DNA of 57,534 nucleotides. It comes from Azonexus sp. GTDB lineage: Bacteria; Pseudomonadota; Gammaproteobacteria; Burkholderiales; Rhodocyclaceae. Made by a program: the position numbers and the translations under genes. The stretch covers positions 1 to 57,534 of the forward strand of contig JAUYEI010000108.1 of assembly GCA_030691385.1 (NCBI GenBank), in the 5' to 3' direction. The notes below the pieces were generated by a model that was not told the origin of the DNA, did no database searches, and saw only the letters and a list, made by a program, of their open reading frames with translations. Below are positions 1 to 57,534 of this stretch, piece by piece; within the stretch, counting starts at the first letter, position 1; each line of letters opens with the position of its first letter.

Positions 1-594
1 GAATATCGTCGCGGCTACAAGTTCTCGACCTACGCCACGTGGTGGATCCGCCAGGCCATCACCCGCTCCATCGCCGACCAGGCACGGACCATCCGCATTC
101 CGGTGCACATGATCGAAACGATCAACAAGATGAACCGGATCAGCCGCCAGATCCTGCAGGAAACGGGTGCCGAACCCGATCCGGCAACGCTGGCCAAGAA
201 GATGGACATGCCGGAAGACAAGATCCGCAAGATCATGAAGATTTCCAAGGAGCCTATCTCCATGGAAACCCCGATCGGCGACGACGACGACTCGCATCTC
301 GGCGACTTCATTGAAGACCAATTGACGCTGGCCCCGGCCGACGCTGCGATGTACTCCAGCCTGCGCGGCGTCACCAAGGAAATCCTCGACACGCTGACGA
401 CGAGGGAAGCCAAGGTCCTGCGCATGCGCTTCGGCATCGAAATGAACACAGACCACACGCTGGAAGAAGTCGGCAAGCAGTTCGACGTCACCCGCGAGCG
501 TATCCGTCAAATTGAAGCCAAGGCGTTGCGCAAGCTGCGACATCCGACCCGCTCCGACAAGCTGCGCAGCTTCCTGGACCAAAACGGCAACTAA
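1..594 (+). CDS. rpoD: RNA polymerase primary sigma factor RpoD, C-terminal part (5' end outside window)
   Basis: The reading frame is open from the first base and ends with TAA. It encodes the conserved C-terminal part of the housekeeping sigma-70 factor. Visible are the end of region 2 ([17 protein letters not shown], which contacts and melts the -10 element), the region 3 signature [12 protein letters not shown], and region 4.2 with the helix-turn-helix [20 protein letters not shown] that reads the -35 element. About 197 residues are present; the N-terminal two thirds lie upstream of the window. A CAU tRNA gene follows immediately. Identification is certain from the motifs. Confidence 0.97.
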
Positions 595-601
595 GGTTTC
601 C

Positions 602-642
602 GGGCCCGTAGCTCAGTTGGTTAGCACTGAGGACTCATAATT
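602..642 (+). pseudogene. 5'-half CAU tRNA fragment, intron-less
   Basis: This stretch repeats the first half of the full CAU tRNA gene at 824. The acceptor 5' strand GGGCCCG, the D-arm and the anticodon region GAGGACTCATAA are all present. Two differences stand out. The D-stem is damaged (TTAGCACTGAGG here, TTAGAGCAGAGG in the intact gene). The exon continues directly through CAT into AAT with no intron. After about 642 the match is lost: there is no recognisable T-arm, 3' acceptor strand or CCA. It cannot fold as a tRNA, so I call it a partial duplicate or the remains of an older copy. Confidence 0.8.
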
Positions 643-823
643 CGTCTATGTCTAAAACGCGTATACAAACTTTTAATTTGTTTCAACAACTTAAGCCTTG
701 TTTTTGCCAGACTTAAGGGGTAGTTAGAGCGTTGTCTGGTGCATTTCTGGTCCAGGTTTGAAGCAGACAACAAACTGCTGGCAACTCGCCTAAACAGCGG
801 GCTGCCGGTAGAATTGCAGTTTC
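643..823. other. AT-richer spacer between tRNA fragment and split tRNA gene, with hairpins
   Basis: No protein gene is visible. The stretch is more AT-rich than its surroundings. It holds an 8-bp perfect inverted repeat, GTTGTCTG at 731-738 and CAGACAAC at 764-771, and a smaller stem (GGCA at 780-783 with TGCC at 803-806, enclosing CGC/GCG). A segment inside the first loop, TGGTCCAGGTTTGAAG, faintly resembles a tRNA T-arm (TGGTCCACGGTTCAAG in the intact gene). It may therefore be the decayed 3' part of the first tRNA copy or the scar of a lost element. This is inference. Confidence 0.4.
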
Positions 824-1191
824 GGGCCCGTAGCTCAGTTGGTTAGAGCAGAGGACTCATCAATGGTGACTTTCGTCAGAAATGGCGATTGAAAAATTGG
901 GTGAATTCAGGGAAACCTAACCATGCAGCAATGTGTGCACGGCAACCCTGAGCCAAGCCGGAGTTACAACTCCGGAAGGTGCAGAGACTAGCGGAGGGGT
1001 ATAGCCCCCTTAATGACCGCCTTGAGCGCCCGACGCCTGACCGCATTGAACGCTTCGGCATTCAGGGTAGAAGGTGGTGAGATAGTCCGTAGCGTTAATG
1101 AAGTTCATATTTAACGATGTGAGCTTTAGCAGCGAAAGTTGAAAACGTTAGAATCCTTTGGTCCACGGTTCAAGTCCGTGCGGGCCCACCA
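824..1191 (+). tRNA. ileX: Split tRNA with anticodon CAU, probably tRNA-Ile2 (exons 824-860 and 1152-1191)
   Basis: Joining 824-860 to 1152-1191 gives a 77-nt cloverleaf with encoded CCA. The acceptor is GGGCCCG/CGGGCCC, the D-stem GCTC/GAGC, the anticodon loop CTCATAA (CAT at 858-860) and the T-arm CACGG-TTCAAGT-CCGTG. The interruption lies directly 3' of the anticodon. CAU can mean Met, fMet or lysidine-modified Ile2. Here the pairs C4-G69 and C5-G68, which favour the lysidine synthetase TilS, and the similarity to bacterial ileX point to tRNA-Ile2, the isoacceptor split in Azoarcus. Elongator Met is the alternative. A terminator follows at 1199. Confidence 0.88.
861..1151 (+). ncRNA. Group I self-splicing intron in tRNA anticodon loop (Azoarcus type)
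   Basis: The 291-nt insertion has the group I layout. The 5' exon ends in U860, and the internal guide GUG at 866-868 pairs with the exon CAU (G-U at the splice site). A conserved core follows: GGAAACCTAA at 911-920, ACGGCAACC...GAGCCAAGCC, then GGTGCAGAGACTA ending at 990. GACTA at 986-990 is complementary to TAGTC at 1083-1087, forming the guanosine-binding P7. The last intron base is G1151, as required. The core closely resembles the Azoarcus pre-tRNA-Ile ribozyme (subgroup IC3, from memory). No homing endonuclease is encoded, so the intron itself looks immobile. Confidence 0.92.
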
Positions 1192-1198
1192 AGACAAG

Positions 1199-1232
1199 AA
1201 GCCTCAACCAGAAATGGTTGAGGCTTTCTTTT
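1199..1232 (+). terminator. Rho-independent terminator after split tRNA
   Basis: A perfect stem GCCTCAACCA/TGGTTGAGGC with a GAAA tetraloop is followed by TTTCTTTT. It ends the rpoD-tRNA transcription unit and separates it from fliO. Confidence 0.92.
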
Positions 1233-1332
1233 GCGCGGAATTGATGTAGTAGCTCCGTTAGCAGCAGCAAAGCCAATTTTCGGGTTTGGGTTTAAGATAG
1301 CGCCCTGACTCCTTCCGAACGCGACTCCTGAC

Positions 1333-1743
1333 TTGCTGCGCCTTCTCTTTCCACTGCTGCTGCCTATCACCGCGTGGGGTAGCGATGCCGTCAGCCCTGG
1401 CATTCCGGCCGGCACCTACCTGCAGGCGACCCTCGCCCTGCTCCTCATTCTCGGACTGCTGTTTGGTACGGCCTGGCTGGCCCGCAAGCTGTCGGGCGGC
1501 AAAGGATTCGGCCAAGGCAGCATGAAGATCGTCGGCGGCGTGGCACTCGGCCCGCGCGAACGCATCGTGCTGGTCGAAGTGGGCGATACCTGGCTGGTCA
1601 TCGGCATCGTTCCCGGGCAGATCCGTACGCTGCACCAACTCCCAAAGGGAACAGCATTGGATATTGAATCCACCACCGGCGCTGCCGAAGCGCCGTTTGC
1701 CCAGTGGCTCAAGTCCATCAAAGAGCGTCAGAACAATGCTTAA
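1333..1743 (+). CDS. fliO: Flagellar export apparatus protein FliO
   Basis: FliO is a small membrane protein that helps FliP assemble into the flagellar type III export gate. The 136-residue product has a signal-like N-terminus ([11 protein letters not shown]), a membrane segment around residues 32-50 ([20 protein letters not shown]) and a cytoplasmic domain with [25 protein letters not shown], typical of FliO. No ATG is available near the N-terminus. A TGA lies in frame at 1306-1308, so TTG at 1333 is the most plausible start, with a poor ribosome site. The 3' end overlaps fliP by 8 nt. The usual upstream partners fliM and fliN are absent here. Confidence 0.85.
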
Positions 1744-2482
1744 GCGCGCCATCCTCGGGTTGACCCTGCTGCTCCCCCCGATCGTCGCACTTGCCCAGGC
1801 GGCAGGCGGCCTGCCATCAGTGACCAGCACGCCAACTGGCGGCGGAGGCACCACCTACAGTCTGACCATCCAGACACTGCTCCTGCTCACGGCACTGAGC
1901 TTCCTGCCGGCCGCCATCCTGATGATGACGAGCTTCACCCGCATCATCATCGTTCTCTCCCTGCTCCGCCACGCCATGGGCACGCCAACGTCGCCGCCCA
2001 ACCAGATTCTGGTCGGCCTGGCCCTGTTCCTGACCTTTTTCGTCATGTCGCCAACTCTCGACAAGGTCTATACCGACGCCTATCTGCCACTCTCGGAAAA
2101 CAAGATCAACATTGTCCAGGCCGGAGAACGGGCCGCGCTTCCAATGCGCAGCTTCATGTTGCGCCAGACCCGGGAAGCCGACATAGCCATGCTCGCCAGC
2201 GTCGCCAAGGCCGACAAATTCGAAAAGCCTGACGACATCCCCCTGCGCGTGCTGATTCCCGCATTCGTCATCAGCGAACTGAAAACCGCATTCCAGATCG
2301 GCTTCATCATATTCATTCCCTTCCTGATCATCGACATGGTGGTAGCCAGCCTGCTGATGTCGATGGGCATGATGATGATGTCGCCGGTCATGGTAGCCCT
2401 GCCCTTCAAGTTGATGCTCTTTGTTCTGGTCGATGGCTGGCATCTGGTGATCGGCTCGCTGGTCAAAAGCTTCAATCCATGA
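1736..2482 (+). CDS. fliP: Flagellar export gate protein FliP
   Basis: FliP is the main ring subunit of the FliPQR export gate in the flagellar basal body. The 248-residue product, taking ATG at 1736 as start, has a cleavable signal peptide ending near ALAQA. Membrane segments follow ([80 protein letters not shown]), including the family signatures TSFTRII and P-F-K-L-L. An in-frame extension to 1664 is possible, but it would overlap fliO deeply and lacks a signal. The stop overlaps the fliQ start as ATGA, so the two are translationally coupled. Confidence 0.97.
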
Positions 2483-2748
2483 CCCCGGGTGTCGTCATGG
2501 AAATCGGCCGACAGGCCATTGAAGTTACGCTGATCATAGCGGCGCCGATGTTGCTCTCGGCCCTGTTTGTCGGCCTGATTGTCAGTATATTTCAGGCAGC
2601 AACCCAGCTTAACGAAGCGACCCTGCAGTTTGTCCCGAAACTGGTGGTCATGTTCCTGGTCCTGATCCTCGTCGGCCCCTGGATGCTGGAATACATGATG
2701 GACTATATCCAGCGCCTGTTCGAGAGCATTCCGCAGCTGATCGGCTGA
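2479..2748 (+). CDS. fliQ: Flagellar export gate protein FliQ
   Basis: The 89-residue product has two transmembrane helices (residues about 13-38 and 52-73) separated by the conserved [17 protein letters not shown] loop, the hallmark of FliQ. It stacks with FliP and FliR in the helical core of the export gate. ATG overlaps the fliP stop (ATGA), and fliR follows after 2 nt. Length is standard for the family (about 89). Confidence 0.97.
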
Positions 2749-2750
2749 CC

Positions 2751-3536
2751 ATGCTCAGCATAACCACGGCACAACTGGACGCCTGGATTGTGGCCTTTGC
2801 CTATCCACTGACCCGCATTCTGGCGTTCATTGCAACGTCGCCACTCTGGGGCTCAGCCGGCATACCCCGACGCACACGGCTCATTCTTGGCATTGGCATC
2901 GCCATGGCCATCGCCCCTGCCCTGCCGCCGATGCCAGCCGTGGCGCCGGCCTCGCTGGCTGGTCTTTGGATACTGGCGCAGCAAATGTTGATCGGCATCG
3001 GCATGGGCTTCGCTGCCCGTATTGTCTTCGCCGCTGTCCATGTGGCCGGCGAATTCATTGGTGCCCAGATGGGACTGGGCTTCGCAACCGCCTACGACCC
3101 TTTGAACTCCTCGCAAACGCCAGTCATCGGCGAGTTCATCAGCCTCATCAGTTTCCTGCTGTTTCTCTCATTAAATGGCCATCTGATGTATGTTGCAACG
3201 CTGGCGCAGAGCTTTTACGCCATACCGGTCAGTGCGACGCCCCTGGCAGCGACTAGCTGGCTGAATCTGGTCGAACTCGGGTCAAAAATGTTTTCGGTCG
3301 GGGTGCTGCTCTCACTGCCTGTGGTTGTCGCACTGATGATCACCAACATTGCGCTGGCAGTCCTCACCCGGGCGGCGCCTCAATTGAACATCTTCGCGCT
3401 CGGTTTCCCGCTCACGATGATCGGCGGCTTCATTGCCCTGGCCGTCAGCATGAACTATCTGGCTACGCCGTTGCAGGCTCTCTACGAATACGCACTCAGT
3501 GCAACGCTGGGCTTCGCCGTCCCCGCTAATCAGTAG
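2751..3536 (+). CDS. fliR: Flagellar export gate protein FliR
   Basis: The 261-residue membrane protein has about six hydrophobic segments and family signatures such as RILAFIATSPLWG, GAQMGLGFA and the C-terminal LNIFALGFPLTMIGGFIAL. FliR caps the FliPQR assembly and works with FlhB in substrate export. The start is 2 nt after the fliQ stop. Its last 7 nt overlap the end of the convergent lipoprotein gene, and no terminator is seen between them. Confidence 0.96.
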   Translation: MLSITTAQLDAWIVAFAYPLTRILAFIATSPLWGSAGIPRRTRLILGIGIAMAIAPALPPMPAVAPASLAGLWILAQQMLIGIGMGFAARIVFAAVHVAGEFIGAQMGLGFATAYDPLNSSQTPVIGEFISLISFLLFLSLNGHLMYVATLAQSFYAIPVSATPLAATSWLNLVELGSKMFSVGVLLSLPVVVALMITNIALAVLTRAAPQLNIFALGFPLTMIGGFIALAVSMNYLATPLQALYEYALSATLGFAVPANQ

Positions 3537-3988
3537 CGCTCATTCATTTTGTAGGAATCAGCATCCTGGCGCTGCACCAGGCGTATCATCCCCTCGGCCA
3601 TGCGCCTTGCGCCAATGGTTTGGGAATCGATACCCTCGGTGTACTCCAGAATATGATAGCTGGAAAAGCCATTTTCGTATTGCAACTGGCTGGCGCGCCG
3701 CTTGAGTATCTGCACCGATTCGCCGGCGCCACCAGTATGGTAGCGCTTCATCTTCATCGAGAAACGATAGACATCCGGCGACAACCTGGACTCCTCGATC
3801 TCCCAGTTCGGCGCCAGCGGATCGTAAACCAGATAGATCGCCGCCCCGACCACGGCAGCCGTTGCCAGCGATGACAAGCTAATCGCTTTGGTGGCGGTGA
3901 GCTGAATGGTCTCATTCGGAATCAGAGGGGTTCCCCCGCAACCAGCCAGACAGGCTGCTGCGATCAGCGCGGCACCAATTTTTTTCAT
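3530..3988 (-). CDS. Small lipoprotein of unknown function coupled to flgL
   Basis: The 152-residue product begins with a lipoprotein signal: MKK, a hydrophobic core, and lipobox LAGC with Cys17. After a short spacer there is a second hydrophobic stretch (residues about 36-56, ISLSSLATAAVVGAAIYLVYDPLAP), then a mixed domain including RFSMKMKRYHTGGAGESVQILKRRASQL and a charged tail. I do not recognise a family. The start codon overlaps the flgL stop (ATGA), so it is co-translated with the hook-filament junction genes and probably shares their late sigma-28 expression. A role in the flagellar envelope is a guess from position. It could equally be a general envelope protein. Confidence 0.75.
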   Translation of the reverse strand: MKKIGAALIAAACLAGCGGTPLIPNETIQLTATKAISLSSLATAAVVGAAIYLVYDPLAPNWEIEESRLSPDVYRFSMKMKRYHTGGAGESVQILKRRASQLQYENGFSSYHILEYTEGIDSQTIGARRMAEGMIRLVQRQDADSYKMNERY

Positions 3989-5208
3989 AGGTAGTTGAAC
4001 AGCGACATCTGGCTAACCTGCTTGAAGGAAAGCTGCGCCGCCTCAAGCACCATTTTCTGGTTGGCCATGTCGGAAATCGCCTTGGTGTAATCGAGATCCT
4101 GAAGTGCGGCGATGTCCTGCTTGTATTGAATGTTCAGATCCGATGCCACATCGGTCAGCGACTGAAGCTCCAGGCGTCGAGCACCAATTGAAGTCTGTTT
4201 GCTCAACATATGATCCAGCGCCTGATCCAGATTTTCACTGATGGTTGTCATCTGATTCTGGAAAGCAGCGCGACTAACGGGAGTTGACGAAACATTCCCC
4301 TCCAGCGCCTTGATCATGCTGTCGAGGGTTTTGAAAATATCCCGGTTGGATGCCGGCTTGACATCAAATTTGTCGCCAATCGCCGGCGCGCCGGCAATGC
4401 TGATTTTGAACTGCTGACCGACCGAGCCAAGCGTAATGTCCGCCCCACTAACGTAGGTCCCTGATACAGGTGCGGCCGGAACACCGTTTGTAGTTACCGT
4501 CAGGTCGTATGTATTGGTTCCGGTAAAAACCAGTTGATAGCTGCTGTCATCGAACCCCGTGATGAGCGACGACGCCCCAACCACACCGGTTCCCAAATTT
4601 CCCGAATCAGCCGTGAACATGAACTTACCGTTACCCTGGGGAATGTTCATGAAAACATCCCGGCCTGACTCGCTAACATCCATCATGCGCCCGGTTTCGA
4701 CCTGCAACTGCCGGCGGCCATCGTCGCCGTCATAAACCGTGGTCCTGCTGCCAACGGTCCCCGTTGTAGAGAAGGGTTGAGTGTCGCCACGGAACCCGGA
4801 AAACACGTAATTGCCCATGGCATCAGAGCTATTGGCCAATCCCACCAACTCGTCAAACCGTTCCCTAATCTCGGCAGCAATCGTGCGCCGGTCGCTGTCG
4901 CTATAGGCGCCATTGCCGGCCTCGACGGCACGTGTCTTGACCGCCTGAAGCAGATCGCCAACCCCGGCAATGCGGCTTTCCAGACCGGCGAGTTGGCTCT
5001 CGGCATTGGCCTGATTGTCGATGAACTGGGTATTGATCGATTGACGCTGACTAATGACTAAAGCCTGGGCCGCCGCAACGGGATCATCCGCCGGTGTCAG
5101 GACACGGCGCCCGGTGGAAAGCTGGTTTTGCAGTTTGTACAAACTCGTCTGCAACTGCAGCATGTTCTGCGTGCCCGTATCGAACATCATCGAAGTACTT
5201 ATGCGCAT
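3985..5208 (-). CDS. flgL: Flagellar hook-associated protein 3 FlgL
   Basis: FlgL is the second hook-filament junction protein, lying between FlgK and the filament. The 407-residue product starts MRISTSMMFDTG and has the flagellin-like N-terminal helix (LYKLQNQLSTGRRVLTPADDPVAAAQAL) and C-terminal helix (DLDYTKAISDMANQKMVLEAAQLSFKQVSQMSLFNYL). Both are needed for export and coiled-coil packing. A variable beta-rich middle lies between them. It sits 11 nt behind flgK and shares its sigma-28 promoter. The stop overlaps the lipoprotein start. Confidence 0.95.
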   Translation of the reverse strand: MRISTSMMFDTGTQNMLQLQTSLYKLQNQLSTGRRVLTPADDPVAAAQALVISQRQSINTQFIDNQANAESQLAGLESRIAGVGDLLQAVKTRAVEAGNGAYSDSDRRTIAAEIRERFDELVGLANSSDAMGNYVFSGFRGDTQPFSTTGTVGSRTTVYDGDDGRRQLQVETGRMMDVSESGRDVFMNIPQGNGKFMFTADSGNLGTGVVGASSLITGFDDSSYQLVFTGTNTYDLTVTTNGVPAAPVSGTYVSGADITLGSVGQQFKISIAGAPAIGDKFDVKPASNRDIFKTLDSMIKALEGNVSSTPVSRAAFQNQMTTISENLDQALDHMLSKQTSIGARRLELQSLTDVASDLNIQYKQDIAALQDLDYTKAISDMANQKMVLEAAQLSFKQVSQMSLFNYL

Positions 5209-5219
5209 GATGTCATTCC

Positions 5220-7244
5220 TTAATTGGTGATACCGAGAAGCGTATCAAACAGTTTCGAGGCGATATCTAGGGATCTGGCCGATGCTTGATAGGCCTGCTG
5301 ATAACGTATGAGATTGGCTGCTTCCTCGTCAAGATTGACGCCTGATACTGCCGAGCGCGCCAGTTCATTCTGCTTGAGAAGGGCTTGTTGCGACTCGCCA
5401 CTGATCTTGATCTGGCGAGTGACGGAGCCAACGCCACTGACCAGACTCGCATAGCTCCCCTGATAGGTCGCCTTGCCGCCCTCCATCGTATTTTGCGTCT
5501 GCAGCGCTGCCAGCTTGACTGCATTTCGACTATCGGACACACCACCGACATTCGCTGCGATGCTAAAGGTGTCGCCGTTGGCGGGTAGACCGGAAATATC
5601 GACTGAGATTCCATTGTAGGTAATGCGGGCCAGTTCGGACCCAGCCACATTCAATCGATTAACTAAAGCAACGGCTGCACCAGAAACTGAACTTCCATCT
5701 GCATAATGTGCCGTTACTGTTCCCGCGATATCGATAGCAAATGTTCCGTTGGCGGCAGTAGTACCAGGGCTGTAGGTAAACTTCGGCAAACTTGATAGCG
5801 AGTAAGCTGTTGAAACATTTCCCTGGCTCACCTTCAATGAACCTGTATTTGACGAGCCCAAGGTCGTTACACTAGGTGCGGCAGCCGCAATCCGCTTGAC
5901 ATCGGTTGCAATGTTCGAATTGACCTGAAAGTTTCTCGCTGCATCGCGGGTCGGTTCAATCAGGTAGTCGACGTTGGCTGTCGGCGCGCCACTGACACTG
6001 AAACCTTCGCTAGCAATCGAGTTATTCAAGACCCCGACCGTAGCCGCCGTCCACGTTTTTCCATCTGTCTGGCGAGTCAGCGTCAGATTGGTTCCATCAC
6101 CACGTAGGACGTAGTCACTACCCGTCAAGCTCGTCGTGAAATTACCCGTCGCCGGATCGCCGGTCGGCGGCAGAAAACTGGCCGTCACGACACTGGCTGT
6201 CGCGCTACTGGCAAGCACCTTGGGCTGGGAAAAGGTAAAGAAATCGGCCTGAAATCCCGCCGTCAGTGAGGTCTGGTTCAAGCCCTCCAGATCCTGTCCC
6301 AGCGCATGCTGAGCATTAAAGGTCAGAGCCACCGAAGCAGCGATCTGCCCCAGAGTATTGGTCGCATCGTCCAGCGAATTGTTGCGGAATTTCATCAGAC
6401 CACCGAGGGCGCCACCTTCAATCAGCGACTCCGACAACTCCTGGACAACCCCCGATTGTCCGCGCAAGCCGACAACAATCCGCTCCGGATCGGAACTTGA
6501 GGTCATCGGCACCAGTTTGTTGACGACGCTACCAACCACCAGTTGCTGGCCATTGCCGACAAAAACGTTGAAATTGCCAATCGAGTCCTCTACGGTCGTC
6601 ACCCGTACGTGCTTGTTCAGATCGGCAACCATCTGGTCGCGCAAATCCAGCAGATCGTTGGGTGGCTGGTTGGTGGCTGCTTCTGCCCGCGTGATCTGGC
6701 CATTGACGTCGGCAAGTTGTTGAGCATAGACATTGATCAGCTCGATTTCACTGGCGATCTCACCGTTGACACTGTCGTACAACTCGCCAAGACGGCCCGA
6801 CATCGCGCTAAAACGGGTGGCCAAGGCCTGGGCCGAGGACAACATGCTCTGGCGAGCGGAAACCAAAGACGGGTTGGCAGCAACCTGCTGCACGCCGGTG
6901 AAGAAATCCTGCATGGCAACAGCCAGCCCCGAGCTCGGGTCGCCCAGCATATTGTCGATCTGACTCAGTTTGGCCAGTTGCGTCGCTGACTCGGAGGCGG
7001 TCGCCTGGGCAGCAAAGGTCTGGGCGGTCAGATATTTATCGTAGGCGCGACGCACGGTATCTACCGCAGTACCGCTGCCGAAGTAGCCAGAGCCGGTCAG
7101 TCGGGGAATACCGGCTGACTGGAGAGTATATTGACGGTTGTAGCCTGGGGTATTGGCGTTGGCGATGTTGTGCTGGGTAGCCTCAAGCCCCAGTTGCGCC
7201 GCATTGATCCCGGTGATCCCGATTGAAAGCATTCCACTGCCCAT
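5220..7244 (-). CDS. flgK: Flagellar hook-associated protein 1 FlgK
   Basis: FlgK is the first hook-filament junction protein. The 674-residue product has the flagellar rod/hook N-terminal motif (GINAAQLGLEATQHNIANANTPGYNRQY) and the C-terminal NLDEEAANLIRYQQAYQASARSLDIASKLFDTLLGI. Between them is a long variable Ser/Thr/Ala-rich central domain (residues about 330-600), which makes it somewhat longer than enteric FlgK (about 550). It lies at the head of flgKL behind a sigma-28 promoter in the flgJ-flgK gap, but can also be read from the flgB operon. Confidence 0.96.
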   Translation of the reverse strand: MGSGMLSIGITGINAAQLGLEATQHNIANANTPGYNRQYTLQSAGIPRLTGSGYFGSGTAVDTVRRAYDKYLTAQTFAAQATASESATQLAKLSQIDNMLGDPSSGLAVAMQDFFTGVQQVAANPSLVSARQSMLSSAQALATRFSAMSGRLGELYDSVNGEIASEIELINVYAQQLADVNGQITRAEAATNQPPNDLLDLRDQMVADLNKHVRVTTVEDSIGNFNVFVGNGQQLVVGSVVNKLVPMTSSSDPERIVVGLRGQSGVVQELSESLIEGGALGGLMKFRNNSLDDATNTLGQIAASVALTFNAQHALGQDLEGLNQTSLTAGFQADFFTFSQPKVLASSATASVVTASFLPPTGDPATGNFTTSLTGSDYVLRGDGTNLTLTRQTDGKTWTAATVGVLNNSIASEGFSVSGAPTANVDYLIEPTRDAARNFQVNSNIATDVKRIAAAAPSVTTLGSSNTGSLKVSQGNVSTAYSLSSLPKFTYSPGTTAANGTFAIDIAGTVTAHYADGSSVSGAAVALVNRLNVAGSELARITYNGISVDISGLPANGDTFSIAANVGGVSDSRNAVKLAALQTQNTMEGGKATYQGSYASLVSGVGSVTRQIKISGESQQALLKQNELARSAVSGVNLDEEAANLIRYQQAYQASARSLDIASKLFDTLLGITN

Positions 7245-7270
7245 AGCTATTCCTTTACTCTACAACCTCA

Positions 7271-7297
7271 TTAACGGCCCCGAATTCAAAACATTGA
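7271..7297 (-). promoter_or_regulatory. Sigma-28 (FliA) promoter for flgKL
   Basis: Read on the minus strand the sequence is TCAA-N15-GCCGTTAA. This is one base off the -35 core TAAA, with the exact 15-nt spacer and one mismatch in the -10 GCCGATAA. The expected start site is about 20 nt upstream of the flgK ATG. Late sigma-28 expression of flgKL is established in enteric bacteria. Confidence 0.7.
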
Positions 7298-7304
7298 GAG
7301 CGGA

Positions 7305-8261
7305 TCACCCGATAAGGGCCTGGCGCAGTGTCGGGCCATTGATGATGCGCGATAGCTTGTCGGCGTACATTGGATCAGTGGCATACCCTGCTTGCTGTAA
7401 ACGTCTAGCAAACTCTGCGCCATCCTGGGAGCCGATCACGCCGGTATAGCGTGGGCTGTTGCGGAGCAAATTGGCATAGTCGCGAAAGCATTCTTCATAG
7501 GATGTATAGGCACGGAAACGTTCAGTCACCTTGGTGGGCTGACCGTCGACATATTCGGTGGTGGCCGCCTCAACGGTATCGCCCGTCCAGTTTTTCCCGG
7601 CCTTGATACCGAACAGGTTGAAACTGCTGTTCCCGTCCGCCTTGCGGATCTCACCCCGTCCCCAGCCACTCTCAAGGGCTGAATGAGCAATTAAAAAAAC
7701 GGGCGGAATTCCGGTTGACCGTGAGGCTTCAACCGCATGCGGCCAGATGCGATTGACAAACTCGCGCGATGAAGCAGGCGCCTCCTGACTGACTGTTGGC
7801 GTCACCGACGCATTGGCGCCATAGGATGCGGAGGCTGGAAGAGCACTCGGCACTGACCGGTGCTGCGAATGGCTCATATCGGAAACGGCAAGCGGCAAAT
7901 CCTTGGCGGCAGCTATTGCCGGCGCCTGAAGTTCGCTCAGCCCCTTCGCCGTCTCCAGATGCCGCCCCAACTGCTGCTCAATCAACCGGGCAAACCCGAC
8001 GCCGCCACGGCTAGAAGCCATGTTGTGCGCCATCTGCTGATCGAGCATGCCGGTATAGAAACGCGACTGATCGCTGTTGAGCATCCCGTCCTGCGGCGTT
8101 GCGTCGCGCATGCTCTTCATGACCATCTGTAGGAAAAGAGCTTCGAATTGCTGCGCCGCAGCCTTCAGGCCTTGTTTCGGATCTTTCTGAAACTGGGCGC
8201 GGATATCCTGCGACCCTTTGACGTCGAAGGCCGCGCGGTTCGGCGTGTCCTGAATTTTCAT
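7305..8261 (-). CDS. flgJ: Flagellar rod assembly muramidase FlgJ
   Basis: FlgJ caps the growing rod in the periplasm and opens the peptidoglycan for it. The 318-residue product is bifunctional. The N-terminal rod-capping domain (residues about 20-110) carries FEALFLQMVMKSMRDATPQ. A Ser/Ala-rich linker follows (about 110-160). The C-terminal glucosaminidase-type domain has HSALESGWGRGEI, including the likely catalytic Glu, and NLFGIKAG. It is the last gene of the continuous flgB-J run; flgK follows after a promoter-containing 60-nt gap. Confidence 0.95.
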   Translation of the reverse strand: MKIQDTPNRAAFDVKGSQDIRAQFQKDPKQGLKAAAQQFEALFLQMVMKSMRDATPQDGMLNSDQSRFYTGMLDQQMAHNMASSRGGVGFARLIEQQLGRHLETAKGLSELQAPAIAAAKDLPLAVSDMSHSQHRSVPSALPASASYGANASVTPTVSQEAPASSREFVNRIWPHAVEASRSTGIPPVFLIAHSALESGWGRGEIRKADGNSSFNLFGIKAGKNWTGDTVEAATTEYVDGQPTKVTERFRAYTSYEECFRDYANLLRNSPRYTGVIGSQDGAEFARRLQQAGYATDPMYADKLSRIINGPTLRQALIG

Positions 8262-8276
8262 CGAACTGAATACCGC

Positions 8277-9371
8277 TCAGATGACTTCGAGTTCGGCGCG
8301 CAAGGCACCGGCTGCCTTCATGGCCTGAAGAATGGCCAGAAGATCCAGCGGATTGGCGCCGAGGGCATTCAGCGCCCTGACCACATCAGCCAGATTGGCC
8401 CCGGCCTTGACGTTCATCAGGCTGCCGTTTGCTTGCGTAACCTGGATGTCAGCCGGCTGCCCGGTTGCCCGGTTGCCGGCATCGACAACCACGGAGAGGC
8501 TGCCATGCGCGACCGCACAGGGATCGAGCGTAACCTTCTGATTCATGACCACCGAACCGGTTCGTGGATTGATGACCACCAACGCACTCCCGACGGCCGG
8601 TTTGACATCCAGACTTTCCAGGCGCCCAAGGAAGGCAACACGCGCATCGATATCATCTGGCGCACGCACCGCAATCCGCCGACCATCGACGGCTCGGGCG
8701 GTCCCTGGCGATATCGCTCGGTTGATCGCCTCGACCATATTTTGCACTGTTCCGAAGTCAGTGTTGGCCAACTCGTAATAGATAAAGCCACCCTGGCCTA
8801 CCGCCGTTGGAACATCGCGTTCGATCGTTGCGCCACCGGGGACTCGTCCCGCCGAAAGGTGGTTAACCGCAATTTTTGAACCGCCGGATGAGGCGCCAAT
8901 ACCGCCAACCAGAACGTTTCCCTGAGCAACGGCATAGACCTGCCCATCGCCCCCTTTCAACTGGGTCATCAGCAGGGTGCCGCCGCGCAGGCTTTTTGCA
9001 TTGCCCATGGACGAAACGGTGATGTCAATGGGCTGACCCGGCTTGGAGAATGGTGGCATGACTGCCGTGACCATGACGGCCGCCACGTTTCTTAACTGGA
9101 GTTTCGTTGCCTGCTCGGTCGTCAAATTGACGCCGAGCTGCGACAGCATGTTGCCCATAGCCTGGGTCGTGAACGGTGTTTGCGTCGTCTGGTCGCCGGT
9201 ATTGTCCAAGCCGACCACGATGCCATAGCCAATCAACTGGTTGTTACGCACCCCTTGAATCGATGCAAGATCCTTGATGCGCTCGGCAAACGCCGACTGG
9301 CCGCAGAGCGGCAGAAGGCAAGCGGCCACAATTGCCGCCTGCCGGTACCAATTGCCGCCAAATGTCTTCAT
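8277..9371 (-). CDS. flgI: Flagellar P-ring protein FlgI
   Basis: The 364-residue periplasmic protein has a Sec signal peptide (cleavage near QSAFA-E) followed by the family signature RIKDLASIQGVRNNQLIGYGIVVGL. The conserved C-terminus is VVRALNALGANPLDLLAILQAMKAAGAL. Subunits form the P-ring around the rod in the peptidoglycan layer; the chaperone FlgA (at 14517) assists. It lies between flgH and flgJ as usual. Confidence 0.97.
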   Translation of the reverse strand: MKTFGGNWYRQAAIVAACLLPLCGQSAFAERIKDLASIQGVRNNQLIGYGIVVGLDNTGDQTTQTPFTTQAMGNMLSQLGVNLTTEQATKLQLRNVAAVMVTAVMPPFSKPGQPIDITVSSMGNAKSLRGGTLLMTQLKGGDGQVYAVAQGNVLVGGIGASSGGSKIAVNHLSAGRVPGGATIERDVPTAVGQGGFIYYELANTDFGTVQNMVEAINRAISPGTARAVDGRRIAVRAPDDIDARVAFLGRLESLDVKPAVGSALVVINPRTGSVVMNQKVTLDPCAVAHGSLSVVVDAGNRATGQPADIQVTQANGSLMNVKAGANLADVVRALNALGANPLDLLAILQAMKAAGALRAELEVI

Positions 9372-9395
9372 GATCCGTCTCCGCCTTAATGTTTC

Positions 9396-10052
9396 CTAGA
9401 ATGGCAAGACATTAAGGAAGAATCGTGCCATCCAGCCCATGATCTGACCTTCGCTAACCTGACCAGCCGATTTGTACTCAATTCGGGCATCCGCCACCTT
9501 CGAAGATTCGATCGAATTCGAAAAATCGACAAAACTCGGGTTGATCACACCAGACACCCGGATAAATTCCTGCTCGTGACCAATAGCCAATTGCTTTTCA
9601 CCGGAAACCAGAAGATTACCGTTGGGCATGACGTCAATGACCGTCACCGTGATGTTGCCGGTGAACGCATTGTTATTTGCTGCCTCGCCCTTGCCACTGA
9701 ACGCGGTTGAACTCGTGGCCCCCAGGTCCATACCCAGCAAGCCCTTGCCAGGCAACCCGGAGAGTGCGCTGACCGACGCTTTTTGGGCGTTCGATTTATC
9801 GACATTGTTGTTCGACTTGGCCGAGGCCGTGGTGCGCTCGGTAATCTTGATCATGATCGTGTCACCGACAAAGCGGGCACGACGGTCTTCAAACAGCGGG
9901 CGGCTATAGGTGGCCTGATAGATCGCACCATTCCCGCTGACCGGCTCCATCCGCATGGCCGGGCGAGCCGACATCGGTTGGTGCACATTGGTCGGCGGCG
10001 TCGTCGCACAAGCGCTTGTCAATACAACAACCAGCAAAGCCAGACGTTTCAT
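9396..10052 (-). CDS. flgH: Flagellar L-ring lipoprotein FlgH
   Basis: The 218-residue product has a lipoprotein signal with lipobox TSAC (Cys15). FlgH signatures follow: GAIYQATYSRPLFEDRRARFVGDTIMIKI, GNLLVSGEKQL and VSGVINPSFVDFSNSIESSKVADARIEY. FlgH forms the L-ring in the outer membrane, where the rod exits. It lies 9 nt downstream of flgG. Confidence 0.97.
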   Translation of the reverse strand: MKRLALLVVVLTSACATTPPTNVHQPMSARPAMRMEPVSGNGAIYQATYSRPLFEDRRARFVGDTIMIKITERTTASAKSNNNVDKSNAQKASVSALSGLPGKGLLGMDLGATSSTAFSGKGEAANNNAFTGNITVTVIDVMPNGNLLVSGEKQLAIGHEQEFIRVSGVINPSFVDFSNSIESSKVADARIEYKSAGQVSEGQIMGWMARFFLNVLPF

Positions 10053-10061
10053 GATTTCACC

Positions 10062-10844
10062 TCATATCTGGGTCAAACGTCCGAGCATTGCATCGGAGAC
10101 CGAAACCACCTTCGAGTTCAGTTCATATGCGCGCTGGGTCTGGATCATGGTGACAAGCTCTTCGGCGACGTTGACGTTGGAGGTTTCTACGTAACCCTGA
10201 TTGGTCACCCCTGCACCATTGGTTCCCGGCGTATTGGGCGTTGGCGTTCCGCTCGCCGCAGTTTCCAGGAACAGATTCTGACCGATCGCCTGCAAGCCGC
10301 CGTTGTTGACAAAGGTTGCTAGCTGAATAGAACCGATCTGGGTCGCCGCCGCCGTTCCGGCCTGAGTGACGGTCACGGTGCCGTCAGTGCCGATCGAGAC
10401 TGAAAGTGCGTTCGCAGGAATCGTGACGTTAGGTTGCAGAGGGTAGCCATTCGTGGTAACGATCTGTCCCTGATTGTCTCTCTGAAAGGAGCCGTCTCGC
10501 GTATACCCTGTCGTTCCATCCGGTAGAAGAATCTGGAAGAAACCGCTCCCCTGAACAGCCACATCCAGCGTATTGTCCGTTTTCTGAAGATTGCCCTGGG
10601 TATATAGGCGAGCCGTTGCCACCGGGCGTGCTCCAGCCCCTAACTGCAATCCGGTCGGAATCTGCGATTGCTGTGACGATTGTGCGCCAGGCTGACGCAG
10701 GTTCTGATAAAGCAGGTCCTCAAAGACCGCCCGGGAACGCTTGAACCCGTTCGTTCCGACATTAGCCAGATTATTGGCAATGACATCGAGTTGGGTTTGC
10801 TGGGCATCAAGGCCGGTTCGGGCTATCCACAGAGAACGGATCAT
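10062..10844 (-). CDS. flgG: Flagellar distal rod protein FlgG
   Basis: The 260-residue product has the rod/hook family N-terminus [39 protein letters not shown] and C-terminus [36 protein letters not shown]. It also has the FlgG-type central [23 protein letters not shown]. It forms the distal rod that joins the hook. Length is the standard 260. Confidence 0.97.
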
Positions 10845-10856
10845 GGCTAAGTCCTA

Positions 10857-11600
10857 TCAGGAATTCAATGAAAGCAGTTGATCAGCACGCTGGGCATTGG
10901 TATCTGCCGTCTGCAGCATCTTGATCTGCATTTCGAACTGGCGCGAGAGGCTGATCAGGTTGACCATCGCATCCGTCACATTGACGTTACTGCCTTCCAG
11001 GGCGCCCGAAGCAACACGAACCGTTGCATCCGCTTCCGCGGGCTGGCCGCTGCGCAGGCGAAACAGGCCATCGGTACCGCGTACGAGATTCGCCTCCTGG
11101 GGGTTCACCAACTTGAGGCGTCCGATCGCGTTGGCATTGTTCGGGGTACCGAAACGGGGCACCGCGGAGACAGTCCCGTCGGGGGCAATTTCGATATTGT
11201 TGTCGGGTGGCACGTTGATCGGACCACCATCGCCAACCACCGGGTAACCACCCTTGGTCTGCAGCAATCCGGTCACGTTAACGTCCAGACTGCCGGCCCG
11301 AGTGTAGGCCTCGCTGCCATCCGGCATCTGCACTGCCAGCCAGCCACGCCCCTGAACTGATACGTCCAGGTTGCGGCCGGTAAACATCACAGGGCCCGCA
11401 TCGAAAACATCACTTACGGATGCGTCGACCACAAACGCCCGCGTCGGCATGGCATTACTCAGGACCGGCACCGCCCGGAAGCGGTGCTCCTGCGCCTTGA
11501 AGCCGACCGTGCTGGCGTTGGCGAGGTTGTTGGCAGTGCCGGCCTGCTGCATAAAAACATGCTTGGCGCCGGTCATCGCGGTGTAGATCAAACGATCCAT
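10857..11600 (-). CDS. flgF: Flagellar proximal rod protein FlgF
   Basis: The 247-residue product starts MDRLIYTAMTGAKHVFMQQAGTANNLANASTVGFKAQEHRFRA. The HVFMQQA version of the N-terminal rod helix separates FlgF from FlgG. Further support is QGRGWLAVQMPDGSEAYTRAGSLDV and the C-terminal NVTDAMVNLISLSRQFEMQIKML. It is a proximal rod subunit. It sits 12 nt upstream of flgG and 28 nt downstream of flgE. Confidence 0.96.
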   Translation of the reverse strand: MDRLIYTAMTGAKHVFMQQAGTANNLANASTVGFKAQEHRFRAVPVLSNAMPTRAFVVDASVSDVFDAGPVMFTGRNLDVSVQGRGWLAVQMPDGSEAYTRAGSLDVNVTGLLQTKGGYPVVGDGGPINVPPDNNIEIAPDGTVSAVPRFGTPNNANAIGRLKLVNPQEANLVRGTDGLFRLRSGQPAEADATVRVASGALEGSNVNVTDAMVNLISLSRQFEMQIKMLQTADTNAQRADQLLSLNS

Positions 11601-11628
11601 GATGCGTTTTCCGAGGGATCAGCAGCTA

Positions 11629-12885
11629 TTAACGGATATTGACCAGGGTCTGCAACACCTGATCCTGAGTCTTGATTGACTGCGCGCTCGCCTGATAATT
11701 ACGCTGCTGGACGATCAGGTTGACCAGTTCCGCTGTCAGATCGACGTTTGACTCTTCGATAGCCGATGCCTGCAGCCCACCGAAAATACCGGCATTCGGA
11801 TTACCCGGTGTCGGCTGACCGGAATCCGCCGTTTCCGACCACTGGTTGTTACCGATCGAGGAAAGACCATTCGGGTTGCGGAAATTGAACAGGGCGACCT
11901 GACCAATATCTCTAGTCTGACCATTGTCGTAACGCGCCTGGACAATGCCATCCTTGGAAACGCTGATCCCCGCCAGATTACCAGGAGCAAAACCATCCTG
12001 AGTCAGGTCATTGACAGCGAACGGGCTGCCAAATTGGGTCATGCTGCCCACATTAACCGCGAATGACAGCGGATCAGCCCCAGTCGTAACCGCAAAACTT
12101 TGCGGCAAAGTCGCCGGTGCAGAAGGAGAGGTCAAGACACCAGAAGAGGAAAATGTCAGAATCTGAGGTGCCGTCGTGGCAGGATTTACTGCGGCCCCGT
12201 CAAGCGTAGTGTAAACACTCCAAGTATTCGAAGTGTTCACCGGTGGCGCCCCGGTGTGATCACCCTTCAAGAAATAGTAGGAAAGGGTATGCGGGTTACC
12301 CAGAGAGTCGTACACCGTCATCGCTGTTGAACTGTTGTAGGTATTTGGATTGCTGATATCAAGCGGCGAGATAGTCGGTAGCGTTTGACGCGAATCCAGG
12401 TTAGCCGTGACGCTCGCGCTCGATGTCGGATTAGGCGTACCGGTGACGAAATCTACTTTGAGCTGATCAGTCGGCGGCTGTTGCGGAATGCTACCCGTTG
12501 AGTCAGCAAGAACACCGAGCAGTTTTCGATTTTGGTCATTGATAATAAAGCCATCTTTGTCCAGATGAAACTGACCATTTCTGGTGTAGCTCGTACTTCC
12601 GTTCTGCGACATCCCGAAAAAACCCGTGCCGTTAATCGCAATATCCAGCGGGTTATTGGTCGACGTGATATTGCCCTGCGTATATTGCTGCATCACCGCA
12701 CCCAGCGTCGAGCCAATACCGATCTGCGAACCGCCGCCGCCCTGAAGGGAAGCGCCATAGACGTCAGCGAAGTGAGTGGCCGAGGACTTGAAACCAACCG
12801 TCGATGCATTGGCAATATTATTGCTGGCAACGTCCAGCGCCTTGGAGGAGGAATTCAGACCGCTCAAACCTTGTTGGAATGCCAT
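11629..12885 (-). CDS. flgE: Flagellar hook protein FlgE
   Basis: The 418-residue product carries the hook N-terminus MAFQQGLSGLNSSSKALDVASNNIANASTVGFKSS and GTGFFGMSQNGSTSYTRNGQF. A hook-specific middle domain with YDSLGNPHTLSYYF follows, and the C-terminus is SNVDLTAELVNLIVQQRNYQASAQSIKTQDQVL. It polymerises on the FlgD cap into the universal-joint hook. Length is close to the enteric protein (402). Confidence 0.97.
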   Translation of the reverse strand: MAFQQGLSGLNSSSKALDVASNNIANASTVGFKSSATHFADVYGASLQGGGGSQIGIGSTLGAVMQQYTQGNITSTNNPLDIAINGTGFFGMSQNGSTSYTRNGQFHLDKDGFIINDQNRKLLGVLADSTGSIPQQPPTDQLKVDFVTGTPNPTSSASVTANLDSRQTLPTISPLDISNPNTYNSSTAMTVYDSLGNPHTLSYYFLKGDHTGAPPVNTSNTWSVYTTLDGAAVNPATTAPQILTFSSSGVLTSPSAPATLPQSFAVTTGADPLSFAVNVGSMTQFGSPFAVNDLTQDGFAPGNLAGISVSKDGIVQARYDNGQTRDIGQVALFNFRNPNGLSSIGNNQWSETADSGQPTPGNPNAGIFGGLQASAIEESNVDLTAELVNLIVQQRNYQASAQSIKTQDQVLQTLVNIR

Positions 12886-12906
12886 GATGTGCTCCTTGAT
12901 TCAATC

Positions 12907-13578
12907 TCAGTAAATCTGTTCGACTGCACTGAAATCAACCAGGCCAGTGCCCGGGATTTCTAGCTGGAAGCCGTTCTGCCCTCTTACGAGAGCAGATACC
13001 GTGCCAACTTCCAGCGCCGTCGACGCCACCTTGTTCGCACCCTGGGTAGCCTGCACCGAGAACTGGTAAATGCCATTCCCCACACGGGTTCCGTCAGCAC
13101 TCTTGCCATCCCAGACAAAATTGATCACCCCTGCCTTTTGCGCACCAAGGTCTTGCTGCGCCACCTTCACACCCTTAGCGTCGCTAATGATGAGGCTGAC
13201 CTTGTCTGCCTCACCGGCCAGCTTAACCCCGCCCAGCGCACCGTTATCCCCCAGCGGCAGGGAATTGCCGGCGGCAAGGACATTTTTGCCGACCAGCGAC
13301 GAGGACTGCATGGAGAGCGCGTCGCTGTAGGAGGTGAGCAGCTTTTGCATGGTCGCGTTCAGGCTGTCGATACCCTTGACAGTATTGATCTGCGCCAACT
13401 GGCTGGTGATTTCCGCGTTATCCATGGGATTGAGCGGATCCTGATTCTGCATCTGGGTAACCAGCATGGTCAAAAAGCGATCGCCTAGCTGATCGGCCGA
13501 GCTTGTCGTTGAACTCTTGTTTTCCGAAAGTTGCTGTAAAACCGTGTTGACCGTAGGAGTACTAGTAACGCCACTCAT
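12907..13578 (-). CDS. flgD: Flagellar hook-capping protein FlgD
   Basis: The 223-residue product has the N-terminal FlgD signature DRFLTMLVTQMQNQDPLNPMDNAEITSQLAQ. A FlgD/Ig-like C-terminal half follows (FVWDGKSADGTRVGNGIYQFSVQA). It caps the growing hook and is required for FlgE polymerisation. It lies between flgC and flgE. Confidence 0.96.
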   Translation of the reverse strand: MSGVTSTPTVNTVLQQLSENKSSTTSSADQLGDRFLTMLVTQMQNQDPLNPMDNAEITSQLAQINTVKGIDSLNATMQKLLTSYSDALSMQSSSLVGKNVLAAGNSLPLGDNGALGGVKLAGEADKVSLIISDAKGVKVAQQDLGAQKAGVINFVWDGKSADGTRVGNGIYQFSVQATQGANKVASTALEVGTVSALVRGQNGFQLEIPGTGLVDFSAVEQIY

Positions 13579-13589
13579 GATTCGTTTCC

Positions 13590-14000
13590 TTATTGACCGA
13601 TCTGCAGCGTGCGCAGCATCATGGTTTTTGCGGTATTCATGACCTCGACGTTCGTCTGATACGATCGCGAGGCGGAAATCATGTTGGTCATTTCTTCGAC
13701 CACATTGACATTCGGGAAGGCAACGTAGCCTTTTTCATCAGCAGCAGGATTCCTGGGGTCATACACGACGCGAGGGGGAGAGGCATCATCGACCACTTGA
13801 CGGACACGAACGCCTTTGGAGATATCGCCGGCACCGCCCATCGGCGTGGCCTCGAACACCACCTGCTTGGCCTTGTAGGGCCTTCCGTCCGATGACACGA
13901 TACTGTCCGCATTGGCCAGATTGGAAGCCACCGCATTGAGGCGCATCGACTGCGCAGTCATGGCGCTCGAGGACACCTGAAATACATTAAACAGGCTCAT
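13590..14000 (-). CDS. flgC: Flagellar proximal rod protein FlgC
   Basis: The 136-residue product has the FlgC pattern MSLFNVFQVSSSAMTAQSMRLNAVASNLANADS and the C-terminal VNVVEEMTNMISASRSYQTNVEVMNTAKTMMLRTL. It is a rod subunit between FlgB and FlgF/G. It starts 11 nt after flgB. Confidence 0.97.
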   Translation of the reverse strand: MSLFNVFQVSSSAMTAQSMRLNAVASNLANADSIVSSDGRPYKAKQVVFEATPMGGAGDISKGVRVRQVVDDASPPRVVYDPRNPAADEKGYVAFPNVNVVEEMTNMISASRSYQTNVEVMNTAKTMMLRTLQIGQ

Positions 14001-14011
14001 TCAATCTCTCC

Positions 14012-14422
14012 TTAGCTTTGGGTGGAACTCATAGCACTACGCAAGCCCTGGAACTTGTTGCTAATCAATTGCGTAAGAATCTGGTACTGGAGGGCGTTAT
14101 CCGTGATCTGGGTGCGCTCGACATCCATATCGACCGTGTTGCCATCAACAGCAGACTGAGTCTCGGTGCGATACTGCAAGGCACCAGGGCCACTCGCTCG
14201 ATTGCCCACTTGATGTGCGCCAGAGGTAAGCGCCATGCTCAACGAACCCGTATCGGCACGGCCAGCCAGTGCATTCTGCATGGCTGACTTGAAATCAATA
14301 TCGCGAGCCTTGAAATTCGGCGTATCAGCATTGGCGATATTCGATGCCAGCACCTGATGACGCTGCGTACGCAAATCGAGAGCCTTGCTTAGAACCGAGA
14401 AGTTTTGCGCGATATTTGCCAT
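14012..14422 (-). CDS. flgB: Flagellar proximal rod protein FlgB
   Basis: The 136-residue rod protein has NFSVLSKALDLRTQRHQVLASNIANADTPNFKARDIDF at the N-terminus and MDVERTQITDNALQYQILTQLISNKFQGLRSAM at the C-terminus. I place the start at ATG 14422 because GGAGG lies 5 nt before it. An ATG five codons upstream at 14437 lacks a ribosome site. It is the first gene of the flgBCDEFGHIJ operon, behind a sigma-54-type promoter. Confidence 0.96.
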   Translation of the reverse strand: MANIAQNFSVLSKALDLRTQRHQVLASNIANADTPNFKARDIDFKSAMQNALAGRADTGSLSMALTSGAHQVGNRASGPGALQYRTETQSAVDGNTVDMDVERTQITDNALQYQILTQLISNKFQGLRSAMSSTQS

Positions 14423-14452
14423 GGTCGCCTCCAACATTTGTTAAATCATAAA

Positions 14453-14469
14453 AAGCACACTTCATGCCA
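14453..14469 (-). promoter_or_regulatory. Sigma-54-type promoter for the flgB operon
   Basis: On the minus strand the sequence is TGGCATGAAGTGTGCTT, against consensus TGGCACG-N4-TTGCW. The invariant GG (-24) and GC (-12) are exactly spaced, with two mismatches. The predicted start lies about 20 nt upstream of the flgB ATG, leaving room for its GGAGG. This resembles FleQ-type control of hook-basal body genes in other bacteria; the activator is not in the window. Confidence 0.62.
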
Positions 14470-14516
14470 TGGCGAAATTGATACGCGGTAACGATCCGAT
14501 AGGGCAAAATGCGCAC

Positions 14517-15194
14517 ATGCCCATGCGTCTCCTCGCCCTGTTTTGCTTGCTCCCCCACTCTCTGCCCGCCCTTGCGGCAGACTTGGCAACGATTCTTGAT
14601 ACAGCCGAACAACATATTCGCCTGCAAACTAAAAGTCTTGCCGGCAAAACGACGATCACGATGGGGCAGTTCGATGCCAGCAGACTTGCCCCCTGCTCAG
14701 CACTCGAGGCGTTTACACCGCAAGGCAGCAAAATCGTCGGCCGAACCCACATCGGCGTCCGTTGCTTGTCACCAAATAGCTGGACCGTTCTAGTACCGGC
14801 TCAAATTGCCGTAGCCGGCAACTATGTCACGACCAGCCGACCATTAATTGCCGGTCAGGTGATCAGCGAATCAGATCTGGTCACACTCAGTGGCGACGTC
14901 TCCCATTTGCCGGCCGGCGTGGCCAGCGATCCATCAGGCGTCGTCGGCAAGACACTTCGCAACTCGCTAGGCGCTGGCCAGACCATACGTTTCGATCAGT
15001 TAATGGCTCCAATCGTAATTCGCCAAGGCCAGACAGTAAGGGTCATATCGAAAGGCAGTGGATTCTCGGTCAGTGCCGAAGGCAAGGCTATCAACAATGC
15101 CACTCTTGGCCAGCCAGCACAGATTCGCATGAACTCTGGCCAGACAATATCTGGCACAGCGCGTGCTGATGGCAGTGTAGAAATAGATTTTTAA
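14517..15194 (+). CDS. flgA: Flagellar P-ring assembly chaperone FlgA
   Basis: The product is about 225 residues and starts with a Sec signal peptide (MPMRLLALFCLLPHSLPALAA). It has the SAF/FlgA C-terminal domain: VTTSRPLIAGQVISESDLV, SLGAGQTIRFDQL, IRQGQTVRVISKGSGFSVSAEGKAINNATLGQPAQIRM. FlgA is a periplasmic chaperone that helps FlgI form the P-ring. An in-frame ATG at 14469 would add a hydrophilic tail before the signal, so 14517 (or 14523) is preferred. The gene is transcribed away from the flgB operon, and flgMN follow. Confidence 0.9.
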   Translation: MPMRLLALFCLLPHSLPALAADLATILDTAEQHIRLQTKSLAGKTTITMGQFDASRLAPCSALEAFTPQGSKIVGRTHIGVRCLSPNSWTVLVPAQIAVAGNYVTTSRPLIAGQVISESDLVTLSGDVSHLPAGVASDPSGVVGKTLRNSLGAGQTIRFDQLMAPIVIRQGQTVRVISKGSGFSVSAEGKAINNATLGQPAQIRMNSGQTISGTARADGSVEIDF

Positions 15195-15196
15195 GC

Positions 15197-15223
15197 TAAA
15201 GTTTCGGCGTTGACGGCCGATAT
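15197..15223 (+). promoter_or_regulatory. Sigma-28 (FliA) promoter for flgMN
   Basis: TAAA-N15-GCCGATAT matches the sigma-28 consensus TAAA-N15-GCCGATAA with a single mismatch and the exact spacer. The predicted start is about 28 nt before the flgM ATG. It gives the familiar feedback in which FliA transcribes its own anti-sigma factor. Confidence 0.85.
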
Positions 15224-15258
15224 ACCGTCTGAGATCAAAAAGTATTGCGAGCTACATC

Positions 15259-15537
15259 ATGAAAATCGACAGCACATACAATCCTGCCACGACGCAGATC
15301 GCCTCCCGCCCAGTCGCTCGCCCATTGAACGAAGCGTCATCAAACGCTGAATCGGTGAGTCTGAGCCAACTGGCCAGCACCTTGCAGGGCACCGAGAGGC
15401 CGCCGGTTAACGCGGCGCGTATTCAGGAAATCAAAGATGCCATTGCCCAAGGCCATTTCAAGGTTAATCCAGAGGCGATTGCTGATGGATTGATTCAATC
15501 CGCCCGCGACTTGCTTGATTCCCAGCGTAAGGCTTGA
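15259..15537 (+). CDS. flgM: Anti-sigma-28 factor FlgM
   Basis: The 92-residue product has a disordered N-terminal half. The conserved FlgM C-terminus is NAARIQEIKDAIAQGHFKVNPEAIADGLIQSARDLL, the region that wraps sigma-28. FlgM holds FliA inactive until it is exported through the completed hook. Its TGA overlaps the flgN ATG by one base. Confidence 0.95.
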   Translation: MKIDSTYNPATTQIASRPVARPLNEASSNAESVSLSQLASTLQGTERPPVNAARIQEIKDAIAQGHFKVNPEAIADGLIQSARDLLDSQRKA

Positions 15538-15995
15538 TGACCATAGTTGCAAAGCTGTTGAAGCGTGAGACCGAACTGGTCGCACGCTTCCGAAATACGC
15601 TTTTGCGCGAACAGGAAATTCTGCGCTCAGGCAAATCAGATGGCTTGGCTGAAATAAACGCTGGAAAGCTCTCGCTCGTTGATAGCCTGAATCTAGCAGG
15701 CGCCGAGCGCGCTCGCACTCTTTCATCAAGCGATGAAGCCACTATCGACATGCAAGCATGGTTTTCGGCTCATCCATCGGAAATAGAGGCAGTTGAGCTT
15801 TGGATGGGCTTGCTGGAAACTGCGCGTGAAGCGCGTGCCATAAATGAGTTAAACGGCAACTTGATTAACGTGCTTCATCAGAAAACCAGTGATGCGCTTT
15901 CCATTCTGACGCAGGGCAAAGCTGACCAATCGCTGTACAGCAGCAATGGCCAGGCATCCCTGAGTACAGGCAGTCGAATCATCGATTCGGCCTGA
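15537..15995 (+). CDS. flgN: Flagellar export chaperone FlgN
   Basis: The 152-residue mostly helical product fits the FlgN chaperone family. It has an N-terminal amphipathic helix (LLKRETELVARFRNTLLREQEIL) and a C-terminal helical region NELNGNLINVLHQKTSDALSILTQG, with a polar Ser/Gly tail. FlgN escorts FlgK and FlgL to the export gate, which suits its coupling to flgM. I use ATG 15537 (TGATG overlap); a TTG one codon earlier is less likely. Confidence 0.87.
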   Translation: MTIVAKLLKRETELVARFRNTLLREQEILRSGKSDGLAEINAGKLSLVDSLNLAGAERARTLSSSDEATIDMQAWFSAHPSEIEAVELWMGLLETAREARAINELNGNLINVLHQKTSDALSILTQGKADQSLYSSNGQASLSTGSRIIDSA

Positions 15996-16014
15996 CCCAC
16001 CACACTCGAGCAGA

Positions 16015-16818
16015 TCAGCGAATTGGCGCCTTGGGCGCTTCGTTGATTTCCGTGGGCTCTTCCGGACGGTTAGAGTCAATCATGATACTGACGCGGCGGT
16101 TCCTGGCACGCCCCTCTGGCGTTGTGTTTGTCTCTACCGGCCTGGTTTCACCGTACCCGATTGCCGTTAATCGCTCCGCGCCGACCCCCCCATCATTGAA
16201 AAGCCGGAGTACCGTTGTCGCACGCATGGCGGACAGTTCCCAGTTGGACGGAAACTGTGGCGTAGCAATCGGCACGTTGTCGGTATGCCCCTCGATTGTG
16301 ATCGGAAAATCCGTGCTCGCAAGCACCTGCGCTATGACGCCCATGGCACTTATTGAGGCGGGTTGAAGACGTGCCTGTCCCGCAGAAAAAAGTACGCTAT
16401 CGTTAATTTCGATGGTCACCCCGCGACTGGTCTCGAGCAACCGGACTTTCCCCGCTGCAACAAGTGGCTGTAGCGCATCCATGATATTGCCAGCGACATT
16501 CTTCATTTTCTGTCGTTGCTCGGCTTTTTTGGCCTCGTGCTTTGCGGTCTCGGGCGCCTTGTCAACTTTGATTACCGGCCGCGGCGGCATAGGGAGCGCG
16601 CCTGGCATGACAGCAATCGTCTGCCCGCCAGGCTCTCCGGTTTTATTTTTGAATGCATTGGTCAGCGAATTTGACAGGACCTTATATTTGCCTTCATTCA
16701 CTGACGAAACAGCGTACATGACCACAAAAAATGCAAACAACAGGGTAATGAAATCGGCGTAGGAAACTAGCCAGCGTTCGTGGTTCTCATGCTCCTCCTC
16801 GCGGCGCTTGCGGGCCAT
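16015..16818 (-). CDS. motD: Flagellar motor stator protein MotD (MotB family)
   Basis: The 267-residue product has the MotB plug-type N-terminus with one membrane helix, ERWLVSYADFITLLFAFFVVMYAV. Asp22 is the proton-binding residue. The C-terminal OmpA-like peptidoglycan-binding domain contains ITIEGHTDNVPI and NWELSAMRATTVLRLF. The NHERWLVSYADF form and position behind fliA-motC match MotD of Pseudomonas-type second stators rather than the canonical MotB (here at 41550). It is adjacent to motC: the motC stop ends where motD begins. Confidence 0.93.
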   Translation of the reverse strand: MARKRREEEHENHERWLVSYADFITLLFAFFVVMYAVSSVNEGKYKVLSNSLTNAFKNKTGEPGGQTIAVMPGALPMPPRPVIKVDKAPETAKHEAKKAEQRQKMKNVAGNIMDALQPLVAAGKVRLLETSRGVTIEINDSVLFSAGQARLQPASISAMGVIAQVLASTDFPITIEGHTDNVPIATPQFPSNWELSAMRATTVLRLFNDGGVGAERLTAIGYGETRPVETNTTPEGRARNRRVSIMIDSNRPEEPTEINEAPKAPIR

Positions 16819-17558
16819 CAGTGAAGATAGCCTTTCAGGCGCCCCTCGATGATTCGTGGATTGTCACCGACAGCGATTCCAACAAGACCATCAACAAGCA
16901 TTTCCCGCGATGAAACCATGCGCATCACATAATATTTCAGCTTGGCGGCAATCGGCAGATATACAAGGTTGGCCAGGCCAACGCCATAGATCGTCGCAAC
17001 AAACGCGACCGCTATGCCACCTCCAAGCTTTGTGGGATCGGAAAGGTTTTCCATGACATGAATCAGCCCCATTACAGCCCCCAGGATGCCAATCGTCGGG
17101 GAATAGCCTCCGGCTGCCTCCCATATTTTCGCTGACTGACGCCACTCATCTTCGAAGGTGCCTATTTCAACCTCCAGCAATTCCCGGATTCGCTCTGGAT
17201 CTGCACCATCAACCAAGAGCTGCAAGCCCTTTCGCGCGAACTCATCCTTTATACCCGGGATATAGTTTTCAAGGGCCAACAACCCCTCGCGGCGTGACAT
17301 CTGGCTCCAGTTCAGAATCTGTTCTATCTGACGTTTCTGCTCTATGACAGGTGGAATCCAGACCCATTTTGCCATCTTCATTCCACGCTTGAAGATATGG
17401 ATTGGACTTTGCAGCAACACTGCCCCCAACGTACCGCCAAGCACTATCAACAGCGCCGTAGGCTGAACTAGAGAGCCAATACTTCCGCCCTCAAGGTACT
17501 GACCACCGATGATCGCCACGATACTTATTGCAAGACCGGCGAGGCTGATCTTATCCAC
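16818..17558 (-). CDS. motC: Flagellar motor stator protein MotC (MotA family)
   Basis: I choose GTG at 17558, which gives 246 residues starting VDKISLAGLAISIVAIIGGQYLEGG. AAGGAG lies about 8 nt upstream, and the N-terminus then aligns with MotC/PomA-like proteins. The open frame extends farther upstream but runs into fliA. Features are four membrane segments, the GGTLGAVLLQSP region, and the C-terminal membrane pair with GYSPTIGILGAVMGLIHVM. MotC with MotD forms a second ion-conducting stator. The start overlaps the fliA stop by 8 nt, so synthesis is probably coupled to the late sigma factor. Confidence 0.92.
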   Translation of the reverse strand: MDKISLAGLAISIVAIIGGQYLEGGSIGSLVQPTALLIVLGGTLGAVLLQSPIHIFKRGMKMAKWVWIPPVIEQKRQIEQILNWSQMSRREGLLALENYIPGIKDEFARKGLQLLVDGADPERIRELLEVEIGTFEDEWRQSAKIWEAAGGYSPTIGILGAVMGLIHVMENLSDPTKLGGGIAVAFVATIYGVGLANLVYLPIAAKLKYYVMRMVSSREMLVDGLVGIAVGDNPRIIEGRLKGYLH

Positions 17559-18303
17559 CAGCCTTCTCCTTGCGACGTTTCGTGGCAGCAGGAACCTCAC
17601 TGACAATACGGCTGCGTAGTCGTGCAATGGCCTGAGTATGTAGCTGGCAAACGCGCGACTCGGTGACACCCATAACTTCGCCGATTTCCCTCAAATTCAG
17701 ATCCTGCTCGTAGTACAGCGCCATCATCATTTTTTCGCGCTCCGGCAGCAAACCAATCGCCAGCACTAATTGCTCCTTTATACCCCGATCCTCTAGGATA
17801 CTCACCGGATCAGCATCGTTGTCTGTAAAGTGCCGCTCTAGAAAATCTTCATCACCCGAACCTGAAAAATCTTCGTAATAGACAATCTGATGCCCACGCG
17901 CCTCTTGCAATGTCCGTTGGTAGTCGGTCAAGGACATCCCCAGGGCGTCAGCTAGTTCCTTTTCAGATGGTGCACGGCCGCGTTCGTGCTCAAGCTGGTT
18001 GATTGTCGTCTCGATGCGCCGCAACTCCCGACGCAAATTACGCGGCAACCAATCGTTTTCCCGTAGTCCATCCAGCATGGCACCACGAACTCGTTGTGTT
18101 GCATAGGTTTCAAACTGAGCCCCAAAACCTTCCTGATACCGATCTATAGCGTCCAGCAAGCCAAGCATCCCGTTCTGGACGAGATCATCGAACTGTACAC
18201 TGGGCGGCAGGCGTGCCATCAGATGATAGGCGATACGCTTCACCAACGGCATGAAGCGCTGAACCAACTGGTCCCTGTCAAGCTGCCCGGCAGCGGTATA
18301 CAT
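17551..18303 (-). CDS. fliA: Flagellar sigma factor FliA (sigma-28)
   Basis: The 250-residue product lacks region 1. It has region 2 (RFMPLVKRIAYHLMARLPPSVQFDDLVQNGMLGLLDAIDRY...FETYATQRVRGAMLDGLRENDW), region 3 (ERGRAPSEKELADALGMS) and region 4 (LREIGEVMGVTESRVCQLHTQAIARLRSRI). It directs late flagellar and chemotaxis genes; matching promoters are visible at 7271, 15197 and 29301. I use ATG 18303, where TGATG overlaps the flhG stop by one base. A longer in-frame start lies inside flhG and is unlikely. Confidence 0.96.
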   Translation of the reverse strand: MYTAAGQLDRDQLVQRFMPLVKRIAYHLMARLPPSVQFDDLVQNGMLGLLDAIDRYQEGFGAQFETYATQRVRGAMLDGLRENDWLPRNLRRELRRIETTINQLEHERGRAPSEKELADALGMSLTDYQRTLQEARGHQIVYYEDFSGSGDEDFLERHFTDNDADPVSILEDRGIKEQLVLAIGLLPEREKMMMALYYEQDLNLREIGEVMGVTESRVCQLHTQAIARLRSRIVSEVPAATKRRKEKAGG

Positions 18304-19193
18304 CAGGCTCGAAGTACGCGGGGGGTTATGCGTTGGCTTAAGTGTAACAGTTGCTGCATGAACTGACCGACACCGCCGGCCTCGCACTCACTGCGCTGCC
18401 AGTACAGCATATCCGAAGCGATATCCCGGAACGCCGCCGCCGCCAACGAGTTGGGCGCCTGAACCAGGACAGGCCGACATAGCTGTGCCGACTGCCGCAA
18501 TGCCTCATCGAGAGGAATTGCACCAGCGTAATCGAGGCGTGCAACGCCGCGTTGTGCTGCAACCTGAGCAATATTCTCGAAAATTGAGCGCGCATCGGAC
18601 TGACTACGAACCTTGTTCACCAGAATGCGGAAATGTTTTCGCGAAAAAGCATGGCTCACTTTTTTGATCAGCGAATATGCCTCTGTTATCGAGGCACTGC
18701 TCCCGGAAAGCACCACTACCGCCTCCTGAGAAACCAGCCCAAATGGCGAAAAACCATTTGGGTGAGCCATGCTGGCATCGACCAGTATTACATCAATTGG
18801 CCTTTCCAGACCGGACATGGCATCGAGCAAAGTCTGCTGCTGCGGCAACGACAGTCGCCCCAGTTTTCTCGCTGCCCGCGCCGCCGGCAGAACACGCAGC
18901 CCCAACATCGGCTGAAGCAAGACTTGAGAAAGTGGCATTTCACGCTGAACCACATTGAGAAGATCGAATTTGGCAGTCATGCCAAAAGTGGACGCAATAT
19001 CGTCACCAGGCCCATGCTCATCTATGATCAGAACTTCTTTTCCTAGCCGCGCAAGTGCCACCCCGATATTGGCCACGGCCACACTGCGGCCAACGCCGTC
19101 ACATCCCGCGACAAAAGTGATGACCTGCAGTTGCTGACCTCCTCCCAACAGGCGGCGCAATCCTGCGGCCTGATCGACGCGAAAGTCAGCCAC
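18303..19193 (-). CDS. flhG: Flagellar number regulator FlhG/FleN, MinD-type ATPase with altered P-loop
   Basis: The 296-residue MinD/ParA-family protein pairs with FlhF to set flagellar number and, in species with FleQ, restrains it. The start is GTG 19193, preceded by GGAGG with 5 nt spacing and overlapping the flhF stop. The N-terminus VADFRVDQAAGLRRLL contains the DQAxGLR activation helix that stimulates FlhF GTPase. The P-loop is unusual: GCDGVGRS (residues about 30-37) in place of KGGVGKT. Both the signature Lys and the P-loop Lys are replaced. The switch regions EHGPGDD and VILVDAS also look relaxed. Confidence 0.92.
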   Translation of the reverse strand: MADFRVDQAAGLRRLLGGGQQLQVITFVAGCDGVGRSVAVANIGVALARLGKEVLIIDEHGPGDDIASTFGMTAKFDLLNVVQREMPLSQVLLQPMLGLRVLPAARAARKLGRLSLPQQQTLLDAMSGLERPIDVILVDASMAHPNGFSPFGLVSQEAVVVLSGSSASITEAYSLIKKVSHAFSRKHFRILVNKVRSQSDARSIFENIAQVAAQRGVARLDYAGAIPLDEALRQSAQLCRPVLVQAPNSLAAAAFRDIASDMLYWQRSECEAGGVGQFMQQLLHLSQRITPRVLRA

Positions 19194-20634
19194 GGCTGCC
19201 TCCAACTGCAACCATTCCCGCACTAGCCATCATCAATCCAGGTTCAAGGCCGTCAAATTTGTGAGGAGAGCTTTCCGGGACATCCTTGAACGCACGATGC
19301 AAGAGATAGCTACGATTCGGCAGATGCAAATCTTCCGGCACGCGCTGTCCATTGGAAACGTACTGAAGCTTCAATCCATGACGCATGATGACATCCAGGA
19401 CTGTAGCCAGACTGGCCGCCTCGTCAATCTTTGTCAGAATGCATCCAGCTAATGTGTCGCCCGCGTAGGCGCGAACGACATCATCCAGAGTGTCTCCTCG
19501 CGAAGTTGAGTTCAGCAACAGCAGACGTTGTACATCACAACCAGAAAGCATGTCCGTCAACTCAGGAACCAGCTTATCTCTCTGGCTCATGCCCATCGTA
19601 TCGATCAGCACCATATGCTTGTGCTGCAGCTCTATCAAGGTCTGCCGCAGTTCGCTGGCATCCTTCACCAAGTGAACAGAGACGCCAAGGATACGACCGT
19701 AGATACGCAGTTGCTCATGAGCACCAATTCGATACCCATCTGTAGTGACCAACGCCACCTTGCTCGGGCCATGGCGCAATACACAACGTGCAGCAAGCTT
19801 CGCCGTCGTCGTCGTTTTTCCTACCCCGGTCGGTCCGACCAAAGCGTAGACGCCACCGCGGTCAACGATATCGTTTTCATTGCCGATCGTCAGAAGCGAA
19901 CGATCAGCCGCCCCCTTGACCCAGGCCATTGCCTCCAAACCATTCATTTCACGTGGCAGATCAGAAAGTAGCTCGCGGGAAAACAGGGGGGAAAATCCGG
20001 CATCGAGCATCTGCCGCAAAATATCTGTCTTTACCGGCTCGGAACGAGCAGACTCCCCCCAGGCGAAGCCAGCCAGATGCTGTTCGACAATTTTGCGCAA
20101 TGAACGGATTTCGTCCATCACCTCCATTGGCACCACCTCTGCCTCCGGGCGGCGCGGAGCACTCGCCGGAACCGCGGCAGAGGCTGGCTGCGTAGAAATA
20201 GGAGCGACTCTCGAGGGAACGGCGGCCGACGGACCAGGACGGCCATTTTCCATCTGCCGCAAAGCCCCGGTTCTCGGAATGCCCGCATTGACCGCCATTG
20301 ATGCTTGCTTTGACAAGTGCGCCTGATGTTGCGCCGATGACGGCTGAGGAACCACGGTAGGCTGTGGCGGCTGCGAGACCCTTGCTCGCGCCGAACTCAG
20401 AACGACACGATAGTCGTCATCCGGATGGCTTTCCGGCAACTTTCTCTCCGGTAGAGTTTTCTCTTGAACCTGCGTGGGAACAATCATCGCCATATCGCGC
20501 GCAGCCACAGCCATGATCTCGACACCGCCCGGCACGCCGCGATTCGAAAGAATGATCGCGTCGTTACCAAGAGTTTCCTTTACTTTGCGCAAGGCATCCC
20601 TTGCATTGGCCGCGATGAATTTTCTGACGTTCAT
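19186..20634 (-). CDS. flhF: Flagellar SRP-family GTPase FlhF
   Basis: The 482-residue product has three parts. The N-terminal basic B domain is MNVRKFIAANARDALRKVKETLGNDAIILSNR. A Pro/Ala/Ser-rich linker follows (about 70-170). The NG domain has GPTGVGKTTTTAKLA (G1), DTMGMSQRD (G3) and LTKIDEAASL (G4). FlhF recruits the first flagellar parts to the pole and is regulated by FlhG. The start codon overlaps the flhA stop (ATGA). Confidence 0.97.
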   Translation of the reverse strand: MNVRKFIAANARDALRKVKETLGNDAIILSNRGVPGGVEIMAVAARDMAMIVPTQVQEKTLPERKLPESHPDDDYRVVLSSARARVSQPPQPTVVPQPSSAQHQAHLSKQASMAVNAGIPRTGALRQMENGRPGPSAAVPSRVAPISTQPASAAVPASAPRRPEAEVVPMEVMDEIRSLRKIVEQHLAGFAWGESARSEPVKTDILRQMLDAGFSPLFSRELLSDLPREMNGLEAMAWVKGAADRSLLTIGNENDIVDRGGVYALVGPTGVGKTTTTAKLAARCVLRHGPSKVALVTTDGYRIGAHEQLRIYGRILGVSVHLVKDASELRQTLIELQHKHMVLIDTMGMSQRDKLVPELTDMLSGCDVQRLLLLNSTSRGDTLDDVVRAYAGDTLAGCILTKIDEAASLATVLDVIMRHGLKLQYVSNGQRVPEDLHLPNRSYLLHRAFKDVPESSPHKFDGLEPGLMMASAGMVAVGGSRG

Positions 20635-22715
20635 GTTCTGCCTCCGATGATCGAGGTCACCTTAATAATTCGGGTTTCAGGCACTTCGTTATGGGACAGC
20701 ACCTTCAACTGAGGAACGGTACGCCGCAAAAATCTGGACAACAGTAAGCGGAGACCACCCGGCACCAGCAATACCGCCGGCAACCCCAGCCCTTCCTGGC
20801 GCCCCGCAGCCAAGGAGGTCTCACGCAAAAGAGTGTCGGCAAGCCCCGGCTCAAAGCTGGTATTTTCTGAACCGCCGGCCACTGCCTGTGACAAAAGGCG
20901 CTCCAAGGTCGGATCGAGCGACATGACCTGCATTTCGCCATTCCCCGGAAAAAGTTGCTGAGCTATGGCTCTGCCAAGGGCGATGCGTACCTGACTCGAC
21001 AGGTCATCTGCATTTTGAGTGCGTGTTGCGTGATCAGCGACGGTTTCGATAATGGTCCGCATGTCGCGGATATGAACCCCCTCTTCGAGCATCGACTGCA
21101 AGACTTTTTGCAAGGTGCCAAGTGGCAGAACCTTGGGGACAAGATCCTCGACCAGCTTTGGAATTTCCTTGGCGAGATGATCCAGCAATTGCTGAACCTC
21201 CTGACGGCCAAGTAGCTCGCCTGCGTGCGTCAGGATCAAGTGGTTAAGGTGAGTAGCAACCACTGTCGAAGCATCCACAACGGTATAGCCATAGGCTTGG
21301 GCCTGCTCTCGCTGAGCGAGATCGATCCAGACTGCAGGCAAGCCAAACGCCGGATCTTTGGTCACCGCACCACTCAGAGTCCCTGCCACACGGCCCGGAT
21401 TAATCGCCATAAGCTGCCCCGCATAGGCTTCGCCTTGCCCAACCTCAACGCCTTTCAGAAGAATCCGGTAGGCGTTGGGCTTCAATTCAAGATTATCGCG
21501 GATATGAACAGGAGAAACGAGGAAACCGACTTCCTGTGCAAACTTCTTGCGAATACCACGAATACGACGCAGCAACTCACCATCCTGAGACTTATCAACC
21601 AAGGGTATTAGGCGATAACCAACCTCCAGCCCGAGGACGTCCAGCGGAGCGACATCACCCCATGTCGCCTCCATCGCCTCCTGAACTGGTGCCGGCGCAA
21701 CCCTGACCGGCGCTTCGACAATCCTCTTTTCTTTCTCCATCATCCGCCAGGAGATCCAGCCCATCCCGGAAGCCAGCATCAGGAAGACCAGATTTGGCAT
21801 TCCCGGAATCAGCCCAAGGAGTCCAATGATTCCAGCAGTGATACCAATTACCTTGGCGTTTTGGAACATCTGGCCCATAACCTGCTGGCCGATGTCACGA
21901 TCGTCCGACACCCGTGTAACAACCATGCCGGCCGCAATAGAGATGATCAGCCCCGGAATCTGCGCCACAAGGCCATCACCGATTGTCAGCAGCGTATAGT
22001 TCTTTGCAGCCTGCGCCAGTTCCATGTTGTGCTGAAGGACGCCAACAATGAGCCCACCCACGAGATTTAGCAGCATGATGATGATGCCAGCCACAGCGTC
22101 GCCGCGAACAAATTTTGACGCACCATCCATAGAACCGAAAAACTCAGCTTCACGGGATATCTCGGAACGGCGCCTACGGGCATCCTCCTCTCCAATCAGC
22201 CCGGCGTTTAGATCAGCATCGATGGCCATCTGTTTGCCGGGCATCGCATCAAGCGTGAAGCGTGCCGACACCTCGGCAACCCGTCCGGCACCCTTGGTGA
22301 TCACAACAAAATTGATGATCACGAGAATTATAAAAACGAGGATACCAACGGCAAAATTTCCGCCCACCATGAAATGTCCGAATGCCTCGATCACTTTCCC
22401 GGCAGCGTCAGGGCCAGTATGCCCCTCCAACATAACCACTCGGGTCGAAGCCACGTTCAACGACAAGCGAAGCAAGGTCGTGACCAGCAGCACCGTCGGA
22501 AAGACAGAGAATTCCAGCGTTTTTTGCGTGTTGACCGCAACAAGCAAGACCAGCACAGATATTGCAATGTTGAAGGTAAAGAACACATCCAGCGCAAAAG
22601 CAGGAAGTGGCAATACCATCATCGCCAAAATCATCATGATCAAGACCGGCGCAGCCAATTGGGAGACGTTCATTCGCGCCATGAAATTTTGCATGCCAAC
22701 TGATGAGGAGGCCAT
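20631..22715 (-). CDS. flhA: Flagellar export protein FlhA
   Basis: The 694-residue product has the FIPEP/FHIPEP family layout. An eight-helix membrane half includes PLPAFALDVFFTFNIAISVLVLLV, and the FHIPEP loop ARFTLDAMPGKQMAIDADLNAGLI is clear. A cytoplasmic domain follows (about 350-694). It forms the nonameric ring that docks chaperone-substrate complexes and conducts protons. The start directly abuts the flhB stop (TAA then ATG) with GGAGG upstream. Confidence 0.98.
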   Translation of the reverse strand: MASSSVGMQNFMARMNVSQLAAPVLIMMILAMMVLPLPAFALDVFFTFNIAISVLVLLVAVNTQKTLEFSVFPTVLLVTTLLRLSLNVASTRVVMLEGHTGPDAAGKVIEAFGHFMVGGNFAVGILVFIILVIINFVVITKGAGRVAEVSARFTLDAMPGKQMAIDADLNAGLIGEEDARRRRSEISREAEFFGSMDGASKFVRGDAVAGIIIMLLNLVGGLIVGVLQHNMELAQAAKNYTLLTIGDGLVAQIPGLIISIAAGMVVTRVSDDRDIGQQVMGQMFQNAKVIGITAGIIGLLGLIPGMPNLVFLMLASGMGWISWRMMEKEKRIVEAPVRVAPAPVQEAMEATWGDVAPLDVLGLEVGYRLIPLVDKSQDGELLRRIRGIRKKFAQEVGFLVSPVHIRDNLELKPNAYRILLKGVEVGQGEAYAGQLMAINPGRVAGTLSGAVTKDPAFGLPAVWIDLAQREQAQAYGYTVVDASTVVATHLNHLILTHAGELLGRQEVQQLLDHLAKEIPKLVEDLVPKVLPLGTLQKVLQSMLEEGVHIRDMRTIIETVADHATRTQNADDLSSQVRIALGRAIAQQLFPGNGEMQVMSLDPTLERLLSQAVAGGSENTSFEPGLADTLLRETSLAAGRQEGLGLPAVLLVPGGLRLLLSRFLRRTVPQLKVLSHNEVPETRIIKVTSIIGGRT

Positions 22716-23855
22716 TTACGCCGCCTCCGGCACTAGTTCAGCTGGCACGGGAAGGTCACGGGGAGGTACCGGAAAGGTACCTCCCACCTGACGCCAGGTA
22801 GCGAGCTGGTAGATATATGCAAGAACCTCAGCGACTGCACTGTACAGGGCAGAGGGGATTTCCGAGTCGAGCTCTGCATGCTTGTAGAGCGCCCTGGCCA
22901 GTGGCGGCGCCTCCATGATCGGCACCGCATTCTCGTTGGCTACTTCTCGTATTCTCAGAGCAACCATTCCCGCCCCCTTCGCCACCACCTTCGGTGCGGC
23001 CATGCCTGTTTGATAGGCCAGCGCCACGGCGAAATGTGTCGGATTCGTCACTACAACATTTGCCGTGGGAACCGCGGCCATCATGCGCTTCCGCGCAGCC
23101 TGCATCTGCAGACTGCGAATGCGACCTTTGACGTGCGGATCGCCCATCATTTCCTTCATTTCCTGCTTAACCTCTTCCTTGGTCATTTTCAACTTATCGA
23201 AGTATTGCCATAGTTGAAAAGGAACATCTGCAGCGACGACCAGCACCAGCGTTGCGGCCATGATCAAAAAGGAAAAGGAAACCAGATTTCCGGCATGCAC
23301 AAGCCCTGCATCCAGCGGCTCGCCCAGCAATCCGAATATTTCGTCACGCTCGGCCCAAACCAGAGCAACGGCAACCCCACCAAGCAAACCTGCCTTCAGA
23401 ACAGCCTTGCCCAACTCCATCAGGCTATTCCAGGAAAACATCCGACCAAAACCGCTGAGTGGATTGAGTCGATTGAAATCAGGCGCCAGCGCCTGCGGCG
23501 AAAACACCCACGCATTCAGGAAAAATGGTGGCAGGAGCGCAGCCAGCAAAAGGAGGCCAAGCAAGGGAGAAAATGCAAATAATGCATCACCGGAAATTTC
23601 GGCCAAGCGGGGCAGCATCAAGGCCGGCTCACGCATAAGCTCGGATTCGACGGTGAAGCCTTTTTTGACAATAGCCATGGAGCGCTGCATGAACCAGCCG
23701 CCCATCATCCAGAAAGCAGCACCCGCAACGATCAAAACAAGAAAAGTACCAAGCTCACGGGAATCCGGGACCTGCCCCTTCTCCCGGGCCTGTTCGATTC
23801 GCCTACTAGTAGGCTCTTCAGTTTTCTCGAGGTCGCTATCTTCGGCCATAGCCAT
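22716..23855 (-). CDS. flhB: Flagellar export switch protein FlhB
   Basis: The 379-residue product has the FlhB N-terminus EDSDLEKTEEPTSRRIEQAREKGQVPDSREL and four membrane segments. The cytoplasmic domain contains the autocleavage motif NPTH (NVVVTNPTHFAVALAYQ). FlhB switches export from rod/hook to filament substrates. MetAlaMet offers two starts (23855 or 23849). It heads the flhB-flhA-flhF-flhG-fliA-motC-motD run. The upstream gap has TATAAT-like boxes but no convincing -35. Confidence 0.97.
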   Translation of the reverse strand: MAMAEDSDLEKTEEPTSRRIEQAREKGQVPDSRELGTFLVLIVAGAAFWMMGGWFMQRSMAIVKKGFTVESELMREPALMLPRLAEISGDALFAFSPLLGLLLLAALLPPFFLNAWVFSPQALAPDFNRLNPLSGFGRMFSWNSLMELGKAVLKAGLLGGVAVALVWAERDEIFGLLGEPLDAGLVHAGNLVSFSFLIMAATLVLVVAADVPFQLWQYFDKLKMTKEEVKQEMKEMMGDPHVKGRIRSLQMQAARKRMMAAVPTANVVVTNPTHFAVALAYQTGMAAPKVVAKGAGMVALRIREVANENAVPIMEAPPLARALYKHAELDSEIPSALYSAVAEVLAYIYQLATWRQVGGTFPVPPRDLPVPAELVPEAA

Positions 23856-23971
23856 CTTTGGTTTATGTTATGGCTATTATAGGAAAAAACGAGAAAAATT
23901 ATATAGGTACGTGTGTTTATTTACTTTGTTTCTCAGATGCCATCTGCAAGCCCATGACAACAGAGTAAACC

Positions 23972-24001
23972 TCCAAAAGAAAAAAGGGAGCGTAGCTCCC
24001 T
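23972..24001 (-). terminator. Rho-independent terminator after cheA-1
   Basis: The inverted repeat AGGGAGC/GCTCCCT with a 3-nt loop (23985-24001) is followed, on the minus strand, by TTTTTTCTTTT. It closes the cheV-cheY-cheZ-cheA operon before flhB. Confidence 0.88.
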
Positions 24002-24027
24002 CTCAACTCGTTGACTGAAAACAGGAA

Positions 24028-25938
24028 TCAGGCGAAATCAAGTGCCCGCACTGCGGGACCGAAATCGGGATGCTGACCGAGATCGGATAACAACTCCTTC
24101 ATGTCCAAAATCAACACGATCTGCCCATTGGAGAGAGTCGTAACTCCAGCCACACCCTTTGGACGGAAGTCTTCAAGTGATTTAATCACAGCGTCGTCAC
24201 GCCCGGCAAAGCTATCAACCGCCAAAATAAAACTGCGCTCTGCCGTCTGCATGAACACTCCGTATTCGGGATATCGCTCAAGCGGCCAGCCAAGTAGACG
24301 AGCCAGCGTAATCACAGGCAGAACCTCTCCTCTGACGACCAAGGTTTCCTTTCCACCCACCTCCTGAATTCGGCTCTGCTCGATTGGCAATATTTCGCGC
24401 ACGAGTGACAGCGGCAATGCAAATGGCTGATCGCCAAGCAACACCAGCAGCACCGGCAAGATCGCCAGTGTCAGCGGCAGTGAAATGATGAAAACCGAGC
24501 CCTTGCCTGGTTCCGAACGGATTTCGATCGAGCCATTCAGCTTCTGGATGTTGGTCTTGACCACATCCATACCCACGCCACGCCCCGAGACATCGGAAAT
24601 CTGCGTTTTGGTCGAGAAGCCCGGCATGAAGATCAAGTTGAGACTCTGACGCTCATCGAGCGTGTTGGCCTCCTCTTCGGAAATCAATCCCTTTTCCGTC
24701 GCCTTGGCACGAATACGTTCCGCATTCATCCCCTTGCCGTCGTCAGCGATGATCAGGACGATATGATCGCCTTCCTGACGTGCCTCAAGACGCACCAGGC
24801 TCTTTGGCGGCTTCCCGGCAGCCTGCCGTTCCTCGGGCATCTCGACACCGTGATCCACCGCATTGCGGATCAGGTGGATTAGTGGGTCAGCAAGATCCTC
24901 AATCATGGTCTTGTCGACTTCGGTCTCCTCTCCTGCCAGGACCAGTTCGACGTCCTTGCCCAGTTGCCGCGCGAGATCGCGGGCAATCCGCGGATACTTT
25001 TGGAAAAGCCGGCCAATCGGCTGCATCCGTGTCTTCATTACCGAGTTCTGCAAATCCGACACCAGCAAATCAAGCTGGCTTACCGCCTGATCCAGCGCAT
25101 GCAGGGTTTCAGAGTCATTTTTACCGGCAAGAATATCGGCCCGCAAGCTGGTCAGTCTGTTCTTGGTCAAACCAATTTCACCCGACAGATTCAAGACCTG
25201 ATCCAGTCGAGAGGTATCGACGCGAATCGTATTTTCACGGCCACGCTCTTCAGCCCGCCGAGCAGAAGTCGGCTGACCGCCGGGCTTGTCCGTTGTCCGC
25301 CGGCCGAATGGCGGCGTTGTGGCGGCCGACGGAGACACCACCGCTGTCGGAGTAACAACCGACTCGACAATGGCCGTTTCGGCCTTGGTAATCACGTCGC
25401 TTTGAGCTGACGCAACAGAAGCCGCTTTGCCAGTTACTGCAGCATGCAAGGCATTCCAGTCCGGTTCACCAGGCGCCGGGGCCGGCTCCTGCGCGACATC
25501 TGCTGCCGGATGAGGGGCCGTGGTAGCATGGGCAACGCCCACTGCGCCACCGCTCAAAACCCCCTTAAGTGCAGCAATCACCGCCGAATCGGCGGGCTGT
25601 GGCTGAACCATCTGCCCCAATTCACCGAACATTTCACGGACACCTTTGGTGGCATCCATGATGACATCCATCAACTCTGCAGTCAGTTCAAGTTCGCCAT
25701 TGCGCAGTCGATCGAAGAGATTTTCTGTCAGATGGCAAAGCGTCACCAACTCAGTGGCATTGAGAAAGCCTGCGCCCCCCTTGACGGTGTGAAAACCACG
25801 AAAAATATCGTTCAGTAGCGCACGATCATCGGGCATCTTTTCGAGATCAACGAGTTTGTTGTCGACGTCCGACAATAGATCATTGGCCTCCTGCAGGAAA
25901 TCCTGCAGCAGATCTTCCATTCCGCCAAAGTCGCTCAT
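24028..25938 (-). CDS. cheA: Chemotaxis histidine kinase CheA (first copy, next to CheZ)
   Basis: The 636-residue CheA begins with a P1 domain carrying the phosphorylation site GFHTVKGGAGF (His50). A Pro/Ala-rich linker without a clear P2 domain follows (about 125-235). The dimerisation domain P3 is next (TIRVDTSRLDQVLNLSGEIGLTKNRL...), then ATPase domain P4 (LIRNAVDHGVEMPEER N-box, DDGKGM, SGRGVGMDVVKTNI). The CheW-like P5 is at about 495-636. It phosphorylates CheY and CheB. It is the last gene of its operon, with cheZ 12 nt upstream and a terminator after it. GAGGGGGG precedes the start. Confidence 0.96.
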   Translation of the reverse strand: MSDFGGMEDLLQDFLQEANDLLSDVDNKLVDLEKMPDDRALLNDIFRGFHTVKGGAGFLNATELVTLCHLTENLFDRLRNGELELTAELMDVIMDATKGVREMFGELGQMVQPQPADSAVIAALKGVLSGGAVGVAHATTAPHPAADVAQEPAPAPGEPDWNALHAAVTGKAASVASAQSDVITKAETAIVESVVTPTAVVSPSAATTPPFGRRTTDKPGGQPTSARRAEERGRENTIRVDTSRLDQVLNLSGEIGLTKNRLTSLRADILAGKNDSETLHALDQAVSQLDLLVSDLQNSVMKTRMQPIGRLFQKYPRIARDLARQLGKDVELVLAGEETEVDKTMIEDLADPLIHLIRNAVDHGVEMPEERQAAGKPPKSLVRLEARQEGDHIVLIIADDGKGMNAERIRAKATEKGLISEEEANTLDERQSLNLIFMPGFSTKTQISDVSGRGVGMDVVKTNIQKLNGSIEIRSEPGKGSVFIISLPLTLAILPVLLVLLGDQPFALPLSLVREILPIEQSRIQEVGGKETLVVRGEVLPVITLARLLGWPLERYPEYGVFMQTAERSFILAVDSFAGRDDAVIKSLEDFRPKGVAGVTTLSNGQIVLILDMKELLSDLGQHPDFGPAVRALDFA

Positions 25939-25950
25939 TTTTGCCCCCCC

Positions 25951-26814
25951 TCAGAAACCGAGGCTGCCCAGCAGGTCATCGACCTGCTCTTGGTTAACCA
26001 CAACATCGGTACGCCCTTCGGCGTTGATTACCGGACCATTCATCAGGCTGGCCACTTCTTCAGTGCGCTTGGTTTCCGGCAAGACCTCGATAAGGACAGT
26101 CATCAGCCCTGACTCGAGTTCGTGGGCAAGACCAACAATTTTCTTGATAACCTGCCCGGTCAAATCCTGGAAATCCTGTGCCATCATGATTTCAGTCAAC
26201 TGGGCATGCGTTTCGCGGGTTTTCTGCGGGAGCTGCTCATTCAGGAATGCGCGCGTGTCCGCCGCCAGCAACTTGAATTCGGCGGGACTCATTTCATTGG
26301 CAAAAACACTATCCCAGCGTTTACCCAACACCAGTGCACCGTTTTCCATGTCGTCGATGAGCGGATTCGCTATATCAGTCGCGTTAAGGACGCGGCAGGC
26401 AGCTTGCTCAGTCAGATTAGCCACGTATGCGAGGCGGTCCTTGGCGTCAGGAAGCGCCGAGACGGTCTTCTCGATCAACTTGTCGTAGCCTAGCTGCCCG
26501 AGGGTATCGTGCAGCGCACGCGCCATGTGCCCAATCCGATTGAAGACAGCCTCCTGTTGCGACCACCCCTCTCCGGAACTCTCCGCGTGCGTACCGACAT
26601 CAGCGGATGTCTCGGGGCTGAACTTTGCAACCTCCGCCTCCGCGGCAACACTATCGAACAAGGCTTGCAAATCATCGCTATCAGCATCAGACGAGGCTAG
26701 AGAAGCCGGCGGCTCTACAGGCACAAACCTGGGTTGCTCTGGAACTGGCGTGTTGCTCGCTGCAATTGAGTCAAAGAGGGCTTCAAGATCATCGGAATCG
26801 TTATTGGCAGACAT
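25951..26814 (-). CDS. cheZ: CheY-P phosphatase CheZ
   Basis: The 287-residue product has the CheZ catalytic motif MAQDFQDLTGQVIKKIV, with Asp and Gln in the enteric spacing. The C-terminal CheY-binding peptide is EQVDDLLGSLGF. It is longer than enteric CheZ (214) because of an acidic N-terminal extension with two related segments, SDDLEALFDSIAA (residues 7-19) and SDDLQALFDSVAA. Both resemble the C-terminal peptide and could be additional docking sites; that is inference. It removes phosphate from CheY-P. Confidence 0.93.
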   Translation of the reverse strand: MSANNDSDDLEALFDSIAASNTPVPEQPRFVPVEPPASLASSDADSDDLQALFDSVAAEAEVAKFSPETSADVGTHAESSGEGWSQQEAVFNRIGHMARALHDTLGQLGYDKLIEKTVSALPDAKDRLAYVANLTEQAACRVLNATDIANPLIDDMENGALVLGKRWDSVFANEMSPAEFKLLAADTRAFLNEQLPQKTRETHAQLTEIMMAQDFQDLTGQVIKKIVGLAHELESGLMTVLIEVLPETKRTEEVASLMNGPVINAEGRTDVVVNQEQVDDLLGSLGF

Positions 26815-26823
26815 ATTTTCCCC

Positions 26824-27219
26824 TTACGCCTGACCCATTTTTTCGAAAATCTTGTTCAGCTTTTCCGAAAGCGTCCCCGCAGTAAAAGGCTTGACGATGT
26901 AGCCACTAGCCCCCGACTGAGCCGCAGCAATGATGTTTTCTTTCTTCGCTTCCGCGGTGATCATCAATACCGGCAGATGTTTCAGACTCGGCGTCGCACG
27001 AATCGACTGGAGCAGGGTCAGGCCATCCATATTCGGCATGTTCCAGTCAGTCACGACAAACTCAAAACCGCCGCCCTGCAGTTTCTGCAATGCGATAGCG
27101 CCGTCCTCGGCTTCATCAACATTCGTGAAACCGAGCTCTTTTAACAGATTTCGGACAATTCGACGCATGGTGGAAAAATCATCCACCACCAGAAATTTCA
27201 TTTTGGGATCAGCTGCCAT
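26824..27219 (-). CDS. cheY: Chemotaxis response regulator CheY (first copy)
   Basis: The 131-residue single-domain receiver has the acidic pair Asp13-Asp14, phospho-acceptor Asp58 ([10 protein letters not shown]), Thr88 and Lys110 (VKPF). The [12 protein letters not shown] and Ile-Thr-Ala-Glu stretches are typical of motor-binding CheY. Immediate neighbours cheZ and cheA support the role of carrying the signal to FliM. GGAG lies ahead of the ATG. Confidence 0.96.
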
Positions 27220-27243
27220 GCAGTACTCCAGATACTTGGTTTG

Positions 27244-28179
27244 TTATCGTTCAATCAGCGGACGCAAGGTATCAGCAAGCGCCTCGGCATCAAACTTTGC
27301 GACATAGGCATCGACACCAACCGACTTCCCCATGGCTCGATTGGCCTCGGAGGAGAGCGACGAGTGCATGACCACCGGTACGCCTTCAAAACGGGGGTCG
27401 GACTTGATGTTCTTGGTCAATACATAGCCGTCCATTTCGGGCATCTCAGCGTCGACCAGAATCAGACGAATATCCTGGCGGATGTTTTGCCCCATCTGCA
27501 CGGCGTGAGCAGCAATACCCTGCAGGCGCGTCCATGCCTCCATGCCATTGGTGGCATGTTTGTGACGCACACCAAGCTTATCAAGTACTTCGGCGATCTT
27601 GCGCCGCGCCACGATCGAGTCATCGACAAAAAACACGCTCGTATCCGGATCAACCCTTGCCGGACTAATGTCGACAATCATTGCTTCACCGAAGGCATTG
27701 GCGAGAATCTGCTCGACATCAAGAATGGAAACCAGCCCGCCGCTTTCCAGTTCGATGACGGCAGTGATCAGCCCTTGATTTGTCGCCAGCACGCTTTCCG
27801 GGGCCTTCACCCGTTCCCAGTCGACGCGGATGATCCGATCAACGTCATGCACCAGAAAGCCAAGGGTTCGCTTTGAATACTCTGCCACCATCATTGTCTT
27901 GCCGAGTCCGGCGGGTGCATCCAGTTGCATGAACGGGGCCAGCGAAAGGACCGGGATGACGTTCCCGCGCAACGAAATCAACCCCTCGACACCACGCGGC
28001 ATATTGGGGGTCTTGGTTATGTGCGGGGTCCGGCCAACCTCTCGGACCTTGAAGACATTGATGCCAAAAATCTCGCGTGTGCCGAGCGAGAAGAGCAGAA
28101 TTTCCATCTTGTTGGAACCTGCCAGTCGCGTCCGGGCATCGACACTATCTAGCAGGTTTTTATTCTCAACGAGTTCCAT
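27244..28179 (-). CDS. cheV: Chemotaxis coupling protein CheV (first of tandem pair)
   Basis: The 311-residue product has an N-terminal CheW domain (residues about 25-165; INVFKVREVGRTPHITKTPNMPRGVEGLISLRGNVIPVL). A C-terminal receiver follows (about 175-305; FFVDDSIVARRKIAEVL, LVDAEMPEMDGYVL with the phosphoacceptor Asp, MHSSLSSEANR). CheV couples receptors to CheA and may act as a phosphate sink or adaptation factor. I use ATG 28179 because GGGAG lies 6 nt before it. It has a full-length paralogue immediately upstream. Confidence 0.93.
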   Translation of the reverse strand: MELVENKNLLDSVDARTRLAGSNKMEILLFSLGTREIFGINVFKVREVGRTPHITKTPNMPRGVEGLISLRGNVIPVLSLAPFMQLDAPAGLGKTMMVAEYSKRTLGFLVHDVDRIIRVDWERVKAPESVLATNQGLITAVIELESGGLVSILDVEQILANAFGEAMIVDISPARVDPDTSVFFVDDSIVARRKIAEVLDKLGVRHKHATNGMEAWTRLQGIAAHAVQMGQNIRQDIRLILVDAEMPEMDGYVLTKNIKSDPRFEGVPVVMHSSLSSEANRAMGKSVGVDAYVAKFDAEALADTLRPLIER

Positions 28180-28198
28180 CGTCAACTCCCGCTATCTT

Positions 28199-29167
28199 TC
28201 AGGCCAGACGAACCGGCGCGGTATCCACGCCCAGCCGCCGAGCCAATGTTTCTGACAGACGCAAGGGCTCGAACTTTGGCACATACTCGTCCACGCCGAC
28301 CGATGCCCCCAGCTTTTGGTTGGACATCCCGGACAAGGACGAATGCATGATCACGGGAATCCCGTTGAATCGAGGATCGGACTTGATTTTCTTGGTCAGG
28401 ATATAGCCATCCATTTCAGGCATTTCGATGTCAGTCAGGATCAGGCTTATCATTGAGGAAGCTGGCTTGCCGATCGATTGGGCATAGGTGGCAACCTTCT
28501 CCATCTCCTCCCACATCTGGCGGCCATTCACCGCCGATATGCCCCTGACCCCCATGGCCTGGAGCGTACGCTCAATCTGCTTGCGGGCAACGCTGGAGTC
28601 ATCGCAATAAAAAACCGTGCTATCCGGTTTGTCGACCGCAACAACCCCGCGGAACATGATCTCATTGTCGATACTGGATGTCTCGGAAAGCACCTTCTCG
28701 ACGTCCATCATCATCACCAGACGGTTGTCCTCCAGCTCGGTGACCGCCGTCACCAACCCCCCGGTCTGCGAGGTCAGCATTTCCGGGGGAACGCGCATCT
28801 TGCTCCAGTCCAGACGGAGAATGGTATCAACGCCTTCGACGAGAAATCCCTGGGTATGGCCGTTATATTCGGTCACGATCATTATTTCGCGTGGCGTCTC
28901 GGGGGATATCCCTGAATACTTGGCGAGGTCGATTACAGGCACCAGTGCCCCGCGCAGACTAACCATGCCTTCAACGGAGGGCGGCATATCGGGGGCAGCG
29001 GTAATCACCGGCGTACGCATGACCTCGCGAACCTTGAAGACATTGATGCCATAGGTTTCACGACGCCCCGTCCGCCGATCGACGCCGAGAAAGAACAAAA
29101 GAATCTCGAGCTTGTTGGTGCCCGCCAATTTTGTTCGCGCATCGATATTCTTCAATAACTCAGACAT
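28199..29167 (-). CDS. cheV: Chemotaxis coupling protein CheV (second of tandem pair)
   Basis: The 322-residue product has the same CheW-receiver layout as its downstream neighbour. It contains GINVFKVREVMRTPVITAAPDMPPSVEGMVSLRGALVPVIDL and LTDIEMPEMDGYILTKKIKSDPRFNGIPVIMHSSL. The sequences are clearly paralogous but divergent. The start at 29167 is set by GAGAGG 6 nt upstream; the ATG at 29173 would touch the ribosome site. It is the first gene behind the sigma-28 promoter at 29301. Confidence 0.93.
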   Translation of the reverse strand: MSELLKNIDARTKLAGTNKLEILLFFLGVDRRTGRRETYGINVFKVREVMRTPVITAAPDMPPSVEGMVSLRGALVPVIDLAKYSGISPETPREIMIVTEYNGHTQGFLVEGVDTILRLDWSKMRVPPEMLTSQTGGLVTAVTELEDNRLVMMMDVEKVLSETSSIDNEIMFRGVVAVDKPDSTVFYCDDSSVARKQIERTLQAMGVRGISAVNGRQMWEEMEKVATYAQSIGKPASSMISLILTDIEMPEMDGYILTKKIKSDPRFNGIPVIMHSSLSGMSNQKLGASVGVDEYVPKFEPLRLSETLARRLGVDTAPVRLA

Positions 29168-29300
29168 TGTCATCCTCTCGCATGTTGCGTATCCGGCTGC
29201 CCTCGGTAGCTAGAAGCCTTCCAACCGTCACTTCCTGCTCCGTCGTCACCCGGCGACGAACTTGCTATCAGCACCATGTGGGCGCTCACACCATTTTCCA

Positions 29301-29327
29301 TTAACGGCGAACAACACCAAGTATTTA
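29301..29327 (-). promoter_or_regulatory. Sigma-28 (FliA) promoter for cheV-cheV-cheY-cheZ-cheA
   Basis: On the minus strand the sequence is TAAA-N15-GCCGTTAA, one mismatch from consensus with the exact 15-nt spacer. The -35 element overlaps the stop codon of the STAS gene. The leader to cheV is about 130 nt and shows no other feature. Confidence 0.82.
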
Positions 29328-29630
29328 GAAAATTTGAAACAATTTACCAAAATTAGCAATATCTAGCACCTGTTTTACGTTACCCCGAACGCCGGTCAGA
29401 GCCACTTCCTTGTTTGCTCCGCCCAATTTGTCGCGCAACATCAACAACATGCCCAATGCCGAGCTATCAAGATAATCGACCCCGGCGAAATCAACGGCGA
29501 CCGCGCGAACGGCAGAGTCGGTAACGAGGGGCTCATAGGCAGCACGAAATTCACGGTGGGTATTGAAATCAAAACGTCCAGCCAGCTTGATGCTCACCTT
29601 GCCGGATTCATTGAGAATACTTGCCTGCAT
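29325..29630 (-). CDS. STAS-domain anti-sigma factor antagonist-like protein
   Basis: The 101-residue product is a single STAS domain of the SpoIIAA type: GKVSIKLAGRFDFNTHREFRAAY, then VDFAGVDYLDSSALGMLLMLRD. The DSS pair (Ser56/57) sits at the position phosphorylated in SpoIIAA/RsbV. No partner kinase or PP2C phosphatase is in the window, so its regulator must lie elsewhere if it is a switch. It sits between cheB and the cheV operon, in the same direction. AGGA precedes the ATG. Confidence 0.88.
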   Translation of the reverse strand: MQASILNESGKVSIKLAGRFDFNTHREFRAAYEPLVTDSAVRAVAVDFAGVDYLDSSALGMLLMLRDKLGGANKEVALTGVRGNVKQVLDIANFGKLFQIF

Positions 29631-29707
29631 TTGTTTTCCTGTCCGAAAAAGTCAGTCGAATCCCTAGTTTAATCCTTTGACCGCAGGCAACAAGCCCGAC
29701 TGGCCTG

Positions 29708-30748
29708 TTAGACGCAAATGGCGCCAATCACCCGGCGCGCCATGTCGTCGAGCGCACATTGCTCTTCGACAGCGCCGATCAGAAAGGCTTCGCGCGGCAT
29801 TCCGTAGACCACGCAGCTTGTTTCGTCCTGACCGAAGGTTCTCGCCCCGGCCTGACGCAGGCGCAACAAACCTTGAGCACCATCCTTGCCCATGCCGGTC
29901 AGAATAACGCCAACCGCCTTGCGGCCAACCAGGGCAGCCGCTGAATCAAACAGCACATCAACCGAAGGGCGATGGCGGTTAACGGGGGCGGTCACGGCCA
30001 ACTCGGTGAGAAAACCGGAATTCCCCCGGCGAATCAGCAAATGGGAATGCCCTGGCGCAACATAGACGGTTCCCGGCTCGACCTTTTCATTGCCTTGCGC
30101 CTCAATGACGCGCGGCGCGCAGAGGGCGTCGAGGCGACGGGCGAAGGAGGCCGTGAAGGATTCAGGCATATGCTGCACGATGAGAATCGGCGGGCAATCA
30201 GCGGGAATACCCAGGAGAAACTCCTTGAGTGCCTCGGTGCCACCAGTCGAGGCGCCGACAAAGACGATCTTTCCGCTCGCAGCCAAGCCAGGTCTGGTCG
30301 GCGTCAGCAATGAGGGCACCGTGGCTGACGAACTCATTGAGCCTCGCAAACGCGCGCCCTTGGCAGCGCGGATTTTTTCGACCAGATCTTCTCCATAACC
30401 ATCCAAGCTCCTGCCACTATCGGCCCGTGGCTTGCCTATAAAATCAATTGCCCCCAGCTCAAGCGCTTTCAGCGTGGTATCGGAACCGGTCTCGGTAAAC
30501 GACGAAACCATGACGACCGGCATGGGCCGCAAGCGCATCAGGCGCTCGAGAAACTCAAGCCCGCCCATTTTCGGCATCTGGACATCGAGGGTCACCACAT
30601 CCGGATTGAGCGCCTTGATCATTTCACGGGCGGTTTGGGCATCCGGTGCAGCCCCCACCACCTCCATATCGGGGGCCATGCCGATCAGCTGGCTTAACAG
30701 ACCACGCATTAAGGCCGAATCATCAACGACCAGGACTCGAGTTTTCAT
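29708..30748 (-). CDS. cheB: Chemotaxis protein-glutamate methylesterase CheB
   Basis: The 346-residue product has a receiver domain (DD at 9-10, phosphoacceptor Asp55 in LDVQMPKMGG). A linker with several Ser/Arg follows, then the C-terminal methylesterase domain with FVGASTGGTEALKEFL (catalytic Ser), VQHMPESFT (His) and GMGKDGAQGLLRLRQAG (Asp). CheB removes methyl groups from receptors after phosphorylation by CheA. It is the last chemotaxis gene of the second cluster. Confidence 0.97.
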   Translation of the reverse strand: MKTRVLVVDDSALMRGLLSQLIGMAPDMEVVGAAPDAQTAREMIKALNPDVVTLDVQMPKMGGLEFLERLMRLRPMPVVMVSSFTETGSDTTLKALELGAIDFIGKPRADSGRSLDGYGEDLVEKIRAAKGARLRGSMSSSATVPSLLTPTRPGLAASGKIVFVGASTGGTEALKEFLLGIPADCPPILIVQHMPESFTASFARRLDALCAPRVIEAQGNEKVEPGTVYVAPGHSHLLIRRGNSGFLTELAVTAPVNRHRPSVDVLFDSAAALVGRKAVGVILTGMGKDGAQGLLRLRQAGARTFGQDETSCVVYGMPREAFLIGAVEEQCALDDMARRVIGAICV

Positions 30749-30801
30749 GAGTTTCTATTGAGGTGGATTTTAAATTTGGCGCTTTTTTCCGGTTGACCGT
30801 A

Positions 30802-31410
30802 TCAAACGAACAATTCGACATCGCCTTCGATTCTGGAGCCGCTCAGACGTACCTTGTAATCGTTTTCGCGGCTGAACAAGGTCTCGTTATGGACCCGATG
30901 CAGCTTCTTGACCAGGACACGCCCTGAATGCGGAAAATAATAGACTTTCCGTGGATATGAATCCAGCAAGTCCTTGGCGACAACGGGAATCTTTTCCGTC
31001 GTCAGGAAATCAAGGACGAATTCTGCATTCTTGGCGCCGACATTGCTGCTCGCCAGACTGGACAGGACGGCACCGCCACCAAACACCTTGGCTTCGAGAC
31101 GGTTGCGTCGTGCGCCCAGTTTCAGCAAGTGATTGATCAAGACTTCCATGGCATAGGTGCCATAGCGGGCTGACATGCCGAGCGGGCTCCTGCCGCCATC
31201 GTCCGGCAACATGAAATGATTCATCCCGCCAATCCCCAAGTCCGGATCTCGAATACAGGCAGCGACACAGGAACCAAGGACCGTCACCAGCAATGCGTCC
31301 TGGCTGGAAACAAAGTACTCACCCGGCAATATCTTGGCGGCCTCGAGGCCGAACTTTCGATCGAAGTATCGATTGCTCGCCAGTTGCTCGTCGTAGGAGT
31401 GTTGCACCAA
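30802..31410 (-). CDS. cheD: Chemoreceptor glutamine deamidase CheD
   Basis: The 202-residue product has the CheD signatures ITTVLGSCVAAC-like (VTVLGSCVAACIRDP, with the nucleophilic Cys), GGMNHFMLP (with the His) and YGTYAMEVLINHLLKLGA. CheD deamidates receptor glutamines and often tunes CheA through CheC; no cheC is present. The open frame begins with TTG (31410) or the adjacent GTG (31407); AGGGAAGGGG lies just upstream. It sits 9 nt after cheR. Confidence 0.94.
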   Translation of the reverse strand: MVQHSYDEQLASNRYFDRKFGLEAAKILPGEYFVSSQDALLVTVLGSCVAACIRDPDLGIGGMNHFMLPDDGGRSPLGMSARYGTYAMEVLINHLLKLGARRNRLEAKVFGGGAVLSSLASSNVGAKNAEFVLDFLTTEKIPVVAKDLLDSYPRKVYYFPHSGRVLVKKLHRVHNETLFSRENDYKVRLSGSRIEGDVELFV

Positions 31411-31419
31411 GCCCCTTCC

Positions 31420-32322
31420 CTATCGGGCATTTGCCAGGGCATAGACGGTCTTGCCCTGGGACTTGAAAAGATCGGCCGCGTGCAGGAAGCTCTCCGAATG
31501 GCCGGCAAACATCAGGCCATCCGGCTGCATGATCGGTGCGAAGCGCGACAGAATCTTGTACTGCGTCGGCTTGTCGAAATAGATCATGACATTTCGGCAG
31601 AATATGACGTCAAGCGGCCCCTTGACCGAATAATTGGCACCCAGCAGGTTGATCCGCTGAAACGACACCATCCGCTTCAGTTCAGGACGAACCGAGACAA
31701 AACCCGCCTGGCTACCGGTGCCGCGCAGAAAGAATTGACGCAAACGCTCAGGCGCAAGCTTTTCAACCCGCTCGATCGGATAAACGCCCTTCTCGGCAGT
31801 CGCCAGCACATTGGTATCGAGATCAGAGGCCACGATGGAAATGTGCGAAACATCGGTGCCAAAGGTTTCGGCCACGGTTATCGCGATCGAGTACGGCTCC
31901 TCGCCCGTCGACGCCGCCGAACACCACACCCGGACCGGGCGTTTGGTGCCGAGCTTGCGCAGGTGATCGGCAAATATCGGGAAGTGATGGGGCTCGCGGA
32001 AAAACGAAGTCAGATTCGTCGTCAGCGAATTGACGAAGCGCTCCCATTCGTCGCCGCCATTGCGCTCCAGTCCGTCGAGATAGGCCGCGAAAGACGGCAT
32101 GCCCGTAGCGCGGAGACGTCGCGCCAGGCGCGAATACACCATGTCCTGCTTGACCGGTGACAATGAAATGCCAGCATGCTGATAAATCAGTTTGCGGACA
32201 CGTTCAAAATCGGTCGGCGAAAACGTGAATTCCCGCGCACTACCATCACGCGTGGGCAGGCTGGCCGACAACGATGACCGAAGCGGCGACGGAGGCGGGG
32301 CTGGATTGCGAGAATCAGCCAT
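31420..32322 (-). CDS. cheR: Chemotaxis protein methyltransferase CheR
   Basis: The 300-residue product has an N-terminal helical CheR domain (about 35-90). The SAM-binding C-terminal domain has LTTNLTSFFREPHHFPIFADHL, VWCSAASTGEEPYSIAI, DLDTNVLATAEKGVY and FCRNVMIYFDKPTQ. It methylates receptor glutamates. I use ATG 32322, with GGAGGAG 8 nt upstream inside the end of the mcp gene. Both upstream receptors end in a WEEF tether, which would dock this enzyme. Confidence 0.96.
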   Translation of the reverse strand: MADSRNPAPPPSPLRSSLSASLPTRDGSAREFTFSPTDFERVRKLIYQHAGISLSPVKQDMVYSRLARRLRATGMPSFAAYLDGLERNGGDEWERFVNSLTTNLTSFFREPHHFPIFADHLRKLGTKRPVRVWCSAASTGEEPYSIAITVAETFGTDVSHISIVASDLDTNVLATAEKGVYPIERVEKLAPERLRQFFLRGTGSQAGFVSVRPELKRMVSFQRINLLGANYSVKGPLDVIFCRNVMIYFDKPTQYKILSRFAPIMQPDGLMFAGHSESFLHAADLFKSQGKTVYALANAR

Positions 32323-32324
32323 GA

Positions 32325-35162
32325 CTAGAACTCCTCCCACTCATCGTCGAGACTGACCTGTTGCACCGCTGCCTTTTGGACACGAGGCCGCTCGCTATTG
32401 GTTGTTGGGGCAGCTTCATGCTGGATACGGCGCTGCGGTGACGCCAGACGGGGTGCCTCTTTGCTCCCGGCAATCCGGAAAACCGAGACGGTCATCGCCA
32501 GTTGATGCGCCTGTTCTTCCAGGCTCTCCGCAGCAGCGGCAGCCTGTTCAACCAGGGCAGCATTCTGTTGCGTAACCTCATCCATCTGGCTTACCGCCAA
32601 ACTGACCTGCTCGATACCTGCGCTTTGCTCATTACTGGCATCGGAAATATCACCCATGATCTTGGTGACGCGCTTGATGCTCGCCACGACCTCCTCCATC
32701 GTCCGCCCCGCCTGATCGACCAGCTTGTTACCCGTTTCAACCTTTTCGACCGAATCGGAGATCAGCCCTTTGATTTCCTTTGCGGCGGCGGCACTGCGCT
32801 GGGCCAGATTGCGCACCTCGGTGGCAACCACAGCAAAGCCGCGCCCCTGTTCACCAGCGCGTGCCGCTTCAACGGCAGCATTAAGGGCGAGAATATTGGT
32901 CTGAAAGGCTATGCCATCGATCACACCAATGATGTCAGCGATCCTGCTGCTCGACTGATGAATTGCGCTCATCGTGTTGACCACCTGCTCGACAACCTCA
33001 CCACCCTTATCGGCGACTCTTTGTGCCGTGCCAGCCAGTTCGTTGGCCTGGCGAGCATTGTCCGCATTTTGTTTCACCGTGCTGGTTAGCTGCTCCATGC
33101 TTGAGGCAGTCTCTTCCAGACTACTGGCCTGCTCCTCTGTCCGACTCGATAGGTCCTGATTACCCGATGCAATTTCCTTTGCTGCCGTATTGATCGTTTG
33201 CGCCGACAACTGAATCTCACCGACCAGATCACGCAACTTCGTGACAGTCTGGTTGGCATCATCGCGCAAACGGCCAAATGTCCCCTGATACGAGCTGGTC
33301 AATGTCTGGGTCAGGTCTCCATCAGCCACCCGGGACAAAAGACTGGCAATCTCGCCAATCGCCGCCCCGCTGGTTTCAACCAGGCTGTTAATGCCGGTAC
33401 CAAGCTCCTTGTAGAACCCTTCCAGTGTCGAGGTATCCAGACGCGCCTCCAGATTCCCGGCTGAAGCCTGTGAGACAAGAGCGGCCACCGACCGCTGCGC
33501 ATTCAATTCGGCGGTGCGGTCCACCCACTCGCCCACCGTACCGAGGCGCTGGCCGCGATCGTTTATGATCGGATTGGTAATGATGTCATAGACTCGACGA
33601 CCGATATCGAGCTGTGTCTGGCGCGTGCCCTGCAACTCGCGCAGGCTCTTGAGGGCAGCCACTGGGTCCTGATAAAACACACCGATATTGCTGCCGACAA
33701 ACCCGTCAACCGTAAAACTTGGCTGCTGTTCACGCAGTCCCGGTTCTATCTGGCGCAAGGTCGTCAGCAGTCCCTTGTTGGCGTAAATCACCGTGCCATC
33801 ATCATCGGCAATCCGCAGATTCGCCGAAACGCAATCAAGCGCAATGCGGATACGAAGATTGTCGTTGGCAACGCGTTGCGCCTCGGCAACATTAAACCCC
33901 TGCTGAATCTGCATTGACTGAAGCCCCTGCAGCACCTTGCCTATTTCGTCATTGCGCGAAACATCAACATTGCGGGTAAAGTCGCCACCGGTCAGAGTTC
34001 GGAAGGTAGCAATGGCATCTTCAAGCGGTCGGGTAATCGAACGAATGATCGCCAAGGCAACAAACACCCCCAATCCAAGCGCAAGCAACGCAATCGAGAT
34101 AATCCAGAAACGTTTGTCGGCAAAGCTCGTTTCGCTTTGCTCAACATCCATTTTCCCTTGCTCAACCTGACCATTGAACAGGGCTGCACTCTTTTGTGAA
34201 ACTTCCCCATAGAGAGGGTTTATTTTCTTCAACAGGATCTGGTTTGCATCATCGAAACGGCCTTCCGCAAGGGCTACTTTTGCCAAGAGTAACCCCTCGG
34301 TCACATAGCGTTTACGCGCCTCAGCATATTCGTCTGCTAGCTTCTGCCCCTCTTCGGAGCGAATGCCTTTTCGGTAAACCTCCCATTGCGCGCTCACTTC
34401 GGCGATATTGGCCTCAATTTGCTTAAGGTGAAAATCAACGGGATGATCGTGCAAATTGGCGTAACCCCCCGCTGGATCATGCTGCAAGGACAACAAAACC
34501 TGCGATCGGTTATCCGCCATCAGCCGGCCAATAATGGCCAGAGCCTGAATCGGCTGCATCCGGTAGTTATAGAGCTCCCCGATCGCACCATTGGTTTTGC
34601 TCATCCCCCAGAGGCCCAGACCGGCAATTGCTGACAAAGCAAGCAGCAACGATCCAAAACCCGCTATCAGCCTTGCCCTAAGGGAAAAGCTCTCGAAAAA
34701 TCCATTGCCCCCATTAGCAACCACTCCGTGCGAAATCCTTAACCCGCCAGCCTTCTTTTCGCGGAACAGGCGATAGGCGCTTTCCGCAGCGTCGATCATT
34801 TGCTGCGTCGGCTTGCGGCGAACCGACATATAGCCAACCACCTGACCGCCTTCGCGAATCGGGGTCGCGGTGGCAAGGACCCAATAAAAATTTCCGTTCT
34901 TGCAGCGGTTCTTGACCATGCCCGTCCATGGACGGCCATCCTTGATATCTCGCCACATGTCTTCAAATGCCTCAGAAGGCATATCCGGGTGCCGCACAAT
35001 ATTGTGCGGCTGGCTGATCAATTCAGCTTCGGTAAAGCCGCTGATATCGATGAAATCCTTGTTTATATAGTTAATCTGGCCCTTGAGATCTGTCTTGGAG
35101 ACGATAAGTGTGTGCTCGTCCACTTTGACTTCTACATTGGTCACTGGCTGGTTGTTTCGCAT
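32325..35162 (-). CDS. Methyl-accepting chemotaxis protein with Aer-type PAS domain
   Basis: The 945-residue product opens with an Aer-like PAS domain (about 10-115; [48 protein letters not shown]). Membrane helix 1 (about 165-187), a periplasmic four-helix-type domain, membrane helix 2 (about 355-377) and HAMP follow. A second PAS (about 440-545) and a second HAMP-like stretch come next. The signalling hairpin has tip [30 protein letters not shown]. The C-terminus is DDEWEEF, a likely CheR/CheB-binding pentapeptide. The Aer-like PAS suggests FAD and redox or oxygen sensing. Unlike E. coli Aer, it precedes a complete periplasmic module. Confidence 0.93.
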
Positions 35163-35188
35163 CGTTTTGTCTCAATGGAAGCGTCGAT

Positions 35189-37885
35189 TTAGAATTCCTC
35201 CCACTCATCATCATCCGGGGCAACGAGCGCCGGCATCTTGACGGAGGGGATGTTCCTGGAAACTGCTGCGGTCAACTGTCCGGGGGCAACACTTTCCCCG
35301 CCCCCGCGCAAGCTTTCCAGCAATCCGATGACCCTTGCGGATCGATTGGCAAACTCTCCGGAAATCTGCGCCCGGGCGCCCTCAGAGTTGCCGGTCAATT
35401 GGGTGCGTATCACATCCGCAGCGCAGCGATGAAACCCTGCGTGCTCGCCCTTGAGTTCGGCATATTGGGCATTGCCACGCAATGCACGCCCATCGCCATG
35501 AATCCAGCAGCCGAGAGCACACTGGTCGTCACGACCAACAACAGCCGGGTCAAGCTGTTCTCCACCACCTGCCACGTAATCAAGCAGGCGTTGCTTCCAT
35601 TTGCCATGCGCAGCTATCGCGCCATCAAAGTCCAGCCCAGCCAACTCTGACTGCCCTTGAATGACCAGTCCGCCAGAAAGACGGAATACAGCGACCGACT
35701 CTGCCAGGTTACGCGCCTGTTCCTCCAGGCTTTCAGCTGCAGCAGCAGCCTGTTCGACCAGTGCGGCATTTTGCTGAGTCATTTCATCCATCTGTCCGAT
35801 GGCCACACCAACCTGCTCGATACCCGAAGTCTGTTCACGGCTGGCGCAAGAAATATCAGCCATGATCTTGGCTACGCACTGAATGCTCGCCACAACCTCA
35901 CCCATGGTCTGCCCCGCCTGATCGACCAAACGCCCGCCGGTTTGCACCTTCTTGACGGAGTCGGAAATCAAGTTCTTGATTTCCTTGGCCGCAGCCGCGC
36001 TGCGCTGGGCCAGATTTCGTACTTCAGTCGCGACCACGGCAAAACCACGCCCCTGCTCACCGGCACGAGCCGCCTCAACCGCCGCATTGAGCGCCAATAT
36101 GTTTGTCTGGAAGGCGATACCGTCGATAACGCTGATGATGTCGGAAATCCTGTTTGAGGCCTGATGGATGGCCCCCATGGTTTCCACTACCTGCCCAACC
36201 ACCTGCCCACCTTTTTCGGCCACCCTCTGCGCGCTGCTCGCCAATTCGTTCGCCTGGCGGGCGTTGTCGGCATTCTGTTTGACCGTGCTGGTTAGCTGCT
36301 CCATGCTCGAGGCCGTTTCTTCAAGGCTCGATGCCTGCTGCTCGGTACGCCCGGAAAGATCCTGGTTGCCACTGGCAATCTCCTGAGCTGCCGTATTGAT
36401 GGCGTCAGTTGCGCTCTTGATCGAGAAAATAATTTCCTGCAGGTTGTCGACCGTAACATTGGCGTCATCCTTCAACCGACCCAGGACGCCTTGATACTGA
36501 GTATCGATCTTGCGAGTCAGATCGCCTTTCGAAAGACGCGCCAGCATGGCTCCAACATCTCCCAATGCATGGCTATTCACTTCGAGAAGATCGTTGATGC
36601 CGGTAGACATCTGCCGGAAAAAACCGCTCATCTCACTCGCATCAATGCGCCGCGAAAAATCACCGGCAGCCGCAGCTGCAATAATGCTGCTGACCTCTTC
36701 CTCGACAGCCACCTCGGCAGTACGATCAGTCCACTCGACGACTGTGCCGAGACGCTCATTCCTCTCATTGACGATCGGGCAGGCCACCAACTTGAAAGTA
36801 CGGCCGCCTACTATCATTTGCGCGCGATGCATGCCTTTGAGTCCGGCTAGCAGGCTGCGCTGATGCGCCGTATTCTTGTGATAGATATCGAAATTCGACC
36901 CAAGGATTGAATTGGCACGGAAAGACGGCAAATCCTTGCGGATATCAGCCTCGGCCACCCGCATCATTTCAAGAACGGCTGCATTGCAATAAACGATCAC
37001 ACCACTGAGATCGGCAACCATCACGCTATTTGAAGTCACATCCAGGGCCACTTTGATGCGAAGTGCCTCGTTGGCCACCTTGCGTTCTGCTTCTGTACGT
37101 GCCCTGAGGTCAGTCTGCATGCGGCTGAGCGCGCTCATCAAATGCGCGGTTTCATCGTTTCCGCTGTCATCAATACTATTTTCCAGGTTTCCTGCAGCGA
37201 CCGCATCGGCCACACCGACCGCCTCGTCCAAGGGACCGGTAATCTGACGTGTAACCCACATGCCGGCCGGAATCATGATAATCAGCGCCAAGCCGACCAT
37301 CAGCAACATGGTGGTTTGGACACGTGATTTCACCGTGTCGATCTCCGCAACATCGCGAAGATTATTCTCTTTTTGCAGTTGCAACATTTCATCAACCGCT
37401 TCGAACCAGAGCTGCATTTTTGGGCGAAATGCATTAAAAAAATGATCTTCGAGTTCTGGTTGGTTTCCTGCCTTGATCAGCACAAACATCCGGGAAATAG
37501 ATGCTTCGGCCTCTTTTCTGACCAGCACGATGCGCTCATGTACCTCCTTCCCGCGCGCCGAGCCCAGTGTGTCGCCGATCTGTTTTTCGGATGCCATGTA
37601 CGCCAGGAACTCGGCGTTAACCTGCTTCTCCTCACCTAGCTGCCTCTCGGTTTCCTCATGGATCATTGCAGTACGCACATGCCTGTCAATCAACAGATTG
37701 CGCGTACGCATGTTGACGGCCAGTTCGGTTTTCTTGATATTGTTGTTCGCTATGCGATCAACCTTGTCGCCAATCGAATTCAGGCTGAGCCAAGCAATGG
37801 CGACAAAGGCGATCATCAGCGCCAAGGCGCCGACAGTCGTCATGATCAGACGAGTGCCAATTTTGAAATTGCGTAAATTCAACAT
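35189..37885 (-). CDS. Methyl-accepting chemotaxis protein with PAS and C-terminal CZB zinc domain
   Basis: The product is about 898 residues from ATG 37885 ([13 protein letters not shown]). Upstream in-frame codons lack a signal-like start. Order: membrane helix 1, a periplasmic four-helix-bundle domain, membrane helix 2, HAMP, PAS ([29 protein letters not shown]), HAMP-like segment, signalling hairpin ([30 protein letters not shown]). A CZB domain follows at about 35303-35638, and the protein ends DDEWEEF. The CZB ligands are clear: AAHGKW, QCALGCW, GEHAGFH. CZB domains bind zinc and report zinc or hypochlorite stress. It is closely paralogous to its neighbour in the hairpin region. Confidence 0.93.
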
Positions 37886-37913
37886 GTCACGGCTCTTGAA
37901 TGAGGGCTGTGCG

Positions 37914-38414
37914 TTAGTCGCTGGCCGAGTCGATGAGCGCCATATCGGCACTGGTCATCAGGCGTTCGATATCCGTCACAATCATCATGCGTGAATCGAC
38001 CGTGGCCAGGCCAAGAATGTATTTGGTATCGAAAGTCCCCGAAAAATCAGGCGCCTGACGAATCTGCGAGCGCGTCAGAGAAAACACGTCGGAAACGCTA
38101 TCGACCACAGCACCGATCACGCGCCCGACCACATTGAGAATAATGACCACAGTGAAGGGCGTGTATTCGATCTTGCCGAGATTGAACTTGATGCGCAGAT
38201 CAACGATGGGCACGATAATGCCGCGCAGGTTGATTACCCCCTTGATGAATGGCGGGGCATTAGCAATCAGCGTCGGCGGCTCGTAGCCTCGAATCTCCTG
38301 AACCTTGAGGATATCGATTGCGTACTCTTCGCTACCCAAGGTGAAGGTCAGGTACTCACTAGTTACCAGATCCTCTTCGTTTACCATGCTACCGCCATTT
38401 CTCATCGCTTCCAT
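37914..38414 (-). CDS. cheW: Chemotaxis coupling protein CheW
   Basis: The 166-residue product has the CheW core: [57 protein letters not shown], then [18 protein letters not shown] and [21 protein letters not shown]. It links the receptors to CheA-2, which is encoded 15 nt upstream. GAGGAG lies 6 nt before the ATG. Confidence 0.97.
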
Positions 38415-38429
38415 CTCTTGCTCCTCAAT

Positions 38430-40778
38430 TCAACCGTCAGCCAGCTTTTGCAGGCTTGTCTTCGCCATGCCGGCAATGGCCGACACATCGAGAATGAGCG
38501 CCACATGGCCATCGCCCATGATGGTCGCGCCGGATATTCCCTGGACGCGGCGATAGTTTGCCTCCAGACTCTTGATGACAACCTGGTGCTGACCAACCAG
38601 CGCATCGACGAAGAGTGCAGCCATGATGCCATCGGCATCAACAACAACCATGATGCCTTGCGCGAAATTGCTCGAAAGTGACTTGATATTGAACAACTCA
38701 TGCAATGCCACAACGGGCAGATAGTCGCCGCGAACCTGAATGACCCGCGCCTGATTCGACAAAGTCTTGATGTCGCCAGTCTGTGGCTGAAACGACTCCA
38801 CCACATAAGAAAGCGGCAAAATGTAGGTCTGGTCACCAACTGCGATAGACATTCCATCGAGAATGGCCAGTGTCAGCGGCAAACGAACTGTCATCCGCGT
38901 GCCGACACCCAACATCGATTCAATCTCTACGCGACCACCCATGGATTGAATATTGCGGCGGACGACATCCATACCTACGCCACGCCCGGATACGTCAGTG
39001 ACCTGATCGGCCGTCGAGAAGCCGGCTTCGAAAATAAGATTGAAAACATCCGAATCAGTCATCTGATCGGAAACCGGTAGTCCGCGTTCACGAGCTTTGG
39101 CCAATATCTTGTTACGGGGCAAGCCAGCCCCATCGTCGCCCACCTCGATGACGATATTCCCGCCCTGATGGCAGGCCTTCAAGGTAATTGTCCCGACAGG
39201 ACTCTTGCCTGCGGCAATCCGCGTTTCCGGCAATTCGATACCGTGATCGAGGCTGTTGCGAATCAGGTGCGTCAGCGGATCGGCAATCCGCTCGATAAGC
39301 CCCTTGTCGAGCTCTGTGGTTTCTCCGGACGTCTTCAGCTCGACCTGCTTGCCAAGCTTGCCGGAAAGATCACGAACCACGCGCGGGAAACGCGAAAACA
39401 CGAAGGATATCTGCATCATCCGGATGGACATTACCGATTCCTGCAAATCGCGGGTATTGCGCTCCAGTTGAGCCAAACCGTTGACCAGGCGCTCCGGCGC
39501 GCCCTCCTGCATCTGTGCTGCCGTCTGGAGCAGCATCGCCTGCGTGATGACAAGTTCGCCCACCAGATTGATCAACTGGTCGACTTTCTCGACACTGACG
39601 CGAATCGACGAGTCTGCCGCCGCCGCAGTTGGGGCCGCCGACTTGGCGACACGAGGAAGCACATCACTTACTTTCTTTTCTGCAGGCATCCGGGCCGAAC
39701 CGCCACCAGCCGGGGGGACAGGCGAAACAGGCGGCACCTGAGCAGATGTGGGCACCAGCGGTTCAAATAAGCCGAAGCCATCCCCCGCCTCGGCCAAAGG
39801 TTGCACAGGAGCATGCGAAGGTAGTGGCGCAAAAAAACCGTAGCCATCGCCATCTTCGCTCAAGGCGGCATTGACGGCAGGCTCATTTCCGTCGGCCTGT
39901 GGCAGCGGATCGAAAAATCCATAAGGCTCATCTTCAGCCTCAGTTGCCTTGGCATTCGCTGGAGTGCTTGTCGAAGCATCCAAAGGAGCAAAGAAACCAT
40001 ACCCAGGATCTTCGACTGGCGCCCCTGGCGAATCCCCAAAGAAACCGAAAGCACCACCCTCGTCATCGGCTGCAGTTTCTTCAACAACACGCCATGCACC
40101 GTTTTCCGCAATGAAATCGATTTGATCAGAAAAGGCATCCTGCCCAGCCACGGTAAGCAAACGAAGCTGCCAGTAGCCGACATTATTCATATCCGATGCC
40201 GGCTGACTCAGTATTTCCAAAGATCCCAGAGAGCGCAGCTCATCGAGAAGATTGGCAACACCGCGACCGCGGGCCGACACATCTGTCGGCACAAACTGGA
40301 TATCGAAAGTACGCTTGCCAACAGGAGTTTCCTTAACGCTTGCCACATTGAGTGACGCCGTACAGGATGGTTGTGCGGCAGGCGTAGCATCGTCAGCCGA
40401 GAGCTGACGGAGGCGGGCACAAATAGAGTCTACTCGCTTGGGATCGACCTCTCCTCGCCCTTGATGGGCTTCGAGCATTTCACGCAGGAGATCGCCTGAT
40501 TCAAGAAAGGCGTCCACCATATCGGTCCGCAACCCCAGTTCCTGCTTGCGAATACGGTCCAGCAGGTTCTCCAGGATGTGAGTTGTCTCGGCCAGATCGG
40601 TAAAACCAAACGTTCCCGCACTTCCCTTGATGGAGTGAGCAGCGCGAAAAATAGCATTGAGTTGCTCTGAATTCGGATTTTCGACATCCAGTTCAAGCAG
40701 TAGCCCTTCCATTGATGCCAAGTGCTCAGCCGATTCCTCAAAAAAAACCTGGTAGAACTGACTCATGTCGATAGTCAT
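38430..40778 (-). CDS. cheA: Chemotaxis histidine kinase CheA (second copy) with YGFF repeats
   Basis: The 782-residue kinase has P1 with RAAHSIKGSAGTFGF (His48) and a P2-like domain at about 155-232 (FDIQFVPTDVSARGRGVANLLDELRSLGSLEI). An acidic linker (about 240-345) follows with five spaced (Y/F)GFF-type motifs at residues 244, 260, 286, 313 and 335, mostly followed by xPL. P3 and P4 come next (HLIRNSLDHGIELPETR, DDGAGLPRNK, SGRGVGMDVVRRNIQ), and a CheW-like P5 closes the protein. It is the kinase of the second cluster (cheY-cheA-cheW-mcp-mcp-cheR-cheD-cheB) and is 146 residues longer than the CheA at 24028. Confidence 0.95.
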   Translation of the reverse strand: MTIDMSQFYQVFFEESAEHLASMEGLLLELDVENPNSEQLNAIFRAAHSIKGSAGTFGFTDLAETTHILENLLDRIRKQELGLRTDMVDAFLESGDLLREMLEAHQGRGEVDPKRVDSICARLRQLSADDATPAAQPSCTASLNVASVKETPVGKRTFDIQFVPTDVSARGRGVANLLDELRSLGSLEILSQPASDMNNVGYWQLRLLTVAGQDAFSDQIDFIAENGAWRVVEETAADDEGGAFGFFGDSPGAPVEDPGYGFFAPLDASTSTPANAKATEAEDEPYGFFDPLPQADGNEPAVNAALSEDGDGYGFFAPLPSHAPVQPLAEAGDGFGLFEPLVPTSAQVPPVSPVPPAGGGSARMPAEKKVSDVLPRVAKSAAPTAAAADSSIRVSVEKVDQLINLVGELVITQAMLLQTAAQMQEGAPERLVNGLAQLERNTRDLQESVMSIRMMQISFVFSRFPRVVRDLSGKLGKQVELKTSGETTELDKGLIERIADPLTHLIRNSLDHGIELPETRIAAGKSPVGTITLKACHQGGNIVIEVGDDGAGLPRNKILAKARERGLPVSDQMTDSDVFNLIFEAGFSTADQVTDVSGRGVGMDVVRRNIQSMGGRVEIESMLGVGTRMTVRLPLTLAILDGMSIAVGDQTYILPLSYVVESFQPQTGDIKTLSNQARVIQVRGDYLPVVALHELFNIKSLSSNFAQGIMVVVDADGIMAALFVDALVGQHQVVIKSLEANYRRVQGISGATIMGDGHVALILDVSAIAGMAKTSLQKLADG

Positions 40779-40865
40779 GCCACCCCCTGATCTCGACCCT
40801 CAACAAATGAAAGACCGAAAATTGAATGCAAAAGACCTGCCCTGTTACAGGTCCTCCGGCTTCGC

Positions 40866-41231
40866 TTAGCCGATCACCTTGCGTACGACTTCGATCAATT
40901 TTTGGGGGTCGAAAGGCTTGACTAACCAACCGGTAGCACCAGCTGCGCGCCCTTGCGATTTCATCGCATCCGAAGACTCGGTTGTCAGCATCAGGATTGG
41001 GGTCGATGCGTACTGCGGCATTCCCCGAAGACTTTTGATCAAAGTCAGTCCATCCATGCGAGGCATGTTCTGGTCAGTCAAAACCAGATTGATATTCTTG
41101 GTCTTGGCTTTGTCGAGGCCATCCTGCCCATCGACGGCTTCAACCACGTCGTAACCCGCACTCTTCAAGGTAAAGGAGACCATCTGACGGATGGATGCGG
41201 AATCGTCAACTGCAAGAATGGTTTTTGCCAT
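40866..41231 (-). CDS. cheY: Chemotaxis response regulator CheY (second copy)
   Basis: The 121-residue single receiver domain has DD at 9-10, phosphoacceptor Asp53 (LTDQNMPRMDG), Thr83/84 and Lys105 (VKPFDPQKL). It differs clearly from the CheY at 26824 (DQN versus DWN at the phosphorylation site). It heads the second chemotaxis cluster, 87 nt before cheA-2. It may be the output of that kinase or a phosphate sink. A role in motility versus another output cannot be decided here. Confidence 0.94.
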   Translation of the reverse strand: MAKTILAVDDSASIRQMVSFTLKSAGYDVVEAVDGQDGLDKAKTKNINLVLTDQNMPRMDGLTLIKSLRGMPQYASTPILMLTTESSDAMKSQGRAAGATGWLVKPFDPQKLIEVVRKVIG

Positions 41232-41549
41232 TTTTTCCTCATGAAAAATCAGAACAACGCGACTCCGCAGCTAGCGAAGCCGGTTTGACTAATAGGATTA
41301 TTGTCCATTTTTTACGAAGCGACACTGATTTTTTGCGAAATATGGTCAACGTGAGAACGGATGACAGACAGAGTTTTTCAATTTTCCGCAGACGTCGCGC
41401 CGTTTTACAGAAAAACTCTGCTCCTTTGGATGCCAAAAAATCAGGCGGATCCTTGTTTCCGGGATAATTTGCTCAGGCTAGCGACGATCAGCCGAGTTCG
41501 ATCAAACGAAATTTCTGTTGCCGCTCGCTTGGCGCAACACACCGACCTG
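41232..41549. other. Intergenic region between motB and cheY-2
   Basis: No gene is supported in these 318 nt. The region should contain the promoter for the cheY-2 operon (minus strand), but neither a good sigma-28 box nor a convincing sigma-70 pair is visible. The best hint is TTGACC near 41346 (minus strand) without a matching -10. It contains the large inverted repeat described separately. No classical terminator follows motB, so motAB transcripts may run into the chemotaxis operon. Confidence 0.55.
41369..41420. repeat. 11-bp perfect inverted repeat with 30-nt loop
   Basis: CAGAGTTTTTC (41369-41379) and GAAAAACTCTG (41410-41420) are exact reverse complements. On RNA they would form an extended hairpin between motB and cheY-2. 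It could also be a regulator-binding pair. It lacks the GC-rich stem and T-tract of a classical terminator. Confidence 0.7.
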
Positions 41550-42497
41550 TTATCCGGCAGTACCTTTTCCAGTGGCGGGCAGCTTCAAGCCCTCAGGAAG
41601 AAGCTCTTCCTCACCGGCCTCGGAATCGGGCCCTTCTTCCTGCAAAATGGCAGTCTCCGTCTTACGATTCAGGACGACGATACTGATTCTGCGATTAACG
41701 GAGTTAAGCGGGTCGTTCTTGTCGAAAAGAACGGTGGAAGCGAGGCCGACGACGCGTATTACCTTGCTGTCGTCCATGCCGCCAAGGACCAATTCGCGTC
41801 GAGAGGCATTCGCCCGATTGGCCGAGAGCTCCCAGTTTGAGAAGCCCTTTTCACCACCGGAAAACTGCGACGCATCGGTATGTCCGGCCAGACTGATCCG
41901 GTTCGCAACCCCGTTCAGCGCCTTACCTATCTGGCGCAGGATATCCCGCGTGTAAGGTTTGAGATCAGCACTGCTGGAATCAAACATCGGCCGATTCTGC
42001 TCATCGATGATCTGGATGCGCAGCCCCTCGGAGGTTATATCGAGCAGCATCTGCTTTTTGAACTGAGCCAACTGCGGGCTTTGCTCGATCATTTTTTCGA
42101 TATCGGCCTTGAGGCTCTCCAGGCGCTCCTGCTCCTTGCGGCGAAACTCGGCCTGAGCCTCCTTGGAGAAAGAGGTTGATTTCTTGGCCTCGACATCGCC
42201 ACGCTTGACTTGCCCGGCCTGGCGCGTCAAATCCTTCCCGCCGCCCTGAAGGACGCTGGTCGCATCGCCCGAACCACTACCGCCCTGCATGGACACTTTC
42301 AGGGGATTCTGGAAATGATCGGCAATCCCCTGAAGGTCACCCTTGGCCGTCGAACCAAGCAGCCACATCAACAAGAAGAAGGCCATCATTGCCGTCACGA
42401 AGTCGGCATAGGCGATCTTCCAGGCGCCGCCATGCGCTCCGCCGGCAACAACCTTCTTGCGCTTGATTATTATGGGGCGTGTCGAATCGTCGCTCAT
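41550..42497 (-). CDS. motB: Flagellar motor stator protein MotB
   Basis: The 315-residue product has a basic N-terminus, then a single membrane helix WKIAYADFVTAMMAFFLLMWLLG with the proton-carrying Asp32. A plug/linker region follows (about 55-150). The OmpA-like peptidoglycan-binding domain has ISLAGHTDASQF, NWELSANRANASRREL and NRRISIVVL. With MotA it forms the primary proton-driven stator. It lies 27 nt after motA. Confidence 0.96.
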   Translation of the reverse strand: MSDDSTRPIIIKRKKVVAGGAHGGAWKIAYADFVTAMMAFFLLMWLLGSTAKGDLQGIADHFQNPLKVSMQGGSGSGDATSVLQGGGKDLTRQAGQVKRGDVEAKKSTSFSKEAQAEFRRKEQERLESLKADIEKMIEQSPQLAQFKKQMLLDITSEGLRIQIIDEQNRPMFDSSSADLKPYTRDILRQIGKALNGVANRISLAGHTDASQFSGGEKGFSNWELSANRANASRRELVLGGMDDSKVIRVVGLASTVLFDKNDPLNSVNRRISIVVLNRKTETAILQEEGPDSEAGEEELLPEGLKLPATGKGTAG

Positions 42498-42524
42498 CGT
42501 ATTTATCTAGTGACTGGCGACATG

Positions 42525-43382
42525 CTATTTGCCTTTGCGAGCTTTCAGCTCTTCCTCAAGTTCGGTAAAGCTGGGGCGTTCGTGCGAACCCAGCGTCTTG
42601 CGACCGAACTCGATGGCGACCTGTGGTGCATAACCGGACATTGAGGCCAATAGAACCATCTTGATGGTCTTGTAGATCGTGGCCCCTTCGGCGGCTTTTT
42701 GTTCCAGCAGTTTGGCAACCGGCTCAACGAAGCCGTAAGAAATCAGGATACCGAGAAAGGTGCCGACCAGCGCCCCGCCGATCATTTTGCCCAGCACGGC
42801 CGGTGGGCTGCCCACCGATCCCATCACGTTCACGACGCCCATCACCGCCACCACGATACCGAAGGCCGGCACCGCGCCGGCAATGCTGGCCACGACATGA
42901 CCGGGTTCCGCTGCTTCGTGGTGATGTGTTTCCAGCTCGACATCCATCAAGCTTTCGATTTCAACCGTATTCAGATTCCCGCCGACCATCATCCGAAGGT
43001 AGTCGCAAGTAAATTCCATCACATGATGGTCATGCACCAGATTCGGATATTTGCTGAAAATCGGGCTGGCTTCGGGATTTTCGATATCGCCCTCGATGGA
43101 CATCAGACCTTCCTTGCGCACCTTGCCGAGGATTTCGAAAAGCATGGCCAAGGCATCGACATAGTATGCCTTGTTGTATTTTGATCCTTTGAGAATGCCG
43201 GGAACGGCACCAACCGTCGCCTTGATGATCTTGATGTCATTGGCCGCGACGAAGTAACCGATGGTCAAACCGATAATCGCGACATACTCGGTCGGCACCC
43301 AGAGCGCGAGGAGACTCCCGTGCAGTGCATACGTTCCCAGCGCCGAGGCCAGAATGATGACGTAACCAACAATCAGAAACAT
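42525..43382 (-). CDS. motA: Flagellar motor stator protein MotA
   Basis: The 285-residue product has the MotA layout with four membrane helices: MFLIVGYVIILASALGTYALHG at the N-terminus, and GAVPAFGIVVAVMGVVNVMGS and ALVGTFLGILISYGFVEPVA at the C-terminal pair. The cytoplasmic loop between them (about 60-165) interacts with FliG. A sigma-70-like promoter lies upstream at 43445, and motB follows in the same transcript. Confidence 0.96.
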   Translation of the reverse strand: MFLIVGYVIILASALGTYALHGSLLALWVPTEYVAIIGLTIGYFVAANDIKIIKATVGAVPGILKGSKYNKAYYVDALAMLFEILGKVRKEGLMSIEGDIENPEASPIFSKYPNLVHDHHVMEFTCDYLRMMVGGNLNTVEIESLMDVELETHHHEAAEPGHVVASIAGAVPAFGIVVAVMGVVNVMGSVGSPPAVLGKMIGGALVGTFLGILISYGFVEPVAKLLEQKAAEGATIYKTIKMVLLASMSGYAPQVAIEFGRKTLGSHERPSFTELEEELKARKGK

Positions 43383-43444
43383 GCAAAGCCCCCTGTCGCG
43401 CCAGCAAAAACCAGCGCAGATCCGCCCAGTAATTGGTTTTCGCT

Positions 43445-43474
43445 ATTGTAGCCACTTGAATTGCCGGAGTGCAA
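43445..43474 (-). promoter_or_regulatory. Sigma-70-like promoter for motAB
   Basis: On the minus strand TTGCAC (-35), an 18-nt spacer and TACAAT (-10) lie about 60 nt upstream of the motA ATG. No sigma-28 box is seen here. This suggests motAB may be expressed independently of FliA, unlike in enteric bacteria. Confidence 0.5.
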
Positions 43475-43565
43475 AGAAAGAGAGAGAGCCTGCTTGGCGC
43501 ATCTTCGGTTTGGCGGAAACACCCGGTGGTAGACTGAAGTGCATTGCCACACCAATCCATTGCCC

Positions 43566-44102
43566 ATGATTGAATACTGCAACCACTGCGGCGCGCATGT
43601 AAGCTTGACCATTCCACCAGGAGATTCACTACCGCGACACGTGTGTGATGCTTGCGGATACATCCACTATGAAAATCCCCGCCTGGTGGTCGGTTGCGTC
43701 GCTGTATGGGATGATCGAATCCTGCTCTGCCGGCGTGCCATCGAACCACGACACGGTTTCTGGACGCTTCCCGCCGGTTTTATGGAAAACGGGGAAACCA
43801 CCGCGCAGGCAGCGATTCGGGAAACACACGAAGAAGCGGGAGCCAGGATTCTGATTGATGCGCCGTTCGCCATAATCAGCATCGCCCATATCAACCAGGT
43901 CCATTTGTTCTATCGCGGCCGCATGAGCAGCCCGCATTTTGCCGCTGGCGAGGAGAGCCTTGAAGTCAGCCTGTGCCATCCAGAGCAGATTCCCTGGAAT
44001 GAGCTGGCATTTCGCAGCGTCAGCTTGTGCCTTGAACGATACCTTGCCGACCGCGCAAAAGGTGTATTCGGCTTTCACGAAACTGAAATTTCAGCAACAT
44101 AA
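43566..44102 (+). CDS. Nudix hydrolase with N-terminal zinc ribbon
   Basis: The 178-residue product starts MIEYCNHCG and has a four-Cys zinc ribbon (CNHCG...CDACGYIHYENP). The Nudix domain follows, with the Nudix box GFMENGETTAQAAIRETHEEAGA complete. The architecture resembles NudC/YjaD-like and other zinc-ribbon Nudix hydrolases that cleave NADH-like or ADP-ribose substrates. It lacks the long N-terminal domain of true NudC, so the substrate is open. An in-frame ATG at 43539 would add nine residues before the ribbon and is less likely. It is transcribed away from motA. Confidence 0.88.
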   Translation: MIEYCNHCGAHVSLTIPPGDSLPRHVCDACGYIHYENPRLVVGCVAVWDDRILLCRRAIEPRHGFWTLPAGFMENGETTAQAAIRETHEEAGARILIDAPFAIISIAHINQVHLFYRGRMSSPHFAAGEESLEVSLCHPEQIPWNELAFRSVSLCLERYLADRAKGVFGFHETEISAT

Positions 44103-44108
44103 GCCTTA

Positions 44109-44756
44109 TCAATCGGCAAGCCGATACTCCACCGGCAAGGAAATCGCCATACGCCGGCCACGCATGCCCTCCGGCAAAATCGCCAGACTGACCGCCTGCA
44201 CAACCATTTCAAGCGCCTGACGATCAAGCACCTCGTAACCGGACGAGTTAGCCAGCGAGACCGTCGGAGCCCCCTGTCCTGTTGGCATGACAACCGAGAC
44301 CTGGGCCACACCCTCCCAGCCCTTCTCACGCGCCAGAGGTGGATAGACTTTGAATTGGCGGGCGCTCCGCGCCACAGCCAATCGATATTGCCCAATTTCC
44401 TCCACTGAAGCCGCTAGCGCATCAGTCGGTGTCACCTCAAGCGAACGATCGGACTTCGCCTTTCCTGAAACAGCAGGCTCTACGGTCGACCGGAAAAAAG
44501 GGTCAAAATTGAAATGCTCCGCCGTTGATTTGAGTGGCGCGCCGGGTTGTCGAACGGCAGCCTGAGCTTTGACCATTGCTGCTTTGCGAATACCGGGATC
44601 AAGCGAATCGGCCCCGCCCCGCGAGGCAATGACCACATTCAAGGCATTCATTCCATCACCGGTAGCCGCTGTCCGAGCCAGCCCGTCAAGGTGGATCGGT
44701 GATATCAAGATCGCCAGATGCGATAAAACGGAGATGACTATGGCGCGAATCAGCAT
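44109..44756 (-). CDS. TonB C-terminal domain protein
   Basis: The 215-residue product has an N-terminal hydrophobic anchor (residues about 3-20, IRAIVISVLSHLAILISPI) and a periplasmic linker. The TonB/TolA-type C-terminal domain contains FKVYPPLAREKGWEGVAQVSVVMPTGQ...VSLANSSGYEVLDRQALEMVVQAV. TonB proteins transmit inner-membrane energy to outer-membrane receptors. There is no exbBD beside it and the Pro-rich spacer is missing, so it may act in another envelope process. Its end lies 6 nt from the convergent Nudix gene. Confidence 0.8.
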   Translation of the reverse strand: MLIRAIVISVLSHLAILISPIHLDGLARTAATGDGMNALNVVIASRGGADSLDPGIRKAAMVKAQAAVRQPGAPLKSTAEHFNFDPFFRSTVEPAVSGKAKSDRSLEVTPTDALAASVEEIGQYRLAVARSARQFKVYPPLAREKGWEGVAQVSVVMPTGQGAPTVSLANSSGYEVLDRQALEMVVQAVSLAILPEGMRGRRMAISLPVEYRLAD

Positions 44757-44780
44757 GCGCCAGTTTTACCGTTCTCGGCA

Positions 44781-44821
44781 CAAAAAACAAACCCCCGACC
44801 GGCTAAGCAGATCGGAGGTTT
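44781..44821 (-). terminator. Rho-independent terminator after the ccoG-fixH-DUF3149 genes
   Basis: The stem AAACCcCCGA/TCGGaGGTTT (44789-44798 with 44812-44821, one mismatch) is followed on the minus strand by TTGTTTTTTG. Confidence 0.8.
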
Positions 44822-44862
44822 ATAGCAACCAACACTCACCGAGTGATACAGTCGGCAGCGTT

Positions 44863-45003
44863 TTACTTGCCGGCCTTGCGTGAATCTTCGTCTATCTTGT
44901 TGGCGTACATCTTGCCCATGACTACACCGATGACCAGAACACCGACGATCACGGCGAAGCTCATCAGACCAAAATCGCTGCTAAACAAAAGTTCCCACGC
45001 CAT
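44863..45003 (-). CDS. Small membrane protein, DUF3149 type (46 aa)
   Basis: A 46-residue open frame has a very strong ribosome site (GGAGGTGA 5 nt before ATG). The product MAWELLFSSDFGLMSFAVIV continues as one membrane helix, then MGKMYANKIDEDSRKAGK. This pattern, W-x-x-L-F-S-S-D-x-G-L-M-S followed by a single helix, fits the small DUF3149 family as I recall it. It follows fixH in the cytochrome oxidase locus and precedes a terminator, so it is probably co-expressed with the assembly genes. Function is unknown. Confidence 0.83.
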   Translation of the reverse strand: MAWELLFSSDFGLMSFAVIVGVLVIGVVMGKMYANKIDEDSRKAGK

Positions 45004-45038
45004 ATGTCACCTCCCAGTAACAAATAAAAAACTAAAAA

Positions 45039-45560
45039 CTAATTTCCCAAGCGCGCCGCCAGGCGCAACGGTTCCACCGAATCAACCTGCCACTCGCCTT
45101 GAAGCCGCCATTGAGCCGCGGGGTCCTCGATCGAAACAAGCCAACGCCCAGAGACCTCCATAGCCAGCATGCCACCATAGAAGCCCCGTCCTTCCAAAGT
45201 CATCTTGACCAACTGGTCCTGCCCGGCTCGCGTCGGATGCGCCAGCTTCAACGTGATCTCCGACGGAAAAGTCGCATCGCCTTCCGCACTCAGCAACAGT
45301 CGCAAATTAGAACCTGAACGCATTACATCGCCATGCAATCCGAGGTTGGCTGCCTTTTGATCGCGCTGCAAGCTTTGGTTTACGGACAAACCTTGCTTGT
45401 AATAGTCATCAGTGACTAAACCGTCATAGCTGACCACCGCCAGCCACAAGGTGATGAACCCGGCAACAATAACGATACCCGGACCGGCCATGAGTATCCA
45501 CGGCCAGCGGTCCTTGTACCAAGGTTGATTGTCGTTCTTCAATGTCATTGCGTTACTCAT
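45039..45560 (-). CDS. ccoH: FixH/CcoH family cbb3 oxidase assembly protein
   Basis: The 173-residue product has an N-terminal membrane helix (PWILMAGPGIVIVAGFITLWLAV) followed by the FixH signature YDGLVTDDYYKQGLSVNQSLQRDQKA. A periplasmic beta-rich domain follows. It is directly behind ccoG (1 nt gap), as in other fixGH arrangements. FixH/CcoH is needed for stable assembly of cbb3-type oxidase. Confidence 0.9.
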   Translation of the reverse strand: MSNAMTLKNDNQPWYKDRWPWILMAGPGIVIVAGFITLWLAVVSYDGLVTDDYYKQGLSVNQSLQRDQKAANLGLHGDVMRSGSNLRLLLSAEGDATFPSEITLKLAHPTRAGQDQLVKMTLEGRGFYGGMLAMEVSGRWLVSIEDPAAQWRLQGEWQVDSVEPLRLAARLGN

Positions 45561-45561
45561 G

Positions 45562-46983
45562 TCAGGGCATCAGGAATGAGGCCTTTTCGTGAACCGCGAT
45601 ATTCTCGTGATTCTGGGCCTTGATATCAAAATAAATGGTATTCGCACCCTTTTTCCCGGAATCCGGTGGGACACGAACAACGACGGTCACTTCATGGTTC
45701 TCTGCACTGCCAACCTCGACGATGCGCTCACCAACGATTTCTACTCCCGCAATACCCTCAACCGACAATGCATAGCGTTTGGGCTCTTCAGTGGTATTCA
45801 TTACTTTTAGGTTGTAGACGTTTTCGATACGGCCGTTATCCGCTTCCCGCGCCAAAATTGAACGATCCCGAATAACATCAACCTTCAAGGGCACACGGAC
45901 TGCCAGGGACCAGATCGAAGCAATCGTGATTACCGTCAGAATAACCGTATAAAGAATGATCCGCGGGCGAACCAAATGAGAAATTACCTCCTTGGAGGTG
46001 AAATGCTTTGTCAATGCGTTTTCGGTTGTATACCGGATAAGTCCCCGCGGCAATCCAACCTTGTCCATAACAGGGTCGCATACGTCAATGCAGGCACCAC
46101 AACCAATACATTCGTATTGCTGCCCCTTGCGAATATCAATGCCCGTCGGGCAAACCGCGACACACAACCCACAGTCCACACAATCACCCAATCCGGCACT
46201 CTTGACATCAGCCCCCTTCTTGCGAGCAGCACGCGGCTCACCACGCTCCGGATCGTAGGTGATGATCAGCGTATCCGGATCAAACATAACCCCCTGAAAG
46301 CGGGCATAGGGGCACATATACTTGCACACCTGCTCTCGAAGAAAGCCAGCCTGCATATAACAAAAACCGCCGTAGAAGAATGTCCAGAAAAGCTCCCACC
46401 CGGAAAAACCGAACGGTAGCGCAGCGATCAATTCGTCTACTGGTGTGAAATAAGCTACGAGCGTGAATCCCGTCCATAGCGAGATCAACAACCAGATTGC
46501 ATGCTTCACGGCCTTCAGACGGAACTTCCTAGCCGTCATCAGGCTCTTGTCCAACTTCATGCGTGCCGAACGATCTCCTTCAATCCGGTTTTCCACCCAC
46601 ATGAATATTTCGGTGTACACGGTTTGCGGGCAGGCGTATCCGCAAAACAAGCGTCCAGCAATTGCCGTAAACAAAAACAACGCATATGCAGAAACAATCA
46701 GCAGCAAGGCCAAATAAAAGACATCCTGAGGCCACAGGACCAGACCAAACAAATAGAATTTTCGTTCAACCAGGTGCAGCAGAACGGCCTGACGGTCATT
46801 CCATTCCAGCCACGGTGCGCAGTAAAAAAGGATTTGGGTAACCCAGACCAGCACCCAGCGCCAGTTGTTCCACCACCCCTTCACGTCACGGATATAGACC
46901 TTTTTGTGTTTCTCGTAAAAAGAAACTTCCGCCGGAGTATCGGCAGATTTGGCGTGAGGGCTATTACTAGAGGGTTCCGTCAT
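45562..46983 (-). CDS. ccoG: cbb3 oxidase accessory iron-sulfur protein CcoG (FixG/RdxA)
   Basis: The product is about 473 residues from ATG 46983; an in-frame ATG at 47019 gives 485. It has several membrane helices, CGYACPQTVYTEIFMWVE and CKYMCPYARFQGVMFDPDTLIITYD. Two 4Fe-4S ferredoxin motifs follow (CVDCGLCVAVCPTGID and CIGCGACIDVCDPVMDKVG), and an Ig-like C-terminal domain closes the protein. CcoG reduces copper during delivery to the binuclear centre. It is separated from ccoP by a terminator and so has its own promoter. Confidence 0.95.
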   Translation of the reverse strand: MTEPSSNSPHAKSADTPAEVSFYEKHKKVYIRDVKGWWNNWRWVLVWVTQILFYCAPWLEWNDRQAVLLHLVERKFYLFGLVLWPQDVFYLALLLIVSAYALFLFTAIAGRLFCGYACPQTVYTEIFMWVENRIEGDRSARMKLDKSLMTARKFRLKAVKHAIWLLISLWTGFTLVAYFTPVDELIAALPFGFSGWELFWTFFYGGFCYMQAGFLREQVCKYMCPYARFQGVMFDPDTLIITYDPERGEPRAARKKGADVKSAGLGDCVDCGLCVAVCPTGIDIRKGQQYECIGCGACIDVCDPVMDKVGLPRGLIRYTTENALTKHFTSKEVISHLVRPRIILYTVILTVITIASIWSLAVRVPLKVDVIRDRSILAREADNGRIENVYNLKVMNTTEEPKRYALSVEGIAGVEIVGERIVEVGSAENHEVTVVVRVPPDSGKKGANTIYFDIKAQNHENIAVHEKASFLMP

Positions 46984-47066
46984 TGTCTTATCCGTATCCA
47001 AATTGCGCTGAGCATGCAATGCCTAGCGTTTCTTCAACGCAATTTAGATACAAATCAGTATTTTCA

Positions 47067-47105
47067 AACACAAAAGAAAAACGGGGCGGCTAGGCCGCCC
47101 CGTTT
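47067..47105 (-). terminator. Rho-independent terminator after ccoNOQP
   Basis: A perfect 12-bp stem AAACGGGGCGGC/GCCGCCCCGTTT with a TAG loop (47079-47105) is followed on the minus strand by TTTTCTTTTGTG. It sits 8 nt after the ccoP stop. Confidence 0.93.
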
Positions 47106-47112
47106 CGAACAA

Positions 47113-48012
47113 TTACTTGGCGCCTTGGCTCAGGCCAATCACGTAAGCTGACAGCAGATGCACCTTGGCGTCGCCCAGGAATTCCTTCCAGGCAGGCATC
47201 TGGTTCTGACGACCCTTGGCGATCGTTTCGGTGATAACGGCTTCAGAAGAACCATACAACCAGACCTTGTCGGTCAGGTTGGGAGCCCCGACAGCGGCCA
47301 TACCCGTGGCTTCCATGCCGTGGCAACCGACACAACCGGCAGAGGCAAAGGTTTCCTTACCCTTGGCAGAACGGACGGAGTCATTCGGCAGACCGGACAG
47401 CGAACGGACGTAGTTGGCCAGATCCTTGATGCTATCTGCACCCAACTGCTCATGCGGAGGCATGACACCCATACGGCCATTTGCGATGGATTCCTTGATC
47501 TGGTCGGGCTCGCCACCATACATCCAGTCAGCATCGGTCAGGTTCGGGAAACCCTTGGCACCACGCGCATCAGCGCCATGACACTGCATGCAGTAGGTCA
47601 GGTACAAGCGCTTGCCCATTTCCATTGCCTGCTTGTCGCCAGCAACAGCCTTGAGATCCATGGCCAGGTACTTGTCAAACAAAGGCTTGACCGTGGCATC
47701 CATCTTCGCAACTTCAGCCTTGTGCTGGCCAACAGCAGTCCAGCCCAGTATGCCTTTGTTGCTACCCAAGCCCGGGTACAGCGCGAGATAAACAAAGCCA
47801 AAAATGATGGTGATGATGAACATCCAACTCCACCAGCGGGGCATCGGGTTGTTATACTCCTCAAGAGTTTCATCCCAGACATGACCCATGGTCTTGCCCG
47901 GCGTGAAGGTGGCCTTGCTCTGCATGAAGAGAAGGATTGCGCAGGCAAGAATGCTGCCCACCACAATCACAATCACGTACATGTTCCAGAATTCGCTAAC
48001 GAAATCGCTCAT
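47113..48012 (-). CDS. ccoP: cbb3 cytochrome c oxidase subunit III CcoP (diheme)
   Basis: The 299-residue product has two N-terminal membrane helices and the CcoP signature MGHVWDETLEEYNNPMPRWWSWMFIITIIFGFVYLALYPGLG. Two c-type heme sites follow, CMQCH and CVGCH, with downstream Met ligands (GVMPPH, NQMPAW). It passes electrons from soluble cytochrome c to CcoO. It is last in ccoNOQP. Confidence 0.97.
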   Translation of the reverse strand: MSDFVSEFWNMYVIVIVVGSILACAILLFMQSKATFTPGKTMGHVWDETLEEYNNPMPRWWSWMFIITIIFGFVYLALYPGLGSNKGILGWTAVGQHKAEVAKMDATVKPLFDKYLAMDLKAVAGDKQAMEMGKRLYLTYCMQCHGADARGAKGFPNLTDADWMYGGEPDQIKESIANGRMGVMPPHEQLGADSIKDLANYVRSLSGLPNDSVRSAKGKETFASAGCVGCHGMEATGMAAVGAPNLTDKVWLYGSSEAVITETIAKGRQNQMPAWKEFLGDAKVHLLSAYVIGLSQGAK

Positions 48013-48026
48013 TTGCTTTCCTTTTT

Positions 48027-48203
48027 TCAGCGAGGGCGCGAAGTATCGGACATCGCGCCCAGATCATCGTGCTCTGCGAACGGCAAGCTGGCAGCTTCCT
48101 CAAACCCCTTCTTGCTGCTCTTGCTGTAAGCCCACCCTACGATTGCCAGGAAGCATAGCAACCCGACAACCGTTACGATGGAACGCAGATCGTTGATGTC
48201 CAT
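48027..48203 (-). CDS. ccoQ: cbb3 oxidase small subunit CcoQ (FixQ)
   Basis: A 58-residue open frame fills the gap between ccoO and ccoP. The product MDINDLRSIVTVVGLLCFLA has one membrane helix continuing IVGWAYSKSSKKGFEEAASLPF and an acidic tail. AYSKSxKxxFEEAAxLPF is the CcoQ/FixQ signature. It stabilises the CcoP-CcoNO interaction. Confidence 0.94.
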   Translation of the reverse strand: MDINDLRSIVTVVGLLCFLAIVGWAYSKSSKKGFEEAASLPFAEHDDLGAMSDTSRPR

Positions 48204-48208
48204 GGCTA

Positions 48209-48844
48209 TTACTTGACGTTCTTCAGCGCCGTACCCATACCCTGCAGGTAGGCGATGAGGACATCGAGTTCGGTCTTGTCGCCGATAGCCGCCTTGGCAC
48301 CCTTGATTTCCTCATCGGAATAAGTCGGGATACCACGGGCGTTTGCATAGCCGCGCATAACCTCCATCTTCTTCTCGATATCGGCGCCAACCGTATCCTT
48401 GGCCTTAACATCCGCCAGAAAGGCAAATGCCGGCATATTGGACTCAGGCACCACGTCGCGAGGATTTATCAGGTGTGCACGCTGCCATTCATCGGAGTAA
48501 CGTCCACCGACACGATGAAGATCGGGGCCGGTACGCTTGGAACCCCACTGGAACGGATGGTCATAGACAAACTCGCCAGCAACGGAGTAATGACCATAAC
48601 GCTCGGTTTCAGCGCGGAACGGACGGATCATCTGCGAGTGACACAGGAAGCAGCCTTCGCGGACGTAGATGTCACGACCGGCCAGATTGACCGCTGGATA
48701 AGGTTTCACGCCATCAACCGGTGTTGTGGTCGACTTCTGGAAGAAGAGCGGAACGATTTCGAGCAGGCCGCCCCAAATCACGGTTAGTAGCGTCAGGACG
48801 ATGAGCAGACCTACGCTTTTTTCAATTTGCTCGTGCTTGATCAT
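48209..48844 (-). CDS. ccoO: cbb3 cytochrome c oxidase subunit II CcoO (monoheme)
   Basis: The 211-residue product starts [35 protein letters not shown] (membrane anchor). It has the heme c site [15 protein letters not shown] and conserved [37 protein letters not shown]. The longer upstream open frame runs into ccoN and is ignored. It transfers electrons from CcoP to CcoN. Confidence 0.97.
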
Positions 48845-48861
48845 TATTAATCTCCCCCTAA

Positions 48862-50286
48862 TCAGGCGTGATGAGCGACAGGAACGTTCACCGTGGTATC
48901 TGCTGTCTTGCCGCCAGCCATGGTCTTGAACATGTTGTAAGCCATGAGCAGCATGCCACCCAGGAACAACACGCCACCCAGCCAACGGATCGCCCAGAAC
49001 GGGTAGGAACCCTTGACCGATTCGACGAAGCTGTAAGCCAGCGTACCGTCAGCGTTGACCGCACGCCACATCAGGCCCTGCATCACACCGGCAATCCACA
49101 TCGAAGCGATGTAGAGCACGGTCCCGATCGTGGCGATCCAGAAGTGGGTCGTGACCAGTTTGGTGCTATGCATTTCGGTCTTGCCGAAGAGGCGCGGGAT
49201 CAGGTAGTACATGGCACCGATGGAAACCATGGCAACCCAGCCGAGGGCACCGGAGTGCACGTGGCCGACAGTCCAGTCCGTGTAGTGCGACAAGGCATTG
49301 ACGGTCTTGATCGACATCATCGGACCTTCGAACGTAGACATACCGTAGAAGGACAGCGAGGTGATCAGGAACTTCAGGATGGGATCGTCGCGCAGCTTAT
49401 GCCAAGCACCCGACAGGGTCATGATGCCGTTGATCATGCCACCCCAGGACGGAGCCAGAAGAATCAGCGAGAAGACCATACCAACCGACTGAGTCCAGTC
49501 CGGCAGGGCGGTGTAGTGCAGGTGGTGCGGACCCGCCCACATGTATGTGAAAATTAGCGCCCAGAAGTGGACCACGGACAGGCGATAGGAGTAAACCGGA
49601 CGACCAGCCTGCTTCGGCACGAAGTAATACATGATTCCAAGGAAACCGGCAGTCAGAAAGAAGCCGACAGCGTTGTGACCGTACCACCACTGGATCATGG
49701 CATCCTGAACACCGGCATAGACCGAGTAGGACTTGAGCAGCGTAATCGGCATGGCGGCACTATTCACCAGATGCAGAAGCGCAACGGTGAGAATCATCGA
49801 ACCAAAGAACCAGTTAGCCACATAGATATGCGACACCTTACGGGTTGCAATGGTACCGAAGAAGACCAGCGCGTAAGACACCCAGACCAGCGTGATCAGG
49901 ATATCGATAGGCCACTCCAGCTCAGCGTACTCCTTGCCGGAGGTGATACCCAGCGGCAAAGTGATCGCAGCCAGCAGGATGACAATTTGCCAGCCCCAGA
50001 AGGTAAACGGAACCAGCGGCCCCCCCCAGAGGCGAGCACAGCTTGTGCGTTGAACGCACCAGTAAGACGTTGCAAACAGGGCGCAGCCACCAAACGCGAA
50101 AATAACTGCGTTGGTATGCAACGGGCGTAGACGGCCAAAGTGCAGGAAGCCAATATTCAGCTCCGGCCAGACCAACTGCGCAGCAATGATGACACCGACC
50201 AGCATGCCAACAATGCCCCAGATGACAGTCATGACGGCGAATTGCCGTACAACCTTATCGTTATATGTGGTTTGCGTTCCAGACAT
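48862..50286 (-). CDS. ccoN: cbb3 cytochrome c oxidase catalytic subunit I CcoN
   Basis: The product is 474 residues from ATG 50286 (GAGAGGTG upstream). It has twelve hydrophobic segments and the cbb3 heme-copper signatures: [20 protein letters not shown] (low-spin heme His), [23 protein letters not shown] (CuB His and Tyr), [15 protein letters not shown] (CuB His pair) and [17 protein letters not shown] (heme ligands). It reduces oxygen at high affinity for micro-oxic respiration. It leads ccoNOQP behind an FNR-type box. Confidence 0.98.
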
Positions 50287-50383
50287 GAACCCACCTCTCG
50301 TAAAGAAAAAACGGAATGCCCACCTCCCTGAACCCAAGGGGGACACATAGAAAGCGATGATATTCTAGTTCAGGGAGTGCGTT

Positions 50384-50397
50384 TTGACCTAGATCAA
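50384..50397 (-). promoter_or_regulatory. FNR/Anr-type box upstream of ccoN
   Basis: TTGACCTAGATCAA (minus strand TTGATCTAGGTCAA) matches TTGAT-N4-ATCAA in nine of ten positions. A -10-like TAGAAT lies on the minus strand at 50362-50367. This puts the box centre about 26 nt from the -10, near position -40, as in class II FNR activation. Oxygen-limited induction of cbb3 oxidase by FNR/Anr is established in proteobacteria. Confidence 0.85.
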
Positions 50398-50463
50398 CCT
50401 ACCTATTATCTAAGACAGATAGTCCGAAATATCTAGACGCAACGCTTGACACGCGGGGCGTAG

Positions 50464-50492
50464 ACAAAAAAAGGGTGCGTCGTAACGCACCC
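50464..50492 (-). terminator. Rho-independent terminator after ccoIS
   Basis: GGGTGCGT/ACGCACCC with a CGTA loop (50473-50492) is followed on the minus strand by TTTTTTTGTC. It lies about 85 nt after the ccoS stop and shields the ccoN promoter. Confidence 0.9.
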
Positions 50493-50578
50493 CAACCCCA
50501 ACAGAGAATTGCTGTGAAGCGCTCGCTTCACAATGAAGTTATTCTGCCTAGCGTTGCCGCCCCTTACGTTGACGCAAG

Positions 50579-50770
50579 TCAACCATTGTTTCGTTTGTTA
50601 GCTTCTGCAGCCTCGGCAGGTGGTTTTGGTTGATCCTCGTCCATCAGGACACGAAAACCCGGCCCTTCGAGGTCATCGAACTGGCCGCTGCGCACCGACC
50701 ACCAGAAAGCCAAGGCAATCCCGAAGACCAGAACAACCGAAACCGGAATGAGGAGATATACACTTTCCAT
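50579..50770 (-). CDS. ccoS: cbb3 oxidase maturation protein CcoS
   Basis: The 63-residue product MESVYLLIPVSVVLVFGIAL has one membrane helix, then the CcoS signature WWSVRSGQFDDLEGPGFRVLMDED and a Pro/Ala/Asn tail. I use ATG 50770, where TGATG overlaps the ccoI stop. The longer frame lies inside ccoI. CcoS is needed for cofactor insertion into cbb3 oxidase. Confidence 0.94.
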   Translation of the reverse strand: MESVYLLIPVSVVLVFGIALAFWWSVRSGQFDDLEGPGFRVLMDEDQPKPPAEAAEANKRNNG

Positions 50771-53208
50771 CAATCTGTCTCCACACGCTGAATACGCAGT
50801 GAATTGAGGACGACCAGCAACGAACTGGCCGACATGCCGATGCCGGCGATCCAGGGGGTTACGTAGCCCGTTATAGCCAATGGCAGGGCTATGAAATTGT
50901 ACGCGAAGGACCACCAGAGATTCTGACGGATCACTTGCAGCGTTTTCCGGGCCCGCCGCAAACCGTGACGCAGATGGTCCAGATTTTCGGAGAGCAGGAT
51001 GAAATCGGACTGCGTTCTGGCCAGTTGAGCGCCGCCACCCATGGCGACAGAAACCTGTGCCAGAGCCAGAACCGGCGCGTCATTGACACCATCGCCGAGC
51101 ATGGCGACAACGGCACCTTGCTCCTGAAGCCCGGTGACGCAATCGTGCTTGCCTTGCGGGGCAACACCAGCCCGAACGTCGGTGATACCCAGTTTGCTGG
51201 CAACACGATGAGCCACCGCCGGCGCATCGCCGGTCAACAGAATCACTTTCTTTCCCGCCGCCTTAAGTTCCGCGATCAACGCGGCCGACTCGTGGCGCAA
51301 TTCGTCGCCGATCCGGAATAGCGCCAAGCAACCGCTTTCATCGGCGAGAACAACAACGGTATCGCCGCTTTCCAGCCAGTCGGCCGCAGCCTCCGGCAGT
51401 TTGGCGACGCTCAGCGCGAGTGCGTAGTCGGGGCGACCGATGCGGCAACGGCGACCGGCGACGAGCGCCTCGATGCCCTGCCCGGGCTCGCTGATCACCG
51501 CCGATGTTGCGGGCAACTGCTCTCCTGCCGCCTGACGCAGGGCGGTTGCTACCGGGTGTTCGGAGGCATGTTCGAGGGCGGCAGCAATGACGAGGCACTC
51601 TTCCCGACTTGCGCCAGCCATCGGAAAGACGTCTACCAGATGCATGTGCCCTGTCGTTAAGGTACCCGTTTTATCAAAGACAAAATGGGTTGCTCTGGCC
51701 AAGGTTTCAATGGCATGTCCGCGTGTAACCAGCAAGCCATCCTTGGCTAGCGCCCCTGCCGATACGGTCAGTGCAATCGGCGTCGCCAGCGACAGGGCGC
51801 ACGGGCAAGTGACGACGAGGACCGAAACGGTGATCCACAACGCCTTTGCGGGATCTACAAAATACCAGCCAACTGCGACAAGAATCGCCACGACCAGCAG
51901 CGCCGCGACGAAATAGCTGGCAATACGATCGGCCAGCACGACAATTTTCGGCTTTTCAGCCGCCGCCCGCTCCATCAACTGAATGATGGCCGACAGGCGC
52001 GTCCCCTCACCGACTTGCTCAACCTGCACGACCAGCGGGCTCTCGGCATTGATCGAGCCGCCGGTAACTGCCTCGCCGGGCGACTTGGCTACCGGTTTGC
52101 TCTCGCCCGTCAGCAAGGCCTCGTTGGCGCAACTGATCCCTTCGATGACCCGGCCATCCGCCGGCACGATATCGCCAGCCCTGACCATGACGTAATCGCC
52201 AGGGCGCAGATCCGCGACCACACATTGCTCAGTGTTACGGTCAACCGGAAATTTCGGCATTTTTTGAGCAAAGGCCGGCAACAGCCTGGCCAGCGCCTCG
52301 GTCACGCTGACCGCCTTCTGGCGGGCAGCCATTTCGAGATAGCGGCCACCGAGCAGGAAGAAGATGAACATCGTGACCGAGTCAAAATAAACCTCGCCGG
52401 CCTGCACAAAGGTAGCCCAGCAACTGGCGATGAAGGCTGCGCCGATGCCAAGCGCCACCGGCACATCCATGCCGACCCGGCGCAGCTTGATGTCGCGCCA
52501 CGCGTTGCGGAAGAACGGCGCCGATGAATAAAAAATGACCGGCACGGTCAGCAACAGGCTGGCCCAGCGCATGAGGCTTTCGATGTCAGGCGCCATATCA
52601 CCGTCGGCGATATAGACCGGATAGGCGTACATCATCACCTGCATCATGCCGAAGCCGGCGACCCACAGACGCCACATGGCTTCGCGCCGTTCCTTGCGGG
52701 AAATTTCCTCGTTCTTGGCCGCATCGTAAGGGTAGGCGCGATAACCGATGGCAGCGATGGCACCGAGAATATCCGAGAGCTTGATGCGAGTTTCGTCCCA
52801 ACGCACGCGCGCCCGACGGGTTGTGTAATTGATGTTGACGGCCGTCACGCCGGGCAAGCGGCCGACATGCTGCTCGTTGAGCCAGATACAGGCGGAACAG
52901 GTAATGCCTTCGAGCAGCAGCGACGCCTCCCGCTCGTTCTGTCCCAGTTCCTTGACGAAGCTTTTCTGGAATTCGGCGTGATCGTACATGACCAGTTGAT
53001 CAAGGATCGCCGGCATCGCTTCGCGCGGCGACCCGGGCATCGCATCACGGCTGCGGTAATAGTCCGCCAGCCCGTTTTCGACAATCGACTGCGCCACCGC
53101 CTGGCAACCAAAACAGCACATGGCCCGCGGCTCGCTGTCTATTTTTACCGACAGATCGACATCGTCGGGAATCGGCAGGCCACAGTGATAGCAGGAAGCG
53201 GATGGCAT
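50770..53208 (-). CDS. ccoI: Copper-translocating P-type ATPase CcoI (FixI)
   Basis: The product is about 812 residues. The N-terminal Cys-rich domain has CYHCGLPI and CCFGCQAVAQ, followed by an HMA domain with GITCSACIWL. Eight membrane helices are interleaved with the actuator (GESKPVAKSPG) and the CPC channel motif (TCPCALSLATP). The phosphorylation site is DKTGTLTTG; the ATP-binding region includes HP in EHPVATAL and GDGVNDAP. It exports copper for cbb3 oxidase. ATG 53208 is chosen because the GTG at 53223 lies inside a terminator hairpin; no ribosome site is visible for either. The stop overlaps ccoS. Confidence 0.95.
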   Translation of the reverse strand: MPSASCYHCGLPIPDDVDLSVKIDSEPRAMCCFGCQAVAQSIVENGLADYYRSRDAMPGSPREAMPAILDQLVMYDHAEFQKSFVKELGQNEREASLLLEGITCSACIWLNEQHVGRLPGVTAVNINYTTRRARVRWDETRIKLSDILGAIAAIGYRAYPYDAAKNEEISRKERREAMWRLWVAGFGMMQVMMYAYPVYIADGDMAPDIESLMRWASLLLTVPVIFYSSAPFFRNAWRDIKLRRVGMDVPVALGIGAAFIASCWATFVQAGEVYFDSVTMFIFFLLGGRYLEMAARQKAVSVTEALARLLPAFAQKMPKFPVDRNTEQCVVADLRPGDYVMVRAGDIVPADGRVIEGISCANEALLTGESKPVAKSPGEAVTGGSINAESPLVVQVEQVGEGTRLSAIIQLMERAAAEKPKIVVLADRIASYFVAALLVVAILVAVGWYFVDPAKALWITVSVLVVTCPCALSLATPIALTVSAGALAKDGLLVTRGHAIETLARATHFVFDKTGTLTTGHMHLVDVFPMAGASREECLVIAAALEHASEHPVATALRQAAGEQLPATSAVISEPGQGIEALVAGRRCRIGRPDYALALSVAKLPEAAADWLESGDTVVVLADESGCLALFRIGDELRHESAALIAELKAAGKKVILLTGDAPAVAHRVASKLGITDVRAGVAPQGKHDCVTGLQEQGAVVAMLGDGVNDAPVLALAQVSVAMGGGAQLARTQSDFILLSENLDHLRHGLRRARKTLQVIRQNLWWSFAYNFIALPLAITGYVTPWIAGIGMSASSLLVVLNSLRIQRVETD

Positions 53209-53210
53209 CA

Positions 53211-53236
53211 AATAAAAAGGCACCGAAGTGCCTTTT
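53211..53236. terminator. Bidirectional terminator after the SDR gene, touching the ccoI start
   Basis: AAAAGGCAC (53215-53223), loop CGAA, and GTGCCTTTT (53228-53236) form a perfect 9-bp stem with A/T tracts on both sides; on the minus strand the loop is TTCG. It ends the SDR transcript and lies only 2 nt upstream of the ccoI ATG. Confidence 0.87.
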
Positions 53237-53263
53237 GGGTCAAGGACGGAGCCGAAGTATAGT

Positions 53264-54031
53264 TTATTTGACGCCCATCCGGATGGCGCCGTCCAGCCGG
53301 ATGACTTCGCCGTTCAGGTAGGCGTTCTCGGCGATGTGGCGGACCAGCGCAGCGTACTCGGCCGGCTTTCCCATGCGCGTCGGGAACGGCACCATCTTGT
53401 TCAGCGAGTCCTGCACTTCCGGCGGCATGCCGAGCAGCATCGGCGTTTCCATGATGCCCGGGGCGATGGTCATGCAGCGAATGCCGCTACGCGCCAGTTC
53501 GCGGGCGACCGGCAGGGTCAGCGCGACGATGCCGCCCTTCGAGGCGGCGTAGGCGGCCTGGCCGAGCTGGCCTTCGTAGGCGGCAACCGACGCGGTATTG
53601 ATGATCACGCCGCGCTCGCCGCCGGCATCCGGCTCATGCTTCATCATCGCCTCGGCCGCCAGGCGGATCATGTTGAAGGTACCGACCAGATTGATATTGA
53701 TGACCTTGGCGAAGCTCTCCAGCCGATGCGGACCTTCCTTGCCAAGCACCTTCTCGGCTGGTGCCACACCAGCACAGTTCACCAGGCCATGCAGCGCACC
53801 AAATTTCGAAATTGCCGTATTTATCGCGTTGACCGCAGAAGCCTCGCTTGCCACATCGGTTTCGACAAAACAGGTGTTCGCACCCAAGTCTGCCGCCATC
53901 TTTTCGCCAGCCTGACGATTCAGGTCGACCAGCACCACCTTCGCTCCAGCCTCCGCCAAAGCACTCGCCGTCGCTGCGCCCAGACCCGAACCCGCGCCAG
54001 TAACCAGAAAAACCTTGTCCTTGATTTGCAT
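53264..54031 (-). CDS. Short-chain dehydrogenase, 3-hydroxyacyl-CoA dehydrogenase type II-like
   Basis: The 255-residue product [22 protein letters not shown] has the SDR nucleotide motif TGxGxxGLG and VDLN for the adenosine ribose (NAD preference). NCAGVAP, the catalytic Ser (INTASVA) and YAASK follow. [31 protein letters not shown] and the C-terminal NEGVIRLDG-like [14 protein letters not shown] fit the HSD10/3-hydroxyacyl-CoA dehydrogenase branch. I use ATG 54031 because AGGAGAGA lies upstream. It may act in beta-oxidation of branched acids; context gives no partner. Confidence 0.9.
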
Positions 54032-54195
54032 TGCCACTCTCTCCTGAACAATTATCTTTTTCCAGACGGTACCGTATGGAAAGAAGGCACATATTACTCC
54101 TCGACGTCGCGATCGAAAATGGCCTTGGCGCACTCCCCCGCCGTGCCACGGTGCTATGATCGGTAAATATCCTGACCAACCAAGGCTATCCGATC

Positions 54196-55167
54196 ATGTC
54201 CGCGCAGGCCACATCCGACAGAACCAGGCCAACCGTGCTCGTCATCGACCCGTCGGCGAGCAATCGGGCTTTGATCTGCGACTGCCTTCGCCAGTTGCCG
54301 GAAGTCCGGACCATGGCCACCGGCGACGGCGACCAGGCGCTGCTGATGTTCCGCGAAACCTGGCCCAGCCTGGTTCTGCTCGATACCACCCAGCAGGACA
54401 CCAACGGCATCGAACTGACACGAAAAATCCGCGCCTGGGAGCTGTCCAGGATTGAAACGGGGATTTCGCCATGGACGCCGATCGTCTTCCTCTCCTCTGT
54501 CACCGATGAAGACACGCTCGCCCAGGGAATCCTGGCCGGCGGCGACGACTTCCTGAGCAAACCTGTCTCGGAAGTCGTGCTACTGGCCAAGGTACGCGCC
54601 ATGCTGCGCATTTCGACCCGGCAACAGGAAATTTGCGAAGTCCATCGCCAGCTCAAGGAAATCGCCATTCTCGACAGCCTGACCGGCATCCCGAATCGAC
54701 GCCACTTCGATGACACCCTGGCCGTCGAATGGAAGCGTTGCATCCGCAACGACACGCCGCTCAGCATCGTCCTCAGCGACGTCGATTTTTTCAAGCAGTT
54801 TAACGATATCTATGGCCACCAGGCCGGTGATTACTGCCTGAAAGCAGTAGCCAGTTCGCTCAGCGAATCGCTCTTTCGCATCGAAGACACCGTCGCCCGT
54901 TACGGCGGCGAGGAGTTCGTCGCCATCCTGCCCGGCACTGATGCCGATGGTGCCTACGCCGTCGCCGAACGCATGCGCCAATCGGCCCGCGACCTCTGCA
55001 TCCCGCATGAACGCGGCATTGACGGCCGCGTTTCCTGCAGTTTCGGTGTTGCCAGCACACTCCCGAGCACCGAAAAAGCGCCACAGCAGCTAGTCAAAAC
55101 GGCTGATGCCAGCCTTTACGCCGCCAAAAGCGCCGGTCGCAATCGGGTCATACTCAATCTCGAGTAA
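54196..55167 (+). CDS. Response regulator diguanylate cyclase (REC-GGDEF)
   Basis: The 323-residue product has a receiver domain (about 12-135; VLVIDPSASN, phosphoacceptor Asp63 in VLLDTTQQDTNG, FLSKPVSEV). A GGDEF domain follows (about 165-320; DSLTGIPNRRHFDDTL, LSDVDFFKQFND, RYGGEEFVAILPG). GGEEF is an active-site form. RIED five residues before it is a c-di-GMP inhibitory (I-)site. The receiver's first acidic pocket has a single Asp (IDP). It makes c-di-GMP, which commonly controls the choice between motility and attachment. No sensor kinase is adjacent. Confidence 0.95.
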   Translation: MSAQATSDRTRPTVLVIDPSASNRALICDCLRQLPEVRTMATGDGDQALLMFRETWPSLVLLDTTQQDTNGIELTRKIRAWELSRIETGISPWTPIVFLSSVTDEDTLAQGILAGGDDFLSKPVSEVVLLAKVRAMLRISTRQQEICEVHRQLKEIAILDSLTGIPNRRHFDDTLAVEWKRCIRNDTPLSIVLSDVDFFKQFNDIYGHQAGDYCLKAVASSLSESLFRIEDTVARYGGEEFVAILPGTDADGAYAVAERMRQSARDLCIPHERGIDGRVSCSFGVASTLPSTEKAPQQLVKTADASLYAAKSAGRNRVILNLE

Positions 55168-55183
55168 TCGCATCGCCGGAATC

Positions 55184-55207
55184 GAAAAAGCCCACACGAG
55201 GTGGGCT
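55184..55207 (-). terminator. Terminator of the tRNA-Thr gene
   Basis: AGCCCAC/GTGGGCT with a 5-nt loop (55189-55207) is followed on the minus strand by TTTTTCGAT. Its direction and place, 9 nt beyond the CCA of the tRNA-Thr fragment, show it served that tRNA gene. Confidence 0.85.
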
Positions 55208-55216
55208 GAATCAAGA

Positions 55217-55263
55217 TGGTGCCGCTTGCCGGAATCGAACTGGCGACCTTTTCATTACGAATG
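55217..55263 (-). mobile_element. 3' half of tRNA-Thr(CGU): attachment site (att) of an integrated element
   Basis: On the minus strand the stretch runs CATTCGTAATG, AAAAGGTC, the T-arm GCCAG-TTCGATT-CCGGC, AAGCGGC and ACCA. This is the anticodon loop (TTCGTAA), variable loop, T-arm and 3' acceptor end of tRNA-Thr(CGU). The 5' half is missing: the 5' anticodon stem does not pair, and no D-arm or GCCGCTT acceptor strand follows. Chromosomal flank with the tRNA terminator lies to the left. This is the usual product of site-specific insertion into a tRNA 3' end; the complete tRNA should lie at the far end of the element, beyond the window. Confidence 0.85.
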
Positions 55264-55625
55264 GCCTCCTGTCGGTAATCCATGGCCCCAGTGGGAACCA
55301 GCAGCAACAAAATCAATAGGTTAAATCAGTGCACATAGCCATGGAGTTCCATAAACATCTTGAACACCATTTGCACTGTGCCGCCATTGTGCCACAGCCA
55401 AGCCAGGCACGCGATATGGACGTTCCCGCAACGTCCTGAAGGCGATTATAAACAATCCAAGATCACAGTTTTAAGAACATTGCAAGCGGGCTAAGGCCTG
55501 TTTTTTATACGGCCCTTTTCGCAAAAATCGGCGCCCTAGGGTTCTGTTTCGCAAGGTAGCTACTCGGCATGATGGCATCACTGTCTGGCCAGACACGTAA
55601 CCATCAACTTCCGAGGAGTTTCACC
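55264..55625. other. Gene-poor leader of the integrated element
   Basis: These 362 nt hold no convincing gene. They contain short repeats of TGTGCC (near 55375-55395), a T-rich stretch (55500-55516), and the 14-bp palindrome at 55582. On the minus strand a short open stretch (55326-55427) reads LAWLWHNGGTVQ...GYVH, faintly like the end of a tyrosine recombinase (ASWHVQNGTPL...RYAH). No complete recombinase gene is present. The promoter of the helix-turn-helix gene must lie here; none is convincing. Confidence 0.5.
55582..55595. promoter_or_regulatory. 14-bp perfect palindrome TGTCTGGCCAGACA, candidate operator
   Basis: An exact dyad lies 30 nt before the ATG of a helix-turn-helix gene, where an autoregulatory operator would be expected. 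A replication-origin role is also possible given the Rep-like gene downstream. Confidence 0.5.
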
Positions 55626-56156
55626 ATGAACCACCCAATGCCAAAAGCGAGTCTAGCAGAGCGGCGCTCTGCGACGACGGCCAGCGCAAGCCAATCCCCG
55701 CCAATTCGGAAACGCGGCTTCTACATCACCCTCGTCGGGTCAAAGACGTTTGACACAGACGGCGAGCGTCACCCCGGCAACTTCCGCCCGGAAACGCACA
55801 GCGCTGTCGCTTCTTTGATTGAACAGTCACCCAGCACGGACAAAGCCGATGCGGGGAAGAAGAAACCGCGCAAAAAGAGAACCAAGCCGCAAAGCCCCGA
55901 ATACCTGCCGGTGCCCGTCAGCGAGTTGAAGTGGCTGACCATTGCGCAGGCCGCTATTCGGTTCCCGAACTATTCGGAGAAGGCCTATCGCCATCTTGTG
56001 GCGCAAGCAGAAGCATATGCAAAGCACCCAAAAAGTGGGCTTCGCTCAAACGGATTTCTCCCCTGTGTAGTCCGGCCAGCGGGGAAACGCAAGATCCTCA
56101 TCAACGCCGAAAAGTTCGAGGAATGGCTGAAGAGCTTCGCCGTTTCTGCCAGCTAA
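55626..56156 (+). CDS. Putative DNA-binding (helix-turn-helix) protein of the integrated element
   Basis: The 176-residue product starts at ATG 55626 with GAGGAG 7 nt upstream (an in-frame ATG at 55569 lacks one). The N-terminal 110 residues are polar, with a basic patch KKKPRKKRTKPQ (about 76-88). The C-terminal part LKWLTIAQAAIRFPNYSEKAYRHLVAQA...GFLPCVVRPAGKRKILINAEKFEEWL has the pattern of excisionase/AlpA-like winged helices: a LTIAQAA start, a recognition helix, and a final ILINxxxFEEWL. It is probably an excisionase-like or regulatory protein of the element. The identification is by pattern only. Confidence 0.62.
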   Translation: MNHPMPKASLAERRSATTASASQSPPIRKRGFYITLVGSKTFDTDGERHPGNFRPETHSAVASLIEQSPSTDKADAGKKKPRKKRTKPQSPEYLPVPVSELKWLTIAQAAIRFPNYSEKAYRHLVAQAEAYAKHPKSGLRSNGFLPCVVRPAGKRKILINAEKFEEWLKSFAVSAS

Positions 56157-56190
56157 CGCACTCACTAGATATAGACCGAAAGGAATCAAC

Positions 56191-57423
56191 ATGTCTTCAG
56201 GACTCACTCTCGAAATCGTCCCCGATGAATCCGCCAGTGCGGCAATTGCCAAGGCCTACAAACAGCACCACAAATCAGACAGCAACGGCGCTCCCGCAAA
56301 AACCCGCAAGACACGCACAGAATGGAACAGCCCGTCGACCGGCGCGGCTCTGGAAATCTGTCGCATCGAAGCCAAGGGATACCGGGACACCTTCCTCTGC
56401 ACAGGACATCCGTCAGATACCTTGATTGGGAAACGTGCGCTCTCGGGCAATCTCATCAACAAGGTGGTCCCGGTTCACCTCGATCAATTCAAGTACTGGC
56501 TGAAAACGGAGCTTCCATCTTTGCCGACGTCTGCCCTTGACGCCATCACGGAGGACCATTGCCGTATTCAGACTATCCCTGCTCATATCCAGTTCGCTTT
56601 CCCAACGGAAACTGATGCTTTTTCCGCGTTTCTGGACCTGCATCGTCATTGCAAGGTGTCACTGGACAGCTGTTATCGGATGCCCACCCGGACATCAACG
56701 TGGAAACCGCAGCATGCCCGAGTGCTGACTCCCTCAGACCAGCGTCACGCTTTCACGGTGCTCTTGCCGTTTGGGCAAGTAACGATTCGGGTGAAGCGGG
56801 ATTTCGACGATTTCCCCGCCACATTCCGGAAAACCGAGGATGCCGATGCACGTCTCGCCCTGGCCTCGAAGCTTCGTTGTCTGCTGTGCTTTGAGGTCGA
56901 AGTCGACTTGAGCAAGTTCTACTACGTAAGCGATGACCTGACTTTTCAGCTTCCGACAGATCGCCGCGATTGGACTCACGCAAAACTGCCAGACGATCCG
57001 ATCAAGTTCGTTTGGGATGCGGTGTTGTACGAGCTTTGGCTCAATGTTCCGCTGCTGACCACGGAGCCCGAGAGCGAAAGCAAGCTGACATGGCAACTTC
57101 AGGAAGTGCTTGACGCCTATCTTGCTGGCGAGATCGTTCTTCGTCATCGGCACATGGGGCTCGATTCCAAGGACTTCGCCAAGTATCGCGAAGCCCTCAT
57201 CAACCGGGCTCGCGTGGACATCCTGACGCCTTGGGCGATCAGCAAACTGAACCTGAGTGGCTTGCTTGGTCCGCAACTTTCTTACGAGAACCGGTTTGAT
57301 CTTCGTGCCGACATCGATCTTGCTCCTCACACATTGACGGCCGACACGGTGGATGACGCGATCACCGAGATGGACTCGGCAATTCAAAAACACGAGGCGT
57401 TTCGCAAAAAAATGAGGGCGTAA
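56191..57423 (+). CDS. Putative replication initiator, resembling filamentous-phage II/X family
   Basis: The 410-residue product has AAGGA before ATG 56191. By eye its layout resembles phage/plasmid replication proteins of the gpII/X family. The N-terminal part has TFLCTGHPSDTLIGKRALSGN, compared with the family's KGNPxKFLQGHNxxG. A middle region follows with DHCRIQTIPAHIQFAFP. Then come a conserved-type LRCLLCFEVEVDLSKF segment and the C-terminal LTWQLQEVLDAYLAGE...DFAKYREALINRARVDIL, resembling WxxGxDLRxxxxxxTFYRxRRELLxxGIDI. No strict HUH motif is seen; LHRHC is the nearest. Position next to an att site supports a mobile-element origin. An unrelated island gene remains possible. Confidence 0.5.
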   Translation: MSSGLTLEIVPDESASAAIAKAYKQHHKSDSNGAPAKTRKTRTEWNSPSTGAALEICRIEAKGYRDTFLCTGHPSDTLIGKRALSGNLINKVVPVHLDQFKYWLKTELPSLPTSALDAITEDHCRIQTIPAHIQFAFPTETDAFSAFLDLHRHCKVSLDSCYRMPTRTSTWKPQHARVLTPSDQRHAFTVLLPFGQVTIRVKRDFDDFPATFRKTEDADARLALASKLRCLLCFEVEVDLSKFYYVSDDLTFQLPTDRRDWTHAKLPDDPIKFVWDAVLYELWLNVPLLTTEPESESKLTWQLQEVLDAYLAGEIVLRHRHMGLDSKDFAKYREALINRARVDILTPWAISKLNLSGLLGPQLSYENRFDLRADIDLAPHTLTADTVDDAITEMDSAIQKHEAFRKKMRA

Positions 57424-57534
57424 ATTAACCCGGCAGGTGTTAGCGACTGGACCTCCTGAGTGTGGTCACCCGATTTGATGTTCTGTTGTTCACGAACGGT
57501 GATGGTGATCGGCGGACCGGATGCAAGGAGGACG
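57424..57534. other. Window end: ribosome site of a further element gene
   Basis: No gene is complete here. AAGGAGG at 57526-57532 is a strong plus-strand ribosome binding site. A further gene, transcribed with the putative replication gene, is therefore likely to start just beyond the window. Confidence 0.55.

Follow-up and report, generated by a model that had tools for sequence, protein, structure and literature searches.

A group I intron of subgroup IC3 interrupts the Azoarcus pre-tRNA-Ile(CAU), in which it is inserted after the anticodon. The locus described here bears on two questions: the anticodon-loop position of group I introns in bacterial tRNAs, and the movement of those that lack an endonuclease.

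The published work is cited here from excerpts. PMC3984707 (2014) names Azoarcus pre-tRNA-Ile structures, and its excerpt places all phage introns observed to that date in protein genes. With tRNAscan-SE 2.0, tRNA-Ile2 genes of Acidovorax and Burkholderia were noted to contain group I introns (PMC8450103), so the intron described below is as such no discovery; those introns lie in the same gene, belong to the same class and may include its family. The excerpt gives them one sentence, with no word on subgroup, a broken native copy or a phage link. tRNA-dependent lysogeny was described by Guerrero-Bustamante and Hatfull (2024, PMC10865867): the host tRNA is split at a core of about 10 bp without being rebuilt, and a tRNA of matching isotype, brought by the element, takes its place. 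The excerpt does not speak of an intron in that spare, whereas the tRNA-Ile2 and tRNA-Leu spares reported here are themselves interrupted, within the core, by group I introns. Group I introns in the T-loop of tmRNA (PMC11915505) likewise cluster in an RNA gene at which elements integrate, but that is a different gene, and the excerpt draws no link to broken host copies. Further excerpts served as background (PMC6125680, PMC4033280, PMC6892783, PMC11878797, PMC11835236). The literature searched, mostly outside subscription journals, described neither integrative elements whose spare tRNA has an intron nor phage tRNAs with group I introns.

The window is the whole analysed stretch, 57,534 nucleotides from Azonexus sp. 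Its own genome is labelled G000 and the contig that holds it C15; other genomes carry G numbers, and loci carry L numbers. The split tRNA gene consists of the following parts:

824..860, plus strand: 5' exon of tRNA-Ile2(CAU)
861..1151, plus strand: group I intron, 291 nt, IA-like
1152..1191, plus strand: 3' exon of tRNA-Ile2(CAU), CCA encoded
1199..1226, plus strand: hairpin with TCTTTT behind it, possible terminator (plus-strand T run, identified by eye)

The first-pass annotation had placed a group I intron at 861-1151, directly 3' of the anticodon of a CAU tRNA, and our results bore out both the intron and its exon boundaries. RF00028 was the one above-threshold cmscan match in the window (849-1110, 55.3 bits against a cut-off of 50, E 2.4e-11), and the whole model was covered (1-253). 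When the exons were joined, ARAGORN reported a CAT tRNA with a complete cloverleaf, and in the unspliced window it found no tRNA. The guide GUG (866-868) facing the exon CAU (858-860), the P7 pairing GACTA/TAGTC (986-990/1083-1087) and the terminal G (1151), all named beforehand, were present. The minimum free energy of 824-1191 had a z-score of -4.6, with none of 100 shuffles equally low; this fold is unable to draw the P3/P7 pseudoknot and was used for the z-score alone. The intron is very probably spliced in the cell. An intron-encoded endonuclease was considered and rejected, 291 nt being judged too short. The promoter scan found none upstream of 824, so an own promoter for the intron tRNA is not established; what the region does show is the likeness of 765-823 to G455. 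The terminator scan placed the hairpin at 1199..1226 on the minus strand only, where it was no commoner than in shuffles.

ARAGORN labelled the spliced tRNA as Met. We assigned it to Ile2 because the intronless copy of the genus after rpoD is the same gene (G035, 77/77 nt), and because it has the acceptor pairs C4-G69 and C5-G68, which we take to be the mark of TilS. TilS-like genes gave three matches in the genome, two of them above cut-off. AUA made up 89 of 15371 codons in 38 window ORFs.

The same annotation had considered the case that this is the only CAU copy, and the count agreed for this draft, in which no other intact CAU tRNA was found. A genome search with the 77-nt tRNA returned both exons, a remnant at 602-641, a fragment on contig C98 and four weaker matches. 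The tRNA model gave 43 genome matches, and ARAGORN found no CAT anticodon in the 43 loci that together hold all of them. The same census found no initiator Met, elongator Met or Ile(GAU) tRNA either. The draft (129 contigs, with the locus 600 bp from a contig end) therefore has gaps, and the status of sole copy is only probable. We have very little doubt that a group I intron lies inside this probably sole tRNA-Ile2(CAU). A selenocysteine tRNA was predicted at G000:C99:8619-8709.

To read the intron structure, 26 introns chosen for diversity from 115 relatives (see below) were aligned, and a named structure of 49 pairs was counted. Its main elements are:

866..869, plus strand: internal guide GUGA, forming P1 with exon UCAU (857-860), U-G at the splice site; GTG invariant in 26/26
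897..903, plus strand: P3 5' strand, partner 1027-1033; 99.5% of cells paired, double changes in 3/7 pairs
907..912, plus strand: P4 5' strand, partner 946-951; 99.4% of cells paired, no double changes
958..975, plus strand: P6a hairpin; double changes in 6/6 pairs
986..990, plus strand: P7 5' strand GACTA, partner TAGTC 1083-1087; invariant in 26/26
991..1020, plus strand: P7.1/P7.2 domain; double changes in 8/8 pairs, 91% and 82% of cells paired
1034..1076, plus strand: P8 with enlarged hairpin; double changes in 4/5 pairs

Pairing was found in 94.9% of 1272 cells, and 28 of the 49 pairs showed double changes. None of 500 shuffles was as high on any measure, and slid structures paired in 33-45%. 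The group I core thus carries compensatory changes in this sample. No double changes occurred in P4, P6 and P7 among the 26 introns; P7 is silent on covariation because it is invariant. A 4-pair P5 drawn by eye was paired in only 74% of cells, and P9 and P10, which were not settled by eye, stood outside the 49-pair count.

The P7.1/P7.2 domain supplied the extra peripheral helices that had been thought possible, and it bears on the subgroup. In the window intron, 36 nt with P7.1/P7.2 separate P7 from P3', so P3' does not directly follow P7. Two congeners, G011 and G450, have introns of 207 and 208 nt at the same site, in which P3' comes directly after P7 without P7.1/P7.2. Over 202 nt these two agree at 95.5%; the window intron shows weak likeness to that of G011 (71% over 92 nt, E 1e-5). 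We take P7.1/P7.2 between P7 and P3' to be the mark of subgroup IA and its lack that of IC3; by this rule, the window intron is IA-like and the other two are IC3-like. Two intron types therefore occupy one site in one genus. The first-pass comparison with the Azoarcus intron held for the tRNA, the ribozyme class and the insertion site. Kinship beyond these was not supported: the window intron, of 291 nt, has the P7.1/P7.2 domain and shows only weak likeness to that of G011, a comparison made through the IC3-like introns of the congeners in place of the Azoarcus sequence itself.

The first reading had missed a broken tRNA-Ile2 5' half at 602-641. The intron gene is a second copy, 182 bp behind this remnant, in the following surroundings:

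1..594, plus strand: rpoD 3' end, ORF open at contig start; RpoD tail 96-99.5% identical in 7 congeners
602..641, plus strand: broken native intronless tRNA-Ile2, nt 1-40 only; 92.5% over 40 nt, at the G035 distance of 7 bp from the rpoD stop
642..823, plus strand: spacer from the remnant to the second tRNA copy
1333..2482, plus strand: fliO and fliP; fliN is separate, on C98 by the tRNA-Ile2 3' half

G035, the nearest genome by RpoD tail (99.5%), carries the intronless gene in the order rpoD, 7 bp, tRNA-Ile2, small regulator gene, arfB-like gene. In the window's own genome, tRNA-Ile2 nt 32-77 lie at C98:19955-20000 (95.7%), before the same regulator gene. The native halves overlap by the 9 bp ACTCAYAAT (nt 32-40), and the intron site falls inside this overlap. 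fliN, fliO and fliP stand together in 6/6 congeners compared, the scattered matches of G009 being left out. A single exchange explains both joins, rpoD-tRNA-fliO on C15 and fliN-half-tRNA on C98. An inversion fits if rpoD and fliP of the ancestor lay on different strands, the arrangement of G030 and G032; with both on one strand as in G035, the exchange would be the excision of a circle. Parts of the spacer recur elsewhere: 765-823 resembles the sequence upstream of the G455 intron tRNA (85% identity), and 722-755 resembles the corresponding spacer of G450 (88%). Compared with tRNA-dependent lysogeny, the window locus has a split host tRNA that was not rebuilt, of which both halves would stem from one integration, and a spare of the same isotype just inside the junction (824-1191). 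No integrase was found by four integrase queries in the window or in C98:10000-40914.

Downstream of rpoD, the genus was surveyed in 76 genomes, our own included; 70 matched the rpoD-end search, and 67 loci remained after three weak matches were left out. One near-full-length intronless tRNA (74-79 nt aligned) was present at 58 loci, that of G022 being alien-like. Five loci (G000, G450, G464, G009, G466) combined the 5' half of the native gene with a second, complete tRNA-Ile2 behind it. This replacement bears an IA-like intron in G000 and an IC3-like intron in G450; in G464, G009 and G466 it is intronless and 75-85% like the native gene. Two loci carried an intron without a remnant, G011 (IC3-like) and G455 (IA-like, the source of locus L203). 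The native gene of G449 (L302) was truncated in place to nt 1-50, with no replacement tRNA found by the window query, and the locus of G023 was cut by the contig end. In 4/4 intron congeners, rpoD and the intron tRNA are separated by about 90-230 bp, versus 7 bp for the tRNA of G035 and about 5-25 bp at the other loci. Directly behind the alien spare tRNA-Ile2 of G009 we observed a metallo-beta-lactamase-fold gene (PF00753; L094 1122-1994, G009:C62), with the contig end 1.1 kb on.

The 5' remnants of G450, G464, G009 and G466 share an endpoint (nt 40-45 by blast, about nt 39-41 by eye). In G466, the 5' half (nt 1-45) and the 3' half (nt 20-77) are about 15 kb apart, with a Phage_integrase gene (PF00589) at the far half. 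G464:C1:1612256-1612306 is a candidate far half, and none was seen in G450. In G030, G032 and G016 the native gene is intact and is accompanied by a fragment (nt 32-77 or 26-77); the attR-like 3' fragments of G030 and G032 start at nt 32, and integrases stand beside the restored native genes of G032 and G016. The variant ACTCAC is common to G030 and C98.

A second intron-bearing tRNA of the same genome gave a fuller picture. The only other RF00028 match in the genome at E <=0.001 lies in a tRNA-Leu(UAA) on contig C45 (39.9 bits, below the Rfam cut-off), within a 15.6-kb prophage-like element that cuts a Gly-Cys-Leu array (L294, G000:C45:23100-38812). The native tRNA-Leu halves, nt 1-39 at 16312-16274 and nt 31-85 at 659-604 of L294, are 15.6 kb apart, and both extend across the intron site. 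An integrase gene (PF00589, phrog_1) adjoins the first half, virion proteins (phrog_684, phrog_992) are encoded between the halves, and the complete intron-bearing tRNA-Leu(UAA) stands just inside the second. The tRNA census of the genome held no other UAA tRNA-Leu. A split host tRNA, an integrase and a spare of the same isotype are thus all present, which matches the layout of tRNA-dependent lysogeny except that this spare bears an intron.

RF00028 matches occurred in 5 of 60 relatives. The tRNA-Leu introns of G044 and G056 had no second tRNA-Leu part copy within 20 kb of each. Another group I intron of the genus (L044, G014:C11:260470-260678) sits in an apparent tRNA-Arg(CCU); a reading of it as tRNA-Leu was discarded.

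We then asked how widely the intron of the window is distributed. The pattern ACTCAT, gap, TGAATTCAGGRRARCC had at least 119 matches in genome contigs, and viral contigs added 5. From 131 scripted sequences, of which the false row L107 was dropped and 15 had no closed tRNA, 115 (the window included) rebuilt a CAU tRNA around an intron; as they come from the matches listed, the family has at least 115 members. They are the window, three genomes of the order (G415, G199, G206), three phage records, three viral contigs and 105 of the 119 listed genome stretches; the remaining 14 comprise 12 with a tRNA 5' half but no 3' half in the stretch, and two with no tRNA. The start after CAU was fixed by the search pattern and is thus no test, and the 3' end was derived from tRNA pairing alone; all 115 rebuilt introns terminate in G, with lengths of 221-334 nt. 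Within the order, the family was found in 4 of 399 genomes, the window's own included. Among the matches listed, Gammaproteobacteria appear in many of the titles (Lysobacter, Luteimonas, Dyella, Rhodanobacter, Woeseiaceae), and others name Variovorax, Piscinibacter, Splendidivirga and a bin of candidate division FCPU426. The exons of Variovorax and Piscinibacter resemble those of the window, in keeping with a place of its genome in Burkholderiales. ARAGORN left the family genes unreported in the few loci where it was run. A plasmid search gave 31 records, and the 20 listed of these match positions of the tRNA 5' half only.

The intron was also found in the CAU tRNAs of three Klebsiella phage records (Muenster, phiKp_21, OU509535), and the same exons and intron are readable in KP13-7 and RCIP0023. 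Viral contigs L106, L108, L109 and L249 added four more intron tRNAs, with a terminase gene on L109. Looser viral patterns returned 53 stretches, 50 of them new, which yielded one new tRNA intron (L249); the low-score closures L260, L291 and L293 were judged false, and the others had no tRNA intron. Similar intron stretches (69-91% over 11-55% of the query) also lie in phage protein genes or beside HNH genes (L104 inspected), whereas introns of the window family sit in tRNA genes. Two further phage introns were noted by the way. Gordonia phage Daredevil (L387, NC_048021.1, about 41850-42120) has an unannotated IC3-like intron in tRNA-Lys(TTT) exons read by eye. A 595-kb uncultured phage (L388, LR756511.1) has an IC3-like intron end before a tRNA-Leu-like 3' exon, and an HNH-like reading frame was read by eye upstream in the intron.

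In a FastTree tree of the 115 introns, the window intron joined L203 with support 1.0, and then L098 and L099 (0.81). L203 is its nearest relative (89.8% over 293 nt; 92.6% over 231 trimmed columns). The wider group of 13 around it (0.82) contains phage introns L101-L103 and L109 as well as L170, L100, L150 (Variovorax), L186 and L210 (Piscinibacter); the six phage introns in the tree do not form one group. Within this tree of its own type, the window intron has other introns of proteobacteria, and some of phages, as its neighbours. Part copies that span the splice junction but have no intron were present at 4 of the 115 loci (most of them stretches of 8 kb or less): the window, L157 (nt 1-39, 100%), L170 (nt 33-75, 100%) and L175 (nt 27-74, 92%). 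Junction-spanning matches in L109 (two) and L203 were weaker, pointed to other tRNAs and were set aside. With so few part copies, and none at G044 or G056, the majority of the family may have inherited the intron in place. Elements are strongly linked to these introns in the genus of the window, and elsewhere the link is only suggestive.

Taken together, we consider it probable that the intron gene is a replacement for a native tRNA-Ile2 that was cut by a tRNA-dependent element. The parts of this explanation differ in strength. That the intron gene replaced the broken native gene is highly probable; that a tRNA-dependent element delivered it is fairly likely, and is suggested by the five genus loci with a 5' half and a spare, the integrase of G466 and the tRNA-Leu prophage on C45, while near the window locus itself the searches found no integrase. 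The intronless tRNA-Ile2 that ancestrally followed rpoD would have been cut in the anticodon loop at the 9-bp core ACTCAYAAT (nt 32-40) by an integrative element of this kind, which does not rebuild the host tRNA and carries a spare of the same isotype. The spare would here already have borne the intron. The element may later have disappeared, or been dispersed in the same rearrangement that separated fliN from fliO, so that the spare is now probably the only tRNA left to read AUA. Against delivery, the half on C98 could stem from a tRNA-restoring element like the fragments of G030, G032 and G016, and in-place truncation, as seen in G449, is another way in which the native gene can be broken.

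An ordinary DNA exchange with a G455-like relative, involving no integrase, could also have brought in the gene, the native copy having decayed or been split by an unrelated fliN-fliO rearrangement. Such an exchange is conceivable because G455 has the nearest intron and a similar upstream segment without any remnant; the truncation in G449 and the reciprocal fli/rpoD junctions are in line with it. We nevertheless regard it as unlikely, since the remnants of G450, G464, G009 and G466 share their endpoint, the fragments of G030 and G032 both begin at nt 32, and spacer 722-755 is common to G450, whose replacement has the other intron type. Homing or reverse splicing of an Azoarcus-like IC3 intron into the native gene in place is very improbable: site and class agree with Azoarcus, and IC3-like introns do occur there in G011 and G450, but the window intron has a P7.1/P7.2 domain, the native gene next door is intronless and broken, and the intron tRNAs stand farther behind rpoD than the native gene does. 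Chimeric joins in a 129-contig draft, near a contig end, are at least as improbable, as a single exchange accounts for both reciprocal joins, which lie on separate contigs, and the same remnant layout recurs in other assemblies, including that of G464 in only two contigs.

Replacement by an element-borne spare also suggests a tentative role for the intron. It splits the integrase core, ACTCAT|AAT in tRNA-Ile2 and GACTT|AAAAT in tRNA-Leu (boundary by eye), so the spare might withstand the integrase of its own element or of a competitor and still yield the tRNA once spliced. We propose, as a possibility that we ourselves hold to be doubtful, that group I introns in the anticodon loops of bacterial tRNAs are at least partly both cargo and armour of tRNA-dependent elements. 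If this putative shield is real, it would explain the position of the introns, the two types at one site in the genus and the spread among bacteria and phages.

In conclusion, the probably sole AUA-reading tRNA of this bacterium depends on splicing, and it belongs to a family of more than 100 splicing-dependent tRNA-Ile2 genes, a lower bound from the matches listed. For two tRNAs in one genome, an intron-bearing spare lies beside a host tRNA cut at the intron's own base. The same pattern with two intron types in one genus makes a link between ribozyme and integrase testable.
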